Assembly (NCBI RefSeq): GCF_900177245.1
Contig: NZ_FXBM01000001.1
Coordinates: forward strand, 558,001-622,000
Reading direction: 5' to 3'
Origin: Rathayibacter oskolensis
GTDB lineage: Bacteria > Actinomycetota > Actinomycetes > Actinomycetales > Microbacteriaceae
DNA length: 64,000 nt
A program made the translations under genes and the position numbers. Every line of letters starts with the position of its first letter. Position 1 is the stretch's first letter. Positions 1 through 64,000 of the stretch are shown here, piece by piece. Under the pieces are notes generated by a model. It saw only the letters and a list, made by a program, of their open reading frames with translations. It had not been told where the DNA came from and made no database searches.

Positions 1-651
1 ATCCCGACGATGCTGGGTCTCGCCCTGCTCTTCGCGCTCCTGCTCGACTCCCAGCGCACCCGCGCCGTCGGCTTCTCGCGGATCTCGATCTTCCTGCCCT
101 ACGCGGTCCCCGCCGTGATCAGCTCGCTGCTGTGGGGGTTCCTCTACCTCCCCGCGGTCAGCCCGTTCTACTACGTCTTCGAGCAGCTGGGCTGGGACGC
201 CCCGAGCCTGCTCTCCTCCGGTGCGGTCGTCTTCGGCATCGCGAACATCGCGCTCTGGGGCGGCGTCGGCTTCAACATGATCGTCATCTACACGTCGCTC
301 AAGGCCGTGCCGAGCGACATCTACGAGGCCGCGCGGATCGACGGGGCGAGCGAGGTCCAGATCGCACTGCGGATCAAGATCCCGATCCTGGCGCCCGCGC
401 TGGTGATGACGGCGCTGTTCTCGATGGTCGCGACGCTCCAGGTGTTCGCCGAGCCGACGACCCTCCGCCCGCTCACGAACAGCCTCTCGACCAGCTGGTC
501 CCCGCTGATGCTCGTCTACCGTGACGCCTTCATCCGCGACGACATCTACTCCGCCGCGGCGACCTCCGTCGTGATCGCCCTGGCCACCTTCATCATCTCC
601 TTCCTCTTCCTCCGGGTCGTGCAGAAGCGAGCCTTCGGACAGGAGGACTGA
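1..651 (+). CDS. Sugar ABC transporter permease, MalF type (5' end outside window)
   Basis: This is the inner-membrane permease of a carbohydrate ABC importer. The reading frame is open from the first base, so the N-terminus lies upstream of the window and 216 residues are visible. Several hydrophobic segments are present. The cytoplasmic EAA loop reads IYEAARIDGASEVQIALRIK, the site where the ATPase docks, followed by the typical IPILAPALVMTALF segment. The next permease begins 3 bp after the stop and a LacI regulator follows, the usual order of a sugar-uptake operon. The binding protein is presumably upstream. Substrate cannot be told from the sequence. Confidence 0.92.
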   Translation: MPTMLGLALLFALLLDSQRTRAVGFSRISIFLPYAVPAVISSLLWGFLYLPAVSPFYYVFEQLGWDAPSLLSSGAVVFGIANIALWGGVGFNMIVIYTSLKAVPSDIYEAARIDGASEVQIALRIKIPILAPALVMTALFSMVATLQVFAEPTTLRPLTNSLSTSWSPLMLVYRDAFIRDDIYSAAATSVVIALATFIISFLFLRVVQKRAFGQED

Positions 652-654
652 TCC

Positions 655-1566
655 ATGACCACCGTCGCATCACGCCCGCTCACCGACGCACCGTCGTCGC
701 GCTCGCCGCGCTCCCGCCGCTCCCCGGTCTTCGGTCGGGAGAGGCCGAGCGCGATCTCGACCGGGATCCTCCTCGTCGGGGCGATCTACTGCCTCTTCCC
801 CGTCTTCTGGGTGCTGATGGCGTCCACGAAGGACGGCGGCGAGCTCTTCTCGACCTTCACGCTCGCGCCGAGCTCGCACCTGATCGACAACATCGTCGCT
901 CTGAGCTCCTACCGCGACGGGCTCTTCTGGCGCTGGATGCTGAACACCGCGCTCTATGCGGGGCTCGGCGCGATCGCCTCCACCTGGATCTCGGCGCTCT
1001 CGGGCTACGTGCTCGCGAAGTTCGAGTTCCCGGGCAAGAAGGTCGTCTTCAACGTGCTCCTGATGGGCGTGCTCGTGCCGGGCGTGATCCTCGCGATCCC
1101 GCAGTACTTCCTGCTCGCCAACGTGGGCCTCACGAACACCTTCTGGGGTGTGCTCCTGCCGCAGATCATCAGCCCCTACGGCATCTACCTCGCCCGGATC
1201 TACTCCGCGGCGGCGGTGCCGACCGACGTGATCGAGGCGGCCCGCACCGAGGGCGCAGGAGAGATGTACATCTTCACGCGCATCGCCACGCCGATGCTCC
1301 TGCCCGGCCTGGTCACGATCTTCCTGTTCCAGTTCGTGGCGATCTGGAACAACTTCATGCTGCCGTACATCATGCTCGGCAACGACCAGCTGTTCCCGCT
1401 GACGGTGGGACTGAACGGACTCCTCAACCAGGGGGCGTCGGCACCGTCGCTCTACACCCTCGTCATCACCGGGGCGCTGCTCTCGGTGATCCCGCTCGTC
1501 GCCATCTTCCTGGTGCTGCAGCGGTTCTGGAAGGTCGACCTCGCCGCCGGCGCGGTGAAGGCGTGA
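655..1566 (+). CDS. Sugar ABC transporter permease, MalG type
   Basis: This is the second permease subunit (303 aa) of the carbohydrate importer and pairs with the preceding MalF-type protein. A 30-residue charged N-terminus precedes the first membrane segment (TGILLVGAIYCLFPVFWVLM). The EAA loop reads VIEAARTEGAGEMYIFTRI near residue 190-210. The ATG is preceded by GGACAGGAGGACTGATCC, which supplies an AGGAGG ribosome site, and the gene lies 3 bp behind its partner, so the two are surely co-transcribed. The ATPase is not encoded here; such importers often use a shared MsmK/MalK-like ATPase from elsewhere. Confidence 0.92.
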   Translation: MTTVASRPLTDAPSSRSPRSRRSPVFGRERPSAISTGILLVGAIYCLFPVFWVLMASTKDGGELFSTFTLAPSSHLIDNIVALSSYRDGLFWRWMLNTALYAGLGAIASTWISALSGYVLAKFEFPGKKVVFNVLLMGVLVPGVILAIPQYFLLANVGLTNTFWGVLLPQIISPYGIYLARIYSAAAVPTDVIEAARTEGAGEMYIFTRIATPMLLPGLVTIFLFQFVAIWNNFMLPYIMLGNDQLFPLTVGLNGLLNQGASAPSLYTLVITGALLSVIPLVAIFLVLQRFWKVDLAAGAVKA

Positions 1567-1603
1567 CGCCCGCAGGCCTCCTCCGGGCCGCGCGATCGCG
1601 CCC

Positions 1604-1609
1604 TAAGCT
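1604..1609 (+). promoter_or_regulatory. -10 box of a leaderless promoter (LacI-type regulator gene)
   Basis: TAAGCT ends 6 nt before the GTG start at 1616, so transcription should begin at or next to the start codon. Confidence 0.65.
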
Positions 1610-1615
1610 GGCCGG

Positions 1616-2629
1616 GTGACCACCGCCTCCGGCCGCCAGCGACCGACGATCGAGCACGTCGCATCGGAGGCGGGCGTCTCGCGCGGCACGGTCTCCCGGG
1701 TGCTCAACGGAGGCAAGTGGGTGAGCCCCGACGCGAAGCTCGCCGTCGAGGCCGCCATCAAGAAGACGGGCTACCGCGTGAACCCCCACGCGCGCAGCCT
1801 CGCGACGAACCGCACCGACTCCGTCGCCTTCCTCCTGACCGAGGAGCACCAGCTGCTGTTCGAGGATCCGAACTTCTCGACGCTGCTCACCGGTGCGGCG
1901 GCGGCGCTCGCCGAGCGGGCCGTCTCGCTCGTGCTGATCATGGCCGGCAGCACTGCGGAGCAGAAGCGCGCCCTGGCCTATCTCGGCGCGGGTCACGTCG
2001 ACGGCGTGCTGCTCGTCTCGGCGCACGGGGGCCAGGGTCTGCTGCGCGAGATCCAGGACCTCGCGGTGCCCGCGATCGCCTGCGGGATCCCGCTGGGGTA
2101 CGAGAAGCGGATGGGCTACGTGGCCGCGGACGACGAGGAGGGGGCCCACGAGATGGTCGCCTTCCTCCGCTCGAAAGGACGCAGCCGGATCGCGACCATC
2201 GCGGGCCCGCCCGACACCCCGGGCGGGATCACGCGGCTCGCCGGCTACCGGCGCGAGCTCGGCGACGACTTCGATCCGACGCTGGTGCGCTACGGCGACT
2301 ACAGCCGGGCGAGCGGCGACGCGGCCATGACCGCTCTGCTCGAGGGCCGCCCCGACCTGGACGCGGTGTTCGCGGCGAACGACCGGATGGCCGCCGGGGC
2401 GATCGATGCGCTGTGTCGCTCCGGTCGCCGGGTGCCGGAGGACGTCGCGGTCGGCGGCTTCGACGACTCGAGCGTCGCGCTCTCGACCGACCCGCAGCTG
2501 ACGACGATGCGCCAGCCGTTCGACCGCATCAGCGCCGAGATGGTCAGGCTGCTCCTGCAGAGCATCGCGGGGGAGAAGCCGGCCGCGATCATCCTGCCCA
2601 CAGAACTGATCGAGCGCGCGTCCGCCTGA
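1616..2629 (+). CDS. LacI-family transcriptional regulator
   Basis: This 337-aa DNA-binding repressor probably controls the adjacent sugar transporter. The N-terminal helix-turn-helix and hinge helix are clear: TIEHVASEAGVSRGTVSRVL, then residues 40-60 with GYRVNPHARSLATNRT. A periplasmic-binding-protein-like sensor domain follows (about 65-335) with VDGVLLVSAHG, AANDRMAAGAIDALC and VGGFDDSSVALSTDPQLTTMRQP, all typical of the family. The GTG start has no ribosome site but sits 6 nt behind a TAAGCT box. Translation from GTG gives exactly the usual short N-terminal tail before the helix-turn-helix. The stop lies inside a strong inverted repeat. Confidence 0.93.
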   Translation: MTTASGRQRPTIEHVASEAGVSRGTVSRVLNGGKWVSPDAKLAVEAAIKKTGYRVNPHARSLATNRTDSVAFLLTEEHQLLFEDPNFSTLLTGAAAALAERAVSLVLIMAGSTAEQKRALAYLGAGHVDGVLLVSAHGGQGLLREIQDLAVPAIACGIPLGYEKRMGYVAADDEEGAHEMVAFLRSKGRSRIATIAGPPDTPGGITRLAGYRRELGDDFDPTLVRYGDYSRASGDAAMTALLEGRPDLDAVFAANDRMAAGAIDALCRSGRRVPEDVAVGGFDDSSVALSTDPQLTTMRQPFDRISAEMVRLLLQSIAGEKPAAIILPTELIERASA

Positions 2630-2644
2630 GGGGACGCGCGCTCG
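2611..2644 (+). terminator. Hairpin at the end of the LacI-type gene
   Basis: A 13-bp perfect inverted repeat (CGAGCGCGCGTCC and its complement) flanks an 8-nt loop and contains the TGA stop. No T-run follows, as is common for actinobacterial terminators. Confidence 0.6.
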
Positions 2645-2663
2645 CAAGGTGAGGGGCGCGGGC

Positions 2664-2867
2664 CTAGGAGGCGCGCATCAGCTCCGCCTCCTGGGCGAGG
2701 CGGTAGGTGACGAACGAGCGGCTGTAGTTGCGGCGCTTCCCGCCGGTGGTCTCGGCGATCACGACCTGCGCGTACACGCCGACGACGCTCCAGCGCTCGT
2801 AGTCGCCGATCGCACCGGTTCCGAAGTTCGCCCCGAGGGCGACGGGTGCGGGGGTGTAGCTCTTCAT
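2664..2867 (-). CDS. Small hypothetical protein (67 aa)
   Basis: I do not recognise this protein. It begins MKSYTPAPVALGANFGTG and contains a hydrophobic middle (WSVVGVYAQVVIAET) followed by a basic stretch (GGKRRNYSRSF). It has no signal peptide and no clear membrane helix. The ATG is preceded by AAGGAG with a 5-nt spacer, a strong ribosome site that supports real expression. Upstream, about 220 bp separate it from the next gene on the same strand and hold several short GC hairpins, so a long 5' leader is possible. Codon use matches the neighbouring genes. Confidence 0.7.
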   Translation of the reverse strand: MKSYTPAPVALGANFGTGAIGDYERWSVVGVYAQVVIAETTGGKRRNYSRSFVTYRLAQEAELMRAS

Positions 2868-3093
2868 GTCGGCTCCTTCGAAAGGCGGACGGCACTGGGC
2901 GCTGAGCGCCCGCCGAGGGGCGTTCCGCGCCGGCCAGGGATCGGATCTCGCCTCCGATCAGGAGGAACGGGTCCGAAGTCCGTGCCGGGACCGACGTCCC
3001 CTGTCACCAAAATTACGGCACGCCCCCCGTTCGGCCGTCCCCTCGCCGAGGGGCGCTGGCGGGGAGAGAATTTCGGGTGTCGACCCGATGCGC

Positions 3094-3939
3094 CTACTCC
3101 CAGCCGCAGTAGTCGGAGGCGATGTAGTCGTAGAGTGCGCCGCGCACGCCGTCGTCGACACCGATCGACACGACTCCCGTGGCGCCGCCCTCGACGGCCA
3201 CCGCGATCGGCAGGAAGGTGCCGCGCTTGTCCTCCGAGACCGTGTGGGTGTTGCAGTTGTTCGGGACGATGGGCAGGTCGAGGGTCAGCGGAGGCGACCC
3301 GGAGTCCAGACGCACGCCGACCGGCCACGTGCCGGCTCCCGACGCCGGACGGAGCAGGATCGTCCGGGCGATGCCGTCGATCGTCACCGCACCCGGGGCG
3401 CCGGTCGGGGTGACGACGACGCGGAGGTGCGCGACGGCCGTCCCGTCCTCGTCGACCACGCTGATCGCGTCGGCCGGTGCGATCTCGACGACTCCCGCCA
3501 CGGCCTCCGCCAGGCAGTCCTCGCCGTGGATCCGGTCGATGCTGTCGAACGGGTCGTCCGGCGTCACCGTCGCGGTGCCCGAGACGTCGCCCCGGGTGAA
3601 CGCGAGTCGCACCGCGGCTCCGGGATCGGCGGCACCGCAGTCCGCACCTGCGAGTTGGAGCCGCAGGGCGGTCGTGGTCCCGGGGCGGATCGTCACCGGC
3701 TCGCTCGTCCAGGACGGCTCCGCGAACGCGGGCGAGTCGAGACGGACCTCCCAGAGGTCCAGTGGAGTCGCGGCGGCGTTGTCGACGAGCACCTCGATCC
3801 GCCGGGGACCGTAGTCGTCGCGGTTCTGGCGGATGCTCACGCTCACCCCGGCCGGCAGTTGCGTCGCGAGCTCGGGGGCGCATCCGGTGAGGGTCGTCGC
3901 GAGCACGGCGAGGGCGACCGCGGCGAGGCGTCGGCGCAT
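3094..3939 (-). CDS. Putative secreted lipoprotein, function unknown
   Basis: The 281-aa product starts MRRRLAAVALAVLATTLTGC: a twin-basic n-region, hydrophobic core and lipobox LTGC with Cys20 as the lipidation site. The mature part is rich in Ala, Thr, Asp and Val and looks like beta-sandwich repeats (IEVLVDNAAATPLDLWEVRL, then VVVTPTGAPGAVTIDGIART). It holds several Cys residues that may form disulfides and ends YIASDYCGWE. GGAGGGG precedes the ATG. It lies downstream of the liv transporter genes but is separated by a hairpin. It lacks the fold signature of a LivJ/LivK binding protein and at 281 aa is too short for one, so I do not assign it to the transporter. Confidence 0.72.
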   Translation of the reverse strand: MRRRLAAVALAVLATTLTGCAPELATQLPAGVSVSIRQNRDDYGPRRIEVLVDNAAATPLDLWEVRLDSPAFAEPSWTSEPVTIRPGTTTALRLQLAGADCGAADPGAAVRLAFTRGDVSGTATVTPDDPFDSIDRIHGEDCLAEAVAGVVEIAPADAISVVDEDGTAVAHLRVVVTPTGAPGAVTIDGIARTILLRPASGAGTWPVGVRLDSGSPPLTLDLPIVPNNCNTHTVSEDKRGTFLPIAVAVEGGATGVVSIGVDDGVRGALYDYIASDYCGWE

Positions 3940-3960
3940 CCGGCCCCTCCCTCGGAGCAG

Positions 3961-3999
3961 AGGGGCCCGCCGCCGCCGGGAGGCGGACGACGGGCCCCT
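3961..3999 (-). terminator. Terminator-like hairpin after livF
   Basis: AGGGGCCCG and CGGGCCCCT form a 9-bp stem, extended by further pairs, just beyond the stop of livF on the minus strand and before the lipoprotein gene. Confidence 0.55.
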
Positions 4000-4015
4000 G
4001 GAACGTCCGGCGGAC

Positions 4016-4792
4016 TCAGCCGCCGACGGTGGGGGTGCTCGTGGTGACCTCGTTGGTCGTCGCGAGCGTGCCCAGGTAGAGCTCGATCACCTTGGGATCG
4101 TTCATCAGCTCGCGACCCGCGCCCTCGTAGGCGTCGCGGCCCTGGTCGAGCACGTAGCCGCGGTCGCAGATCTGCAGCGCCCGGCGGGCGTTCTGCTCGA
4201 CGATCATGATCGAGACTCCCGCCCGGTTGATCCGCTGGACGTTGACGAAGGTCTCGTCCTGGCGCATCGGCGAGAGGCCGGCGCTCGGCTCGTCGAGCAG
4301 GAGCATCGACGGATCCATCATCAGGGCGCGCGACATCGCGACCATCTGGCGCTCGCCTCCCGAGAGCGAGCCCGAGCGCTGCTTGAGGCGCTTGGACAGC
4401 TCCGGGAACAGCTCCGTCACGAACTCGAGCCGCTCGCGGTACGTCTTCGGCTTCTGGTACACGCCCATCTCGAGGTTCTCCTCGATGGTGAGCGACGGGA
4501 AGACGTTGTTGTTCTGCGGGACGAAGCCGACGCCCTTCGACACGAGCTTGTCGGCCTTCTGCCCTGTGATGTCCTCGCCGTTCAGGATGACCGTGCCCTG
4601 GCGGATGTTCACGAGCCCGAACATCGCCTTCAGCAGGGTCGACTTCCCCGCGCCGTTGGGCCCGATGATGCCGACGAGCTCGCCCCGCTTCACGTAGACG
4701 TTCGAGCCGTTCAGGATGTTGACCCCCGGCACGTACCCCGCGTGGAGGTCGTGCGTCTCGAGCGTGTTCGGCGTCGTCGCGTCCGGGGTCAT
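4016..4792 (-). CDS. livF: Branched-chain amino acid-type ABC transporter ATPase LivF
   Basis: This is the second ATP-binding subunit (258 aa) of a hydrophobic-amino-acid-type importer. Walker A is GPNGAGKST, the signature is SLSGGERQMVAMSRALM and Walker B is MLLLDEPSAGL, with the H-loop replaced by Gln (IMIVEQNARRAL) as is usual in LivF. The start ATG overlaps the livG stop by 4 bp (ATGA), which implies translational coupling and fixes the start. The C-terminus carries a short Thr-rich tail (TTNEVTTSTPTVGG). Substrate specificity is inferred from the family only. Confidence 0.9.
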   Translation of the reverse strand: MTPDATTPNTLETHDLHAGYVPGVNILNGSNVYVKRGELVGIIGPNGAGKSTLLKAMFGLVNIRQGTVILNGEDITGQKADKLVSKGVGFVPQNNNVFPSLTIEENLEMGVYQKPKTYRERLEFVTELFPELSKRLKQRSGSLSGGERQMVAMSRALMMDPSMLLLDEPSAGLSPMRQDETFVNVQRINRAGVSIMIVEQNARRALQICDRGYVLDQGRDAYEGAGRELMNDPKVIELYLGTLATTNEVTTSTPTVGG

Positions 4793-5844
4793 TTCTCGTC
4801 CTTCTCGAATTCGACGGCGGGCACGTCTGTCGTGGGAGCGATGCTCGTCGGTGCGGCCTCTGCAGGAGGCGCCGGCATGGCGGCGTGCGAGCCGGTCGGA
4901 GCGGGATGCCCCGGCGCGGCGATCCCCGCCTCCTGCGCCTCCCGCTCGATGCCCTCGCGCACGAGGTCCGACTCCATCTCCTCGGCGATCTCGAGCTGGC
5001 CCTCGACCGTTCCGAGGTCGGTGTCGTGGTGGGCGCCCAGGTAGGCGTCGATGACCGCCTGGTCGTTCATGACCGTGGAGGGGGGCCCCTCGGCCACGAC
5101 CTTGCCCTCGGCCATCACGATCACCCAGTCGGCGATGGTGTTGACCATGTGCATGTCGTGCTCGACGAAGAGCACGGTCATGCCCTCGTCCTTCAGGTTG
5201 ACGATGTGGCCGAGCAGCGACTGCGTCAGGGCGGGGTTGACCCCGGCCATCGGCTCGTCGAGCATCACCAGCTCGGGGTCCGACATCAGCGCGCGGGCCA
5301 TCTCGAGGAGCTTCTTCTGGCCACCCGAGAGGCTCGACGCGTAGTCGTCCTTCTTGGTGTCGAGCTTGAACTTCTCGAGCAGGCTGATCGCGCGCGCCTC
5401 GATCGTTCCCTCCTCCTTCGACCACAGCGGGCGGATGAGCGAGGTGAAGATGTTCTCGCCCTTCTGACCCTTCGCGCCGAGGAGCATGTTCTCGAGGACC
5501 GTCATGCCGCCGAGCGCCTTGGTGAGCTGGAAGGTGCGCACCATGCCCATCCGCGAGACCTTGTAGGCGGGGACGTTCGCGAGGTTCTTGCCCTTGAAGT
5601 TCCAGCGACCCGTGTTGGGCTTGTCGAAGCCCGTCAGCAGGTTGAAGAACGTGGTCTTGCCGGCGCCGTTGGGGCCGATCAGGGCGGTGATGGAGCCGCG
5701 GGGGATCTCGACGTGCGCGACGTCGACCGCGGTGAGTCCGCCGAACCGGCGGCTCACGCCGTCGGCGACGACGATGGGGTCCTTCTTCTTGACCCCGGGG
5801 ACGATGTCTTCCTCGGTGATGTCCGAGACCGGTGTTTTAGGCAA
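4789..5844 (-). CDS. livG: Branched-chain amino acid-type ABC transporter ATPase LivG with C-terminal extension
   Basis: The 351-aa protein contains Walker A GPNGAGKTT, signature SLSGGQKKLLEMARAL, Walker B LVMLDEPMAGVNP and an H-loop (VLFVEHDMHMV). LivG proteins are usually near 255-300 aa; here about 85 extra residues follow the ATPase core, first an acidic stretch (GQLEIAEEMESDLVREGIER) and then an Ala/Pro-rich tail. Translation seems to start at TTG (MPKTPVSD), overlapping the end of livM by 8 bp. No ATG or GTG gives a complete N-terminal strand. The tail has no recognisable domain and may be a low-complexity linker or regulatory segment. Confidence 0.88.
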   Translation of the reverse strand: MPKTPVSDITEEDIVPGVKKKDPIVVADGVSRRFGGLTAVDVAHVEIPRGSITALIGPNGAGKTTFFNLLTGFDKPNTGRWNFKGKNLANVPAYKVSRMGMVRTFQLTKALGGMTVLENMLLGAKGQKGENIFTSLIRPLWSKEEGTIEARAISLLEKFKLDTKKDDYASSLSGGQKKLLEMARALMSDPELVMLDEPMAGVNPALTQSLLGHIVNLKDEGMTVLFVEHDMHMVNTIADWVIVMAEGKVVAEGPPSTVMNDQAVIDAYLGAHHDTDLGTVEGQLEIAEEMESDLVREGIEREAQEAGIAAPGHPAPTGSHAAMPAPPAEAAPTSIAPTTDVPAVEFEKDEK

Positions 5845-6823
5845 AGTGGAGGTCCTTCTTCTTGCCGAAGATCCCCTGTGGTCGGAAGATCACCAGGAGC
5901 ATGAGGGCGATCCCCACGACGATGAACCGGATGGGTCCGGTCTGCACGGTCGTGAGGCGGATGAGGTCGTTGTCGAGGACCCCGGAGTCGATCCCCAGAG
6001 TGAGGAGACCGTCGGTCAGGCCGAGGGTCACCCAGAAGATGATCGAGCCGGCGACCGGCCCGAACACGGTCGCGGCGCCTCCCAGCAGCATGATCGTGTA
6101 GAGGAAGAACGTGAGCTGGGTGCCGTAGTTGTCGGGCTGCAGCGAGCGGGGCAGGATGAACAGCGCTCCTGCGAGGCCTCCCAGCACGCCTCCGAGGACC
6201 AGGGCCTGGATCTTGTACGAGAAGACGTTCTTGCCGAGCGAGCGCACGGCGTCCTCGTCCTCGCGGATGCCCTTGATGACGCGGCCCCAGGGGCTGCGCA
6301 TCAGGAGGAACACCAGGAGGCAGGCGAGGCCGACGAGGCCCCAGCCGACGATCCGCACCCACCACTGGTCCTGGCTGTAGGTGAGGATCCCGATGCCCCA
6401 GCGCCCCTCGGGGAGCGGGTTCAGGTCGTTGAAGGCGCGCGCTGCGCCGTTGATGCCCTCCGAGCCTCCGGTCACGTCGGAGAACTCGGGGGTCTTCACG
6501 GAGAGCCTGATGATCTCGGCCGCCGCGATGGTCACGATCGACAGGTAGTCGGCGCGCAACCGCAGGGTCGGGATGCCCAGGATCAGGGCGAACACGGTCG
6601 CCGCGACGATCGTCGCGAGGAGGGAGCCCCAGACGGGCCACTCGTACTTGACCGAGGTGATGGCGAAGGCGTAGCCGCCCACCGCCATGAAGCCGGCCTG
6701 TCCGAAGTTGAGGAGGCCGGTGAATCCGAAGTGGATGACCAGGCCGATCGTCGCCAGGGCGTACGCGGCGACGGTGGGATCGACGATCTGCCCGATCGCC
6801 AGCCAGATGAAGTTGAAGTTCAT
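5837..6823 (-). CDS. livM: Branched-chain amino acid-type ABC transporter permease LivM
   Basis: This inner-membrane permease has 328 aa and about eight to ten hydrophobic segments. Family hallmarks are GLLNFGQAGFMAVGGYAFAI, TLRLRADYLSIVTIAAAEII and the cytoplasmic coupling loop SPWGRVIKGIREDEDAVRSLGKN (positions cited in two overlapping parts of residues about 205-228). It ends IFRPQGIFGKKKDLHFA, like other LivM proteins. The ATG lies 6 bp after the livH stop, with AGGACACC ahead of it. It should form the translocation pore together with LivH. Confidence 0.9.
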   Translation of the reverse strand: MNFNFIWLAIGQIVDPTVAAYALATIGLVIHFGFTGLLNFGQAGFMAVGGYAFAITSVKYEWPVWGSLLATIVAATVFALILGIPTLRLRADYLSIVTIAAAEIIRLSVKTPEFSDVTGGSEGINGAARAFNDLNPLPEGRWGIGILTYSQDQWWVRIVGWGLVGLACLLVFLLMRSPWGRVIKGIREDEDAVRSLGKNVFSYKIQALVLGGVLGGLAGALFILPRSLQPDNYGTQLTFFLYTIMLLGGAATVFGPVAGSIIFWVTLGLTDGLLTLGIDSGVLDNDLIRLTTVQTGPIRFIVVGIALMLLVIFRPQGIFGKKKDLHFA

Positions 6824-6829
6824 GGTGTC

Positions 6830-8254
6830 CTAGCCGATCCGTTCCTTGCGGCCCAGGATTCCCTGCGGCCTGACCAGGAGGATGATGATCATCAGGATGA
6901 GCGGAGCCACGTACTTCAGGTTCTCCGGGATCCAGATCGTCGAGATGTTCATCATGAGTCCGATGATGAGCGAGCCGACCAGCGCGCCGTAGGCGGAGCC
7001 GAGGCCGCCGAGTGTGATCGCCGCGAAGATCAGCAGCAGGATCGACGCCCCGGTGTCCCAGCGCAGCGACTGGTAGTAGCCGATGTAGACGCCGGCGAGG
7101 GCGGCGAGGGCGCCCGAGAGCACCCAGACCACGCGGATGACGCGCTCGACGTTGATGCCGGAGGCGGAGGCCAGTGCCCGGTTGTCGGAGACGGCGCGCA
7201 TCGCCTTGCCGATCTTCGTCTTGGTCAGCACCAGGGCGACTCCGACGATGCAGATGATGCCGATGATCGCGCCGACGATGTCGGTGAACTTCAGGCTGAT
7301 CCCGAGGGCCTCGACCGTGAAGAACGGCGCGGTGCTGTTGGGCAGCGACAGGCGGTCGGCACCGAAGAAGAAGACGTAGACGTAGCGCAGGGCGAGCGAC
7401 AGGCCGATCGTCACGATCATCAGCGGGATGAGCTGGATGCCCTTCTTCCGCAGCGGCTTCCAGAGCAGGCCGTCCTGCACGAAGCCAAAGGCTCCTCCGA
7501 GGATCACCGCGATCGGGATCGCGACGAGCGCCGGCAGCCCGAAGACGCCCGAGAAGAGGTACGCCATCAGCGCGCCGAACGTCACGAGCTCGCCGTGCGC
7601 GAAGTTGTTCAGCCCGGTCACGCCGTAGATCAGCGATGCGCCGATCGCCGCGAGGGCGATCAGGAGCCCGAAGATCAGACCGGTCACTACCTTGGGCCAG
7701 AAGGTGATCCAGAAGGTGTCCGGCGAGACGGGCGGCGTCGTGACGCTCGAGGTGCCGTCGGGGTTCGTCGCCTCGTTGCCGGTGGTCCCGGAGGTCGCGG
7801 CGTTGCTCGGGGTGTCCGACGGCTCCGGAGCGGTGGCTCCCGCGCCCTTCGCGTTGTCGGTCGAGACGATGAAGTTCATGATCTGGTTCTGGGAGGCGAC
7901 GATCGTCACCTCCTTGGGGTTCTGCCCGGGAGCGGGGTAGCCCTTGTCGGCCGGGAGGGTGTCCTCGTCGACCGTGACCGTGAAGGTGCCCGGCTCGTCG
8001 AGGGGGAACACGGCGCGGCCGTCGTCGCCGGTGGTCACGGTCGCCGTGGCGTCGCCCTCGATCGCGACGCTCACCCCTGCGAGGTTCTCGTTCGTGCCCT
8101 GCACGCGGACCCAGGCGATGATCGACTGCTCGGCGGCGGTCGCAGCGAGGGCGGCGGGAGCTGCGGCGGCGATGCCGGTCAGCGTCGCGGCGAGCAGCCC
8201 CAGGGCGAGCAGCCGGTCGCGGAGGGGGCCGAACCTCGGTCGTGTCCTATCCAC
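6830..8254 (-). CDS. livH: Branched-chain amino acid-type ABC transporter permease LivH fused to a secreted N-terminal domain
   Basis: The C-terminal 290 residues of this 474-aa protein are a standard LivH permease (IGASLIYGVTGLNNFAHGEL, RAVSDNRALASASGINVERV, GLGSAYGALVGSLIIGLMMN, ending LLVRPQGILGRKERIG). Ahead of it, residues about 15-38 form a signal peptide. Residues about 40-125 form a beta-rich domain resembling prealbumin/carboxypeptidase-regulatory or SpaA-like modules (NENLAGVSVAIEGDATATVT, GRAVFPLDEPGTFTVTVDED). Residues about 135-180 are a Ser/Thr/Pro linker. Free LivH proteins are near 290-310 aa. The GTG start follows GGGAGG with a 6-nt spacer. It is the first gene of livHMGF. 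The fusion places a domain outside the membrane in a system whose binding protein is not encoded nearby. Confidence 0.88.
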   Translation of the reverse strand: MDRTRPRFGPLRDRLLALGLLAATLTGIAAAAPAALAATAAEQSIIAWVRVQGTNENLAGVSVAIEGDATATVTTGDDGRAVFPLDEPGTFTVTVDEDTLPADKGYPAPGQNPKEVTIVASQNQIMNFIVSTDNAKGAGATAPEPSDTPSNAATSGTTGNEATNPDGTSSVTTPPVSPDTFWITFWPKVVTGLIFGLLIALAAIGASLIYGVTGLNNFAHGELVTFGALMAYLFSGVFGLPALVAIPIAVILGGAFGFVQDGLLWKPLRKKGIQLIPLMIVTIGLSLALRYVYVFFFGADRLSLPNSTAPFFTVEALGISLKFTDIVGAIIGIICIVGVALVLTKTKIGKAMRAVSDNRALASASGINVERVIRVVWVLSGALAALAGVYIGYYQSLRWDTGASILLLIFAAITLGGLGSAYGALVGSLIIGLMMNISTIWIPENLKYVAPLILMIIILLVRPQGILGRKERIG

Positions 8255-8390
8255 GGGGCGCCTCCCGGTCCGTCGGATGCAGGGTCGTCGCGCGCTTGCG
8301 GCGCGTCGAACGGCTGGCTGTGAGCAAGACGTCTACCTCTCGTCAGGGTGCACAGACGGATGGGGTCTCCGGGCAAGCCGAATCGCCGTC

Positions 8391-8410
8391 GTCAAACAAC
8401 GTTGGTTGAC
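8391..8410. promoter_or_regulatory. Operator-like palindrome upstream of the liv operon
   Basis: GTCAAACAACGTTGGTTGAC is a 20-bp palindrome centred on AACGTT, with only one unmatched pair in each half. It lies about 137 bp upstream of the livH start and about 235 bp from guaB. The symmetry suggests a dimeric repressor or activator; the protein is unknown. Confidence 0.5.
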
Positions 8411-8560
8411 CATACGTTCCGCATGTGTCGGCGGTGTTTCCCCGTCGGCACGTATGCGTGACGACATTATGCGGGCCCGAGAGCGCTCCAGCGCGCCGGA
8501 ACCGCACGGCTTGCGCTCCGCGCCGATCCGACCACGGAATAGTCCACCCCCTCCGGCGCT

Positions 8561-8566
8561 TAAGAT
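8561..8566 (+). promoter_or_regulatory. -10 box of the guaB promoter
   Basis: TAAGAT lies about 80 nt before the guaB start and gives a short untranslated leader that ends in an AAGGGG ribosome site. Confidence 0.5.
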
Positions 8567-8567
8567 T

Positions 8568-8598
8568 GAGCATCCGGGCCACTCGGGACCGGATGCCC
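8568..8598 (+). promoter_or_regulatory. Inverted repeat at the guaB transcription start
   Basis: GAGCATCCGGGCC and GGACCGGATGCCC pair over 13 positions with two mismatches around a 5-nt loop. The repeat covers the expected start site, so it may be an operator or a 5' hairpin of the guaB mRNA. Confidence 0.45.
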
Positions 8599-8636
8599 TC
8601 CCTCCTCCTCCCGGGCACCCGCGCGCGACCTCTTAA

Positions 8637-10148
<1,512 letters not shown>

Positions 10149-10212
10149 GGTTCGACTCTGGGGAGGGGTGGGCGGCGGGTTGTGATGGTGGCTTCTCGTC
10201 TGGTGAGGGGCC

Positions 10213-10304
10213 GGCGGCGGATCGCGATGGCGGCCCCTCTGCCCGATGGGCCTTCGGCCCATACGCCCACCACACCGGAGGGGCCGCCATCGCGATCCGC
10301 CGCC
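10213..10304. repeat. Large perfect inverted repeat with nested hairpin
   Basis: Two 27-nt arms (10213-10239 and 10278-10304) are exact reverse complements. The 38-nt loop itself contains ATGGGCC-TTC-GGCCCAT (10246-10262). The structure could terminate guaB transcription or extrude as a cruciform. Confidence 0.75.
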
Positions 10305-10500
10305 TCTCTCGGCAGCACAGCGAGGTCCTGAAGGCCGAGCGACGCAGCGCGAGCGAGGCGGAGCCTCGCCGCGACTGCGCCGGCTTGGGCAGCGCGAGCG
10401 GGCGGAGCCCGCCGCGACTGCGCCATCGCTTGCGCGCGGTGTTCGGGAGGAGCGGCTCCGAGGGGGAGCGCCGAACCGGTGATCCGCGTTCCAGCGGATC

Positions 10501-10646
10501 GGCGTGGCGCGGACGGGGGACGCTCTGCGGGACGTGACCATCTGTGGGAGCCGACTGCGGCCGTGCAACGAGCGCAGCGAGGCGCGCGGCCGGTCAGCAC
10601 CGCAGCGGCGTGGCGCGGACGGTGGACGCTCTGAGGGACGCGACCA
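10501..10646. repeat. Pair of 40-bp direct repeats
   Basis: The copies at 10501-10540 and 10607-10646 match at 37 of 40 positions and begin GGCGTGGCGCGGACGG. They lie 106 bp apart just upstream of guaB3. Confidence 0.7.
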
Positions 10647-10700
10647 CCTCGTCGGCCGACCGCGGGTGAGCGACGAGCGGAGCGAGGAGCGAGCCTCAAG

Positions 10701-10706
10701 TAAACT
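10701..10706 (+). promoter_or_regulatory. -10 box of a leaderless promoter (guaB3)
   Basis: TAAACT ends 7 nt before the ATG at 10714; there is no ribosome site. Confidence 0.65.
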
Positions 10707-10713
10707 CGGCCCC

Positions 10714-11832
10714 ATGGAGATCGAGATCGGGCGCGCCAAGCGCGCCCGCCGCGCGTACGCCTTCGACGACATCGCGGTCGTCCCGAGTCGCAGGACGCGT
10801 GACCCCGAGGTGGTGTCGGTCAAGTGGGCGATCGACGCGTACCAGTTCACGACTCCGATCCTCGCGGCGCCGATGGACTCGGTCGTGTCGCCGGCGACGG
10901 CGATCACCCTGGGCCGGTTGGGCGCACTGGGGGTCCTCGACCTCGAGGGGCTGTGGACGCGCTACGAGGACCCGGAGCCGCTGCTCGCCGAGATCCGGGA
11001 GCTGCCCGCCGAGCGTGCGACGCAGCGGATGCAGGAGATCTACTCCGAGTCGATCAAGCCCGAGCTGGTGACGGCGCGCCTGGCCGAGATCCGCGCGGCC
11101 GGCGTCACGGTCGCGGGGGCGCTCTCGCCGCAGCGCACCGCTGAGCTCCACCAGACGGTGGTCGACGCCGGTGTCGACGTGTTCGTCATCCGCGGGACCA
11201 CCGTGTCGGCCGAGCACGTCTCGCGCGACACGGAGCCGCTGAATCTCAAGAAGTTCATCTATGAGCTCGACGTCCCCGTGATCGTCGGAGGGGCGTCGAC
11301 CTACACGGCCGCACTGCACCTCATGCGCACGGGAGCGGCCGGCGTGCTCGTCGGCTTCGGCGGCGGCGCCGCGTCGACCACCAGGGCGACGCTCGGCATC
11401 CAGGCGCCGATGGCGACCGCGGTCGCCGATGTCGCCGGCGCTCGCCGCGACTACCTCGACGAGTCGGGCGGCCGCTACGTGCACGTCATCGCCGACGGCG
11501 GGCTGGGGACGTCGGGCGACATCGTGAAGGCCGTCGCCGTGGGTGCCGACGCCGTCATGCTCGGCTCCGCGCTCGCGCGGGCGACCGATGCGCCGGGCGG
11601 CGGCTGGCACTGGGGCCAGGAGGCTCACCACCAGCAGCTCCCGCGTGGCCGCCGGGTGCGCGTAGGCACCGTGGGCACGCTCGAGCAGGTCCTCTACGGC
11701 CCGGCGACCGACGCCGACGGCACGGCCAACCTCATCGGGGCGCTGCGCCGCTCGATGGCGACGACGGGCTACTCCGATCTCAAGGAGTTCCAGCGCGTCG
11801 AGGTCGTCGTCGCGCCGTACCAGCCCAGCTGA
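10714..11832 (+). CDS. guaB3: GuaB3-family IMP dehydrogenase-related protein
   Basis: This 372-aa TIM-barrel protein is the second IMPDH-like gene typical of actinobacteria. It begins MEIEIGRAKRARRAYAFDDI and lacks the CBS insert of guaB. It keeps phosphate-binding loops (IADGGLGTSGDIVKAVAVGA and AVMLGSALARATDAPGGG). At the catalytic-loop position it reads VGFGGGAASTTRATLGIQ, with no Cys where classical enzymes have SICTTR. The start is set by the -10 box 7 nt upstream and by homology; the frame stays open further upstream but only through repeat sequence. It may work on IMP or a related nucleotide. The exact reaction is not certain. Confidence 0.9.
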   Translation: MEIEIGRAKRARRAYAFDDIAVVPSRRTRDPEVVSVKWAIDAYQFTTPILAAPMDSVVSPATAITLGRLGALGVLDLEGLWTRYEDPEPLLAEIRELPAERATQRMQEIYSESIKPELVTARLAEIRAAGVTVAGALSPQRTAELHQTVVDAGVDVFVIRGTTVSAEHVSRDTEPLNLKKFIYELDVPVIVGGASTYTAALHLMRTGAAGVLVGFGGGAASTTRATLGIQAPMATAVADVAGARRDYLDESGGRYVHVIADGGLGTSGDIVKAVAVGADAVMLGSALARATDAPGGGWHWGQEAHHQQLPRGRRVRVGTVGTLEQVLYGPATDADGTANLIGALRRSMATTGYSDLKEFQRVEVVVAPYQPS

Positions 11833-12033
11833 CGCGTCACTCGAGGCGTCCTTCAACGGTCGAGGCGTCCCGGAGCAGCAGGCGCGGCCTCGACGTTTCG
11901 AGGACGCGTCGTCGGCGACGACTCCTGCGCGGGCCAGCAGGGGCGTCCAGGAGGAGCAGGTCGTCCGACCGCAGCGGGACGCCTCGCTGCTTCTCTGGCG
12001 GCGAACGGCCGCGAGGGGGCAGGGAGGCGGCCC

Positions 12034-12039
12034 TAAACT
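12034..12039 (+). promoter_or_regulatory. -10 box for the antiporter operon
   Basis: TAAACT lies 48 nt before the ATG at 12088, giving a short leader that ends in GGAG. Short TCGAGGCGTCC direct repeats and an inverted copy occupy the region upstream (11840-11990). Confidence 0.5.
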
Positions 12040-12087
12040 GAGAGGGTCCCCGAGGTAGGAGCGCCGTTCGGCGCGGATGGAGCACGC

Positions 12088-12606
12088 ATGGTCGAGGTCC
12101 GCAGGGTCAAGCTGCCCGGAGTGGGCGTCCTGCACACGTTCCTGACCGCGGACGGCGGGAAGGTGGGCGTGATCGCCCACCGCTCGGGTCACAGCGACCT
12201 GATCACGTTCGCCGAGGGCGACCAGGACGGCGCCAAGGTCTCCCTCCGACTCAGCGACGACGAGGCGCACACGCTCGCCGAGCTGCTCGGCGGCACCCAG
12301 ATCACGGAGTCGCTCACCGCTCTCGACCAGATCCCCGGCCTCTCGATCGACTGGTTCACGGTCGACTACGACGACCACATCGCCGGGCAGCAGCTCGGCA
12401 AGCCGGCCGACCGCGGCATCGTCGGCCTGACGGTCGTCGCCGTCGTGCGCGGCGACGCGGCCAACCCGGCACCGGCGCCCGACTTCCGCGTGTTCCCGGG
12501 TGACACCCTCGTGGTCGCGGGGAGCCCCGAGAAGGTCGCCAAGGCGTTCGCCTTCTTCCGCTCCGGCGTCTTCGCCAAGGCACCCGAGACGCCGCCCGGA
12601 GTCTGA
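12088..12606 (+). CDS. Cation:proton antiporter regulatory subunit (TrkA-C/KhtT-like)
   Basis: This 172-aa cytosolic protein is the regulatory partner of the antiporter encoded next. The N-terminal half (MVEVRRVKLPGVGVLHTFLT) resembles the KhtT amino-terminal domain. The C-terminal half is a TrkA-C/RCK-C ligand-binding fold (GIVGLTVVAVVRGDAANPAP, then FRVFPGDTLVVAGSPEKVAK). GGAG precedes the ATG with a 6-nt spacer. The antiporter gene starts 2 bp after its stop, so the pair forms an operon. By analogy with KhtTU it should gate K+/H+ exchange in response to pH or nucleotide. Confidence 0.88.
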   Translation: MVEVRRVKLPGVGVLHTFLTADGGKVGVIAHRSGHSDLITFAEGDQDGAKVSLRLSDDEAHTLAELLGGTQITESLTALDQIPGLSIDWFTVDYDDHIAGQQLGKPADRGIVGLTVVAVVRGDAANPAPAPDFRVFPGDTLVVAGSPEKVAKAFAFFRSGVFAKAPETPPGV

Positions 12607-12608
12607 GG

Positions 12609-14033
12609 ATGCACCACGGCGAAGACCTCATCGTCCTCGGCATCCTGTTCGTCATCGCCTATGTGCTCGGCCGCCTGGGTCGCACGATCGGACTCCCGGC
12701 GATCCCGATCTACATGGTGGTCGGGCTGCTCGCGAGCCCGAACTTCGAGTGGTTCCCGCTCGCGTTCGAATCGAGCTACATCGAGCTGACGGCCGTCTTC
12801 GGCCTGATCCTGCTGCTGTTCAACCTGGGGCTCGAGTTCGACCAGGACGAGTTCTTCGGCAACGCGGGCAGGCTGATCCTCTCCGGAGGCTCCTACATCG
12901 CCGTCAACATGGCGGTCGGCCTGGGGTTCGGCTTCCTGCTGGGCTGGGGGAGCCGGGAGGCGCTGATCATCGCGGGCATCACCGCGACGAGTTCGAGCGC
13001 GATCGTCACCAAGCTGCTCATCGAGCTCAAGCGCCTCGCCAACCCGGAGACGCCGATGATCCTGGGCGTCACGGTCGTCGAGGACATCTTCATCGCCGTC
13101 TACCTCGCCATCGTCTCGGTGGTGCTGTCCGGCGAGACCGAGCCGTGGCCGGTGATCCTGAAGCTGCTCGTCGCGTTCGCGTTCCTCGTCGTGATGTTCG
13201 CCGTCGCGCGCTGGGGTGGGCGGTTCGTCTCGCGGCTCTTCCGCACGCGCGACGACGAGCTGTTCACGATCCTCTTCTTCGGGCTCGCGATCCTCTTCGG
13301 CGGGATCGGCGAGATCCTCGGAGTGACCGACGCGATCGGGGCCTTCCTCATCGGGCTGGTCATCGGGGCGACGCGCTACCGGGCGCGGGTCGAGCAGATC
13401 GCCATTCCCCTCCGCGACGTGTTCGGCGCCTTCTTCTTCGTCAACTTCGGCCTCGGGCTCGACCCGAGCGCCTTCCCGGACGTCGTCGTCCCGGTGCTCG
13501 TGGCCGCCGTCATGACCATCGTGCTCAACCTCGGAGCGGGGCAGTTCGTCGCCTGGCTCAACAAGCTCGGCCCGCGGGCGGGTCTCAACGCGGCCTTCAT
13601 CCTGCACAACCGCGGCGAGTTCGCCCTGATCCTCGCGACGCTGTCGCTCTCGGCCGGGCTGGACGAGCGGATCCAGCCCTTCGCGGGTCTCTACGTCCTG
13701 GTGATGGCGATCGTCGGCCCGATCCTCGCGTCGCGGTCCGAGAGCATCGGGCAGTTCCTCTCGCGACGGCGCCGCCGACCGGCGCCGGCCGGCCGCGAGG
13801 CGATGGCGGACGAGGACTTCGCGCTCGTCGAGGCCGCGATGTCGGGTGCGGGCCCGGAGGAGTCGCCCGCGCAGACCGGCAGCACTCCCGTCCCCGCCCG
13901 CCCGATCGAGCGCGACGAGCTCGACGACGAGTTCCCGGATCCGATGCGGCAGGCGCTGATCGACCAGGCAATGCAGCAGTCCGACGGGGTCGACGGCGAC
14001 CGGCCGCGGCGCCCTCGCGAGCCCGACTACTGA
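12609..14033 (+). CDS. Cation:proton antiporter, CPA2/KhtU-KefB type
   Basis: The 474-aa integral membrane protein has about twelve hydrophobic segments over residues 5-385. Family features are LPAIPIYMVVGLLASPNFEW, the glutamate-rich FGLILLLFNLGLEFDQDEF, the core motif GITATSSSAIVTKLLIELKR and GVTDAIGAFLIGLVIGATR. The C-terminal 90 residues are hydrophilic and acidic (ERDELDDEFPDPMRQALIDQ) without an RCK domain of their own; that function is supplied by the preceding protein. The exchanged ion is probably K+ for H+, inferred from the KhtT-like partner. Confidence 0.9.
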   Translation: MHHGEDLIVLGILFVIAYVLGRLGRTIGLPAIPIYMVVGLLASPNFEWFPLAFESSYIELTAVFGLILLLFNLGLEFDQDEFFGNAGRLILSGGSYIAVNMAVGLGFGFLLGWGSREALIIAGITATSSSAIVTKLLIELKRLANPETPMILGVTVVEDIFIAVYLAIVSVVLSGETEPWPVILKLLVAFAFLVVMFAVARWGGRFVSRLFRTRDDELFTILFFGLAILFGGIGEILGVTDAIGAFLIGLVIGATRYRARVEQIAIPLRDVFGAFFFVNFGLGLDPSAFPDVVVPVLVAAVMTIVLNLGAGQFVAWLNKLGPRAGLNAAFILHNRGEFALILATLSLSAGLDERIQPFAGLYVLVMAIVGPILASRSESIGQFLSRRRRRPAPAGREAMADEDFALVEAAMSGAGPEESPAQTGSTPVPARPIERDELDDEFPDPMRQALIDQAMQQSDGVDGDRPRRPREPDY

Positions 14034-14060
14034 TCCCCGGGAGCTCCCACACTCACGGGC

Positions 14061-14066
14061 TAGGCT
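14061..14066 (+). promoter_or_regulatory. -10 box for the SURF1 gene
   Basis: TAGGCT lies 49 nt before the ATG at 14116; GCGAGGGACGA precedes the start. Confidence 0.45.
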
Positions 14067-14115
14067 TCCTCGGGTCCGTCGCCCGGCGCGCGGACTCGGC
14101 ACGAGCGAGGGACGA

Positions 14116-14919
14116 ATGACGCAGAGCACGGTCTGGCAGATCGCCAGGAGACCGCGGTGGATCGGCGCCCTCGTGCTCGCCCTGGTCGTCGCCGGTCTCT
14201 TCGCCGCGCTCGGTCAGTGGCAGATCGGGCGCGCGGTCGATGCCGCCGCACCCGACAGCGGCGTCTCCGAGACGGTGCTGCCGCTCGACGACGTCGCCGC
14301 CCCCTCGCGGCCGATCGCGGCCACCGCCGACGGGCAGCGCGTGGAGGTCGACTCGGTGATCGTCCCCGGCGGAGCAGAGATCCTCGGCGGCCGCCTGAAC
14401 GGGGGCGAGGCGGGCTGGTGGGTGATCGCGCGGACGCGTGCCGCCTCCGCCGACCTCGTCGTCGCCTACGGCTGGACCCGGGACGAGGGGCAGGCGCAGC
14501 GCGTCGCCGACCGGCTGAACACGGGCGCCGAAGCGGTTCCGACCGCCGTCACGGGTCGCCTCGTCGCGAACGAGGCGGCCGAGGCGCCAGAGGCGGGCGT
14601 GGATCCGATGACGCTCACCGCGCTCTCGATCCCCGCCCTGATCAACCGCTGGCCCGACCCTCCCGAGGACGTCTACCAGGGCTACGTCGTCGTCGACGAG
14701 CCGGTGGACGGCCTCGAGGCGATCGACTCGCCCGCCCGGCAGAGCGACGCGTCGCTGAACTGGCTGAACGTCTTCTACGCGATCGAGTGGGTCGTGTTCG
14801 CGGGGTTCGCGCTCTACCTCTGGTACCGACTCGTCCGCGACGCCTGGGAGCGCGAAGCCGAGGAGGCGCTCGAGGCGGAGGAGCTCGCCCGCGCCGCCGC
14901 TCCGTCCCGCGCACCGTAA
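14116..14919 (+). CDS. SURF1-family cytochrome oxidase assembly protein
   Basis: SURF1 proteins help insert cofactors into cytochrome c oxidase. The 267-aa product has one N-terminal membrane helix (WIGALVLALVVAGLFAALGQW, about residues 15-35) with the family GQWQIGR motif. A large extracytoplasmic domain follows, with GWWVIARTRAASADLVVAYG and YVVVDEPVDGLEAIDSPARQ. A second helix comes near residue 215-235 (LNVFYAIEWVVFAGFALYLW). The C-terminal tail is acidic. Its stop codon TAA forms part of the -10 box of the next gene. Confidence 0.92.
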   Translation: MTQSTVWQIARRPRWIGALVLALVVAGLFAALGQWQIGRAVDAAAPDSGVSETVLPLDDVAAPSRPIAATADGQRVEVDSVIVPGGAEILGGRLNGGEAGWWVIARTRAASADLVVAYGWTRDEGQAQRVADRLNTGAEAVPTAVTGRLVANEAAEAPEAGVDPMTLTALSIPALINRWPDPPEDVYQGYVVVDEPVDGLEAIDSPARQSDASLNWLNVFYAIEWVVFAGFALYLWYRLVRDAWEREAEEALEAEELARAAAPSRAP

Positions 14920-14922
14920 ACT
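14917..14922 (+). promoter_or_regulatory. -10 box of a leaderless promoter overlapping the SURF1 stop codon
   Basis: TAAACT begins with the SURF1 stop TAA and ends 7 nt before the ATG at 14930. Confidence 0.6.
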
Positions 14923-14929
14923 GGTCGTC

Positions 14930-15412
14930 ATGCCCCTCGAGCCCAAGCCCGCGCAGTTCCCTGCGATCCGGAGCGCTCTGCGCTTCTACCGGGTGACCTC
15001 GATCATCACCGGCGTGATGCTCCTCCTGCTCTGCGCGGAGATGCTGCTGAAGTACGTGTTCCACCTCGAGCTGTTCGCCTTCGGCCAGCAGGGGCTCGTG
15101 CACTTCGCCCCCATGTACGAGGTGCCCGGCGGCGAGTGGAAGTCGAGCGGGACCGGCGCGAACGTCTCGACCGGCATCCTGATCGCCCACGGCTGGTTCT
15201 ACGTCGTCTACCTGTTCTCGGACTTCCGGCTCTGGAGCCTGATGCGCTGGCCCTTCTCGCGGTTCATCCTGATCGCGCTCGGCGGCGTGGTGCCGACCCT
15301 CTCCTTCTTCGTCGAGACGCGCATCGCCCGCGAGGTCGAGCAGTACCTCGATCGTCGCACCGCCGGAACCGATCCCAAGACCCCGACCGACTCCGTGGAG
15401 GCCCCCCATTAG
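14930..15412 (+). CDS. DUF3817 family membrane protein
   Basis: This 160-aa protein is predicted to have three membrane helices ([57 protein letters not shown]) and the [14 protein letters not shown] motif of DUF3817 proteins. Its function is unknown. Placement between SURF1 and guaA is common in Microbacteriaceae. The start is leaderless. The last bases carry a GGAGG at 15397-15401 that serves as the ribosome site of guaA. Confidence 0.85.
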
Positions 15413-17024
15413 CGAGCAGCAGTCCGGCCCCGAGCACCGTGGGGCCGCCCAGCCGCACCTGGCAGCCCAGCCCGTCCTCGTCGTCGACTTCGGTGCCCAG
15501 TACGCGCAGCTGATCGCGCGGCGCGTGCGCGAGGCGAACGTCTACTCCGAGATCGTGCCCTCGAACACGACCGCCGCCGAGATCGCGGCCAAGTCTCCGG
15601 TGGGCATCATCCTCTCCGGAGGCCCTTCCAGCGTCTACGAGGAGGGGGCGCCGCAGCTCGACCCGGCCATCTTCGACCTCGGCGTGCCCGTCCTCGGCAT
15701 CTGCTACGGCTTCCAGGTCATGGCCAAGACCCTCGGCGGAGAGGTCGCCAACACCGGGCTCCGCGAGTACGGCGCGACCGACGCGGCCGTCTCCTCCGAC
15801 GGGGGCGTCCTGCTCGGCGACCAGCCGGCCGACCAGACGGTGTGGATGAGCCACGGCGACTCGGTCGCCAAGGCGCCGGAGGGCTTCGAGGTCCTCGCGT
15901 CGACGACCTCCACTCCGGTCGCGGCGTTCGGCAGCGACGAGCGGCGGCTCTACGGGGTGCAGTGGCACCCCGAGGTGAAGCACACCGCCTACGGGCAGGC
16001 CGTGATCGAGAACTTCCTCCACCGCGCGGCCGGCATCCCCGCGGACTGGAACTCCTCCAACGTGATCGACGACCAGGTCGCGGTCATCCGCGAGCAGGTC
16101 GGGTCGGGCCGGGTCATCTGCGGTCTCTCCGGAGGCGTCGACTCCGCCGTCGCCGCCGCCATCGTCCACCGCGCGGTCGGCGACCAGCTGACCTGCGTCT
16201 TCGTCGACCACGGCCTGCTCCGCAAGGGCGAGCGCCGCCAGGTCGAGGAGGACTACGTCGCCGCGACGGGCGTCCGCCTGGTCACCGTCGACGCGCGCGA
16301 GCAGTTCCTCGACGCGCTCGCCGGCGTCAGCGACCCGGAGCAGAAGCGCAAGATCATCGGTCGCGAGTTCATCCGCAGCTTCGAGGGCGCCGCCGAGGCG
16401 CTCGTCCTCGAGGCGAAGGGAGAGGGGGAGTCGATCGGCTTCCTCGTCCAGGGCACGCTCTACCCCGACGTGGTCGAGTCCGGCGGCGGGACCGGCACCG
16501 CCAACATCAAGTCGCACCACAACGTCGGCGGCCTCCCCGAAGACCTGCAGTTCGCGCTCGTCGAGCCGCTGCGCACACTGTTCAAGGACGAGGTGCGCGC
16601 GATCGGACGCGAGCTCGGCCTGCCGGAGGTCATCGTCGGCCGCCAGCCGTTCCCCGGACCGGGACTCGGGATCCGCATCGTGGGCGAGGTCACGCAGGAG
16701 CGGCTCGAGCTGCTCCAGGACGCCGACGCGATCGTCCGCGCCGAGCTCACCGCAGCCGGCCTCGACTCCGAGATCTGGCAGTGCCCGGTCGTGCTGCTCG
16801 CCGACGTCCGCTCGGTCGGCGTGCAGGGCGACGGACGCACCTACGGCCACCCGATCGTGCTGCGACCCGTCTCCTCCGAGGACGCGATGACCGCCGACTG
16901 GACGCGCCTGCCCTACGACCTGCTCGCCCGCATCTCCAACCGCATCACCAACGAGGTGAGCGGGGTGAACCGCGTGGTACTCGACGTGACTTCGAAGCCC
17001 CCGGGCACCATCGAGTGGGAGTGA
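15408..17024 (+). CDS. guaA: GMP synthase (glutamine-hydrolysing), probable ATT start
   Basis: This enzyme converts XMP to GMP with ATP and glutamine. The N-terminal class I amidotransferase domain starts with [20 protein letters not shown] and has the nucleophile in GICYGF and the His-Glu pair in [11 protein letters not shown]. The ATP-pyrophosphatase domain has the P-loop [19 protein letters not shown], and the C-terminal dimerisation domain ends [10 protein letters not shown]. No ATG, GTG or TTG occurs before residue 40. An in-frame ATT at 15408 sits 6 nt after GGAGG and gives a normal full-length 538-aa protein. It overlaps the previous stop codon by 5 bp. GTG at 15525 would delete the first strand and the glutamine-site loop. 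Confidence 0.93.
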
Positions 17025-17126
17025 CGCGGTCCTCCGCACGGTCATCTGCGGCGTTGTCGTCGGTCGCCGTAGCTCCGCTACGCCTCCCTCCTCCGCCTTG
17101 CAGCTGACCGCACGGAGGACCGCGTC
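17023..17126. repeat. 22-bp inverted repeat overlapping the guaA stop
   Basis: GACGCGGTCCTCCG at 17023 pairs with its complement ending at 17126; 20 of 22 positions match, with a 60-bp loop. It may act as a terminator for guaA. Confidence 0.6.
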
Positions 17127-17438
17127 CTGCGCGAGGGTGTCGTCGGTCGACGTTGCTCCGCGGGGCCTCTTCCTTCGCCTCGTAGTTGAGCGCAGGAGTG
17201 TCGCGCTGGGCTCCGCGGCAGGGGTCGGCCTCGGTGCTGGGCCGGCGGGGTGGTGTGCGATCCGCTGGCGATGAGGGCGCGATCGGATCGCCCGTTCTGC
17301 CGCGCGGGACTCGGTGGGAGGCGGCGATCGCCTGCGGATCGCACCGGCGCCTGCGGATCGCACCAGCGCCTGCGGATCGTGCGGACGGGAAGGCCGCGCA
17401 CCCGGCCGAAGCCTGCGCGCGAGGGGCGGCGACGGCTC
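17025..17438. other. Gene-free region between convergent genes, rich in repeats
   Basis: The 414 bp between guaA and the convergent gene at 17439 contain a 22-bp inverted repeat (17023-17044 with 17105-17126, 20 matches), a diverged copy of a GTCGTCGGTCGnCG...GCTCCG block, and three tandem 19-bp repeats (17329-17385). No gene is supported. Confidence 0.7.
17329..17385. repeat. Three tandem 19-bp repeats
   Basis: CGCCTGCGGATCGCACCGG occurs three times head to tail at 17329, 17348 and 17367, the last copy diverging at its end. A related 19-bp-period repeat lies at 43933-43967 in opposite orientation. Confidence 0.75.
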
Positions 17439-17801
17439 CTAGACCGGGGTGTCCAGCACGCCGACGAAGCGGGTGCCGATGCCGTCGTACTCGTCGCGGC
17501 GGTGCGCCTCCGGGTGGTGGGGCCACTCGTCGGGGGAGTGGTCCTCGCAGACGAGGAACGTGAACTCGGGCCACCACTTCTTCGGCCGGGCGGCCTCGGA
17601 GCGGCCGCAGAGCACGCAGTCCAGCGTCACCCAGACCGGGCGCCCGCCCGTGCGGTTCTCGCGCGACTGCACCAGCCAGGCCGGCGGCTCCTGCTCGAGC
17701 GCGACCAGATCGTCCTCGGAGAGGCGAGCGGGCAGACCGTGCCTCGTCGCCATCTCGACGGGGATGTCGAGACGCTGGGAGGCCTCGCGTCGCGTGATCA
17801 T
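17439..17801 (-). CDS. Hypothetical protein with possible zinc site (120 aa)
   Basis: I do not recognise this 120-aa protein. The N-terminus (MITRREASQRLDIPVEMATR) looks like a short helix-turn-helix or coiled region. The middle holds a CxxC motif (VTLDCVLCGRSEAARPKKWW) and later FLVCEDHSPDEWPHHPEAHR, so Cys and His residues could bind zinc. There is no signal peptide or membrane helix. The ATG is 6 nt behind a TAAAGT box. It converges with guaA. Confidence 0.7.
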   Translation of the reverse strand: MITRREASQRLDIPVEMATRHGLPARLSEDDLVALEQEPPAWLVQSRENRTGGRPVWVTLDCVLCGRSEAARPKKWWPEFTFLVCEDHSPDEWPHHPEAHRRDEYDGIGTRFVGVLDTPV

Positions 17802-17807
17802 CGAGCC

Positions 17808-17813
17808 ACTTTA
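17808..17813 (-). promoter_or_regulatory. -10 box of a leaderless promoter overlapping an upstream stop codon
   Basis: On the minus strand TAAAGT ends 6 nt before the ATG at 17801. Its TAA is also the stop codon of the gene at 17811-18845. Confidence 0.6.
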
Positions 17814-18845
17814 GCCCAGTGCCGCTCGCGGAGCGGGCCGCCGAGGCCTCAGGGAGGCCCGCGAGAGGAGCCACTCCAGCGGCCCCTGCCCGACGAAGCG
17901 GCGCCAGAGGAGGGCGAAGGCGATCGAACCGAAGACGAACCCGGCGAGCAGCGTCCAGCTGCGCCAGGCCTCGAAGTCGAACGGCTCGTAGGGCACCAGG
18001 TAGACCGCGAGCGCGACGAGCTGGACGGAGTAGATCGTCAGCGGCATCGCTCCGACGGCGGCGATCGGAGCGGTGATCCGGCGCAGGAGCGGCACCCGCT
18101 CCGTGAGCGCGGTCAGGGAGCCGATCGCGATCGCGGCGACTCCGCCGGCGCCGAGGAGCTCGGCGGTGGTGCTCGAGTGCGCCTCGATGCTCTCGGGGCC
18201 GCCGAGCACGAGTCCGCCGCCGTAGCCGAGGACCACCCCGGCGAACCCACCGAGGACGAGCCAGCGCTGGGTCGTCCTCGAGCGGATGTCGCACCGGGCG
18301 ATCAGGAGGCCGAGCACGACGTACGCGAGCCACGACGGGACCGGGTAGTACTGCGTGAGCCACGTCAGCGGCATCCGCGCGAGCAGGGCCTCCTCGGGAG
18401 GCAGCCGGGCCAGCCAGGCGGTGCCCGACAGGACGAGCTGGTCGACCACGACGGGTCCGATCACCGCGAAGACCACCACCAGCCCGGCGAGGGCCGCCCG
18501 CGGGAGGAACAGGAGCAGGGCGGCGACCGCGAACATCACTCCGTAGTGCGGGAGGATCACCGCGATCGGGGTGCCGAGCAGGGTCAGGGCGACTCCGATG
18601 ACGAGCAGGTACAACCCCCGCAGGAGGATCGACCCGGTGTCGCGGAGCGGGTGCGACGAGCGCGACGCGCCTCCGGTCATCAGACCGATCGAGACACCGG
18701 CGAGCACGGCGAACAGCACGGAGCTGCGGCCGTCCCAGGGCATCTCCCTCCCGACCGGGGCGAGGTGCGCGGCGAACATGCCGAGGACGGCGAGGCCGCG
18801 GGCGACATCGAGGCCGGGGATGCGGGTCGGGGCGGAGGTCGTCAC
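17811..18845 (-). CDS. DUF418/acyltransferase-like polytopic membrane protein
   Basis: The 344-aa protein has about ten hydrophobic segments. It starts TRIPGLDVARGLAVLGMFAA, the R-x-x-x-LDxxRGxAxxGM pattern shared by DUF418, DUF1624 and heparan-alpha-glucosaminide acetyltransferase-like proteins. A later motif is PIAAVGAMPLTIYSVQLVAL, typical of the C-terminal DUF418 region. These proteins are thought to move acyl groups or small molecules across the membrane, but the role here is unknown. The likely start is GTG, with no evident ribosome site. The gene directly upstream on this strand encodes a Bax-inhibitor-like protein. Confidence 0.8.
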   Translation of the reverse strand: MTTSAPTRIPGLDVARGLAVLGMFAAHLAPVGREMPWDGRSSVLFAVLAGVSIGLMTGGASRSSHPLRDTGSILLRGLYLLVIGVALTLLGTPIAVILPHYGVMFAVAALLLFLPRAALAGLVVVFAVIGPVVVDQLVLSGTAWLARLPPEEALLARMPLTWLTQYYPVPSWLAYVVLGLLIARCDIRSRTTQRWLVLGGFAGVVLGYGGGLVLGGPESIEAHSSTTAELLGAGGVAAIAIGSLTALTERVPLLRRITAPIAAVGAMPLTIYSVQLVALAVYLVPYEPFDFEAWRSWTLLAGFVFGSIAFALLWRRFVGQGPLEWLLSRASLRPRRPAPRAALG

Positions 18846-18987
18846 CCGTTCATCGTGGCAGGCCCTCCTGTGCTCTTCACCGCCGCATCGCCGCCGGGGC
18901 GCCGCTCGGGGAGGCCACTGCGACCGCGCGAACGACGACGGGCGCCCGACCCGGAGGTCGAGCGCCCGTCGGACGGAGCACGCCGTG

Positions 18988-19770
18988 CTACTCGCGGAAG
19001 ATCGCCACGAGTCGCAGGATCTCGAGGTACATCCACACCACGGTGACCAGGATGCCGTAGGCGCCGGTCCAGCCGTAGATGCGCGGGGCGCGGTTGCGCA
19101 CGCCCTGCTGGATGAACTCGAAGTCCATCACGAGCGAGTAGGTGGCCAGGGCGATGGCGATCAGGCCGATCACGATGCCGATGAAGCCGGTGCGAAGACC
19201 GAAGCCGCCGCCGACTCCGAAGAGGCCGAGGCCGAGGTTGACGAGCGAGAACACCGCGTAGCTGATCATGCCGATGAAGAAGATCTTGTTCAGCTTCGGC
19301 GAGGTGCGGATCTTGCCGTTCATGAACAGCGCCAGGGTGACGCCGATCACGATCACGGTGGCGAGGAGGGCCTGGACGACCGCACCCTCGTAGACGTTCT
19401 CGAAGATGCCCGAGATCGCTCCGACCGCGACGCCCTGGGTCGCGGCGTAGCCGAGGATCAGAGCGGGCGAGGGCACCTTCTTGAAGGCGTTGACGATGCC
19501 CAGCACGAGCGCGACGAGGACGGCCGGGAGCATCAGGGCGGGGACGAACCAGCCCACTGCCGCACCCGCGAGGAGCACGACGAAGGCGAGGGCCGTCTTC
19601 GCGAGGGTGTCCTCGACGGTCATCCGGTCGGTCTCGACCGAACTGGCGGCCGGACGGTTGTACATCTGGTCGAGCGCGTCGGGCGAGACGTCCGGGACGT
19701 CCTGCACGCGGCCGGCGTAGCCGCGGTTGCTGAACTCCGGGCGTCCGAACGCCGGATTGCTGCTTGCCAT
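18988..19770 (-). CDS. Bax inhibitor-1/YccA-like membrane protein
   Basis: The 260-aa product has a hydrophilic N-terminus of about 65 residues (MASSNPAFGRPEFSNRGYAG) and seven hydrophobic segments. Family signatures include YEGAVVQALLATVIVIGVTL, FGLRTGFIGIVIGLIAIALA and the acidic C-terminal pair in DFEFIQQGVRNRAPRIYGWT, where Asp residues form the pH sensor in studied homologues. Bacterial members are membrane channels or stress proteins. AGAGGA precedes the ATG. A 7-bp inverted repeat lies upstream at 19881-19899. Confidence 0.88.
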   Translation of the reverse strand: MASSNPAFGRPEFSNRGYAGRVQDVPDVSPDALDQMYNRPAASSVETDRMTVEDTLAKTALAFVVLLAGAAVGWFVPALMLPAVLVALVLGIVNAFKKVPSPALILGYAATQGVAVGAISGIFENVYEGAVVQALLATVIVIGVTLALFMNGKIRTSPKLNKIFFIGMISYAVFSLVNLGLGLFGVGGGFGLRTGFIGIVIGLIAIALATYSLVMDFEFIQQGVRNRAPRIYGWTGAYGILVTVVWMYLEILRLVAIFRE

Positions 19771-19880
19771 GGTTCCTCTTCTCTCAGGTGCGGGTCCCGA
19801 CAGGACTCGCGATGCTGAGTCGGTGTGCGTACGGGAACCGGCGGCGCCCTCTCGGGACTGCCGACGGTGGATCTACAGTA

Positions 19881-19899
19881 TCTGAGAACAGCTCTCAGA
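19881..19899. promoter_or_regulatory. Operator-like inverted repeat between divergent genes
   Basis: TCTGAGA-N5-TCTCAGA lies about 110 bp upstream of the Bax-inhibitor-like gene and 72 bp before the phosphodiesterase gene, in a locally AT-richer stretch. It could control either gene. Confidence 0.4.
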
Positions 19900-19958
19900 G
19901 TCTGTCTATTCCCCAAGAGCAACCCCCGTCCTCGCCTGGAATCGCGCGGCGCCGCCCG

Positions 19959-19964
19959 TAGGAT
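19959..19964 (+). promoter_or_regulatory. -10 box of a leaderless promoter (glycerophosphodiesterase gene)
   Basis: TAGGAT ends 6 nt before the ATG at 19971. Confidence 0.65.
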
Positions 19965-19970
19965 CGCGGC

Positions 19971-21011
19971 ATGTCAGCCCGCCCCTCTCCGCTCGTCATC
20001 GGCCATCGCGGAGCGAGCGGCTACCGGCCGGAGCACACCCGATCCGCCTACGACCTGGCACTCGCTCTGGGGGCCGACGCCCTCGAGCCCGATCTGGTGG
20101 CGACCCGCGACGGAGTCCTGGTGCTGAGGCACGAGAACGAGATCTCGGGAACCACCGACATCGAGCAAAGGCCCGAGTTCGCCGATCGGCGGACCACGAA
20201 GCGCATCGAGGGCCGCGACGTGACGGGGTGGTTCACCGAGGACTTCACCTGGAGCGAGCTGGCGCTCCTGCGCGCCCGAGAGCGCCTCCCCGCGGTCCGC
20301 CCGGCGAGCGCGACCTTCGACGGCCAGTTCCCGATGCTGCGCTTCAGCGAGCTGCTCGCTCTGCTCGACCGGGCCGCCGAGGAGTCGGACGGCGCGCCTC
20401 CGGGTCTCGTCGCCGAGATCAAGCACGCCGAGTACTTCGACTCGATCGGCCTCCCGCTCGACCTGCTGCTCGAGCAGGAGCTCGCGGCGGCCGGGTGGGC
20501 GCCGAGGGATCCGCGCCTGACGATCGAGAGCTTCGAGAAGACGGTGCTCGAGCGGCTCGCGGTGCGGGGGATCGGCTCGAGGAGGGTCTACCTGATCGAG
20601 TCGAGGGGGACGCCTCCCGATCTTGTCGCGGCGCACGGCTCGCGGGCGACCCCGTATGCCGAGTTCGTCACTCCGGCGGGCCTGCGCGGTCTCTCGGGCA
20701 CGGTCGACGGCGTGAGCGTGGACAAGAGCATGCTCTTCTCGCGCGACGGCGCCGGGCGGGCGACCGGGACCAACTCGCTCGTGGCCGACGCCCACGCTGT
20801 CGGTCTGCAGGTCTACTGCTGGACGCTCCGCGCCGAGAACCGCTTCCTCGAGCGGGTGCACCGGCGGGGCAAGGACCCCGCGGCCTTCGGCGCCTGGCAG
20901 GACGAGTTCCGGGCCGTCCTCCGGACCGGCGTCGACGGCGTGTTCGCCGACCAGCCGGACCTCGTGCTCGAGATCCGCGCCGCCGAGAGCGAGGACCGGC
21001 CGGGCGCGTGA
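19971..21011 (+). CDS. Glycerophosphodiester phosphodiesterase family protein
   Basis: This enzyme hydrolyses glycerophosphodiesters to glycerol-3-phosphate and an alcohol. The 346-aa TIM-barrel protein has the catalytic motifs VIGHRGASGYRPEHTRSAY (general acid/base His and metal Glu), ALEPDLVATRDGVLVLRHEN and a late FADQPDLVLEI. Typical GDPD insertions are present. No signal peptide is visible, so it appears cytosolic, unlike secreted GlpQ. The start is leaderless and gives the conserved MSARPSPLVIGHRGA beginning. Confidence 0.9.
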   Translation: MSARPSPLVIGHRGASGYRPEHTRSAYDLALALGADALEPDLVATRDGVLVLRHENEISGTTDIEQRPEFADRRTTKRIEGRDVTGWFTEDFTWSELALLRARERLPAVRPASATFDGQFPMLRFSELLALLDRAAEESDGAPPGLVAEIKHAEYFDSIGLPLDLLLEQELAAAGWAPRDPRLTIESFEKTVLERLAVRGIGSRRVYLIESRGTPPDLVAAHGSRATPYAEFVTPAGLRGLSGTVDGVSVDKSMLFSRDGAGRATGTNSLVADAHAVGLQVYCWTLRAENRFLERVHRRGKDPAAFGAWQDEFRAVLRTGVDGVFADQPDLVLEIRAAESEDRPGA

Positions 21012-21170
21012 GCCCGCTGCGCACTCGCCGCCCCGACGAACGCGCGCCGTGCTGATCGGGTGCCGTTCGGCGCGTGCGGAGGAAACGGGGAGCCTGCGCT
21101 GACATCATCGGCCCGACTGCGCCGTCGGTGCAGGCCCTCGACCCCGCCGTCCGCCGAGAGGAGAACGCCC

Positions 21171-22055
21171 GTGAAGACCCGCGCCCGGATCACCCGCCGA
21201 TGGATCACCTTCGCCGTCCTCGCGGCCGTGGGAGTGGCAGCGGTCTACTGGCTCGCCGTGCTCACGCCGCAGGGCCAGGCGGCCGAGAACTCGGGGCTCC
21301 GCGGTGCCGACCTCGTGTTCGGCCGCGCGACCGGCACCGCCGCAGGCGCGCTCGCCGACGTCACTCCGGTGTCGATGATCGGCGGGGCAGTGCTCGTCGC
21401 CGCGATCGCGCTGATCAGGAGGCGCCCCGCGCTCGCGCTCGCGTCCGTCGGCTCGATCGTGGTCACCGCCGCCCTGACGCAGCTGCTGAAGAACGTGGTG
21501 CTCGAGCGGCCCCTCCTGGTCGAGACCGACGCCTGGTACACCGGCGGGAGCTTCCCGAGCGGGCACACGGCCGCCGCGATCTCGGTGGTCTTCGCCCTGG
21601 CGATGGTCGTCCCGGCGCGGGGCAGGACGGTCGTCCTCGCGATCGGCGGCGCCGTGGTGGTGCTGGTCGGCAATCTGACCATGGCCGCCTCCTGGCACCG
21701 GGCGAGCGATGTGCTCGGAGCCGATCTCGTGGCCCTCGCCTCCGCGTCCCTGGCCTGCGCATGGCTCGCGGGCCGCGCCCAGGTGGGTCGCGCACCGAAG
21801 CGCTCGGCGCGGAGCCGCGTGAACCGCGTGCTCGTCGTCTGCTCGGTCGTCGTCGTCCTGGTGCTCGGTGCGCTCGCCGTCCAGGGGATCCAGTACTACC
21901 CGGACGACACGAAGGACCTGACGGCGTTCGCCCTGCTGCAGCTGCTCGCGGTGTCGACCTCGACGATCGCGGTCGTGGGCTTCGCGCTCGCCTGGCGCGG
22001 GCTCGACGTCGGCGGGCCGCTCACGGCGCCGGTCCCGCGCACGCGCACCGCCTGA
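21171..22055 (+). CDS. PAP2-superfamily membrane phosphatase
   Basis: The 294-aa membrane protein carries the three acid-phosphatase motifs: KNVVLERPLL, SFPSGHTAAAISV and AASWHRASDVLGAD. These place it among lipid phosphatases such as undecaprenyl-diphosphate or phosphatidic-acid phosphatases. Six hydrophobic segments are visible, with a basic linker (RAPKRSARSRVNR) before the last two. The GTG start at 21171 follows GAGAGGAG by 7 nt and directly precedes the first membrane helix; an ATG further upstream would add 37 poorly conserved residues. The substrate is not known. Confidence 0.86.
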   Translation: MKTRARITRRWITFAVLAAVGVAAVYWLAVLTPQGQAAENSGLRGADLVFGRATGTAAGALADVTPVSMIGGAVLVAAIALIRRRPALALASVGSIVVTAALTQLLKNVVLERPLLVETDAWYTGGSFPSGHTAAAISVVFALAMVVPARGRTVVLAIGGAVVVLVGNLTMAASWHRASDVLGADLVALASASLACAWLAGRAQVGRAPKRSARSRVNRVLVVCSVVVVLVLGALAVQGIQYYPDDTKDLTAFALLQLLAVSTSTIAVVGFALAWRGLDVGGPLTAPVPRTRTA

Positions 22056-22083
22056 CTCCGGGCCCGGTGTCGGAGGGGCGATC

Positions 22084-22089
22084 TACACT
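22084..22089 (+). promoter_or_regulatory. -10 box for the helicase gene
   Basis: TACACT ends 10 nt before the ATG at 22100, so the mRNA would have almost no leader. Confidence 0.45.
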
Positions 22090-22099
22090 CTCCAGTGAC

Positions 22100-24559
22100 A
22101 TGAGCTTCCTCTTCGATCCGAGCGACTCGCGCGCCACCCCGGTCGTCGTCGGCACCCCCGCGCGTCGCGACGACGACGCTCCGCGCACCGATCCCGCACA
22201 CGAGAGGCTCGTCGCGGGCCTGAATCCGCAGCAGCGCGAGGCGGTCGAGTACCGGGGCGACGCGCTGCTCATCGTCGCGGGCGCAGGCTCGGGCAAGACG
22301 AGCGTGCTCACCCGGCGCATCGCGAGCCTGCTCGGCAACGGGGAGGCGTGGCCGAGCCAGATCCTCGCCATCACGTTCACCAACAAGGCCGCCGCCGAGA
22401 TGCGCGAGCGCGTCGAGAAGCTCGTCGGGGCGAGCGCCGAGGGGATGTGGATCTCGACCTTCCACTCGGCGTGCGTGCGGATCCTGCGCCGCGAGGCCGA
22501 GAACTTCGGCATGACGTCGTCGTTCACGATCTACGACGCGGGCGACCAGCGGGCGCTGCTCAAGCGGATCGTCAAGGACCTCGAGGCCGACTCGCTCGGG
22601 ATCACCGTCGCGAGCGCCTCCGCCAAGATCTCGAAGCTCAAGAACGAGCTGGCCGACGTCGACTCCTACGCGCGGACCGCCAACATGAGCGACCCCAACG
22701 AGGAGATGTTCCTCCAGGTCTTCCGCGCGTACTCCCGCGCGCTCGAGGGCGCCAACGCCTTCGACTTCGACGACCTCATCGCGCAGACCGTCTACCTCTT
22801 CCGCGCCTTCCCGCACGTCGCGGCCAAGTACCAGCGGCGGTTCCGCCACGTGCTCGTCGACGAGTACCAGGACACGAACCACGCCCAGTACTCGCTCATA
22901 CACGAGCTGACCCGGCCGGTGCCGCGGGCGACGATGGACGCCGCGCAGTTCGACCGGCCCTACCGCGGCCCCGTGACGGCCGACGGCTCGATCCCCGGCG
23001 CCTCGCTGACGGTGGTGGGCGACTCCGACCAGTCGATCTACGCGTTCCGCGGGGCCGACATCCGCAACATCGTCGAGTTCGAGCGCGACTTCCCCGGCTG
23101 CCGCGTCATCCTGCTCGAGCAGAACTACCGCTCGACCCAGAACATCCTCTCGGCGGCCAACGCCGTCATCTCGAACAACTTCGACCGCCGGGCGAAGAAC
23201 CTCTGGTCGGCCAGCGGCGACGGCGAGAAGATCATCGGCTACACGGGGTACTCGGGACACGACGAGGCCCAGTTCGTGGTCGACGAGATCGCCCGACTGC
23301 ACGCCGCGGGCACGGGATACGACGAGATCGCCGTCTTCTACCGCACGAACGCGCAGACCCGTGCGCTCGAGGAGATCTTCATCCGCTCGGCGCTGCCCTA
23401 CCGGATCCTCGGCGGCACGAAGTTCTACGAGCGCGCCGAGATCAAGGACGCGCTCGCCTACCTCATCACGGTCGCGAACCCGGCCGACGTGCTGGCCCTG
23501 CGGCGCATCATGAACACGCCCAAGCGGGGCATCGGCCCCGCGACGGAGGCGCAGCTGCAGTCGTTCGCCGACACCAACGGAGTCACGCTCCGCGAGGCGA
23601 TGCGCAACGCCGGCTCGCTCGGCATGGGCCCCAAGGTGACCCGGGCGATCGTCGACCTGGCGACCCTCCTCGACGAGTGCGCGCTGATGCTCGACCCGTC
23701 GCGGCCGGAGGGCGAGGCGAAGGTGCACGAGGTGCTCTCCTCCCTCCTCACGCGCAGCGGCTACATCGACATGCTGCGTGCCAGCCGCGACCCGCAGGAC
23801 GAGGCGCGGGCCGAGAACGTCGACGAGCTCATCGCCGTCATCAAGGAGTTCGCGCGCAACAACCCCGACGGCGGGCTCGTCGACTTCCTGACCGAGGTCT
23901 CGCTCGTCGCGGCGGCCGACGACCTCGACGACGACTCGGGGACCGTCTCGCTGATGACCCTGCACACCGCCAAGGGCCTCGAGTACGACGCCGTGTTCCT
24001 CACGGGCATCGAGGAGGATCTGCTGCCGCACCGCATCTCGGCGAACGAGCCGGGCGGCCCCGCCGAGGAGCGCCGGCTCTTCTACGTGGGCATCACCCGC
24101 GCGCGGAAGCGCCTCTACCTCTCGCTCGCGATGACCCGGGCGCAGTACGGCGAGACCTCGGTCGCGATGCCGAGCCGGTTCCTCCAGGAGATCCCGGGCG
24201 AGCTGATCCAGTGGCGGCAGTCGCCGGGGGCGGCGACGTCGCGCGGCGGGACGCAGCCGCGGGCGCTGAACGCGCAGCGGCCGGGATTCGGCAAGTCGCG
24301 CTCCAACGCCGAGTTCCGCGAGGCGCTCGCCGCGGCCCCCAAGGCGAAGGGCGAGTTCCCGAACCGGATCACCGGGATGGTCCGCGACAACGGCGATCTC
24401 GAGCTGATCGCCGGTGACCGCATCCGCCACACCGATTTCGGCGAGGGCCGCGTGAACGCGGTGACCGGTGAGGGCAGCAAGCGGGTCGCCCACGTGCTCT
24501 TCGACCAGGTCGGCGCCAAGAAGCTGCTGATCAAGGTCGCGCCGATCGAGAAGCTCTGA
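22100..24559 (+). CDS. pcrA: ATP-dependent DNA helicase, UvrD/PcrA type
   Basis: This superfamily 1 3'-5' helicase acts in nucleotide excision repair and removal of RecA filaments. The 819-aa protein has all helicase motifs in order: Q-motif GLNPQQREAVEY, Walker A IVAGAGSGKTSVLTRR, ISTFHSACVRILRRE, Walker B VLVDEYQDTNHAQY, VGDSDQSIYAFRGAD, LEQNYRSTQNIL, VSLMTLHTAKGLEYDAVFL and RRLFYVGITRARKRLYLS. The C-terminal 60 residues form the Tudor-like RNA-polymerase-binding domain of PcrA (GDRIRHTDFGEGRVNAVTGE). A 25-30-residue insert after motif II is common in actinobacteria. Confidence 0.95.
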   Translation: MSFLFDPSDSRATPVVVGTPARRDDDAPRTDPAHERLVAGLNPQQREAVEYRGDALLIVAGAGSGKTSVLTRRIASLLGNGEAWPSQILAITFTNKAAAEMRERVEKLVGASAEGMWISTFHSACVRILRREAENFGMTSSFTIYDAGDQRALLKRIVKDLEADSLGITVASASAKISKLKNELADVDSYARTANMSDPNEEMFLQVFRAYSRALEGANAFDFDDLIAQTVYLFRAFPHVAAKYQRRFRHVLVDEYQDTNHAQYSLIHELTRPVPRATMDAAQFDRPYRGPVTADGSIPGASLTVVGDSDQSIYAFRGADIRNIVEFERDFPGCRVILLEQNYRSTQNILSAANAVISNNFDRRAKNLWSASGDGEKIIGYTGYSGHDEAQFVVDEIARLHAAGTGYDEIAVFYRTNAQTRALEEIFIRSALPYRILGGTKFYERAEIKDALAYLITVANPADVLALRRIMNTPKRGIGPATEAQLQSFADTNGVTLREAMRNAGSLGMGPKVTRAIVDLATLLDECALMLDPSRPEGEAKVHEVLSSLLTRSGYIDMLRASRDPQDEARAENVDELIAVIKEFARNNPDGGLVDFLTEVSLVAAADDLDDDSGTVSLMTLHTAKGLEYDAVFLTGIEEDLLPHRISANEPGGPAEERRLFYVGITRARKRLYLSLAMTRAQYGETSVAMPSRFLQEIPGELIQWRQSPGAATSRGGTQPRALNAQRPGFGKSRSNAEFREALAAAPKAKGEFPNRITGMVRDNGDLELIAGDRIRHTDFGEGRVNAVTGEGSKRVAHVLFDQVGAKKLLIKVAPIEKL

Positions 24560-24563
24560 GTCC

Positions 24564-25178
24564 GTGGCGCTGCCGGCGGTGAGCGGTGAGGTCCGCGGTC
24601 CGCTCGCGGCTCGCCTCGCGACCGAGGCGTTCGCGCCGCCGGTGCTCGCCGTGGTCGTGCCGGTGATCGTCGGCGCGAGGGTCGCCGACCCTCCGCTGCT
24701 GGGCGTCGCCTGGGGAGCGCTCGCCGCTCTGTTCGTGGGCGTGCTGCCCTACCTCGTGATCCGGCTGCTGATGCGCGCGGGCCGGATCCGCGGCGACCAT
24801 CACGTGCCCGACCGACGCGAGCGGGCCCTGCCCATCGGCCTCGCGCTGGTCTCCATCGCCGTCGGGCTGGTGCTGCTCGCCGCGCTCGGCGCGCCTCCCG
24901 CCGTCACTACCTTCGGCCTCGTGACCGTCGCGGTGGTGGTGGCCGTCGGAGTCGTCAACCTCGCCTGGAAGCTGTCGGGCCACGCGGCCGTCGTCGCGAC
25001 CTGCGCCGTGGTGGTGCTGATCGCCTACGGACCGTGGTCGCTGCTCGTCACCGTGCCGATCGCGCTCTGGACCGGCTGGTCGCGCGTCCGTCTCGGTGCG
25101 CACACGCCCGCCCAGGTCGTCGCGGGCGGTCTCGTCGGCGCGGTGCTCGCCTCCGCGGTGTGGTCGCTGCTGGGCTGA
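24564..25178 (+). CDS. PAP2-like membrane protein
   Basis: This 204-aa protein begins at GTG 4 bp after the helicase stop and is probably co-transcribed with it. About six hydrophobic segments are seen. Only part of the PAP2 signature remains: VNLAWKLSGHAAVVATCAVV (SGH motif) and WTGWSRVRLGAHTPAQVVAG (R-x5-H motif). The usual final Asp is replaced by Gln and the KxxxxxxRP motif is unclear. It may be a weak or altered lipid phosphatase. Confidence in the superfamily is moderate. Confidence 0.78.
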   Translation: MALPAVSGEVRGPLAARLATEAFAPPVLAVVVPVIVGARVADPPLLGVAWGALAALFVGVLPYLVIRLLMRAGRIRGDHHVPDRRERALPIGLALVSIAVGLVLLAALGAPPAVTTFGLVTVAVVVAVGVVNLAWKLSGHAAVVATCAVVVLIAYGPWSLLVTVPIALWTGWSRVRLGAHTPAQVVAGGLVGAVLASAVWSLLG

Positions 25179-25229
25179 GGGATCGCACGGGCGGTCGATC
25201 ACGCCTCCCGAAGCCGTTCGCGGAGCGGA

Positions 25230-25886
25230 TCAGTCGCAGGCGATGCCGTCTCCGTCGCGGTCGAGGTCGTAGACGTCGGAGCCGACGACGGTGACCGGTC
25301 CGCCCACGTAGGACGGGCCGTTCCCGGAGCCGCCCGCGCAGTCGACATCGGAGTCGATCGGGACGCAGGGGCCGGTGTAGTTGGGGTCGCACCCGGCGGC
25401 CGCAGCGGGGGCGGCGACGGGAGCCGGCGCCGGCGCCCTGGTGCCCACGCGGGTGACGTCGTCGATCGCCGCGGTGGTGACCGACTCCGACGTCTGCGAG
25501 CGCGAGACCTCGGCGCCGTCGTGCTTCACGATCTCGAACGTGCGGGTGAGCACCCCGTCGACGCCGGCCGCGAAGGTGCTGGTGCCCTGATCGGCGTTCG
25601 GGTCGTCCTCCGTGCGGGCGGCGCGCGGGATCACGGCTGTCTCGGTGACGGTCTCGGTGGTGACGACCACGGTCGGCGTCGGCGTCGGAGTGGCGGTGGG
25701 CGTCAGCACCGGGCGCGGAGTCTCGGCGGCGAGGGCGGCGACGGCTGTCGGCGCCTCCGGCGCGGGCTCGGCCGACGAGCAGGCGGAGACACTGAGCAGC
25801 AGACCGACCGCGAGGGCGCCCGCCGCTGCGAACGAGCGGCGACGGGAGCGGACGGAGCGCACGGCGGGGGAGGTGCGACGGTGCAC
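25230..25886 (-). CDS. Lipoprotein with G5-like and excalibur calcium-binding domains
   Basis: The 218-aa product has a long basic n-region, a hydrophobic core and a lipobox ending at Cys36 (LLLSVSACSSAEP). A Thr/Pro-rich stalk follows. Residues about 105-150 (GVLTRTFEIVKHDGAEVSRS, then VTRVGTR) match a G5 domain, associated with binding of wall sugars. The C-terminus is an excalibur module (SDVDCAGGSGNGPSYV, then YDLDRDGDGIACD) with the DxDxDGxxC calcium-loop pattern. It is therefore a surface protein. The GTG start lacks a clear ribosome site, so the exact start is uncertain. Confidence 0.82.
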   Translation of the reverse strand: MHRRTSPAVRSVRSRRRSFAAAGALAVGLLLSVSACSSAEPAPEAPTAVAALAAETPRPVLTPTATPTPTPTVVVTTETVTETAVIPRAARTEDDPNADQGTSTFAAGVDGVLTRTFEIVKHDGAEVSRSQTSESVTTAAIDDVTRVGTRAPAPAPVAAPAAAAGCDPNYTGPCVPIDSDVDCAGGSGNGPSYVGGPVTVVGSDVYDLDRDGDGIACD

Positions 25887-25991
25887 GGGGAGAGGGATGG
25901 CGGTCTGCTTTCGTCGGAGAGTCGCCTCAGCATGAGCGCCCTCCGTCGGTTTCCCCTCCCCCCTTTCGGGGCCCCGGGTCGTCGGCCGAGC

Positions 25992-27578
25992 TCAGGAGTA
26001 CTGCGCGACGAGCTCGCGCTTCAGGACCTTGCCGCTCGGGCCCAGGGGGAGCGCGTCGACGAACTCGATGCGGCGCGGGTACTTGAAGGCGGCGAGGTGC
26101 TCGTTCGCGTAGGCGATCAGGTCCTCCGCGCTCGCCGATCCCTTCAGCACCACGGCGGCCAGGATCTCCTGCCCGTGGGTCTCATGTGGCACCCCGAACA
26201 CCGCCGCGTTCGCGACGGCGGGATGCCCGATCAGCACCTCCTCGACCTCCCGCGGGTACACGTTGTAGCCGTTGCGGATGATCATGTCCTTCGTGCGGTC
26301 GAGGATCCGGATGTAGTCCTCCTCGTCCTTCGTGCCGAGATCACCCGTGCGGAACCAGCCGTCGACGACCGCCTCCGCCGTCGCGGCCGGGTTGCCGAGG
26401 TACCCCTTCATCAGGTTGTGACCCCTGACCACGATCTCGCCGAGCTCCCCGCGGGGGAGCAGCTCGATGCGGTCGGTCACCTCCGCCCGCGCCACCTCGA
26501 CCTCGACGCCCCAGATCGGAGTGCCGACCGTCCCCGCCCGGGGCGGGACGCCGACATGGTTGAACGTGGCGACCGGCGAGGTCTCGGTCAGGCCGTAGCC
26601 CTCGTAGATCTCGACGCCGAACACCTCGCGGAACCGCTCGATGACCGCGACGGGCAGCGCGGCGCCTCCCGAGACCGCGTAGCGCAGCGGCGGGCGGTCC
26701 TCCCGCCGGGTCGCGGCGTCGAGCAGCGCGACGTACATCGTCGGGACGCCCTCGAACACGGTGCAGCCGTGGGCGATCATCGCCTCGAGCGCCGCGTCGC
26801 CGTCGAACCGGGGCACGAGCACCACCGTCGCGGCGGTGCGGAACGCGGTGTTCATCGCGCAGACCTGGCCGAAGGTGTGGAAGAGCGGGAGCGCGCCCAG
26901 GACCACGTCGCCCTGGTGCAGATCGAAGGTGTTCATCAGCAGCACGTCCGACTGCGAGACGATCGCGAAGTGGGTCCCCTCCGCGCCCTTGGGCCGACCG
27001 GTGGTGCCGCTGGTGTAGAGGATCGTCGCGGTGTCGAACGGCGACCGGGGAACGTACCCGTCGATCGGAGCGGCCTCTGCCGCGAGATCCTCGAGCCGGA
27101 CGAACGGGGTGCCGGCGTCGTCGGGCACCATCACGCTCAGCACCGGGACGTCGGCGAGAGCGGCACCGGCCGCGCCCTCGGCGAGCAGCGGCGCGGCGCA
27201 GACGAGGGCCTTCGCTCCGGAGTCGCGGAGCACGTAGGCGATCTCGTCGTGCTTGAGCAGGGCGTGCACCGGCACGACGACGGCACCGAGCGCGAGCACC
27301 GCGAAGTACCCGCGCGGGAAGTCGGGGACGTTCGGGATCAGCAGCGCGACCCGGTCGCCGGGGCCGATGCCCTGGCCGCGGAGTGCGCCCGCGTAGGCGC
27401 GGGTCTGGTCCCAGAGCGTGGCGTAGTCGAGTGCCAGCGGGCCGACGCGAACCGCGACGGTGTCGGGGGTGCGGCGTGCCGCCTCCGCGAGGATCGCCGC
27501 GACCGAGACCGTGCCGAACCCCGTCGAGTGCGGCGGTGCGGCGGGAGCCTCGGCGGATCGGGGTTCGGTGATGCTCAT
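25992..27578 (-). CDS. Acyl-CoA synthetase (AMP-forming), FadD-like
   Basis: This ligase activates a carboxylic acid, probably a fatty acid, to its CoA ester through an acyl-AMP. The 528-aa protein has the adenylation motifs ATILYTSGTTGRPKGAEGTH, EIYEGYGLTETSPVATFNHV, DGWFRTGDLGTKDEEDYIRI and RTKDMIIRNGYNVYPREVEE, and the catalytic lysine in PLGPSGKVLKRELV. ATG at 27578 follows GGAG by 5 nt. It is followed on the same strand by the lipoprotein gene and preceded by the stress-protein gene, with about 90 bp between. Chain-length preference cannot be read. Confidence 0.92.
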   Translation of the reverse strand: MSITEPRSAEAPAAPPHSTGFGTVSVAAILAEAARRTPDTVAVRVGPLALDYATLWDQTRAYAGALRGQGIGPGDRVALLIPNVPDFPRGYFAVLALGAVVVPVHALLKHDEIAYVLRDSGAKALVCAAPLLAEGAAGAALADVPVLSVMVPDDAGTPFVRLEDLAAEAAPIDGYVPRSPFDTATILYTSGTTGRPKGAEGTHFAIVSQSDVLLMNTFDLHQGDVVLGALPLFHTFGQVCAMNTAFRTAATVVLVPRFDGDAALEAMIAHGCTVFEGVPTMYVALLDAATRREDRPPLRYAVSGGAALPVAVIERFREVFGVEIYEGYGLTETSPVATFNHVGVPPRAGTVGTPIWGVEVEVARAEVTDRIELLPRGELGEIVVRGHNLMKGYLGNPAATAEAVVDGWFRTGDLGTKDEEDYIRILDRTKDMIIRNGYNVYPREVEEVLIGHPAVANAAVFGVPHETHGQEILAAVVLKGSASAEDLIAYANEHLAAFKYPRRIEFVDALPLGPSGKVLKRELVAQYS

Positions 27579-27667
27579 CGGGGCTCCAGTCGTCGTCGAC
27601 CACCGCGGATGCGGTTCTCCACGGTAGATCCGGGGCGAGCGACGTTCAAGCGCCGCGCACCGGATGC

Positions 27668-28528
27668 TCAGCGTGTGAGCGAGCGGTGACGGAGGATGAT
27701 CAGCGGCCCGGGGACGGTCAGCGCCAGGCTGTGGCTGACGGAGCCGAGCAGGAGCCGGAGGAAGGCGCCCCGTCCGTGGCTGCCCAGCACGAGCAGCCTG
27801 CTCGTCGCCGCCAGAGCTGTCAGGCGCTCCACCGGGTTGCCGCGGACGAGCAGCTGCCGCACCTCCAGGTCGGGGCAGGAGTCGCGCAGACCGACCAGGG
27901 ACTCCGCGAGCACCAGGTTCTCGTCCTCCTCGATCGCGTCGATGACGATCCGCTCGACGGGGACCGAGTCGGCCCACGCGCCGGGGAGCTGCCAGGCGTG
28001 CAGCGCGAGGAGGGGCTCGCCCAGGCGGTCCGCCTCCACCGCGGCGAGGCGGATCGCGGCGAGCGAGACCTCCGACCCGTCGACTCCGACCGCGACCCCG
28101 ACGCGCCCGCCGGCGCCGCTCGACGGGCCGGGGATCAGGGCGACGGCCGAGCGCGACGCCGCAGCGACCCGGACGGCGACCGGGGCGGTCACCACGCCTC
28201 CCCGGCGGGGGAGCGGCTGCGCGCCGAGCACGAGGAGGGCGTCGGCCGGTGCGGCGTCGGCGAGGAGGTGCACCGGGTCGCCCTCGAGCAGGCGCTCCCG
28301 GGTGCGCACCTCCGGGTACTCGGACGCGGCCAGGGAGCGGGCCTCCTCGAGCGCGGCGCCGGCGAGCCGCCGGTGCTCGGCGTCTGCGCCGGCCAGGCGG
28401 GCGCGGACCGGCTCGATCACCGTCACGAGGTCGACGGGCAGCCGATGCCCCCGCGCGTACTCCAGGCCCCAGCGCAGCGCGTCCGCGCTCCGATCCGAAC
28501 CGCTGACTCCGACCACGACCGCGTCCAT
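27668..28528 (-). CDS. Universal stress protein, two UspA domains
   Basis: The 286-aa protein consists of two tandem UspA folds. The first starts MDAVVVGVSGSDRSADALRW and ends SRSAVALIPG. The second starts VGVAVGVDGSEVSLAAIRLA and carries the ATP-binding motif GSHGRGAFLRLLLGS (G-x2-G-x9-G-S). The first domain has a degenerate version of that motif. The start ATG lies 6-7 nt after GAGGAGG; the frame is open further upstream but without a ribosome site. Such tandem proteins are common in actinobacteria and respond to oxygen or starvation. Confidence 0.9.
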   Translation of the reverse strand: MDAVVVGVSGSDRSADALRWGLEYARGHRLPVDLVTVIEPVRARLAGADAEHRRLAGAALEEARSLAASEYPEVRTRERLLEGDPVHLLADAAPADALLVLGAQPLPRRGGVVTAPVAVRVAAASRSAVALIPGPSSGAGGRVGVAVGVDGSEVSLAAIRLAAVEADRLGEPLLALHAWQLPGAWADSVPVERIVIDAIEEDENLVLAESLVGLRDSCPDLEVRQLLVRGNPVERLTALAATSRLLVLGSHGRGAFLRLLLGSVSHSLALTVPGPLIILRHRSLTR

Positions 28529-28601
28529 GGTGCGCCTCCTCATCGAGTGCCACGTACCCCTCCATCCTCCTCTTCCGAGCGGCCCAGCGGGAGTCTCGAC
28601 G

Positions 28602-28607
28602 TACAGT
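28602..28607 (+). promoter_or_regulatory. -10 box of a leaderless promoter (104-aa protein)
   Basis: TACAGT ends 6 nt before the ATG at 28614. Confidence 0.6.
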
Positions 28608-28613
28608 CGGAGC

Positions 28614-28928
28614 ATGGGTGACGACGGGCGGCGCTGGGGCGAGGCGGCGCTGTACACGGACGCCGTGCTGACGGCTCCGTTCGCTCTCGCCGTCATCGCC
28701 GAGGCGACCGGATCGCGCGTCGTGGGCGGGCGAACGGCCGACGCGCACGTACCCCTCTACAGCGGCCCGACCAGCGCCCGCGTCTCGGTGGCCGGCTTCG
28801 GCGACAGCGTGCCGATCACGGTCGACGTCCGCGACGAGCGCGGCCAGAAGGAGGCGCGCGCGGCGGCGCAGGCGCTCGGACTCGAGCTCGCGGCCTACGC
28901 GGGCTGGACGGTCACGCCCGGCTTCTGA
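28614..28928 (+). CDS. Small hypothetical protein (104 aa)
   Basis: I do not recognise this 104-aa protein. It starts MGDDGRRWGEAALYTDAVLT and has a mixed alpha/beta look with the stretch ARVSVAGFGDSVPITVDVRD and a helix EARAAAQALGLELAAYAGW. No signal peptide or membrane segment is visible. The leaderless -10 box supports it as a real gene. Its last 17 bp overlap the end of the convergent oxygenase gene. Confidence 0.65.
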   Translation: MGDDGRRWGEAALYTDAVLTAPFALAVIAEATGSRVVGGRTADAHVPLYSGPTSARVSVAGFGDSVPITVDVRDERGQKEARAAAQALGLELAAYAGWTVTPGF

Positions 28929-29715
28929 GCGACTCGGCCCGCACGCGGGCGAGGTAGTAGCGGCTCGGCGCCGTCCGGACGGCCGTGGGCAGCAGGCGGT
29001 AGACCGCGAAGGTGCGGGAGAGCGCTCGCGCGAACCGCGCCTCCTGCAGCGGCGACCAGCGGAAGCCGAAGCCGGCGCGGACGCCCGGGGGCAGGAGCCC
29101 GGCGGTCATCAGGCGGAGGTAGGGGCCGAGCGGGCGGAGCCACCAGGCCGCGATGCCGCCGCCGAGCAGGTCGCGCGCGACCCGCCTCGCCGCCGGTGTG
29201 ACCTCGAGTCGCGCGACCTCCGCCTCCCAGTAGGAGTCGAACGCCGCGCGGGAGGACGGCCACATCGCCTCCGGCATCTGCAGGGCCGTGCCGACGACGC
29301 GCGAGCGGTGCACGATCTCGTCGGCCTCGTCAGCGCTCAACGCGCCGAACGCCCCCTCGTAGAGCTGGAGCATCGACTGCGTGATCGTCGCGGCGACCCA
29401 GCGCTGCAGCTCCGGGTCGAACGCGGTGTAGCCCGGGCCCCTGACGGGAGCGTGCGCGCGGTTCACCCGCCGCCGCACGGCCCGGACGTCGTCTTCGGAG
29501 CCGTACTGCAGGGCGTAGAGGTAGGAGAGCGTCCCGTGCAGTCGTCCGATCGCCCGGTGGACGAAGTCGGAGTGCTCGGCGACGCCCGAGCCGACCGCCG
29601 GATGAGCGACCTGCAGGAGGATCGCACGGGCGCCGGCGACGAGGAAGACGCCCTCGCGGAAGACGTCCCGATCGGCGGGCGTCGTGGTCGCGGCGGACGG
29701 TCGGGCGGAGGGCAC
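28912..29715 (-). CDS. MpaB/DUF2236-family oxygenase
   Basis: The 267-aa protein belongs to the family of MpaB-like and latex-clearing-protein-like haem oxygenases (DUF2236). Hallmarks are [60 protein letters not shown] and an ending [19 protein letters not shown] with tail. His residues in the first two blocks are candidate haem ligands. The substrate is unknown. The GTG start is leaderless, 6 nt behind TAGCGT. Confidence 0.85.
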
Positions 29716-29721
29716 GATTCC

Positions 29722-29727
29722 ACGCTA
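29722..29727 (-). promoter_or_regulatory. -10 box of a leaderless promoter (MpaB-like oxygenase)
   Basis: On the minus strand TAGCGT ends 6 nt before the GTG at 29715. Confidence 0.6.
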
Positions 29728-29759
29728 CGCGGCACGGGAAGCGCTCCGCACACGCGGAG

Positions 29760-29765
29760 TAGACT
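29760..29765 (+). promoter_or_regulatory. -10 box of the sucCD promoter
   Basis: TAGACT lies about 90 nt before the sucC start and would give an 80-nt leader. Confidence 0.45.
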
Positions 29766-29854
29766 CGGCGCGGCCCAGGACAGTGCCGACTCCGGCGCGC
29801 GGGCCACTTCGGACTCGAAACGCAAGCGCGCTCGGCGCGGAATGGGAATGCAGC

Positions 29855-31018
29855 GTGGATCTCTTCGAATACCAGGCCCGTGATCTGTTCGAGAAGTACG
29901 GCGTCCCCGTGCTCCCGGGCATCGTCGCCGACACGCCCGAGGAGGTGCGCGCCGCCGCCGAGAAGCTGGGCGGCGTCACCGTCGTCAAGGCGCAGGTGAA
30001 GATCGGCGGCCGCGGCAAGGCCGGCGGAGTGAAGGTCGCGAAGACCGCCGACGACGCCTTCGCGGCGGCGCAGTCGATCCTCGGTCTCGACATCAAGGGC
30101 CACGTCGTCAAGCGCGTCATGGTCGCCGGCGGCGCCCGCATCGACCGCGAGTTCTACTTCTCGGTCCTGCTCGACCGGGCGAACCGCTCCTACCTCTCGC
30201 TCACCTCCTACGAGGGCGGCATGGAGATCGAGCAGCTCGCCGTCGAGCGCCCCGAGGCTCTCGCCCGCGTCGAGGTCGTCCCCGGTCAGGGCATCGACCT
30301 CGCCAAGGCCGAGGAGATCGCGCGTGCCGCGAAGTTCCCGGAGGAGCTGATCGCCAAGGTCGCCCCGGTGCTGGTCACGCTCTACGACGTCTACACCGGC
30401 GAGGACGCGACCCTCGTCGAGGTGAACCCGCTGGTCCTCACCGAGGAGGGCGACATCGTCGCGCTCGACGGCAAGGTCTCGATCGACGAGAACGCCGGCT
30501 TCCGCCACCCCGAGCACGCCGCGCTCGAGGACAAGGACGCCGCCGATCCGCTCGAGGCGAAGGCCAAGGAGAACGACCTCAACTACGTGAAGCTCGACGG
30601 CGAGGTCGGCATCATCGGCAACGGCGCAGGTCTCGTCATGTCTACCCTCGACGTCGTCGCCTACGCCGGTGAGAAGCACAACGGAGTGAAGCCGGCGAAC
30701 TTCCTCGACATCGGCGGCGGAGCCTCCGCCCAGGTGATGGCGAACGGCCTCGACGTGATCCTCGGCGACGAGCAGGTCAAGAGCGTCTTCGTCAACGTCT
30801 TCGGAGGCATCACCGCCTGCGACGCGGTCGCCAACGGCATCCTCCAGGCCCTCGAGATCCTCGGCGACTCGGCGACCAAGCCGCTCGTCGTCCGCCTCGA
30901 CGGCAACAAGGTCGAGGAGGGCCGCGCGATCCTCGAGGCCGCCGCCAACCCGCTCATCACCCTGGCCGCGACGATGGACGAGGGCGCCGACAAGGCCGCC
31001 GCACTCGCCGCCGCGTAA
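29855..31018 (+). CDS. sucC: Succinyl-CoA synthetase beta subunit
   Basis: With SucD this enzyme interconverts succinyl-CoA and succinate while forming ATP or GTP in the citric acid cycle. The 387-aa protein has an ATP-grasp domain ([40 protein letters not shown] region) and the ligase domain motif [20 protein letters not shown]. It starts at GTG ([20 protein letters not shown]), where all homologues begin; the ribosome site is weak. SucD follows after 34 bp. Confidence 0.95.
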
Positions 31019-31052
31019 CGATCCCGACGACTCAAGGAATCAGAGAACAAGC

Positions 31053-31940
31053 ATGTCGATCTTCCTCACCAAGGACTCCAAGGTCATCGTCCAGGGCATC
31101 ACCGGCGGCGAGGGCACCAAGCACACCGCACTGATGCTCAAGGCCGGCACGAACGTCGTCGGAGGCGTGAACGCGCGCAAGGCGGGCACGACCGTCACCC
31201 ACGGCGACGTGGAGCTGCCCGTCTTCGGCACCGTCAAGGAGGCCATCGAGGCCACCGGCGCCGACGTCTCCATCGCGTTCGTCCCGCCCGCCTTCTCGAA
31301 GGACGCCGTTATCGAGGCGATCGACGCCGAGATCGGCCTCCTCGTCGTGATCACCGAGGGCATCCCCGTGCAGGACTCGGCCGAGTTCTGGGCCTACGCG
31401 CAGGAGAAGGGCAACAAGACCCGCATCATCGGGCCGAACTGCCCGGGCATCATCACGCCAGGCGAGTCGCTCGTCGGCATCACCCCGGCGACGATCACCG
31501 GCAAGGGCCCGATCGGTCTCGTGTCGAAGTCGGGCACCCTGACCTACCAGATGATGTACGAGCTGCGCGATCTGGGCTTCTCGACCGCGATCGGCATCGG
31601 CGGTGACCCGATCATCGGCACCACGCACATCGACGCGCTCGCCGCGTTCGAGGCCGACCCCGAGACGAAGGCCATCGTGATGATCGGCGAGATCGGCGGA
31701 GACGCCGAGGAGCGCGCCGCCGACTTCATCAAGGCGAACGTCACCAAGCCGGTCGTCGGCTACGTCGCGGGCTTCACCGCTCCCGAGGGCAAGACCATGG
31801 GCCACGCCGGCGCCATCGTCTCGGGCTCGGCCGGCACGGCGCAGGCCAAGAAGGAGGCCCTCGAGGCCGCCGGCGTGAAGGTCGGCAAGACCCCGTCCGA
31901 GACGGCCGACCTGCTGCGCGAGGTCTACGCCGCCCTCTAG
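31053..31940 (+). CDS. sucD: Succinyl-CoA synthetase alpha subunit
   Basis: The 295-aa subunit binds CoA and carries the phosphohistidine. The CoA-binding Rossmann domain starts [20 protein letters not shown]. The nucleotide region holds [20 protein letters not shown], and the active-site His is in [20 protein letters not shown]. It is co-transcribed with sucC, and CAAGGAATCAGAGAA precedes the ATG. A terminator with a T-rich tail follows. Confidence 0.96.
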
Positions 31941-31950
31941 CCGTCTCGAG

Positions 31951-31999
31951 GAGCGGACGGGATCGCGCCCACCGGCGCCGGTCTCGTCCGCTCTTCGTC
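31951..31999 (+). terminator. Rho-independent-like terminator after sucD
   Basis: GAGCGGACGGGA and TCTCGTCCGCTC pair over 12 positions (one G-U) and are followed by TTCGTCTTTC. Confidence 0.75.
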
Positions 32000-32066
32000 T
32001 TTCAGCGCAGTGGTGCCCGCGGATCCCGGCGGTGCCGGATCGCGGTTCGCGAGCGGGGCGGCGCGG

Positions 32067-32072
32067 TAGCGT
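32067..32072 (+). promoter_or_regulatory. -10 box of a leaderless promoter (luciferase-like gene)
   Basis: TAGCGT ends 7 nt before the GTG at 32080. Confidence 0.6.
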
Positions 32073-32079
32073 CGGAGGG

Positions 32080-33138
32080 GTGACCCGCCGCCTCGGACTC
32101 GACTTCCTCACCTTCGTGCCCTACCCGGAGGGGCCCGAGCGGCCCGGCGATGCCGCGCGCAGTCTCGAGGACGGCCTCGCGCTCTTCGAGTTCGCCGAGG
32201 AGCTCGGCTACGACACCGGCTGGGTGCGCGTGCGCCACTTCGAGCGCTTCCTGGCCTCGCCGATGACCTTCTTCGCCGCCGCCTCGCAGCGCACGCGCCG
32301 TCTCCGCCTGGGAACCGCGGTGATCGGCGTCCGCTACGAGTCGCCGATCCGCCTCGCCGAGGACGCGGCGACCGTCGACCTGCTCTCGGGCGGCCGGCTC
32401 GACCTCGGAGTGAGCAGCGGTTTCGCACACCTCTCCTCCGTCTTCGACGGCGTGTTCGGCCAAGCCGACCGCGAGTTCCGGGCCGAGGCGCAGGAGCGGA
32501 TCGCGCGCCTCCGCGACGCTCTCACCGGCGCCACTCTCGGCATCGCCGAGTCGGCGCTGATGTCGGTACCGGTCGGCGCCCCGCTGATCCAGCAGCCGCA
32601 CGCTCCCGGGCTCGCCGACCGCCTCTGGTACGGCGCGGGCACGGTCGCCTCGGCGGTCCGCGCGGGCGAGCAGGGGATGCACCTCCAGGTCTCCACCCTC
32701 AACACGGAGGAGACGGGTCTGCCGTTCGCCCAGCAGCAGGCCGCGCAGATCCGCGCCTACCGCGAGGCGTTCGCCGCGGCGCACCCCGACCGCACGTCGC
32801 GAGTGACCGCGGGGCGCATCGTCCTCCCGCTGCTCGATGCGGCCGATGAGGAGGCGCACCGTCCGTTCATCGACGGCTACCTCGCGAGGATGGACGACGA
32901 CGGGCGCCCGCGCACCGCCGACCGGTCGATCATCGCGGCGCCGATGCGCTTCAGCCCGCTCCACTCCGGCACCGCGGACGAGATCGTCGCGTCGCTCACG
33001 GCCGACCCCGCTGTGGCGGAGGCCGACTCCCTCACGATCACGCTCCCCGCGGTCGGCGGTGTCGAGTCGCACCGCCGCATCCTCCGGGCGGTCGCAGACG
33101 ACATCGCGCCGCGGCTCGGATGGACGCCGCAGCGCTAG
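32080..33138 (+). CDS. LLM-class flavin-dependent oxidoreductase
   Basis: This 352-aa protein has the luciferase-like monooxygenase TIM barrel: LGLDFLTFVPYPEGPERPGD at the start, DGLALFEFAEELGYDTGWVR, TRRLRLGTAVIGVRYESPIR and the hallmark AEDAATVDLLSGGRLDLGVS. It would use FMN or F420; the sequence alone does not settle which. The GTG at 32080 is chosen from the -10 box and the conserved N-terminal strand. It converges with the TMEM175-like gene, 4 bp apart. Confidence 0.87.
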   Translation: MTRRLGLDFLTFVPYPEGPERPGDAARSLEDGLALFEFAEELGYDTGWVRVRHFERFLASPMTFFAAASQRTRRLRLGTAVIGVRYESPIRLAEDAATVDLLSGGRLDLGVSSGFAHLSSVFDGVFGQADREFRAEAQERIARLRDALTGATLGIAESALMSVPVGAPLIQQPHAPGLADRLWYGAGTVASAVRAGEQGMHLQVSTLNTEETGLPFAQQQAAQIRAYREAFAAAHPDRTSRVTAGRIVLPLLDAADEEAHRPFIDGYLARMDDDGRPRTADRSIIAAPMRFSPLHSGTADEIVASLTADPAVAEADSLTITLPAVGGVESHRRILRAVADDIAPRLGWTPQR

Positions 33139-33142
33139 CCGC

Positions 33143-34381
33143 TCAGCGCTCCTGCCGGCGCGCGAGCACGAGCCAGAGCGGGCGCTGCAGGGTGAGCAGC
33201 AGGAGCCACCACAGCCCGACGGACGGCACCAGGAGCGCGAGCACGAGCGCAAGGGCGAGCAGCCCGAACGGGACCGATGGCCGGCTCAGCCGCACCCGGC
33301 CGGCTCCCGCCCGCATCAGCCCGGGCCGCCGCAGCAGATGCCACTCGATCAGCACCAGAGTGCCGCTCATCACCACCATCGTCCCGATGTAGAGACCGAT
33401 GGTCGCCCGGGAGTCGGGCAGCTGGGCGAGCGCACTCGTGGTGAAGGGGAAGAACGCGACCGAGGCGAGCCAGAGCAGGTCCAGCCACACCAGGCCGGCG
33501 TCGTAGTCGCCCGCGAGCTCGAACACGCGGTGGTGGGGCACCCAGAACACGGCGATGAGGGTGAACGAGAGCCCGAACGCGAGCAGCGAGTCGCGGTGCT
33601 GGTCGAGGACATCGGCGACGCCTCCGCCCTCCCGCCCGATCTCGGGGGCGACCTCGACCAGCGGCAGCACGAGGATCGTGATCGCGATGGCGACGGTGGC
33701 GTCCGAGAAGTTGACGATCCGGTCGAGTCCGCGGCTCGTCCGGGTCCGCCGCCGGGGCTCGGGGGAGCGGCCGCGGTGCACCAGGCGCTCGATCGGACCG
33801 GCCAGCAGGAGCAGCAGCAGCCAGAACATGTTGACGGCCGGCACGGTCACGGCGAGGACGAGGGCGAGGAGGAGGAGGCCGATGACGACGAGGGAACGGG
33901 ACGACGAGCGCAGCGGATCGACTCCCGGAGCGAGCAGCTCGGGGTCACGGCGCAGGATCAGCTGCATCGAGAGGGTCGCGGCGCTCGCGACGATCATGGT
34001 GCCGATGTAGAGGGCGAAGACCGACGGATCCGTCACGAACACGTTCGAGAGCAGGTTCGCCGCGAACGGGAGCAGCACGATCGCCGCCAGCCAGACGAAG
34101 TTCACGGTCACGAGAGCCGTGGAGTAGCGCTCGACGCCCTCGAAGACGGCGTGATGGACGAGCCACAGGCGGCCGATCACGGCGAAGGTGATGAAGAAGG
34201 CCGAGAGCGTCCCTCCGTGCGCCGCGAGGAGCGAGCCGAGATCGGAGAAGCCGCCCTGCTCGACCACGTCGACGAGCGGCAGCACCAGGAAGGTGATCGC
34301 GATCGCCACCGTGGCGTCGGTGAAGTTCACGAGCCGGTCGAGTCCGCGCTCGGTCCGCCAGCCGCCAGCCGTCCCCGTCAC
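33143..34381 (-). CDS. TMEM175-family potassium-channel-like protein with two tandem channel domains
   Basis: The 412-aa protein contains two copies of the six-helix TMEM175 (DUF1211) unit. Copy one starts RGLDRLVNFTDATVAIAITF (residues 12-31) and copy two starts RGLDRIVNFSDATVAIAITI (near residue 215-235). Both keep the R-x-x-x-F(S/T)D selectivity-helix signature. The order of segments then repeats, for example FALYIGTMIVASAATLSMQL against IGLYIGTMVVMSGTLVLIEW. Most bacterial members have one unit of about 200 aa and assemble as tetramers; the duplicated form is the arrangement of the animal lysosomal channel. The GTG start is leaderless. Confidence 0.85.
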   Translation of the reverse strand: MTGTAGGWRTERGLDRLVNFTDATVAIAITFLVLPLVDVVEQGGFSDLGSLLAAHGGTLSAFFITFAVIGRLWLVHHAVFEGVERYSTALVTVNFVWLAAIVLLPFAANLLSNVFVTDPSVFALYIGTMIVASAATLSMQLILRRDPELLAPGVDPLRSSSRSLVVIGLLLLALVLAVTVPAVNMFWLLLLLLAGPIERLVHRGRSPEPRRRTRTSRGLDRIVNFSDATVAIAITILVLPLVEVAPEIGREGGGVADVLDQHRDSLLAFGLSFTLIAVFWVPHHRVFELAGDYDAGLVWLDLLWLASVAFFPFTTSALAQLPDSRATIGLYIGTMVVMSGTLVLIEWHLLRRPGLMRAGAGRVRLSRPSVPFGLLALALVLALLVPSVGLWWLLLLTLQRPLWLVLARRQER

Positions 34382-34387
34382 GCAACG

Positions 34388-34393
34388 ACCCTA
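34388..34393 (-). promoter_or_regulatory. -10 box of a leaderless promoter (TMEM175-like gene)
   Basis: On the minus strand TAGGGT ends 6 nt before the GTG at 34381. Confidence 0.6.
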
Positions 34394-34453
34394 GGGGAGG
34401 CGGCGGTGTCCGCGCGCGGGGCGTCGCTGACCGCTCGCGACCGAGCCCGCCGC

Positions 34454-34459
34454 TAGGCT
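34454..34459 (+). promoter_or_regulatory. -10 box for the DUF6350 gene
   Basis: TAGGCT ends 10 nt before the ATG at 34470. Confidence 0.45.
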
Positions 34460-34469
34460 CGTCAGGCCC

Positions 34470-35684
34470 ATGAACCGGATCACCGTCGCCCTCCTCGCCG
34501 CCTTCGACGCCGCGCTCTCGGCGCTGATCGGCATCGCGATCTCGCTGGTCCCGCTGACCGTGCTCTGGGCTGTGCAGTACGACACCGCGGTCGACTGGGG
34601 GGTGTTCTGGCGGGTCGCCGCCGACGCCTGGCTGCTCGGTCACGGCGCCGATCTGCAGGCGGCTCTCGCCCCCGATTCGGCTCTCGCCCTCGGGCTCCCG
34701 GGGGGCACGGAGGCGTTCGCCGTCACGATCGCGCCCCTCGGCTTCGCGCTCCTCGCGGTCCTCCTCGGAGCGCGGACCGGTCGGCGCGCGCAGGAGTCGC
34801 CCTTCCGCCTCATCGGCTTCGGCGTCTCGATCGCCACCTACCTCCTCCTCGCGTTCCTGGTGACTCTGAGCTCCTCCGCCCCGATCGCGTCGATCGACAC
34901 CGTCCAGGGGACGCTGCTGCCTCCGCTGGTCTTCGGTCTCGGAGTCGCCATCGGCGCCGGGATCCACTCGGCGGCCAGCGGCGAACGCGACCGGCTCGGC
35001 GAGCTCGTGCGGGACGCGTTCGAGCGCCTCCCCGAGCTCGCGCGGTCGCTCGTGCTCCTGTCGCTGCGGGGCGGCGCGCTCGCGACGTCGGCCGTCGTCG
35101 GCGCGGCCGCCGTGCTCGTCGCGGTCCTCCTCGTCGTGAACTACTCCTCCGTCGTCGCCCTCTACGAGGGCCTGGGTGCGGAGGCGCTCGGCGGTCTCGC
35201 GCTGACCCTGGGGCAGCTCGCGCTCCTGCCGAACCTCGTCGTCTGGGCGGCGAGCTGGCTCGTCGGGCCGGGCTTCGCGATCGGCGCCGGGTCGTCGGTC
35301 GGCCCCGCGGGCACGCTGCTCGGGCCGATCCCCTCCCTGCCGGTGCTCGCGGCGCTTCCGCAGGGCGACCTGTCGTTCGGATTCCTCGGCCTCCTGGTGC
35401 CGCTGCTCGCAGGCTTCGCCGCAGGGTGGCGGCTCCGGCGCGCCGTGATCGACGCTCTCGACGGTCGGTCGCTCCTGCGCTGGGGTGCGGCCGCGGCGGG
35501 CGGGATCGGCCTGGCGGGGGGACTGGTGCTCGGACTCCTCGCCTGGTTCTCCGCCGGCGCGGCGGGGCCGGGACACCTCGCGCAGGTGGGCCCGGATCCG
35601 CTCCTCGTCTGGGCGGTGGCGGCGCTCGAGATCGCCGTCGCGGCGGGCATCGGTCTCGCCTCCGGTCGCCCCTCGCGCGACTGA
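34470..35684 (+). CDS. DUF6350-family polytopic membrane protein
   Basis: The 404-aa protein has about ten hydrophobic segments and begins MNRITVALLAAFDAALSALI. Features shared with the actinobacterial DUF6350 (PerM-like) family are LTVLWAVQYDTAVDWGVFWR and QLALLPNLVVWAASWLVGPG. The function is unknown. Such genes very often sit directly upstream of purN, as here (43 bp gap). An independent leaderless promoter for purN suggests they need not be co-expressed. Confidence 0.82.
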   Translation: MNRITVALLAAFDAALSALIGIAISLVPLTVLWAVQYDTAVDWGVFWRVAADAWLLGHGADLQAALAPDSALALGLPGGTEAFAVTIAPLGFALLAVLLGARTGRRAQESPFRLIGFGVSIATYLLLAFLVTLSSSAPIASIDTVQGTLLPPLVFGLGVAIGAGIHSAASGERDRLGELVRDAFERLPELARSLVLLSLRGGALATSAVVGAAAVLVAVLLVVNYSSVVALYEGLGAEALGGLALTLGQLALLPNLVVWAASWLVGPGFAIGAGSSVGPAGTLLGPIPSLPVLAALPQGDLSFGFLGLLVPLLAGFAAGWRLRRAVIDALDGRSLLRWGAAAAGGIGLAGGLVLGLLAWFSAGAAGPGHLAQVGPDPLLVWAVAALEIAVAAGIGLASGRPSRD

Positions 35685-35715
35685 GGGCGCGCTGGTCGAC
35701 GCGGGAGGGCTCCCC

Positions 35716-35721
35716 TAGACT
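35716..35721 (+). promoter_or_regulatory. -10 box of a leaderless promoter (purN)
   Basis: TAGACT ends 6 nt before the GTG at 35728. Confidence 0.65.
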
Positions 35722-35727
35722 TGCGCG

Positions 35728-36321
35728 GTGCTGAAGTTGGTCGTACTCATCTCCGGCGGCGGCTCCAACCTCCGCGCACTCCTGGAGGCATCGAGCGACT
35801 CCCGCTTCCCCGCCCGCGTCGTCGCGGTCGGCACCGACACCGAGGCCGACGGACTCCGCCACGCCGAGGCGTACGACGTCCCCACCTTCACCGTCTCGCC
35901 GCACGCGTTCTCGTCCCGCGCCGCATGGGGCGAGGAGCTGCTCGCCTGCATCCGCGAGTGGGAGCCCGACCTCGTCGTCTGCGCCGGGTTCATGCGGATC
36001 CTGCCGCCGAACGTCGTCGACGCGCTCAGCCCCCGGATGATCAACACCCACCCCGCGCTGCTCCCGCTGTTCCCGGGCGCGCACGCCGTCCGCGACGCCC
36101 TGGCCGCCGGTGCCGTGGAGACCGGTGTCACGGTCCACGTCATCGACACCGGAGTCGACACGGGCCCGATCATCGCGCAGGAGAGCCTCGCCGTGCTCCC
36201 CGGCGAGAGCGAGGCCGCGCTGCACGAGCGCATCAAGACCATCGAGCGTCGCCTGCTGGTGCAGACGGTGCTCGACATCGCCCACGGAACCGTCGACCTC
36301 GAGGACCTCGCCCGCGCATGA
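35728..36321 (+). CDS. purN: Phosphoribosylglycinamide formyltransferase
   Basis: PurN transfers a formyl group from 10-formyl-THF to GAR, step three of purine synthesis. The 197-aa protein has the phosphate loop [16 protein letters not shown], the catalytic Asn-His pair in [18 protein letters not shown] and the catalytic Asp in [15 protein letters not shown]. The GTG start is leaderless. Its stop overlaps the purH start (ATGA). Confidence 0.95.
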
Positions 36322-37919
36322 GCATCACCGCACACGACCCCAGCAGCTACGACGACCGCGACCTCGTCCCCGTCCGTCGGGCGCTCATCTCGGTCAGCGA
36401 CAAGACCGGCCTGCTCGACCTGGCGGCGGCGCTCGCCGGCTCCGGAGTCGAACTGGTCTCGACCGGATCGACGGCCGCGACGATCCGCGGAGCCGGGTTC
36501 GACGTGACCGACGTCTCGTCCGTCACCGGGTTCCCGGAGTCGCTGGACGGCCGGGTGAAGACGCTCCACCCCGCCGTGCACGCGGGCATCCTCGCCGACC
36601 TCCGCCTCGTCTCGCACCGCGAGCAGCTCGAGCAGCTCGGCATCGCCGCCTTCGAGCTCGTCGTGGTCAACCTCTACCCGTTCCGCGAGACCGTCGCCGG
36701 CGGCGCCGACGCGGCGACCGTGGTCGAGAACATCGACATCGGCGGGCCGGCCCTCGTCCGCGCGTCGGCGAAGAACCACGCGAACGTGGCGATCGTCGTC
36801 GACCCGGCCGACTACTCCGGTGTCGTCGCCGCGCTCGCCTCGGGCGGCACGACCCTCGCCGCCCGTCGCACGCTCGCGGCCCGCGCGTTCGCGCACACCG
36901 CGTCCTACGACTCCGCCGTGGCCGCCTGGTTCGCGAGCCAGGAGGAGGAGACCGGCCTCCCGGGCTCCGTCGAGATCCGCGGGACGCTGCAGCAGGTCCT
37001 CCGCTACGGAGAGAACGCCCACCAGAAGGCCGCGCTCTACGTCTCACCCGACGGCACCGGCATCGCGCAGGCGACGCAGCTGCACGGCAAGGAGATGTCG
37101 TACAACAACTACGTCGACGCCGACGCCGCCGTGCGCGCCGCCTACGACTTCGTGCTGCCCGCCGTCGCGATCATCAAGCACGCCAACCCGTGCGGCATCG
37201 CGATCGCCGGCGCCAAGGCCATCGACCCGATCGCCTCGGCGCACCGCCGCGCCCACGAGTGCGACCCGGTCTCGGCCTTCGGAGGCGTCATCGCCGCCAA
37301 CCGCACCGTCACGCTCGCGATGGCCGAGACGGTCAAGGAGATCTTCACGGAGGTGCTGGTCGCCCCCGCCTTCGAGCCCGAAGCGCTCGAGGTGCTGATG
37401 ACCAAGAAGAACCTGCGCCTGCTGCAGCTGCCCGAGTTCTACGCACCGGTCGAGAAGGAGTTCAAGCAGATCTCGGGCGGCGTGCTCATCCAGGAGCCCG
37501 ACCGCTTCACCGGCGGACCCGGCGAGGTCAGCTCGGGCTGGGAGCTCGTCGCCGGCGAGCCCGCCGACGCCGACACCCTGCTCGACCTCGAATTCGCCTG
37601 GAAGGCGTGCCGCGCCGTCAAGTCGAACGCGATCCTCCTGGCCAAGGGCGGCGCCTCCGTCGGCGTCGGCATGGGCCAGGTCAACCGCGTCGACTCCTGC
37701 CACCTGGCGGTCACCCGCGCCGGCGACCGCGCTCCCGGCTCCGTCGCCGCCTCCGACGCGTTCTTCCCCTTCGCCGACGGGCTCGAGGTGCTGCTCGCGG
37801 CGGGAGTGAAGGCGGTCGTCCAGCCCGGCGGCTCGGTCCGTGACGCCGAGGTGATCGAGGCGGCGAAGCGCGCCGGCGTCACCATGTACACGACGGGGGA
37901 GCGGCACTTCTTCCACTGA
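36318..37919 (+). CDS. purH: Bifunctional AICAR transformylase/IMP cyclohydrolase
   Basis: PurH performs the last two steps of IMP synthesis. The 533-aa protein has an N-terminal MGS-like IMP cyclohydrolase domain ([51 protein letters not shown]). The C-terminal formyltransferase has [26 protein letters not shown] and the catalytic [11 protein letters not shown]. The start ATG overlaps the purN stop by 4 bp. A deficit of 10-formyl-THF at this enzyme raises ZMP/ZTP, the ligand of the riboswitch found before glyA. Confidence 0.96.
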
Positions 37920-37937
37920 GCGCTTCGCGCTCAGTGG
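37913..37937 (+). terminator. Hairpin at the purH stop codon
   Basis: CCACTGAGCG and CGCTCAGTGG form a perfect 10-bp stem around CTTCG; the TGA stop is inside the stem. Confidence 0.6.
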
Positions 37938-38063
37938 GTGTTCGTCTTCCACGCCGCTCCCTGCGCGGCGTGGCGCGGTCGGCTTCGCGACGTGGTCGCG
38001 TCTTGTGGAGCGTCTTGCGTCGGCCGCCGCGGGAATCGCTGGCACGCGATTCCCGCTGAGCTG

Positions 38064-38363
38064 CCTCTCCCTTCGGGAGTCGGGTGCGGGTGACCTCTCC
38101 CTTCGGGAGTCGGGTGCGGGTGGCCTCTCCCTTTGGGGGTCGGGTGCGGGTGGCCTCTCCCTTTGGGGGTCGGGTGCGGGTGGCCTCTCCCTTCGGGGGT
38201 CGGGTGCAGGTGGCCTCTCCCTTCGGGAGTCGGGCTCGGGTGACCTCTCCCTTCGGGAGTCGGGTGCTCGAGGGCCTCTCCCTTCGGGAGTCGGGCTCGG
38301 GTGACCTCTCCCTTCGGGAGTCGGGTGCTCGGGGCACTCTCCCTTCGGGAGTCGGGTCGGAGG
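38064..38363. repeat. Ten tandem copies of a 30-bp hairpin repeat
   Basis: The unit begins CCTCTCCCTTCGGGAGTCGG. Copies start at 38064, 38094, 38124, 38154, 38184, 38214, 38244, 38275, 38305 and 38336, with two 31-bp units. Each contains the stem CTCCC-TTC-GGGAG; variants CTCCC-TTT-GGGGG keep pairing through G-U. Confidence 0.88.
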
Positions 38364-38370
38364 CGGGTTC

Positions 38371-38740
38371 GCGCGAGTGCGCAGAAGTTGTCGTAGTGGG
38401 GCGCGAGTGCGACAACTCTTGGAGAGTGGGCGCGAGTTCGGGAGGCCCGGGCTTCTTGGAGCGTTGCCGGGGGCAGTCGGCCCTCTCTCCGAGGGAGGCG
38501 GCGCAGGCTCGCGGGCGGCGAGTGCGCAGGAGTTGTCGTAGTGGGGCGCGAGTGCGACAACTCTTGGAGAGTGGGCGCGAGTTCTGGAGGCCCGGGCTTC
38601 TCGAAGCGGTGCCGAGGGCGGTCGGCGTTCTCTCCGAGGGAGACGGGAGGCCGACGCGGGTTCGCGGGCGGCGAGTGCGCAGGAGTTGTCGTAGTGGAGG
38701 CGCGAGTGCGACAACTTTCGCGGAGTGGGGGCGGCGGCGA
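38371..38740. repeat. Two and a half copies of a longer repeat with a GTTGTCG hairpin
   Basis: Units start near 38371, 38516 and 38671. Each has GAGTTGTCGTAGTGG...GCGAGTGCGACAACT, where AGTTGTCG pairs with CGACAACT across about 16 nt. The first two continue GGAGAGTGGGCGCGAGTTC and GGAGGCCCGGGCTTCT before the next copy. Confidence 0.8.
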
Positions 38741-38801
38741 GGGCGCGCGGCTCTCAGGTGGTGGCAAGGCGGCGGCAAGGGGGCGCCGGGGCGGGACCGC
38801 G

Positions 38802-38807
38802 TACAGT
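38802..38807 (+). promoter_or_regulatory. -10 box of a leaderless promoter (dimethylargininase-like gene)
   Basis: TACAGT ends 7 nt before the GTG at 38815. Confidence 0.6.
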
Positions 38808-38814
38808 CGCCCGG

Positions 38815-40056
38815 GTGCCCCACGACTCCACGCTCGTCCCCGTGCCCGCCCCCTCGATCGGCCGTCGCCTCCTGACGGCTCTCGCCGCCGCAGCCGCCAC
38901 GGCCCTCGCAGCGCACCTGAGCAACCTGCTCGCCTTCTTCATCGGCAACCAGCTGGCGGCCTCGGCCCTGCCGCAGGTCAACGCCTACTTCCTCCTCTCG
39001 AGCGCGCTCGCGTTCGTCGTCGTCTTCGCCCTCGCCGTCGCCGGGATGCTGAACCGCGCCTGGACCGCGGCCATCGCCGGACTCGTCGCCGGGCTCATCG
39101 GCGCGACCTTCGGCACGCTCGTCCAGGCCAGCGCGAGCGGCAGCGCGATCACCGGCGAGGTGTGGGTGTCGATCGTCGAGACGTTCGGCGGACTCAACCT
39201 CGTGTTCCTCCTCGCCTTCACCCTGGCGGCCGCGACCCTCGGCCACCGGATCGCGCGCGCGACGGCACCTGTCGCCGTCACGCCGACCACGACGGCACGC
39301 CGCATCGCCCTGGTCCGCGCGCCGGCCCTCAACCTCGACGCTGGTGAGCTCACCCACCTCGACCGGGTCCCGGTCGACCAGGAGAAGGCGCAGCAGCAGT
39401 GGGAGGCCTACATCGAGGCGCTCGACGAGGCCGGCTGGGAGACGGTCGAGGTCACGGCAGCGCCGGCGATGGCCGACTCCGTCTTCCTCGAGGACGCGGT
39501 CGTCGTCTTCGGCGACCACGCCGTGCTCACCCGCCCCGGAGCCGCCTCCCGCAGCGGAGAGGTCGCCGGCGCCGAGGAGGCGGTCGCGGCGCTCGATCTC
39601 ACCGTCCACCGGATCGAGGCGCCGGGCACGCTCGAGGGCGGCGACGTCCTGAAGGTCGGGTCGACGGTCTACGTCGGTCGGGGCGGCCGCACCAACGCCG
39701 AGGGAGTCGCGCAGCTCCGGGCGATCCTCCGCCCGCTCGGGATGAGCGTCGTCGCCGTGCCGATCACCAGGGTGCTGCACCTCAAGAGCGCCGTCACGGC
39801 CCTGCCCGACGGCACCGTCATCGGCTGGGAGCCCGTGGTCGACGAGCCGCGGCTCTTCGCCTCGTTCCTGCCGATGCCCGAGGAGCCCGGCGCCCACGTC
39901 GTCGTCCTCGACGCCGACACGCTGCTGATGGCGGCGTCCGCCCCGAGGAGCGCCGAGCTGCTCCGCGACCTCGGCTACACGGTCGTGGCCGTGGACATCT
40001 CCGAGTTCGAGAAGCTCGAGGGCTGCGTGACCTGCCTGTCCGTCCGCGTGCGCTGA
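38815..40056 (+). CDS. Dimethylargininase-like hydrolase fused to an N-terminal membrane domain
   Basis: The C-terminal 250 residues form a guanidino-group-modifying (DDAH) fold: RIALVRAPALNLDAGELTHL, AMADSVFLEDAVVVFGDHAV, the GTLEGGDVLKVGSTVYVGRG loop, VLHLKSAVTALPDG with His322 and GCVTCLSVRVR with catalytic Cys407. Such enzymes hydrolyse methylated arginine to citrulline. Residues about 18-145 form four membrane helices (RRLLTALAAAAATALAAHLS, LLSSALAFVVVFALAVAGML and others). Free DDAH enzymes are near 255 aa; this protein is 413 aa. The GTG start is chosen from the -10 box. The helices should hold the enzyme at the inner face of the membrane, perhaps next to substrate entry. Confidence 0.83.
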   Translation: MPHDSTLVPVPAPSIGRRLLTALAAAAATALAAHLSNLLAFFIGNQLAASALPQVNAYFLLSSALAFVVVFALAVAGMLNRAWTAAIAGLVAGLIGATFGTLVQASASGSAITGEVWVSIVETFGGLNLVFLLAFTLAAATLGHRIARATAPVAVTPTTTARRIALVRAPALNLDAGELTHLDRVPVDQEKAQQQWEAYIEALDEAGWETVEVTAAPAMADSVFLEDAVVVFGDHAVLTRPGAASRSGEVAGAEEAVAALDLTVHRIEAPGTLEGGDVLKVGSTVYVGRGGRTNAEGVAQLRAILRPLGMSVVAVPITRVLHLKSAVTALPDGTVIGWEPVVDEPRLFASFLPMPEEPGAHVVVLDADTLLMAASAPRSAELLRDLGYTVVAVDISEFEKLEGCVTCLSVRVR

Positions 40057-40141
40057 CGGGCGAGGGGGAGGGCCTCCACTGACTCGCGCCGCGCGACGCG
40101 CCCACGACGCGAGGCAGTGGACGCGTCGCGCAGCCCGGGTA

Positions 40142-40147
40142 TAGCCT
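40142..40147 (+). promoter_or_regulatory. Candidate -10 box of the ABC exporter operon
   Basis: TAGCCT lies 71 nt before the GTG at 40219. A CCACTG/CAGTGG stem just upstream (40076-40123) may end the preceding transcript. Confidence 0.35.
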
Positions 40148-40218
40148 GCAAGGCTGCGCAGCGCCCGGGACGGGCCCGCGGCGATCCCCACCCCTCCTCC
40201 TCGCGAAGGCCCTCCACC

Positions 40219-42117
40219 GTGTCCGCACACACCCCACCGACCGCCGAACCGCAGGCCGAGCCGAAGCGTCCGAGCACGCTGAAGGTCCTGCTTCGCCTGC
40301 TGCCGTTCGTCGGCGACGCGCTGCCCCGGCTGAGCATCGGCATCGCGGTCGCGCTCGTGGCGAGCCTGGTCTCCCTCGTGATCCCGATCGTGCTGCAGCA
40401 GCTCGTCGACGGTCCGCTCGGCGACGGCGCGTCGGCCGCCGGGGCGGGCGATCTCGGTCCGCTGATCGGCCCGGTCGGCATCATCCTCCTGCTGGGGATC
40501 ATCGAGGCCGCCGCCATCGCGCTGCGCCGCCGGATGGTGCTCACCCCGAGCACGCGCATCGAGGCCAGGATGCGCACCGCCCTGTACCGGCAGCTCCAGG
40601 ATCTGCCGGTGTCCTTCCACGACCGCTGGCAGAGCGGCCAGCTCCTCTCGCGCGCCATGAGCGATCTCAGCCTCATCCGCCGCTGGATCGCCTTCGGCTT
40701 CGTGCTCCTCGTCGTGAACGCCCTCACGATCGTGGTGGGCTTCGGTGTCCTCGTCTACTGGAACCCGCTCCTCGGCGCGCTCTTCGTCGTCTGCTCCATC
40801 CCGGTCTGGATCTACGGCTTCGCGTTCGAGAAGCGCTACTCGAGCATCGCCCGTCGCAGTCAGGACCAGGCCGGCGATCTCGCGACCACCGTCGAGCAGT
40901 CGGTGCACGGCATCCGCGTGCTCAAGGCGTTCGGGCGGCACAAGCACGCGCTCGCCGGCTTCGCCGATCAGGCGGAGCAGCTGCGCGGGACCGAGATCGA
41001 CAAGGCCAAGGCGATCGCGGGGATCTGGTTCGTCCTCCTCCTGGTCCCCGACATCGCCTTCGCCCTGTGCCTGCTCGGAGGCGTCTGGCTCGCCGCCGAC
41101 GGCCAGCTGAGCGTCGGCGAGCTCTTCGCCTTCTTCACCACCGCGACCGTCCTGCGCTGGCCCGTCGAGTCGATCGGCTTCCTCCTCTCGATGACCTTCG
41201 ACACCCGCACCGCGGTCGACCGCTACTTCGAGGTCATGGACAGCCGCAACTCGATCACCGACCCGGAGAACCCGGAGTCGATCGACCGTCCCCGCGGCCG
41301 CGTGCGCTTCCGGGGCGTGCACTTCCGCTACCAGGACGCTCCGGAGCGCTTCCCCGATCTGCTCGACGGCGTCGACCTCGTGGTCGAGCCGGGCGAGACC
41401 ATGGCTCTGGTGGGCGTGACGGGGTCCGGCAAGACGACCCTCACCGCCCTGCTGCCGCGCCTCTACGACGTCACCGACGGCGCGATCGAGATCGACGGCG
41501 TCGACGTCCGGAGGATGCGCCGCGAGGAGCTGCGGTCGCACGTCGGCATGGCCTTCGAGGACGCCACCCTGTTCTCGACGTCGGTCCGCGAGAACGTGCT
41601 CCTCGGGCGTCCCGATGCGAGCGAGGAGGAGCTGCTCGAGGCCCTCGAGATCGCGCAGGCCGACTTCGTGCACACCCTGCCCGACGGGCTCGACACCACC
41701 GTCGGCGAGGAGGGCATGAGCCTGTCGGGCGGGCAGAGGCAGCGGCTCGCGCTCGCGCGGGTGATCGCGGCCCGTCCCTCCGTGCTCGTCCTCGACGACC
41801 CGCTGTCGGCGCTCGACGTCGACACGGAGGCGAGGGTCGAGGCGGGGCTGCGCCGGGTGCTCGGAGACACGACCGCCCTCATCGTGGCCCACCGGCCCTC
41901 GACCGTCGCCCTCGCCGACCGGGTCGCCCTCCTCGAGGAGGGGCGCGTCACCGCCGTCGGCACCCACAGCGAGCTGCTCGCGAGCAGCCCGCACTACCGC
42001 TTCGTCATCTCGAGCCTCGAGGAGGACGAGCTCAGCCGCCCGCCCGGCGCCGAGCGGGTCGGCTCCCGCCCGAGCCTCGACCTCACGTCCACGACGGATC
42101 AGGAGACCCGATCATGA
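40219..42117 (+). CDS. Heterodimeric ABC exporter subunit with degenerate ATP site
   Basis: This 632-aa half-transporter has six membrane helices (residues about 35-325) and one ATPase domain. Walker A is [19 protein letters not shown] and the signature is intact ([17 protein letters not shown]). Walker B reads [20 protein letters not shown]: Asp stands in place of the catalytic Glu. In heterodimeric exporters such as TM287/288 and BmrCD this marks the degenerate site. The GTG start is in frame with the first helix; an earlier GTG-free open frame continues upstream without support. The partner gene overlaps the stop by 4 bp. The substrate (drug, lipid or peptide) is unknown. Confidence 0.9.
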
Positions 42118-43916
42118 GCACGCTCGGTTCGACCGAGGAGCGCGACGACCTCTCCCGCGGCGAGTCCGCCGAGATGCGCCGGCGCTCGCTGCGACTCCTC
42201 GGGTCGCTGCTGCGGCCCCTCCGCCTGCGTCTCGTCCTGACGGCGATCGTCGTCGTGGTCTCGACCGCCGCGCAGGTGGCCGGACCGGCGCTGATCGCGG
42301 CGGGCATCGACACCGGGCTCCCGGCGGTGCTCGACGGCGACGCGACTCCGCTCGCGCTCACGGTCACCGCGTACGTGGTGATCGGCGCCGTCGGAGCGAT
42401 CCTGGTCGCCTGGTACACCGTGCTCTCGGCGCGGGTCAGCCAGGCGATCCTGATCGACCTGCGCAAGCGGGTCTTCCTGCACACCCAGAAGCTGAGCCTC
42501 GAGTTCCACGAGAGCTACACCTCGGGCCGCATCATCTCGCGGCAGACGAGCGACCTCGACTCGATCCGCGAGCTCCTCGACTCCGGGATCAACCAGCTCG
42601 TGCAGGGTGCGCTCTACATGGGCTTCGTGGCGATCGCCCTCGTCTCGCTCGACGGAGTGAGCGGCATCGTCCTCGCGTGCGCGCTCATCCCCCTCGCGCT
42701 CCTCACCCGCTGGTTCCAGAAGAAGTCGCAGGCGCTGTTCCGGGGCACGCGCGTCGCCTCCTCGCGCCTCATCGTGCAGTTCGTCGAGACGATGACGGGG
42801 ATCAGGGCCGTGCAGACCTTCCGCGCCGAGAAGCGCAACGAGGAGGTGTTCGGGGCGGTCGTCGAGAAGTACCGGGTGGCCTACAAGAAGGTCTTCGGAG
42901 TCTTCGGCACCTTCGATCCCGGCCTGGTGCTGATCGGCAACGTCACCGTCGCGGTCGTGCTCTTCGTCGGCGGTGTCCGCGTGCTCGACGGCGGTCTCGA
43001 GATCGGTGCGCTCCTCGCGGTCCTGCTCTACACCCGGCGCTTCTTCGACCCGGTGCAGGAGATGGCGATGTTCTACAACTCCTACCAGTCGGCCGCGGCG
43101 GCGCTCGAGAAGATCTCGGGCGTCCTCGCCGAGGAGCCGAGCGTTCCCGACCCCGCTCGCCCGATCGACCTGCGCGAGGCGCGGGGCGGGCTCGGGTTCG
43201 AGGGCGTCCGCTTCGCCTACACCAGCGATCGCGAGATCCTGCCGCGCTTCGATCTCGAGATCCCGGCCGGCCAGACGATCGCTCTCGTCGGATCCACCGG
43301 CGCGGGCAAGTCGACGCTGGCGAAGCTGATCTCGCGGTTCTACGACCCGACCGACGGAGTCGTGACCCTCGACGGCGTCGACCTGCGGCAGCTGCACCCC
43401 AAGGACCTGCGCCGCGCGATCGTGATGGTCACGCAGGAGGCGTACCTCTTCTCGGGCTCGGTCGCCGACAACATCGCGATCGGGCGGCCGTCGGCGTCGT
43501 ACGACGAGATCGTCGACGCCGCGAAGGCGGTGGGCGCGCACGAGTTCATCCAGGCGCTGCCCGACGGGTACGACACCGACGTCAACAAGCGCGGCGGACG
43601 CGTCTCGGCGGGTCAGCGGCAGCTGATCTCGTTCGCGCGGGCGTTCCTCGCCGACCCGGCGGTGCTGATCCTCGACGAGGCGACCTCCTCGCTCGACATC
43701 CCGAGCGAGCGCCTCGTGCAGCAGGGACTGCAGACCCTCCTGGCCGACCGGACGGCGGTGATCATCGCGCACCGGCTCTCGACGGTGGCGATCGCCGACC
43801 GGGTGCTGGTGATGGAGCACGGCCGCATCGTCGAGGACGGCACCCCGGAGGCGCTCATCGCCGGCTCGGGGCGGTTCGCGACGCTGCACGCGGCGTGGCG
43901 CGACTCCCTGGTGTGA
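42114..43916 (+). CDS. Heterodimeric ABC exporter subunit with catalytic ATP site
   Basis: The 600-aa partner has six membrane helices and an ATPase domain. Walker A is [20 protein letters not shown], Walker B is [20 protein letters not shown] with the catalytic Glu, and the H-loop is [11 protein letters not shown]. Its signature is altered to [14 protein letters not shown], lacking the usual second residue Gly. This complements the first subunit, whose signature is intact but whose Walker B Glu is missing. Together they make one active and one degenerate site. Start overlap ATGA indicates coupling. Confidence 0.92.
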
Positions 43917-43932
43917 GGCGCCGGGGGTGCGA

Positions 43933-44036
43933 GTGCGGTCTGCAGGTGCTGGTGCGGTCTGCAGGTGAACCGGAGGCGGAGGCCGATCCTGCAGCGCCGG
44001 AGCCGCGCGCGAGCGCCGGTCTCCTGCAGATCGCAC
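43933..44036. repeat. 19-bp-period repeat between convergent genes
   Basis: GTGCGGTCTGCAGGTG occurs at 43933-43948 and again at 43952-43967, with a partial inverted copy (CCTGCAGATCGCAC) near 44023-44036. It resembles, in opposite orientation and with transitions only, the 19-bp repeats at 17329-17385. Confidence 0.6.
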
Positions 44037-44066
44037 GCCGACCCGCGGACCGCACGCGAACCCGCG

Positions 44067-44375
44067 TCAGGGCCGCCAGCGCGCCGCGCGCATGTCGACC
44101 CGGTAGCCGCTCGGAGTCGTCACCAGCGGCGTCCCCTCCCGCTCGTACTCCGCGCGCGCCCGCTCCTCGTGGCCGGCCGCGGGCGCTCCTCCCGAGCGGA
44201 CGACCCGCCACCAGGCGACGTCGGAGCCGTAGCGGGCCATGACCGTGCCGACCGCGCGCGCGGCACGGCTCTTGAGCACGGCGGCGATCTCGCCGTACGC
44301 CATCACCCGCCCGGGCGGGATGCCGTCGACGACCTCGAGCACGGCCGAGACGAAGTCGGCGGAGTCGTCCGGCAC
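44067..44375 (-). CDS. Alkyltransferase-like (ATL) protein of the MGMT family
   Basis: The 102-aa protein is the DNA-binding domain of O6-alkylguanine transferases (VVDGIPPGRVMAYGEIAAVL, then ARAVGTVMARYGSDVAWWRV). The acceptor Cys of the usual PCHRV motif is replaced by Trp (AWWRV). Known ATL proteins with this change bind alkylated guanine without repairing it and hand the lesion to nucleotide excision repair. It starts at GTG, 16 bp after the acetyltransferase stop, probably in one operon. Confidence 0.85.
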   Translation of the reverse strand: MPDDSADFVSAVLEVVDGIPPGRVMAYGEIAAVLKSRAARAVGTVMARYGSDVAWWRVVRSGGAPAAGHEERARAEYEREGTPLVTTPSGYRVDMRAARWRP

Positions 44376-44391
44376 GAGCGGAGCGCGCCCG

Positions 44392-44841
44392 TCAGAGCTT
44401 CAGCGCGCCGATGTTCTCGCCGTACTGGGTCTCGCCCACGACCTCGAAGCCGATCCAGCGGAAGAACTGCTCCGGCCCGTCCTCGCCCGACTCCCAGATG
44501 ACGGTGAGCGTGTCGAAGCCGCGGCTGCGCGCCTCGTCCGCCGCAGCGCGGACCGCGAAGGTCCCGACGCCGCGCCCCTGCTTCGCCGCGTCGATGTTGA
44601 TCCGCCAGATGCAGCTGCGGAACTCCTCCGGCGCCTCCTGGTCGAAGTGCGCGTGGATGAAGCCGACGAGCTCGTCGCCGTCGAGGATCGCGCGCTGCCA
44701 CGCGGCTCCCGGATCGATCACGGCGGCGGCCGCCGAGTACGACACCGGGGCGACGAACTGCTCCTGACCGGGTTTGAGGCTGAGCCCGTTCACGGCGGAG
44801 ATGTTCGATGCCGACAGCTCTTCCAGGCGGAGTGCACTCAT
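44392..44841 (-). CDS. GNAT-family N-acetyltransferase
   Basis: The 149-aa protein has the GNAT fold with the acetyl-CoA loop AAKQGRGVGTFAVRAAADEA and motif B FDTLTVIWESGEDGPEQFFR, ending RWIGFEVVGETQYGENIGAL. The pattern is close to diamine/spermidine acetyltransferase-like members, but no substrate can be assigned. The ATG is leaderless. The ATL gene follows. Confidence 0.86.
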   Translation of the reverse strand: MSALRLEELSASNISAVNGLSLKPGQEQFVAPVSYSAAAAVIDPGAAWQRAILDGDELVGFIHAHFDQEAPEEFRSCIWRINIDAAKQGRGVGTFAVRAAADEARSRGFDTLTVIWESGEDGPEQFFRWIGFEVVGETQYGENIGALKL

Positions 44842-44847
44842 GCGGTC

Positions 44848-44853
44848 AATCTA
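44848..44853 (-). promoter_or_regulatory. -10 box of a leaderless promoter (GNAT gene)
   Basis: On the minus strand TAGATT ends 6 nt before the ATG at 44841. Confidence 0.65.
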
Positions 44854-44957
44854 GCGGCCCCGCCCAGGGGCGGCCATCCTCCCAGGGGACGAGGAGCACT
44901 CCCGCGCCCGCGACGCCCCGCCAACTCTCTCGACATCGAGACAGTTCGGCCCTCGGG

Positions 44958-44963
44958 TAGGCT
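44958..44963 (+). promoter_or_regulatory. -10 box of the icd promoter
   Basis: TAGGCT lies 81 nt before the icd ATG, giving a leader of about 75 nt that ends in GGGAGAGCA. Confidence 0.5.
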
Positions 44964-45044
44964 GACACGAGGCCATCTGGAGCGGCCGCGGAGCCGCCCG
45001 TCCCGCGCAGAAGCGGGGCGCTTCATCGAGACCATGGGAGAGCA

Positions 45045-46262
45045 ATGTCCAAGATCAAGGTTGAGGGAACCGTCGTCGAGCTCGACGGCGACGAGATGAC
45101 GCGGATCATCTGGCAGAAGATCAAGGACACCCTCATCCACCCGTACCTCGACGTGAACCTCGAGTACTACGACCTCGGCATCGAGTACCGCGACGAGACC
45201 GACGACCAGGTCACGATCGACGCGGCGCACGCCATCCAGAAGCACGGAGTCGGCGTCAAGTGCGCGACGATCACGCCCGACGAGGCGCGCGTCGAAGAGT
45301 TCGGCCTGAAGAAGATGTGGAAGTCGCCCAACGGCACGATCCGCAACATCCTCGGCGGCGTGATCTTCCGCGAGCCGATCATCATCTCGAACATTCCGCG
45401 TCTGGTGCCCGGCTGGAACAAACCGATCATCATCGGCCGCCACGCCTTCGGCGACCAGTACCGCGCGACCGACTTCGTCTTCAAGGGCAAGGGCACGCTC
45501 ACCGTCGAGTTCACCCCCGACGACGGCTCCGAGCCGATGAAGTTCGAGGTCTACAAGGCGCCCGACGACGGCATCGCGCAGGTCCAGTACAACCAGGACG
45601 CCTCGATCCGCGACTTCGCCCGCGCCTCGCTCACCTACGGCCTCACGCGCAACTACCCCGTGTACCTCTCCACGAAGAACACGATCCTCAAGGCCTACGA
45701 CGGCCGGTTCAAGGACATCTTCGAGGAGATCTTCGAGGCGGAGTTCAAGGAGCGCTTCGACGCGGCGGGTCTCACCTACGAGCACCGCCTGATCGACGAC
45801 ATGGTCGCCTCCGCGATGAAGTGGGAGGGCGGCTACGTCTGGGCCTGCAAGAACTACGACGGCGACGTGCAGTCGGACACGGTCGCGCAGGGCTTCGGCT
45901 CGCTCGGGCTGATGACGTCGGTGCTGTCCACGCCCGACGGGCTCGTGGTCGAGGCGGAGGCGGCGCACGGCACGGTCACGCGCCACTACCGCCAGCACCA
46001 GCAGGGCAAGCCCACCTCGACGAATCCGATCGCCTCGATCTACGCCTGGACGCGCGGGCTCGCGCACCGCGGGAAGCTCGACGGCAACCAGGAGCTCATC
46101 GACTTCTCGCTCGCTCTCGAGGACGTGGTCATCAAGACGGTCGAGTCCGGGAAGATGACGAAGGACCTCGCGATGCTCGTCGGGCCCGAGCAGGGCTGGC
46201 AGACGACCGAGGAGTTCCTCGCGACGCTCGACGAGAACCTCCAGGCGCGCATGTCGGCCTGA
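45045..46262 (+). CDS. icd: NADP-dependent isocitrate dehydrogenase, homodimeric eukaryote-like type
   Basis: This citric-acid-cycle enzyme oxidises isocitrate to 2-oxoglutarate. The 405-aa protein matches the type II (IDH1/2-like) family rather than the E. coli type: [80 protein letters not shown] and [24 protein letters not shown] lies 4 nt before the ATG. A very strong hairpin follows. Confidence 0.96.
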
Positions 46263-46292
46263 TCCGATCCGCACGGCGGGCTCCGGCTCGTC

Positions 46293-46337
46293 CGAACGGC
46301 TCCGGCTCGCAGGAATCCTGCGGGCCGGAGCCGTTCG
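46293..46337. terminator. Bidirectional hairpin between icd and the convergent gene
   Basis: A 21-bp stem (20 pairs plus one G-U) with a 3-nt loop, starting CGAACGGCTCCGG at 46293 and ending CCGGAGCCGTTCG at 46337. It probably ends both transcripts. Its CTCCGGCTCGCAGG core recurs near 52.7 kb. Confidence 0.8.
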
Positions 46338-46380
46338 CGCATGCGGGAGTCGTTCCCGCGAGCCGGAGCTGCGTCGTCGC

Positions 46381-47337
46381 TCAGAGCACGCGGGCGAGCG
46401 ACTCCATCGCGGCAGCGGCGTCGGGGCCGGAGGGGATGAGCACGACGCTCGCGGCGCCCGCCGAGTGCAGCTCGTCGATCCGGGCACGGGCGCTCTCCGG
46501 AGTGCCGACGACCGCCAGCTGGTCGACCCACTCGTCCGGCAGATCGCGGGCGAACGACGCGCGATCGGCGCTCCGCTCGCGCAGGCGGGCGAACTCCGCG
46601 GCGAAGGGGAGCGGCTCGATGTGCGGGGCCCAGTCGGGTTCGCCGATCCACTCCAGCCCCGGGCGGACCGCATCGCGTGCGGCGCCGGCGTCGTCGTCGA
46701 CCGCGGCGGCGTTGTAGGCGACCACTCGACCGGGCGTCCCCATCAGGTCGCGCGCCCGCGTCAGGTACTCCGGAGTGACCGGCTCGGCCAGCACGACGCC
46801 GTCGGCGACCCGGCCGGCCAGCTCGAGCGAGCGGGGTCCGCGGACGCCTGCGAGCAGGGGCGGGACCGTGGCCGGCGGCGATTCGAGGTGGAGTCCCTCG
46901 ATCGTCACCGAGCGGCCGGAGACGGACGTCTCGGCCCCCGAGAGCAGCGAGCGCACGGCGCCGAACTGCTCCTCGAGCAGGGTCAGCGGGCTCGTCGGCC
47001 AGAGCCCGAGGCCGCGCATCCAGTGCGGCATCCCGTGCCCGATGCCGGCGTGGATCCGACCGGGGAAGAGCTCGGCGAGGGTGCCGAGCTCCATGGCGGT
47101 GAAGGCGGCGTGGCGGGCCGCCGCCGGGAGGATCCCGATGCCGACCACGATGCGGTCGGTGGCCGCGAGCACGGCGGCCGCCTGGGCGATCCCGCCCCGG
47201 AAGCCCAGATCCTCGATCACCCAGAGCTCGTCGAAGCCGAGCTGCTCGGCGCGGCGGGCGTAGGGGAGGATCGCGGCGGCGGGCAGGTCACGGGGGAGCA
47301 GGATTCCGACGGCGGCGTCGGGCGGGAGGGCGCGCAT
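46381..47337 (-). CDS. LLM-class flavin/F420-dependent oxidoreductase
   Basis: The 318-aa TIM-barrel protein starts MRALPPDAAVGILLPRDLPA. It has luciferase-like and F420-dependent reductase features: RAEQLGFDELWVIEDLGFRG, ATDRIVVGIGILPAAARHAA, AELFPGRIHAGIGHGMPHWM and PPLLAGVRGPRSLELAGRVA. These favour F420 use, which is common in actinobacteria, but cofactor and substrate are not proven. ATG at 47337 follows a leaderless -10 box. Confidence 0.87.
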   Translation of the reverse strand: MRALPPDAAVGILLPRDLPAAAILPYARRAEQLGFDELWVIEDLGFRGGIAQAAAVLAATDRIVVGIGILPAAARHAAFTAMELGTLAELFPGRIHAGIGHGMPHWMRGLGLWPTSPLTLLEEQFGAVRSLLSGAETSVSGRSVTIEGLHLESPPATVPPLLAGVRGPRSLELAGRVADGVVLAEPVTPEYLTRARDLMGTPGRVVAYNAAAVDDDAGAARDAVRPGLEWIGEPDWAPHIEPLPFAAEFARLRERSADRASFARDLPDEWVDQLAVVGTPESARARIDELHSAGAASVVLIPSGPDAAAAMESLARVL

Positions 47338-47343
47338 ACCCCC

Positions 47344-47349
47344 AGCGTA
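47344..47349 (-). promoter_or_regulatory. -10 box of a leaderless promoter (second LLM gene)
   Basis: On the minus strand TACGCT ends 6 nt before the ATG at 47337. Confidence 0.65.
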
Positions 47350-47394
47350 GGGCTGCACGAGGACGCCCCGTTGTGGTGCCGACGAGGGGGTCAC

Positions 47395-47400
47395 TACGGT
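47395..47400 (+). promoter_or_regulatory. -10 box for the glycosyltransferase gene
   Basis: TACGGT ends 11 nt before the ATG at 47412. Confidence 0.4.
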
Positions 47401-47411
47401 GGGCGCACCCG

Positions 47412-48380
47412 ATGACCGGAGCCCGAATGACGCTCGCCGTGCTGTCCAACGACCGCCTCGATCCCTGGATCAACTGGACGACCCTCGGGCCGCCGCTGCT
47501 GCGACCGCTCGCGGCGCGGGGAGGCCGCCTGGTCTCGCCTCAGGCGTCGCCCCGCTCCTGGCCGGGTCTGGTGCGGGAGCTGCGCGGGGCCGACTCCGTC
47601 TTCTGGATGCAGCAGAGCGCCCGACCGGAGTGGCCCCTCGTGGCCGCCTCGCTCGCGGCGGGCAGCGCGACCCGGTCGGCCTTCGTCGTGGACCCCTGGC
47701 TCGTCGATCTGCCGCGGATCGCGCTGGCGGCGCGCCTCCAGCGCCTGGACCCGCTCTTCGTGCCCTTCAGCGAGGGCGCGGAGGAGCTCGTGCGCCGTCA
47801 TCCTCGAGGCCGCTTCGAGTGGCTCCCGTTCGGCGTCGACACCGAGGTGTTCACGCCGGGCAGCGGTGAGCGCGACGTGTTCGCCTTCTGGATGGGCAGG
47901 CGGCACGAACCGCTGCACCGCGCTCTGCTCGACTACTGCGAGGCCCGGGGGCTGCTCTACGAGTACCGCCGCGAGGGGCGCCTGCTGACCCCGCGCGAGC
48001 TGGGCGAGCTCGCCGGCCGCTCCCGCTACTTCGTGGTCACGCCGCCGCTCGCCGAGGATCACGCGCGCACCGGCGGTTACAGCCCCCTGGTGATGCGCTA
48101 CCTCGAGGGTCTCGCGGCGGGTGCGCGGCTGCTGGGGGTGCTCCCGGGGAGCGGGGAGTACGAGCGGCTGCTCCCGCTCGACGCGATCCTCCAGGTCGAC
48201 GTCGACGGCGCCGATCTGGCGGCGCGGCTCGACGCCGACGCCGACGCCGGTCACGAGGCGGCGACGGCTCGCGCGAGCCGCCATGTGCGGACGCACCACT
48301 CCTGGGCGCGGCGGGCCGAGCAGATCGGGGAGCGGCTCGCTACCGGACGTCCGATCATCCAGCCGCCGCCCCCGGCCTGA
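47412..48380 (+). CDS. Glycosyltransferase-like protein, GT-B fold
   Basis: The 322-aa protein resembles CgeB/GT4-type glycosyltransferases. Central motifs are DPLFVPFSEGAEELVRRHPR, RFEWLPFGVDTEVFTPGSGE (the hinge segment of GT-B enzymes) and a C-terminal PLVMRYLEGLAAGARLLGVL with the donor-site Glu. The N-terminal half is Arg/Trp-rich (LSNDRLDPWINWTTLGPPLL). The start may be 47412 or the ATG at 47427. No neighbouring polysaccharide genes are present, so acceptor and donor are unknown. Confidence 0.75.
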   Translation: MTGARMTLAVLSNDRLDPWINWTTLGPPLLRPLAARGGRLVSPQASPRSWPGLVRELRGADSVFWMQQSARPEWPLVAASLAAGSATRSAFVVDPWLVDLPRIALAARLQRLDPLFVPFSEGAEELVRRHPRGRFEWLPFGVDTEVFTPGSGERDVFAFWMGRRHEPLHRALLDYCEARGLLYEYRREGRLLTPRELGELAGRSRYFVVTPPLAEDHARTGGYSPLVMRYLEGLAAGARLLGVLPGSGEYERLLPLDAILQVDVDGADLAARLDADADAGHEAATARASRHVRTHHSWARRAEQIGERLATGRPIIQPPPPA

Positions 48381-48416
48381 CGGGTGAACGGCGGACCGCC
48401 GGCGCGGGTGAACGGC

Positions 48417-48452
48417 GGAGGGCCCGCCCGCGCGAGCGCGGACGGGCTCTCC
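48417..48452. terminator. Hairpin between the convergent glycosyltransferase and hsp20 genes
   Basis: GGAGGGCCCGCCCGCG and CGCGGACGGGCTCTCC pair over 16 positions with two imperfect pairs and a CGAG loop. Confidence 0.6.
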
Positions 48453-48463
48453 GGAGACGAGGA

Positions 48464-48904
48464 CTACTCGGAGCGGGACTCGCCGAGCTGAACCTGCTCG
48501 GGCCTCGCGTTCGAGACGACCTCGATCCGGCGCGGCTTCGCCTTCTCGCTGACCGGGATGGTGACCGAGAGCACACCGTTGTCGTACGAGGCCGAGATGC
48601 GCTCGGTGTCGACTCCCTGGCCGAGGCTCAGCTGGCGGACGAAGGTCGCCGACTGGCGCTCCCTGGTGATCCAGGTCACGCCCTCGCCGCTCGCGACGGT
48701 CCGCTGGGCGCGGATCGTCAGCAGCTGACCGTCGACGTCGACGTCGACCGACCCGGGGTCGATCCCCGGCAGGTCGGCGGTCAGGACGTAGTGGTCGCCG
48801 TCGCGGTAGAGGTCGATCGGCATGCGCCGCGGCCCCTGGCCGGAGCCGAGGAGGGCGGAGGCGACGCGATCGAGTTCGCGGATGGGGTCGTAGGTGACAG
48901 CCAT
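48464..48904 (-). CDS. hsp20: Hsp20/alpha-crystallin small heat-shock protein
   Basis: This ATP-independent chaperone holds unfolding proteins. The 146-aa protein has a short N-terminal region (YDPIRELDRVASALLGSGQG) and an alpha-crystallin domain (RMPIDLYRDGDHYVLTADLP, VDVDVDGQLLTIRAQRTVAS). The C-terminal part of the domain is LSVTIPVSEKAKPRRIEVVS. GGAGTG lies 6 nt before the ATG. The promoter region carries both a HAIR-like and a CIRCE element, so repression by HspR and HrcA is expected. Confidence 0.93.
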   Translation of the reverse strand: MAVTYDPIRELDRVASALLGSGQGPRRMPIDLYRDGDHYVLTADLPGIDPGSVDVDVDGQLLTIRAQRTVASGEGVTWITRERQSATFVRQLSLGQGVDTERISASYDNGVLSVTIPVSEKAKPRRIEVVSNARPEQVQLGESRSE

Positions 48905-48946
48905 AGAAATCACTCCATTCAGTCGTGCAACGGATCAATTCCAAGA

Positions 48947-48967
48947 GTTGAGCCGACCTGACTCAAC
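48947..48967. promoter_or_regulatory. HAIR-like operator (HspR) upstream of hsp20
   Basis: GTTGAGC-N7-ACTCAAC matches the HspR inverted-repeat consensus CTTGAGT-N7-ACTCAAG at 11 of 14 arm positions with the right spacing. It lies 43 nt upstream of the hsp20 ATG. Confidence 0.75.
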
Positions 48968-48976
48968 ACGAACAAT

Positions 48977-49003
48977 TTAGCACTCCACAGGCGAGAGTGC
49001 CAA
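48977..49003. promoter_or_regulatory. CIRCE operator (HrcA) upstream of hsp20
   Basis: TTAGCACTC-N9-GAGTGCCAA matches the CIRCE consensus TTAGCACTC-N9-GAGTGCTAA at 17 of 18 arm positions with exact spacing. It lies 73 nt upstream of the hsp20 ATG. Confidence 0.88.
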
Positions 49004-49140
49004 GTGATGACGTCCCCGATCCGCCTACTTCGTAACCTGCTCGAAACAGAGCCGAGCGATCCAGTTCGTAGGGTCGAGAGCACGACCGATTCAGTGCAAC
49101 CACAGACCGGTTTCCCAGCGAACATGAGTTAGGACATCGA

Positions 49141-52100
49141 TTGCCGATCCACCCCTCCCACCCTCCCCTCGTCCGTCGCGCTGAGAGGCGCATCCTCGCC
49201 GGCCTCGCCGTTCTGGGAGTCGCGGCCACCGCCGCCTTCGCCACCAGCGGCGCCTCGGCGGCCCCCCTCGCAGGAAGCGCCTCGGTCATCGGCGGGCTCT
49301 CCTCGATGCAGAGCTTCGAGGACGGCGACTACGTCGTCACGCTCGTGGAGCCCGCCGCGGCGACCTACGAGGGAACCGATGCGCGGTTCGCGCGGACCGC
49401 TCCCGACCAGGGGACGCAGCTCCAGGCGCGCTCGGCCCCCGTCGAGGACTACTCGGCTCACCTCGAGCGGCGGCAGGACGACGTCGCCGCCGCCGTCGAC
49501 GCCGAGATCGGCTACCACTACACGGTGGCCCTCAACGGCTTCTCGGCCGAACTGACCGGGGCCCAGGCGAGCCGCCTGGCGAACCGCAAGGACGTGGCCC
49601 AGGTCCGCGAGATCGAGGACCTCACCCTCGACCGCGCGCAGTCGACCGCACTGCAGTCGGCTCCGTCGGCATCGGGCATCCCCGTCGCCGACACCGGCCA
49701 GGAGTCGTCCACGAGCTTCCTCGGCCTCGACGGCGAGAACGGAGTCTGGGACGAGCTCGGCGGGATCGACGACGCGGGCAAGGGCGTCGTCGTCGGAGTC
49801 ATCGACTCCGGCATCGCCCCCGAGAACCCGTCCTTCGCCGGTGCTCCGCTCGCGACCTCGCCCGGCGCCGCGCCCTACACCGACGGCGAGACCGTCACCT
49901 ACGCCAAGTCCGACGGCAGCTCGTTCGTGGGAGCCTGCGCGAGCGGCGCCGACGCGGCGCAGCAGTGGACCGGCGACGAGTGCAACCAGAAGCTGATCGG
50001 CGCGCGCTGGTTCCTCGGCGCCTCCGAGGTGGCCGGCTCGGGCGACAACCCCGAGTACCTCTCGCCGCGCGACGCCGACGGACACGGCTCACACACCGCG
50101 AGCACGGCCGCCGGCAACGCGGGCGTCGACGCGAGTGTCGACGGCTACGACTACGGCCTCATCTCGGGCGTGGCGCCGGCCGCCAAGGTCGCCGCCTACA
50201 AGGTCTGCTGGAACGGCGACGTCGACGGCACGGACGACGACGACTTCTGCTCCGGCCCCGGCATCCTCGCCGCCATCGACTCGGCGACCAGCGACGGCGT
50301 CGACGTGATCAACTTCTCGATCGGCGGCGGAGCGGCCACCTCCACGCTCACGCTCATCGACGAGGCGTTCCTCAACGCCGCCGCGGCGGGCGTCTTCGTG
50401 GCGGCCTCGGCCGGCAACTCCGGCCCCGGCGACTCGACCCTCGACCACGCCTCGCCGTGGTACACGACGGTCGCCGCCTCCTCCATCCCGACCTACACCG
50501 CCACCGCCACCCTCGGTGACGGACAGGCGTTCCCCGGAGGATCGATCACCGTCCACGAGGACGTCACGGGTCCGCTCGTGAACAGCGCCGACGTCGCGCT
50601 CCCCGGGACCGAGACTCCCGAGATCTGCGAGACCGGCACCCTCGACCCCGAGAAGGTGGCCGGCACGATCGTCGCCTGCACGGCGGGCACGACCACCCGC
50701 GTCTCGAAGTCGGCCGAGGTCGAGCGGGCGGGGGGCATCGGCATGCTGCTGCTCAACCCGTTCCCGAACGCGCTGCACGTCGACGACCACTCCGTCCCGA
50801 GCATCCAGATCGACTCGGAGGCCTACGACCCGATCACCGAGTACGCCTCGACGGCGGGTGCGACCGTGACGCTGAGCGAGGGCAACTCGTCCGGCACCCC
50901 GATCGCCGTGCCCCAGGTCGCCGGCTTCTCGTCGCGCGGCCCCGCGGAGGCAGACGGTGCCGACGTGCTCAAGCCCGACCTCACGGCGCCCGGCGTCGCG
51001 ATCCTGGCCGACAGCTTCAACGCCGAGGGCGACGACCCGGCCTTCGCGTTCGAGTCCGGCACGTCGATGTCGTCGCCGCACATCGCGGGTCTCGCCGCGC
51101 TGATCCTCGGAGCCAGCCCGAACGCGTCGCCGTCCGCGGTCAAGTCGGCCATGATGACGACCTCGTACGACAGCGTCGACCAGTCGGGGAACGCCTCCGA
51201 GGACGTCTTCGCGCAGGGTGCCGGCCACGTCGACCCGACCGCGTTCCTCGACCCCGGTCTGCTCTACGACAGCGGCCCGAGCGACTGGATCGCGTTCCTC
51301 AAGGGCGCGGGCTACGTCTTCAACCCCGACCCCGCGATCGACCCGATCGAGGCGATCGACCCGTCCGACCTGAACCAGGCCTCGATCGCGATCGGCGCAC
51401 TGGCCGGAACGCAGACGATCACCCGCACGGTGACGTCGACCGGACCGGGCACGTACACCGCCTCGCTCGAGATCCCGGGCATCGACACCGTCGTGTCGCC
51501 CTCCACGCTCTCGTTCACGGGAGCAGGGCAGACCGCCGAGTACACGGTGACCTTCACGACCGCCGACGCCGAGCTGTCGGAGTTCGCGACCGGCTACCTC
51601 ACCTGGTCGAGCGCCGAGCACGAGGTGCGCAGCCCCGTCGCCGTGCGCCCCGTCCTGCTCGATGCGCCCTACGAGGTGTCGGGCTCCGGCTCGACCGGGT
51701 CGACCACGGCCACGATCACGCCCGGAGTCGACGGCGCACTGCCGCTCTCGCCGAGCGGACTCGCCGAGGGGGTCCTCGCCGAGGACGCCACGGCGTCCGA
51801 CGGGCACTCGGGGACGCTGCCGGCGGGAACGACCCTGGTGACGACGGTCGAGGTGCCGGAGGGCGCGGAGTTCGCTCGGTTCGACCTCGACTCGCTCGAC
51901 GACACCGCGGATCTCGATCTGTACGTCGAGCTGCTCGACGCCGCCGGTGAGCCCGTCTCGCAGGCGGTCTCGGCGACCGCCTCCGCCGACGAGCGCGTCG
52001 ATCTCGAAGAGCCGGAGGCGGGGACCTACCGGGTCACGGCCGACATGTACGCGGTGGGATCGGAGTCGGCGGTCACCTTCGACCTGCGCAGCTTCGTCAT

Positions 52101-52617
52101 CACGCCCGAGGGAGGCGTGGGATCGCTCACGACCGAGCCCGAGGTCGTCGACGCGGTGCAGGGCGAGCCGACCGACTACACGATCTCGTGGTCGGACCTC
52201 GCCGGGCCCGCCTCCTACCTCGGTCGCATCGCCTACTCGGACTCCGGGCTGGCGACGCTCGTGAGCGTGGCGGTGACCGAGGACGTGACGCCGACGCCGA
52301 CCGCGACTCCGGAGCCCACGGGCACGCCCGAGCCGACGGCGACGCCGGAGCCGACCGCGACTCCCGAGCCGACCGTCTCGCCGGAGCCGACCTCGACGCC
52401 GACCGCCGGTCCGACCGCCGTGCCGGTGCCCACCTCCACGCCGACGGCCGGACCGGGCGCGCCCGGCCACGCCGGCGGCCCGGGCAGCCTGCCCTTCACC
52501 GGGTGGAACGGCGGCCTCCTGGGAGCCTCGGCCCTGGCGCTCATCGGCGCCGGGGTGCTGATCACCGGCGTCCGTCGCCGGGCTCTCGCACAGCAGGAGG
52601 GGGCGGGCTCGGAGTAG
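49141..52617 (+). CDS. Cell-wall-anchored subtilisin-like serine protease (S8)
   Basis: The 1158-aa exported protease starts at TTG with AGGA upstream. It has a signal peptide (residues about 20-42), an I9-type propeptide and an S8 catalytic domain: Asp222 in VVVGVIDSGIAPENPSF, His315 in DADGHGSHTASTAAG and Ser642 in ESGTSMSSPHIAGLAALI. A protease-associated domain is inserted at about 480-585. Fibronectin-like domains follow, then repeats of the type PEPTATPEPT and a sortase signal SLPFTG with membrane helix and basic tail. It should sit covalently on the peptidoglycan and cleave extracellular proteins. Confidence 0.94.
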   Translation: MPIHPSHPPLVRRAERRILAGLAVLGVAATAAFATSGASAAPLAGSASVIGGLSSMQSFEDGDYVVTLVEPAAATYEGTDARFARTAPDQGTQLQARSAPVEDYSAHLERRQDDVAAAVDAEIGYHYTVALNGFSAELTGAQASRLANRKDVAQVREIEDLTLDRAQSTALQSAPSASGIPVADTGQESSTSFLGLDGENGVWDELGGIDDAGKGVVVGVIDSGIAPENPSFAGAPLATSPGAAPYTDGETVTYAKSDGSSFVGACASGADAAQQWTGDECNQKLIGARWFLGASEVAGSGDNPEYLSPRDADGHGSHTASTAAGNAGVDASVDGYDYGLISGVAPAAKVAAYKVCWNGDVDGTDDDDFCSGPGILAAIDSATSDGVDVINFSIGGGAATSTLTLIDEAFLNAAAAGVFVAASAGNSGPGDSTLDHASPWYTTVAASSIPTYTATATLGDGQAFPGGSITVHEDVTGPLVNSADVALPGTETPEICETGTLDPEKVAGTIVACTAGTTTRVSKSAEVERAGGIGMLLLNPFPNALHVDDHSVPSIQIDSEAYDPITEYASTAGATVTLSEGNSSGTPIAVPQVAGFSSRGPAEADGADVLKPDLTAPGVAILADSFNAEGDDPAFAFESGTSMSSPHIAGLAALILGASPNASPSAVKSAMMTTSYDSVDQSGNASEDVFAQGAGHVDPTAFLDPGLLYDSGPSDWIAFLKGAGYVFNPDPAIDPIEAIDPSDLNQASIAIGALAGTQTITRTVTSTGPGTYTASLEIPGIDTVVSPSTLSFTGAGQTAEYTVTFTTADAELSEFATGYLTWSSAEHEVRSPVAVRPVLLDAPYEVSGSGSTGSTTATITPGVDGALPLSPSGLAEGVLAEDATASDGHSGTLPAGTTLVTTVEVPEGAEFARFDLDSLDDTADLDLYVELLDAAGEPVSQAVSATASADERVDLEEPEAGTYRVTADMYAVGSESAVTFDLRSFVITPEGGVGSLTTEPEVVDAVQGEPTDYTISWSDLAGPASYLGRIAYSDSGLATLVSVAVTEDVTPTPTATPEPTGTPEPTATPEPTATPEPTVSPEPTSTPTAGPTAVPVPTSTPTAGPGAPGHAGGPGSLPFTGWNGGLLGASALALIGAGVLITGVRRRALAQQEGAGSE

Positions 52618-52636
52618 TCCGCTCGACCCGCACCGA

Positions 52637-52677
52637 CGGCCGCCCCGTCCGCTCCCTCCGGGGCGGCGGGGCGGCCG
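52637..52677 (+). terminator. Hairpin after the subtilase gene
   Basis: CGGCCGCCCCG and CGGGGCGGCCG form an 11-bp perfect stem 20 bp beyond the stop. Confidence 0.6.
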
Positions 52678-52724
52678 TTCGCGGTGCAGTCGGCTGTCCC
52701 CGTTCGGTCCACCTCCGGCTCGTC

Positions 52725-52818
52725 CACCTCCGGCTTGCAGGATCGCGTTCGGCTCGCGCGGATCGGCCGTTCCGACGAGCCGAGAGCGGTTCTGCGAGCC
52801 GGAGGTGCGCCTCCGGGG
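52725..52818. repeat. Inverted repeat of the CTCCGGCTYGCAG family
   Basis: CACCTCCGGCTTGCAG and CTGCGAGCCGGAGGTG match as an inverted repeat at 15 of 16 positions across a loop of about 60 bp. The same core forms the hairpin at 46293-46337. Both sites lie between convergent genes. Confidence 0.65.
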
Positions 52819-52838
52819 TCACCACCGGGCTCGGCGGG

Positions 52839-53207
52839 TCAGGAGAGCGAGCGTCGCCCCGCGATGATGCCGCTGACGACGGCGAGCACTCCGAAGACGA
52901 TCGCGACGATCGGCTGACCGAGGTCGAGCCACGCCACCGCGGCGGCGCCCATCACCAGGAGCTCGATCAGCGAGCGCCCGTAGACGTCGATCGCCACGAC
53001 TGCGCGGGGGGACAGGAACAGCGCCCACACCAGGATCGCCACGACGGGCGCGCCGACCCCGAAGACGATGTTCAGCGGCACGCCCCAGGTCGTGAATCCC
53101 CAGATGCCGAAGGTGGTGAAGGCGAACAGCTCCAGGAGGAACCGCAGCACGTCGTTCGGACCGATCCTGACGTCGGTGCCCGCGGCGGTCGCTCCTGCTC
53201 GATTCAC
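52839..53207 (-). CDS. DUF2568 (YrdB-like) membrane protein
   Basis: This 122-aa protein has three or four hydrophobic segments and the DUF2568 pattern NDVLRFLLELFAFTTFGIWG followed by WGVPLNIVFGVGAPVVAILV. The function is unknown. GTG at 53207 is chosen because a TACGAT box lies 7 nt upstream; an ATG three codons earlier would fall inside that box. Confidence 0.8.
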   Translation of the reverse strand: MNRAGATAAGTDVRIGPNDVLRFLLELFAFTTFGIWGFTTWGVPLNIVFGVGAPVVAILVWALFLSPRAVVAIDVYGRSLIELLVMGAAAVAWLDLGQPIVAIVFGVLAVVSGIIAGRRSLS

Positions 53208-53214
53208 GCGGACC

Positions 53215-53220
53215 ATCGTA
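53215..53220 (-). promoter_or_regulatory. -10 box of a leaderless promoter (DUF2568 gene)
   Basis: On the minus strand TACGAT ends 7 nt before the GTG at 53207. Confidence 0.5.
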
Positions 53221-53258
53221 TCCGGCCCGTCTCGGACTGCCGGGGTCGGCGGATCGGG

Positions 53259-54188
53259 TCAGCGGAAGATGATCGTGCGCGCCCCGTCGAGCAGCACGCG
53301 GTCCTCGGCGAACCACTTGACCGCCTGGGTCAGGGTGCGGCTCTCCTCGTCCTGACCGATGGCGACCAGCTGCGCGACCGAGTGGGAGTGCTCGACGCGC
53401 ACCACGTTCTGCTCGATGATCGGGCCCTCGTCGAGATCGCTGGTGACGAAGTGCGCGGTCGCACCGATCAGCTTCACCCCGCGCGAGTGCGCCTGCTTGT
53501 AGGGGTTCGCTCCCTTGAATCCGGGGAGGAACGAGTGGTGGATGTTGATCGCCCGGCCGGCGAGGCGGGCGCAGAGCTCCGGCGAGAGGATCTGCATGTA
53601 GCGCGCGAGGACGACGAGCTCGATGTCGTGCTGCTCGACGACCTGCACGATCCGCTCCTCGAAGGCGCGCTTCGTCTCGGGCGAGACGACGGGGCGCGAC
53701 TCGAAGGGCACGCCGTAGAACTCCGCCAGATCGCGGAGGCTGCCGTGGTTCGACAGGATCAGCGGCACGTCGACCGCCAGCTGCCCGGCGCGCTGGCGGA
53801 ACAGCAGGTCGTTCACGCAGTGCGCTGCCGTGGAGGCGAGCACGAGGGTCCGCAGCGGTCGGCCGACGACGTCGAGACGCCAGGTCATGCCGTAGTGCTC
53901 GGTGATGGGCTGCAGCGCCTTCTCGAAGACCTCGCGCGTCACCGGCGCCTCGACCTGCAGGCGCATGAAGAAGCGCCCGGTGTCGGCGCTCGAGAACTGC
54001 TGGCTCTCGGTGATGTTCCCCTTCGCCGCGACGACCGCCCCCGAGACGGCGTGGACGATGCCCGGCAGATCGGGGCAGGCGAAGGTGAGGGTCCAGTGGT
54101 TGCCCGGTCGGCGATCCCCCGTCCCGGTGAACTCGGTGCCGGTGGGAACGGGCCGGTCGGAGGCGGGCACGGCGCGGTCGGACTGCAT
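53259..54188 (-). CDS. purU: Formyltetrahydrofolate deformylase
   Basis: PurU hydrolyses 10-formyl-THF to formate and THF and so balances one-carbon pools. The 309-aa protein has an N-terminal ACT domain (WTLTFACPDLPGIVHAVSGA) and a C-terminal formyltransferase fold with catalytic Asn, His and Asp in INIHHSFLPGFKGANPYKQA and FVTSDLDEGPIIEQNVVRVE. In E. coli the ACT domain senses glycine and methionine. The start is leaderless, 6 nt behind TATCCT. Confidence 0.94.
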   Translation of the reverse strand: MQSDRAVPASDRPVPTGTEFTGTGDRRPGNHWTLTFACPDLPGIVHAVSGAVVAAKGNITESQQFSSADTGRFFMRLQVEAPVTREVFEKALQPITEHYGMTWRLDVVGRPLRTLVLASTAAHCVNDLLFRQRAGQLAVDVPLILSNHGSLRDLAEFYGVPFESRPVVSPETKRAFEERIVQVVEQHDIELVVLARYMQILSPELCARLAGRAINIHHSFLPGFKGANPYKQAHSRGVKLIGATAHFVTSDLDEGPIIEQNVVRVEHSHSVAQLVAIGQDEESRTLTQAVKWFAEDRVLLDGARTIIFR

Positions 54189-54194
54189 CCGCTC

Positions 54195-54200
54195 AGGATA
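54195..54200 (-). promoter_or_regulatory. -10 box of a leaderless promoter (purU)
   Basis: On the minus strand TATCCT ends 6 nt before the ATG at 54188. Confidence 0.6.
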
Positions 54201-54259
54201 TCGGCCGCCGCGGGCCGCCCGCGGCGCCTCCGACGGCAGGTGCGACCGCGCCGCGGGCG

Positions 54260-56253
54260 TCAGCGGACGACGATGCCGGTCTGCTCCGTGGCCCCGACAC
54301 GGCCGTCGGCGGAGGCGTAGCGCACGCCGATCACGTGCTGTCCGGCCCCGAGGGTGAGCGTCGTCACGAGACCGCGACCCGACACCTCGCGCTCCACGAC
54401 GACCACGTCGTCCACGAGGATCTGGACGATCCCCGACTCGGCGAGCACCAGCACGGGCACTCGGTCCGCGGCGGCCGCCGTGGCCGGAGCGAGCACATTG
54501 GGTGCGAGGAGGCTCACGCTCTGCGGTGTCCCGATCGTCTCGGTGCCGTCGGGCGCGACGGCCTGCACGACGACGGCCGTCTCTCCCGGGGGGAGCGTCA
54601 GCACGGGGAGCGACCAGGTGCCGTCGGGTGCGGCCCGGGTCTCGGCGTAGACCAGCCCGCTCGTCGCGTCGGTGATCGCGATGGCCGAGCCGGGAGTCGC
54701 CGTGCCGGCGGCGGAGGGGAGCAGGCGCCTCTCGGGGTCGGTCGAGAGGGACAGCGTGGGCGCCGGGGTCGCCGTGGGCGTGGCGGTCGGAGTGGGTGTG
54801 GGGCTGGGAGTGGGCGTCGCGGTGCTCGTCGGGGTCGGCGTCCCAGTCGGAGTCGGCGTGGGAGTCGCGGTCGGAGTGGGCGTCGGAGTCGGAGTCGCGG
54901 TCGGAGTGGGGGTGGGAGTCGGCGCAGGCGTCGGTGACGCCGTCGGGGCGGGGGCCGGCCGCGGCGTGGAGTCGGTGGCCGGCCCGGCCGTCGGCGTCGG
55001 CGCGAGGGGGGCGACCGGCTGCTCCGGAGGCGGCGCGACGGGGGTCGAGAGGGCCGGAGCCGCAGCCGCGACGTCGCCAGGCTCGCCGGGCCGGCCGGGC
55101 TCGGTGGGCTCGGTGGTCGTGGTGGGCTCAGGGGTCGTGGTCGCGGGCGTGGGCTCAGCAGTGGCGGCGGTCGTAGGCTCCGACGCTCCATCGCCGGTCT
55201 CCGAGAGCACCGTCCCGGCGACTCCGGGCGACCCGGGCGACGTCGGCAGGAGCGCCGCGACCGCGACGCCGGCCACGATCACGAGGCCCGCCGCGATCGC
55301 CCCCACGGCGGCGAGTCCGCCCGCTGCTCCGGCACCGCCCGAGACTCCGGCACCTCCCGCCGCTCCGGCACCTCCCGCCGCTCCGGCACCTCCCGCCGCG
55401 CCGGCGGTCGCCGTCCCTCCCGCCGCGCCCGCCCCGGCGCCGCCCGCGACGAACGCCGCGGCGCCTCCGACTCCGGCGACCAGGGGGAGCAGCACCGTGG
55501 CCAGGCGTGCGCCCGCCCTCTCGGCCTCGGCCAGCGCCGCCCTGCACTCCGAGCACTCCACCAGGTGCGACCGCACCCTCAGCCGGTCCCGCGCCGGGAG
55601 GCGATTGCGAGCGTGGGCCCCGGCTCGATCGAGCACCCAGCGGCACTCCTCGCTCGCGGGTCCGTCCCCGAGGTGCTCCTGGATCCACGCGCCTCGCAGG
55701 CCCTCGCGCGCCCGGTGGCTGAGCGCCGCCACGGAGTTCGGCCGCAGGCCGAGGATCGGCGCGACCTGCGCGGGGGAGAGCCCTCGACCTCGGTGTACCA
55801 GAGCACCTCCTGCCACCGCGGAGGAAGCGCCCGGAACGCGCGCACCCCGAGATCCCGGTCGGCCGCCGCCAGGACGCTCTCCTCCGGCCCGGGTCCAGGG
55901 GCGACGACGTCCTCCACCGCCTCCAGGGGGCGCTCGCGATCCTGACGCCTGCCCCAGGAGGCGGCCACGTTGCGGACCGCCGTGAACAGGTAGGGGCGGA
56001 AGGCCCCCTCCGGACCCGAGCCGCGCTCGAGGGCGGAGAGGACGCGCAGGAACGCCTCCGAGACGAGGTCGTCGGGATCGAGCGAACTCGACCACGCCCT
56101 GGCGACCGTGCGGGCCGCCGCCGCGTGCCTCCGCCAGAGCTCGGCCGAGGCGGCCCTCTCGCCGCCGCGCACCAGGACGATCAGCTCGGAGTCGCCCAGC
56201 GCGTCGAGGGCGGGCCGGCGGTGCCGACCGCGCGCGACCGGAGTGACGCTCAT
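54260..56253 (-). CDS. Transmembrane ECF sigma factor with zinc-finger and surface Ig-like region; apparent frameshift
   Basis: Read as one gene of about 664 codons, this encodes: sigma region 2 (SELIVLVRGGERAASAELWR, then DDLVSEAFLRVLSALERG), region 4 (LPPRWQEVLWYTEVEG then LSPAQVAPILGLRPNSVAAL), a zinc-finger anti-sigma-type motif (SHLVECSECRAAL, Hx3Cx2C), a Gly/Ala-rich segment, one membrane helix (AAVGAIAAGLVIVAGVAVAA), a Thr/Pro-repeat stalk and Ig-like beta domains. The two halves lie in different frames: near 55775-55785, inside region 4, one base is missing. Without correction the first frame runs on out of frame to 55579. GGAGGA precedes the ATG at 56253. It may be a sequencing error, a pseudogene or a recoding site. 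Confidence 0.75.
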
Positions 56254-56358
56254 CGCGCTCCTCCCCGCGCCTCGAGCGAGGGCGCCTCCGAGAGATCCTC
56301 GCACAGACGTGAGCCGACGTCAGGAACCCGGCTCGCTCCGAGCCCACCGCCTCCTTGC

Positions 56359-56364
56359 TAAGCT
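56359..56364 (+). promoter_or_regulatory. -10 box of the glyA-folD promoter
   Basis: TAAGCT lies just ahead of the riboswitch; transcription should start near 56371. Confidence 0.5.
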
Positions 56365-56365
56365 G

Positions 56366-56466
56366 AGGGCGTCGCGACTGGCGTTCGGATGGGTGACCAT
56401 CAGGGAGCGGCACCTCCTCCGGCGCACCTCTGCCGGACACTTTTCCTGCCGCACGCCTGGGTCGGA
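56366..56466 (+). ncRNA. ZTP riboswitch (pfl motif) upstream of glyA-folD
   Basis: The conserved blocks occur in order: CGACTGGCG (56375-56383), a stem GATGG-GTGA-CCATC, AGGGAGC (56402-56408), a variable hairpin TCCGGC...GCCGGA and the 3' block GCCGCACGCCTGGG (56448-56461). This is the arrangement of pfl-motif RNAs, which bind ZTP/ZMP and raise expression of folate and purine one-carbon genes. The outer stem is weaker than in model examples. The genes downstream (glyA, folD) are classic members of its regulon. Confidence 0.85.
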
Positions 56467-56556
56467 ACGGATACCGTAGTCCGGGTCGCCCGTACGAGCC
56501 GTGTCGCCTCGCTGCGACCGCGCGGGCACCATCCGTTTCCCATCCAAGGAGCGTCC

Positions 56557-57849
56557 GTGTCCTCTTCCTCCGCCGCGAGCACCGCACTCGCCACCACGTT
56601 CGACCAGCCCGTCTCGGTGGTCGACCCCGAGATCGCCGCCGTCCTCCAGCAGGAGCTGGACCGCCAGCGGGGCTACCTCGAGATGATCGCGAGCGAGAAC
56701 TTCGTCCCCCGGGCGATCCTCGAGTCGCAGGGCTCGGTCCTGACGAACAAGTACGCCGAGGGCTACCCCGGCCGCCGCTACTACGGGGGCTGCGAGTTCG
56801 TCGACATCGCCGAGCAGCTGGCGATCGACCGCGCGAAGGCCCTCTTCGGTGCCGAGTTCGCGAACGTGCAGCCCCATTCCGGAGCGACTGCGAACGCGGC
56901 GGCGCTCGCCGCGCTGATCCAGCCCGGCGACACCATCCTCGGGCTCGAGCTGGCGCACGGCGGCCACCTCACCCACGGCATGAAGCTGAACTTCTCGGGC
57001 AAGCTCTACAACGCCACCTCCTACGGCGTCGACCCGCAGAGCTTCCGCATCGACATGGACGCCGTCCGCGAGAAGGCGCTCGAGGTCCGCCCGCAGGTCC
57101 TGATCGCCGGCTGGTCGGCCTACCCGCGTCAGCTCGACTTCGAGGCCTTCCGCGCGATCGCCGACGAGGTCGGCGCGAAGCTCTGGGTCGACATGGCGCA
57201 CTTCGCGGGGCTCGTCGCCGCAGGCCTGCACCCGTCCCCGGTCCCGCACGCCGACGTCGTCACCTCGACCGTGCACAAGACGCTCGCGGGCCCCCGCTCC
57301 GGCCTCATCCTCGCCAAGCAGGAGTACGCCAAGAAGCTCAACTCCGCCGTCTTCCCCGGGCAGCAGGGCGGCCCGCTCATGCACGTGATCGCCGCGAAGG
57401 CGACTGCGTTCAAGCTCGCGGGCGAGCCCGAGTTCGCCGACCGTCAGACGCGCACCATCCGCGGTGCGCAGATCCTCGCCGAGCGCCTCACCGCCGCCGA
57501 CACGAAGGCCGAGGGCATCGACGTCCTCACCGGGGGGACCGACGTGCACCTCGTCCTGGCCGACCTCCGCAACTCGCCGCTCGACGGCAAGCAGGCCGAG
57601 GACCGGCTGCACGAGGTGGGCATCACGGTCAACCGCAACGCGGTGCCGTTCGACCCGCGCCCGCCGATGGTCACCTCGGGGCTCCGCATCGGCACCCCCG
57701 CACTCGCGACCCGCGGCTTCGGCGAGAACGAGTTCACCGAGGTGGCCGATGTCATCGCCGAGGCGCTCAAGCCCTCGGCCGACCTCGGGTCGCTCCGCGC
57801 CCGCGTCGCCCGCCTGACGGACGACTTCCCCCTCTACCCGGGCCTCTAG
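56557..57849 (+). CDS. glyA: Serine hydroxymethyltransferase
   Basis: GlyA converts serine and THF to glycine and 5,10-methylene-THF, the main source of one-carbon units. The 430-aa PLP enzyme has [40 protein letters not shown], the PLP lysine in [18 protein letters not shown] and [23 protein letters not shown] at 56557 lies 6 nt after AAGGAG. It is the first gene behind the ZTP riboswitch, and folD follows after 68 bp. Confidence 0.97.
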
Positions 57850-57917
57850 GCCCCTCCGACGGGAGCGCCGGGATGCGTCCCGGTGCTCCCGTGCGCCCCG
57901 ACACGAGGAGTTTCGAG

Positions 57918-58799
57918 ATGACGGCACAGGTACTCGACGGAGTCGCGACCGCGGCGGCGGTCAAGGCCGAGATCACCGAGCGCGTGAGCGCTCTGCGCGA
58001 GCGGGGTGTCGTCCCCGGTCTCGGCACCCTCCTGGTGGGCGATGATCCCGCCTCGCGCTCCTACGTCGCCGGCAAGCACCGCGACTGCGCCGAGGTCGGC
58101 ATCGAGTCGATCCGCGTCGACCTCCCCGCGACCGCGTCGGCCGCGGACATCCGCCTGGCCATCCGCGAGCTCAACGAGTCGGAGGCGGTGACGGGCTACA
58201 TCATCCAGCTGCCGCTGCCGCAGGGCATCGACGAGAACGCGATGCTCGAGCTGATGGATCCCGACAAGGACGCCGACGGCCTGCACCCCACCAACCTCGG
58301 ACGCCTCGTCCTCGGCGTCGAGGGCGAGCTCGACAGCCCGCTGCCCTGCACGCCGAACGGCATCGTCGAGATGCTCAAGCGCTACGACATCCCGCTGCAG
58401 GGTCGGCACGTGGTCGTGATCGGCCGCGGGCTGACCGTGGGCCGACCGCTCGGCCTCCTCCTCACCCGCAAGGGCCTGGACGCGACGGTCACCCTCACCC
58501 ACTCGCGCACGGTCGATCTGGCCGCCGAGGTGCGGCGGGCCGACATCGTGGTGGCGGCCGTGGGCGTCCCCGGGCTGATCGAGGCCGACTGGGTGAAGCC
58601 GGGCGCCGCGGTGCTCGATGTGGGCATCTCCCGCGTCGAGAACCCCGCGACGGGGAAGGCGAAGCTCACGGGCGACGTCGCTCCCGCGGTCGCGGACGTG
58701 GCCGGATGGCTGTCGCCCGTCCCGGGCGGCGTCGGCCCGATGACGCGGGCGATGCTCATCCACAACGTCGTGTCGGCGGCCGAGCGCGCGCTGGGCTAG
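57918..58799 (+). CDS. folD: Methylenetetrahydrofolate dehydrogenase/cyclohydrolase
   Basis: FolD converts 5,10-methylene-THF to 10-formyl-THF using NADP+. The 293-aa protein has the catalytic Tyr and Lys in [20 protein letters not shown], then [20 protein letters not shown] and [11 protein letters not shown], and the nucleotide loop [17 protein letters not shown]. It ends with [22 protein letters not shown] lies 7 nt before the ATG. Its stop shares the palindrome CTAG with the stop of the convergent pxpC gene. Confidence 0.96.
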
Positions 58800-59686
58800 G
58801 CGCCTCGGCGCGAGCCGCCGGGATCCTGCGCTCGGCGCGCGCCCCTGAACCGCACGTCGGCTCCCGGCGCCAGCTGAGCGAGCAGATCCAGCGCTCCGGA
58901 GTCGACCACCGCGATCACCGGGTAGCCGCCGGTCACCGGGTGATCGGGCCCGAAGATCACGGGCAGACCCGACGGCGGCAGTTGCACGGATCCGTGCACC
59001 AGCCCCTCGCTCGGCAGCTCCCCGGCGTCGCCGATCGACAGTGGGGTGCCGCAGAGGCGGATCCCGACGCGATCGGCGTCGGTCCCGACCCGCCAGGGCT
59101 CCTCGAGCAGGCGCTGCCAGGTCCCTGCGGGCAGCCGGTCGAGCCGCGGCCCCGGATGGACGGCGAGCACCGAGTCCCGACCGGCGGCGTCGAACGGCCA
59201 CCAGTCGATCACCGGCAGCGGATGGCGCGGCCGGCCGACGGAAATCAGCTCTCCCGCCTTGAGCGGCTCCGGACCCAGCGCCGAGAGGGTGTCTCGGGAC
59301 CGGGAGCCCAGAGAGGACGGCACCGCGAAGCCCCCGCGCACCGCCACCGTCCTGCGCACGCCCGAGCGCATCGGACCCAGCCGAAGGACGGATCCGCGGG
59401 CTGCGAGGGTCGGCAGCATCCGGTCCAGCACTCTGCCGTCCAGCGTCGCGAGTCCCTCCCCGCCGGACACGCTGAACCAGGCCGCCGCCTCGAACCGAGC
59501 GGTGAAGCCCGCGCCGAGCAGCTCGAGCACCGCAGCCCCCTCCTCGTTGCCGAGGAGCCGGTTCGCAGCCCGGAGCGCGCCGCGGTCCATCGCCCCGGAG
59601 CGCCCCGCCCCGAGGGAGGCGTACCCCGGGCGGCCCTCGTCCTCGACGAGCGCGAGCGGTCCGGGATCGAGCACGCGGAGGTTCAC
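58796..59686 (-). CDS. pxpC: 5-oxoprolinase subunit PxpC
   Basis: PxpC is one of three subunits of the prokaryotic ATP-dependent 5-oxoprolinase, which opens 5-oxoproline to glutamate. The 296-aa protein has the biotin-dependent carboxylase-like fold of the family: [45 protein letters not shown]-like [16 protein letters not shown] and [19 protein letters not shown]. The GTG start overlaps the pxpB stop by 4 bp. Confidence 0.92.
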
Positions 59687-60312
59687 GGCGCCGCCCGGAA
59701 GCGGACCTCGTCGCCCGGTGCGAGCAGCGCCGGCGGGTTCCGCTCGACGTCCCAGAGCGTCGCCTCCGTCGAGCCGATCAGCTGCCAGCCGCCGGGGGAG
59801 GAGCGAGGGTAGACCCCCGACCAGCCCGCCGCCAGGGCGACGGACCCGACCGGGACGCGGGTGCGCGGCTCTGCTCGTCGCGGGATCTCGGGCCAGGGAC
59901 CGAGGGCGAGGAGGTAGGCGAAGCCGGGCGCGAAGCCTCCGAACGCCGCCCGCCACGGCGTCGCCGTGTGCCGTCGCACGAGCTCCTCGCTGCTCCAGCC
60001 GAGGGCCTGGGCGGTGGCGGCGAGGTCGGCTCCGTCGTAGCGGACGAGGAGGTCGTGCCGTCGCCCGCCGACGCCGGCCTCGGCGGAGTCGGCGGTCGCG
60101 GCCGTCGCGCGGATCCACCGCGCCGCGTCCGTCAGCGCCAGGAGTCCCGTGTCGAGGACGACCAGCACCGTCCGAGCCGCGGGGACCAGGTCGAGCACCC
60201 CGGCAGCCCGCGTGCGCTCGAGGGCGGAGGAGAGGGCGAGCGCCGAGTCGAGGTCGGCGACCTCGACGAGCACGGCCCGGTCACCGGAGGGGAGGAGCCG
60301 CGCCTCGATCAC
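59683..60312 (-). CDS. pxpB: 5-oxoprolinase subunit PxpB
   Basis: PxpB (allophanate-hydrolase subunit 1 type) forms a complex with PxpC. The 209-aa protein starts MIEARLLPSGDRAVLVEVAD and carries AAFGGFAPGFAYLLAL (GFxPGFxYL motif), then PRTRVPVGSVALAAGWSGVY and SPGGWQLIGSTEATLWDVER, all family hallmarks. The GTG start overlaps the pxpA stop by 4 bp (GTGA), so the three genes are translationally coupled. Confidence 0.93.
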   Translation of the reverse strand: MIEARLLPSGDRAVLVEVADLDSALALSSALERTRAAGVLDLVPAARTVLVVLDTGLLALTDAARWIRATAATADSAEAGVGGRRHDLLVRYDGADLAATAQALGWSSEELVRRHTATPWRAAFGGFAPGFAYLLALGPWPEIPRRAEPRTRVPVGSVALAAGWSGVYPRSSPGGWQLIGSTEATLWDVERNPPALLAPGDEVRFRAAP

Positions 60313-61073
60313 GGCGCGGCGGGCGCGAGGGCGACGCCCGCCTCCGCCAGGGCCGCGCGCACCGCCTCGGCCATCGCGAGGGCGCCCGGCGAGTCGCCGT
60401 GGACGCAGAGCGAGTCGACCTCGATCGCGAGGGTCTCGCCGGTGATCGCCTCCACCACGCCCTCGGTGACCATGCGCCGAGCGCGGGAGGCGACGAGCGC
60501 CGCGTCCGAGAGCAGGGCACCCTCGTCGCCGCGGGGCACGAGCGTGCCGTCGGCGCGGTACCCGCGGTCGACGAACGCCTCGCGGAGGAACGGCACCCCG
60601 GCGTCCGCGGCCGCCCGCTCGATCGCGGAGGAGGCGAGTCCGAGCAGGGGCAGCGCCGGCGCGACGTCGCGGACCGCGGCGGCCACCGCCTCCGCCCGCG
60701 CCTCGTCGTGCACGATGCGGTTGTAGAGGGCGCCGTGCGGCTTGACGTACCGGACGGTCGTGCCCGCCGCCCGCGCGACCGCCTGCAGGGCGCCGATCTG
60801 GTAGGCGACATCGGCGTACAGCTCGTCCCTCCCGACGGGCATCTCGCGCCGGCCGAACCCGGCGAGATCGCGGTACGAGACGTGGGCGCCGACCGCGACT
60901 CCCCGCGCGGCCGCCGTGCGGCAGCGCGCGAGCATGATCGAGGGGTCGCCGGCGTGGAACCCGCAGGCGACGCTCGCGCTCGACACCACCCGGAGGATCG
61001 CGTCGTCGTCGCCGAGCTCCCACACGCCGAAGCCCTCGCCGAGATCGGCGTTCAGATCGATCGTGCTCCGCAT
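60309..61073 (-). CDS. pxpA: 5-oxoprolinase subunit PxpA (LamB/YcsF)
   Basis: PxpA is the LamB/YcsF-family subunit. The 254-aa protein has the diagnostic start STIDLNADLGEGFGVWELGD, then VSSASVACGFHAGDPSIMLA, VGAHVSYRDLAGFGRREMPV, VRYVKPHGALYNRIVHDEAR and SLCVHGDSPGALAMAEAVR. It is the first gene of pxpABC and starts without a leader, 6 nt behind TAGGCT. The operon recycles 5-oxoproline formed spontaneously from glutamine. Confidence 0.95.
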   Translation of the reverse strand: MRSTIDLNADLGEGFGVWELGDDDAILRVVSSASVACGFHAGDPSIMLARCRTAAARGVAVGAHVSYRDLAGFGRREMPVGRDELYADVAYQIGALQAVARAAGTTVRYVKPHGALYNRIVHDEARAEAVAAAVRDVAPALPLLGLASSAIERAAADAGVPFLREAFVDRGYRADGTLVPRGDEGALLSDAALVASRARRMVTEGVVEAITGETLAIEVDSLCVHGDSPGALAMAEAVRAALAEAGVALAPAAP

Positions 61074-61079
61074 GCTCCG

Positions 61080-61085
61080 AGCCTA
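61080..61085 (-). promoter_or_regulatory. -10 box of a leaderless promoter (pxpABC)
   Basis: On the minus strand TAGGCT ends 6 nt before the ATG at 61073. Confidence 0.65.
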
Positions 61086-61240
61086 CGGCGACCGTCCAGA
61101 CCGCCTCGATAGCCTGGGCATGCGCAGTCGCGTCCACCCCCCCCGTCAGGCCCCGACACTCGTCTGTGCCTTCCTGACGACCGTGCCCGCCACACCACCT
61201 CGCCCGCCCCACGACTGCGCCCGCCCCACGAGGAGAACAC

Positions 61241-62287
61241 ATGCTCACCGTCAACGCCTACGCCGCCCCCTCCGCCACCGAGCCGCTCGTCCCCACCACG
61301 ATCGAGCGCCGCGATGTCGGACCCCACGACGTGCTCATCGAGATCGCCTACTCGGGGATCTGCCACTCCGACATCCACACCGTGCGCGGCGAGTGGGGTC
61401 CGGTGCAGTACCCGCTGACCGTCGGCCACGAGATCGTCGGCGTCGTCGCCGAGGTCGGCTCCGAGGTCACGAAGCACTCCGTCGGCGACCGCGTCGGCGT
61501 CGGCTGCATGGTCGACTCCTGCCGCGAGTGCGAGAACTGCCTCGCCGGCGAGGAGCAGTACTGCCTGAAGGGCAACACCGGCACCTACGCCTCCGTCGAC
61601 CGCGACGGCACCGTCACGCAGGGCGGGTACTCGACCCACGTCGTGGTCGTCGAGGACTTCGTGCTCCGCGTCCCTGAGTCGATCCCCTACGAGGCCGCCG
61701 CACCGCTGCTCTGCGCGGGCATCACCACCTACTCGCCGCTGTCGCACTGGGAGGCGGGCCCCGGCAAGCGGGTCGCCGTCGTCGGTCTCGGCGGTCTCGG
61801 CCACATGGCCGTGAAGTTCGCGCACGCGATGGGCGCCGAGGTCACCGTGCTCTCGCAGTCGCTGAGCAAGAAGGAGGACGGACTCCGCCTCGGAGCCGAC
61901 CACTACTACGCGACGAAGGACGAGGAGACGTTCACGACGCTCGCCAACACCTTCGACATCATCATCAACACGGTCAGCGCTCCGCTCGATCTCGACGCCT
62001 ACCTCGGGCTCTTGCGCCGCAACGGCACCATGGTCAACGTCGGCGCGCCCGCCGAGGCCCTGCCGCTGCACGTGTTCACGCTGTTCGGCGCCCGCCGCTC
62101 GTTCGCGGGCTCGGGCATCGGAGGCATCCGCGAGACCCAGGAGATGCTCGACTTCTGCGCCGAGAAGGGCATCGCGAGCGAGGTCGAGGTCGTCTCGGCG
62201 GAGCAGATCAACGAGGCCTACGAGCGCGTGCTCGCCTCCGACGTCCGCTACCGCTTCGTCATCGACATCGCGACGCTGAAGGCCTGA
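61241..62287 (+). CDS. Zinc-dependent NAD(P) alcohol dehydrogenase, CAD/YahK type
   Basis: The 348-aa medium-chain dehydrogenase has catalytic-zinc ligands in [20 protein letters not shown] and [20 protein letters not shown]. The structural zinc cluster is [17 protein letters not shown]. The Rossmann motif is [20 protein letters not shown], followed by a SQSLSK segment that favours NADPH. This subfamily reduces aldehydes broadly. GAGGAGAACAC precedes the ATG. About 170 bp of C-rich leader separate it from the divergent pxpA. Confidence 0.93.
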
Positions 62288-62296
62288 CCCGCCCGC

Positions 62297-62302
62297 TAGC
62301 CT
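62297..62302 (+). promoter_or_regulatory. -10 box of a leaderless promoter (YbaK-like gene)
   Basis: TAGCCT ends 7 nt before the ATG at 62310. Confidence 0.6.
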
Positions 62303-62309
62303 CGGCGGC

Positions 62310-62795
62310 ATGAGCGAACGAAGCCACCCCGCGGTCGACCGCGTCCTCGCCGATCTCGCCGAGCACGGCGTGCACCCTCCGGTGCGCTGGCTCGACGAGG
62401 CCGCGTCGACGGCGGCGCTCGCCGCGGCCGCCCTCGGGATCGAGGTCGGCCAGATCGCGAACTCGCTGGTGTTCCTCCTCGACGGGGAGCCGCTGCTGGT
62501 GCTGACCAGCGGCGGCCACCGCGTCGACACGGCATGGCTCGGGGAGGAGCTGGGCGGCGCGATCACGCGCGCGCCCGCCTCCACGGTCAAGGAGGCGACG
62601 GGGCAGACCATCGGAGGTGTCGCGCCGGTCGGTCACCTGCGTCGCCTGCGCACTGTCGTCGACGAGGCCCTCGGCGGCTACGACACGGTCTGGGCCGCGG
62701 CGGGGCACGCGCACACGGTCTACCCGACGAGCATCGACAAGCTCGTGGTCGTCACCGGAGGCGACCGACGGCCGGTCGTGCCGCCCATCGCGTGA
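62310..62795 (+). CDS. YbaK/EbsC-family aminoacyl-tRNA deacylase-like protein
   Basis: Proteins of this family clear mischarged tRNA such as Cys-tRNA(Pro). The 161-aa protein has the fold pattern EVGQIANSLVFLLDGEPLLV, LVLTSGGHRVDTAWLGEELG, ATGQTIGGVAPVGHL (GxxxGGVxPxGH) and DTVWAAAGHAHTVYPTSIDK. In studied YbaK enzymes a lysine acts in the first block; here Asn (IANSLVF) seems to stand there. Actinobacterial relatives may share this, so activity is uncertain. Confidence 0.85.
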   Translation: MSERSHPAVDRVLADLAEHGVHPPVRWLDEAASTAALAAAALGIEVGQIANSLVFLLDGEPLLVLTSGGHRVDTAWLGEELGGAITRAPASTVKEATGQTIGGVAPVGHLRRLRTVVDEALGGYDTVWAAAGHAHTVYPTSIDKLVVVTGGDRRPVVPPIA

Positions 62796-62912
62796 GTTTC
62801 GTGGGCGGTAGGTCTCGAGGCGCCGCCTGCGGCGGCTGCTCGACCGGCAGGCGGGCTCCTGCTGATCGAGCAGCCCACCAGCGGGCGTCTCGAGATCCGC
62901 CGGCGGGCCGCC

Positions 62913-64000
<1,088 letters not shown>

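Follow-up and report, generated by a model that had tools for sequence, protein, structure and literature searches.

The Campylobacter jejuni promoters Pgro and Phrc are co-repressed by HspR and HrcA, according to the available part of PMC7464140, and cooperative binding of the two proteins has been demonstrated there. The same source describes Helicobacter pylori as having the two repressors on shared heat-shock promoters with CIRCE in the core promoter; cooperativity is said to be absent in that species, where HspR and HrcA bind independently and without interaction. Among actinobacteria, Mycobacterium tuberculosis offers an Hsp20-family gene, acr2, as a target of HspR, which uses DnaK as co-repressor; the HrcA targets given in the available text of that report are groES, groEL1, groEL2 and Rv0991c, and acr2 is not named among them (PMC8223512). 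The HspR/HrcA/ClgR network of Bifidobacterium breve brings both repressors and both operators together in one actinobacterium. Within the accessible portion of the account, however, HAIR is located at dnaK, clgR and clpB and CIRCE at groEL, groES and hrcA, and a consensus motif is described as absent at the hsp20 promoter (PMC9004370). Dual HrcA/HspR control had been described as known for actinobacterial groEL/clpB-type loci in a sequence-only reading of the DNA analysed here. We could not confirm this in the literature, where, as far as the available texts extend, such co-regulation is demonstrated for Campylobacter and described for Helicobacter.

The window, a 64 000-nucleotide stretch of the Rathayibacter oskolensis genome, resembles these systems in some respects and departs from them in others. 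As in C. jejuni, a single promoter carries HAIR-like and CIRCE operators, pointing to the same two repressor families, and the putative HrcA site lies over the core promoter/start site. Binding-site spacings of 27 and 11 bp are given for C. jejuni in the available part of the paper, compared with 9 bp between the operators in the window (48968-48976). The same text places several HspR sites upstream of the C. jejuni promoter elements, whereas in the window a single HAIR follows the predicted promoter, and the Campylobacter-type order, with the HspR site upstream and the HrcA site over the core promoter, was not found there. The target in the window is hsp20, in a member of the Actinomycetota, in contrast to Pgro and Phrc; H. 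pylori likewise belongs to another phylum. We found no description of HAIR and CIRCE together on hsp20, or of such an operator order, in searches of an open-access library. Two-repressor heat-shock promoters are already known; the hsp20 target and the order of the parts appear to be undescribed within that search. Features of the locus are listed in Table 1.

Table 1. Features of the hsp20 promoter region, in window coordinates
Feature	Position	Strand	Details
hsp20, 146-aa small heat-shock protein	48467..48904	minus	ATG at 48904, stop codon just below 48467
HAIR operator (putative HspR site)	48947..48967	no strand	core TTGAG-N9-CTCAA at 48948-48966, exact
Predicted -10 element	48974..48979	minus	TAAATT with extended TGC; first three bases are the CIRCE end
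CIRCE operator (putative HrcA site)	48977..49003	no strand	one arm position off consensus
Predicted -35 element	48998..49003	minus	TTGGCA, which also forms the end of the upstream CIRCE arm; 18 bp from the -10
Subtilase-like gene, divergent neighbour of hsp20	49141..52617	plus	I9, S8, PA and fn3 domains; possibly with its own promoter

The hsp20 product matched the Pfam HSP20 family (PF00011; E 1.8e-22, 79.8 bits against a cut-off of 20.8), indicating an alpha-crystallin domain. Its counterparts in the four nearest genomes were 88-97 % identical. Rathayibacter sp. VKM Ac-2754, the closest relative with a name, shared 93 % identity in hsp20 and 91 % in the divergent subtilase, and one further genome carried an hsp20 97 % identical to that of the window. 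Read in the hsp20 direction, the CIRCE is TTGGCACTC-N9-GAGTGCTAA (49003-48977), which matches the consensus TTAGCACTC-N9-GAGTGCTAA with one mismatch. The HAIR follows as GTTGAGT-N7-GCTCAAC (48967-48947), agreeing with the Streptomyces consensus CTTGAGT-N7-ACTCAAG at 11 of 14 arm positions, and 42 bp separate it from the hsp20 start codon. Re-examination of the sequence therefore bore out the sequence-only reading on the presence and position of both elements at the hsp20 promoter, on the arm deviations (three in HAIR, one in CIRCE) and on the spacing between them.

The CIRCE lay well outside chance expectation. Dinucleotide shuffles of the 64 kb gave an expectation of 0.00 for sites with up to three mismatches, and a matrix trained on 22 groEL/groES/hrcA sites scored it at 32.2, against 2.7 for the runner-up. 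It was kept in three of the four nearest genomes. In the fourth, L183 (hsp20 91 % identical), the upstream arm has decayed, with TTGGC, the downstream arm and HAIR still in place, and this promoter reads as a natural near-single-operator version. A role for CIRCE as a messenger element was rejected because the predicted -10 sits at its downstream end, and a terminator-like prediction near hsp20 proved to be the CIRCE palindrome itself.

A dual-core scan using one genome per species returned at least 118 loci, with titles mostly from Micrococcales, some from Actinomycetaceae and a few from elsewhere. Among the matches listed, 108 of 118 were at hsp20: 107 by an adjacency rule and L022 on inspection. 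Eleven of the listed matches failed the rule, including L022, whose protein match begins at residue 19. The pattern stood at groES and/or groEL in L015, L077, L093 and L110 (Arcobacter and Eggerthellaceae records among them), at clpB in L044, and near the locus end in L006, L024, L027 (with an hsp20-like start) and L085; L030, a Pseudomonas record, is probably a chance match. The clpB site, from Salinibacterium soli (L044:5253-5297), is a tightly packed dual operator with a core gap of 5 bp, and the short-gap dual sites of G057 and G145, genomes without an hsp20 match, resemble it. Outside the Micrococcales, the Eggerthellaceae groES locus (L093:1352-1415) carries HAIR and CIRCE with HAIR farther from the gene.

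Within Rathayibacter's family, the exact dual pattern was present in 72 of 299 genomes (backward control 0), and hsp20 itself in 169. The dual site lay 18-87 bp from hsp20 in all 64 genomes where hsp20 had listed coordinates and shared the contig; adjacency was assumed for six others, where hsp20 had no listed coordinates (G230, G271, G039, G053, G128 and G183), and G145 and G057, with the pattern and no hsp20 match at E 1e-8, were left out of the hsp20 promoter count. A sample of the phylum yielded the exact dual pattern in just 3 of 296 genomes (the centre genome, G090 from its family, and G382). Given these family and phylum counts, the pattern is mainly a Micrococcales trait and above all one of Microbacteriaceae. 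Among 90 fetched promoters, CIRCE (up to three mismatches) was present in 48 and the HAIR core (up to one mismatch) in 66, compared with 0 and 0.5 in letter shuffles. The dual HAIR and CIRCE hsp20 promoter is widespread in Microbacteriaceae and other Micrococcales; the pairing, called noteworthy in the sequence-only reading, is not confined to the window.

The order CIRCE, HAIR, hsp20 seen in the window was shared by 97 of the 118 loci among the matches listed (98 with L022), and we refer to it as the main layout. The reverse order, HAIR, CIRCE, hsp20, occurred among the matches listed in ten loci of a second hsp20 lineage. In a tree of 103 Hsp20 proteins (the window and 102 of the 107 loci among the matches listed, five being dropped for short proteins), a single branch separated the two orders, so that each order is tied to a single hsp20 lineage; the tree was built quickly and has long branches, which leave its details unsure. 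The gap between cores was 13-15 in 86 of 97 main-layout loci among the matches listed, although 0-30 was allowed in the search, and the distance from CIRCE end to HAIR core was 10-14 in 96 of these 97. Operator spacing in the family is narrow, yet without strict phasing: in 11 of 22 dual promoters recovered under looser limits this distance was 15-17, about half a helical turn away. Fixed helical phasing was accordingly rejected as support for cooperativity, and a rigidly phased contact is disfavoured. The two repressors may occupy CIRCE and HAIR jointly.

The only promoter-like site predicted within 48300-49300 was on the minus strand and coincided with CIRCE. Support for the -10 came from a set of 131 distinct hsp20 promoters, all with the CIRCE core exact, obtained by deduplicating the 97 main-layout loci among the matches listed and 44 fetched promoters, nine of the latter having no HAIR core. 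In this set of listed and fetched promoters, TA followed GAGTGC in 131 of 131, and TAnnnT occupied the -10 place in 114, versus none of 22 CIRCE sites at groEL, groES or hrcA (the latter counted by eye). The sixth -10 base, which falls outside CIRCE, was T in 114 of the same 131. The upstream CIRCE arm read [TC]TGGCA in 102 of the 131 listed and fetched promoters; the clade's other CIRCE arms often read TTGGCA as well, making the -35 evidence weaker than that for the -10. Since TTGGCA forms the end of the upstream arm in the window, the off-consensus CIRCE position is part of a -35-like hexamer. Transcription would start at about the first HAIR bases, so that HAIR would cover the predicted start site and the 5' end of the transcript. 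What is new in this anatomy is that, in the main layout, the CIRCE arms contain promoter-like elements and the predicted start site falls at HAIR.

Both repressors are encoded in Rathayibacter sp. VKM Ac-2754, which carries HrcA (TIGR00331, 290.7 bits against a cut-off of 197.2) and, behind dnaJ, HspR (NF047375, 135.9 bits against 105; L165 3348-3788). The search for hspR covered this one genome, and hrcA was present in all 12 relatives' genomes tested; by extension from these relatives, the window's own organism presumably has both genes. In VKM Ac-2754 all five exact HAIR cores were at hsp20, dnaK (two) and two ClpB/Clp-like ATPases, the latter scoring high yet under the NCBIfam ClpB cut-off. 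Its four CIRCE sites with up to three mismatches were at hsp20, groEL (two cores), groES and hrcA, and by coordinates hsp20 was the sole promoter with both operators. The 12 genomes were picked among dual-pattern matches, and hsp20 is therefore dual in them by construction.

We consider it very probable that the 57-bp segment is a two-repressor hsp20 operator joining the HspR and HrcA circuits, at which full transcription would follow only where both repressors are relieved. HrcA bound at CIRCE would keep RNA polymerase off, given that CIRCE overlaps the predicted -35 and extended -10. HspR with its co-repressor DnaK, bound at HAIR, would cover the predicted start site and the beginning of the transcript and so supply a second block. 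Upon heat or protein damage, DnaK would be drawn from HspR and HrcA would be weakened. The state of HrcA is set by GroEL, by temperature directly, or by both, and Campylobacter HrcA is reportedly a thermosensor, this being the subject of one paper by its title. The gene would then be fully transcribed only once both repressors had been relieved, and hsp20 would be a meeting place of the two circuits. HrcA and HspR binding, the start site and the both-must-leave logic are our inferences.

A redundant, graded form of control shares this two-repressor reading and differs in logic only: each repressor would suffice for partial repression, and relief of either would give a partial, additive output. 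Its chances fall somewhat short of even. One-operator promoters are frequent in the family, which fits this reading: the 69 hsp20 promoters without the exact dual pattern comprised 23 with HAIR only, 5 with CIRCE only, 19 with neither and 22 that were dual under looser limits (within 250 bp, CIRCE with up to three mismatches, HAIR core with up to one), these limits deciding the classes. L225, with HAIR at two mismatches, was thereby classed as CIRCE only, and L266 was misanchored, its match beginning at residue 16. The decayed CIRCE arm of L183, a near relative, also fits partial redundancy. The separability of the operators within the family, together with L183, indicates that dual control is dispensable. 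Against graded control, 92 of 139 assessed family hsp20 promoters counted as dual (70 exact and 22 looser, from the closer homologues), for which reason both operators appear to be under selection; this may overstate the dual share, as the 30 of 169 hsp20-bearing genomes outside the assessed set mostly had weaker hsp20 matches. In addition, each main-layout operator overlaps either the predicted promoter or the predicted start site, a position at which it should block. Because the family has natural one-operator and no-operator versions, the logic could be tested comparatively and not through mutants only.

It is unlikely that CIRCE is the only functional operator, with HAIR a relic or the site of another MerR-type protein. 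The three deviations from the Streptomyces consensus speak for that reading, and sites with three mismatches are expected 0.77 times by chance per 64 kb, so the mismatch count alone is not significant. The core, however, is exact in the window, where 0.42 cores with up to one mismatch are expected, and the site scored 26.8 bits with a HAIR matrix, against 1.7 for the runner-up in the 64 kb; that matrix was trained on 32 dnaK/clp-like sites only, from 12 related genomes, and was sharpened by the selection of training sites for an exact core. The core was kept in all four nearest genomes, and single-operator promoters of the family have retained HAIR more often than CIRCE (23 versus 5). The idea of a chance repeat, permissible on the mismatch count alone, was overturned by this conservation and the matrix score. 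Among relatives, 41 of 44 exact HAIR cores across 11 genomes were at dnaK, clp-like or hsp20 genes, the three misses being L175, L178 and L179; G007, with three of its 13 exact cores examined, was excluded from this count, and its two dnaK sites contributed to the matrix. One of the 12 genomes, G004, had no exact core at dnaK, and an exact-core search therefore misses HAIR sites. Related genomes often show the three deviations themselves at their dnaK and clp HAIR sites. The earlier count of three off-consensus positions was right, and the window HAIR is normal for its clade and not degenerate. Searches with the Streptomyces consensus would under-call HAIR sites in this clade.

There is still less to recommend the suggestion that the operators serve the divergent subtilase gene also or instead, which we regard as improbable. 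The S8 gene and hsp20 do keep their head-to-head arrangement in each of the four nearest genomes (loci L103/L182, L181, L183 and L184). Against this, the operators are at the hsp20 end, with about 137 bp from CIRCE to the S8 start, the single promoter-like site is on the minus strand, and the dual site accompanies hsp20 in loci of many genera. An operator role at the S8 gene was considered and found no support. A separate block nearer S8, at about 49015-49075 in the interval between CIRCE and the subtilase gene, shows strong conservation across the four nearest genomes, around CGACCCTACGAACT-GATCGC and GTTACGAAGT in the hsp20 direction; it may be the subtilase promoter, or perhaps a further regulatory site. 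The subtilase-like protein also showed a PPC match slightly below cut-off and, by eye, a Thr/Pro/Glu repeat and an LPFTG-like end. Finally, chance inverted repeats, to which the HAIR mismatch counts taken alone might point, are a negligible prospect given that the joint pattern arose in none of 100 shuffles and in none of 299 family genomes in the backward control, and recurs at hsp20 across genera.

Returning to a two-repressor operator at hsp20, we tentatively speculate that the Micrococcales gene is a coincidence detector, its product appearing only upon simultaneous exhaustion of the DnaK pool, as read by HspR, and of the GroEL/HrcA arm, and that the opposite operator orders might reflect two origins or one rearrangement. 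Each of the two classic heat-shock repressors senses its own chaperone machine, and in the available portions of the actinobacterial reports the two control different genes. A narrowly spaced dual promoter, apparently written into one operator, would be a natural small circuit for combining two signals of chaperone capacity.
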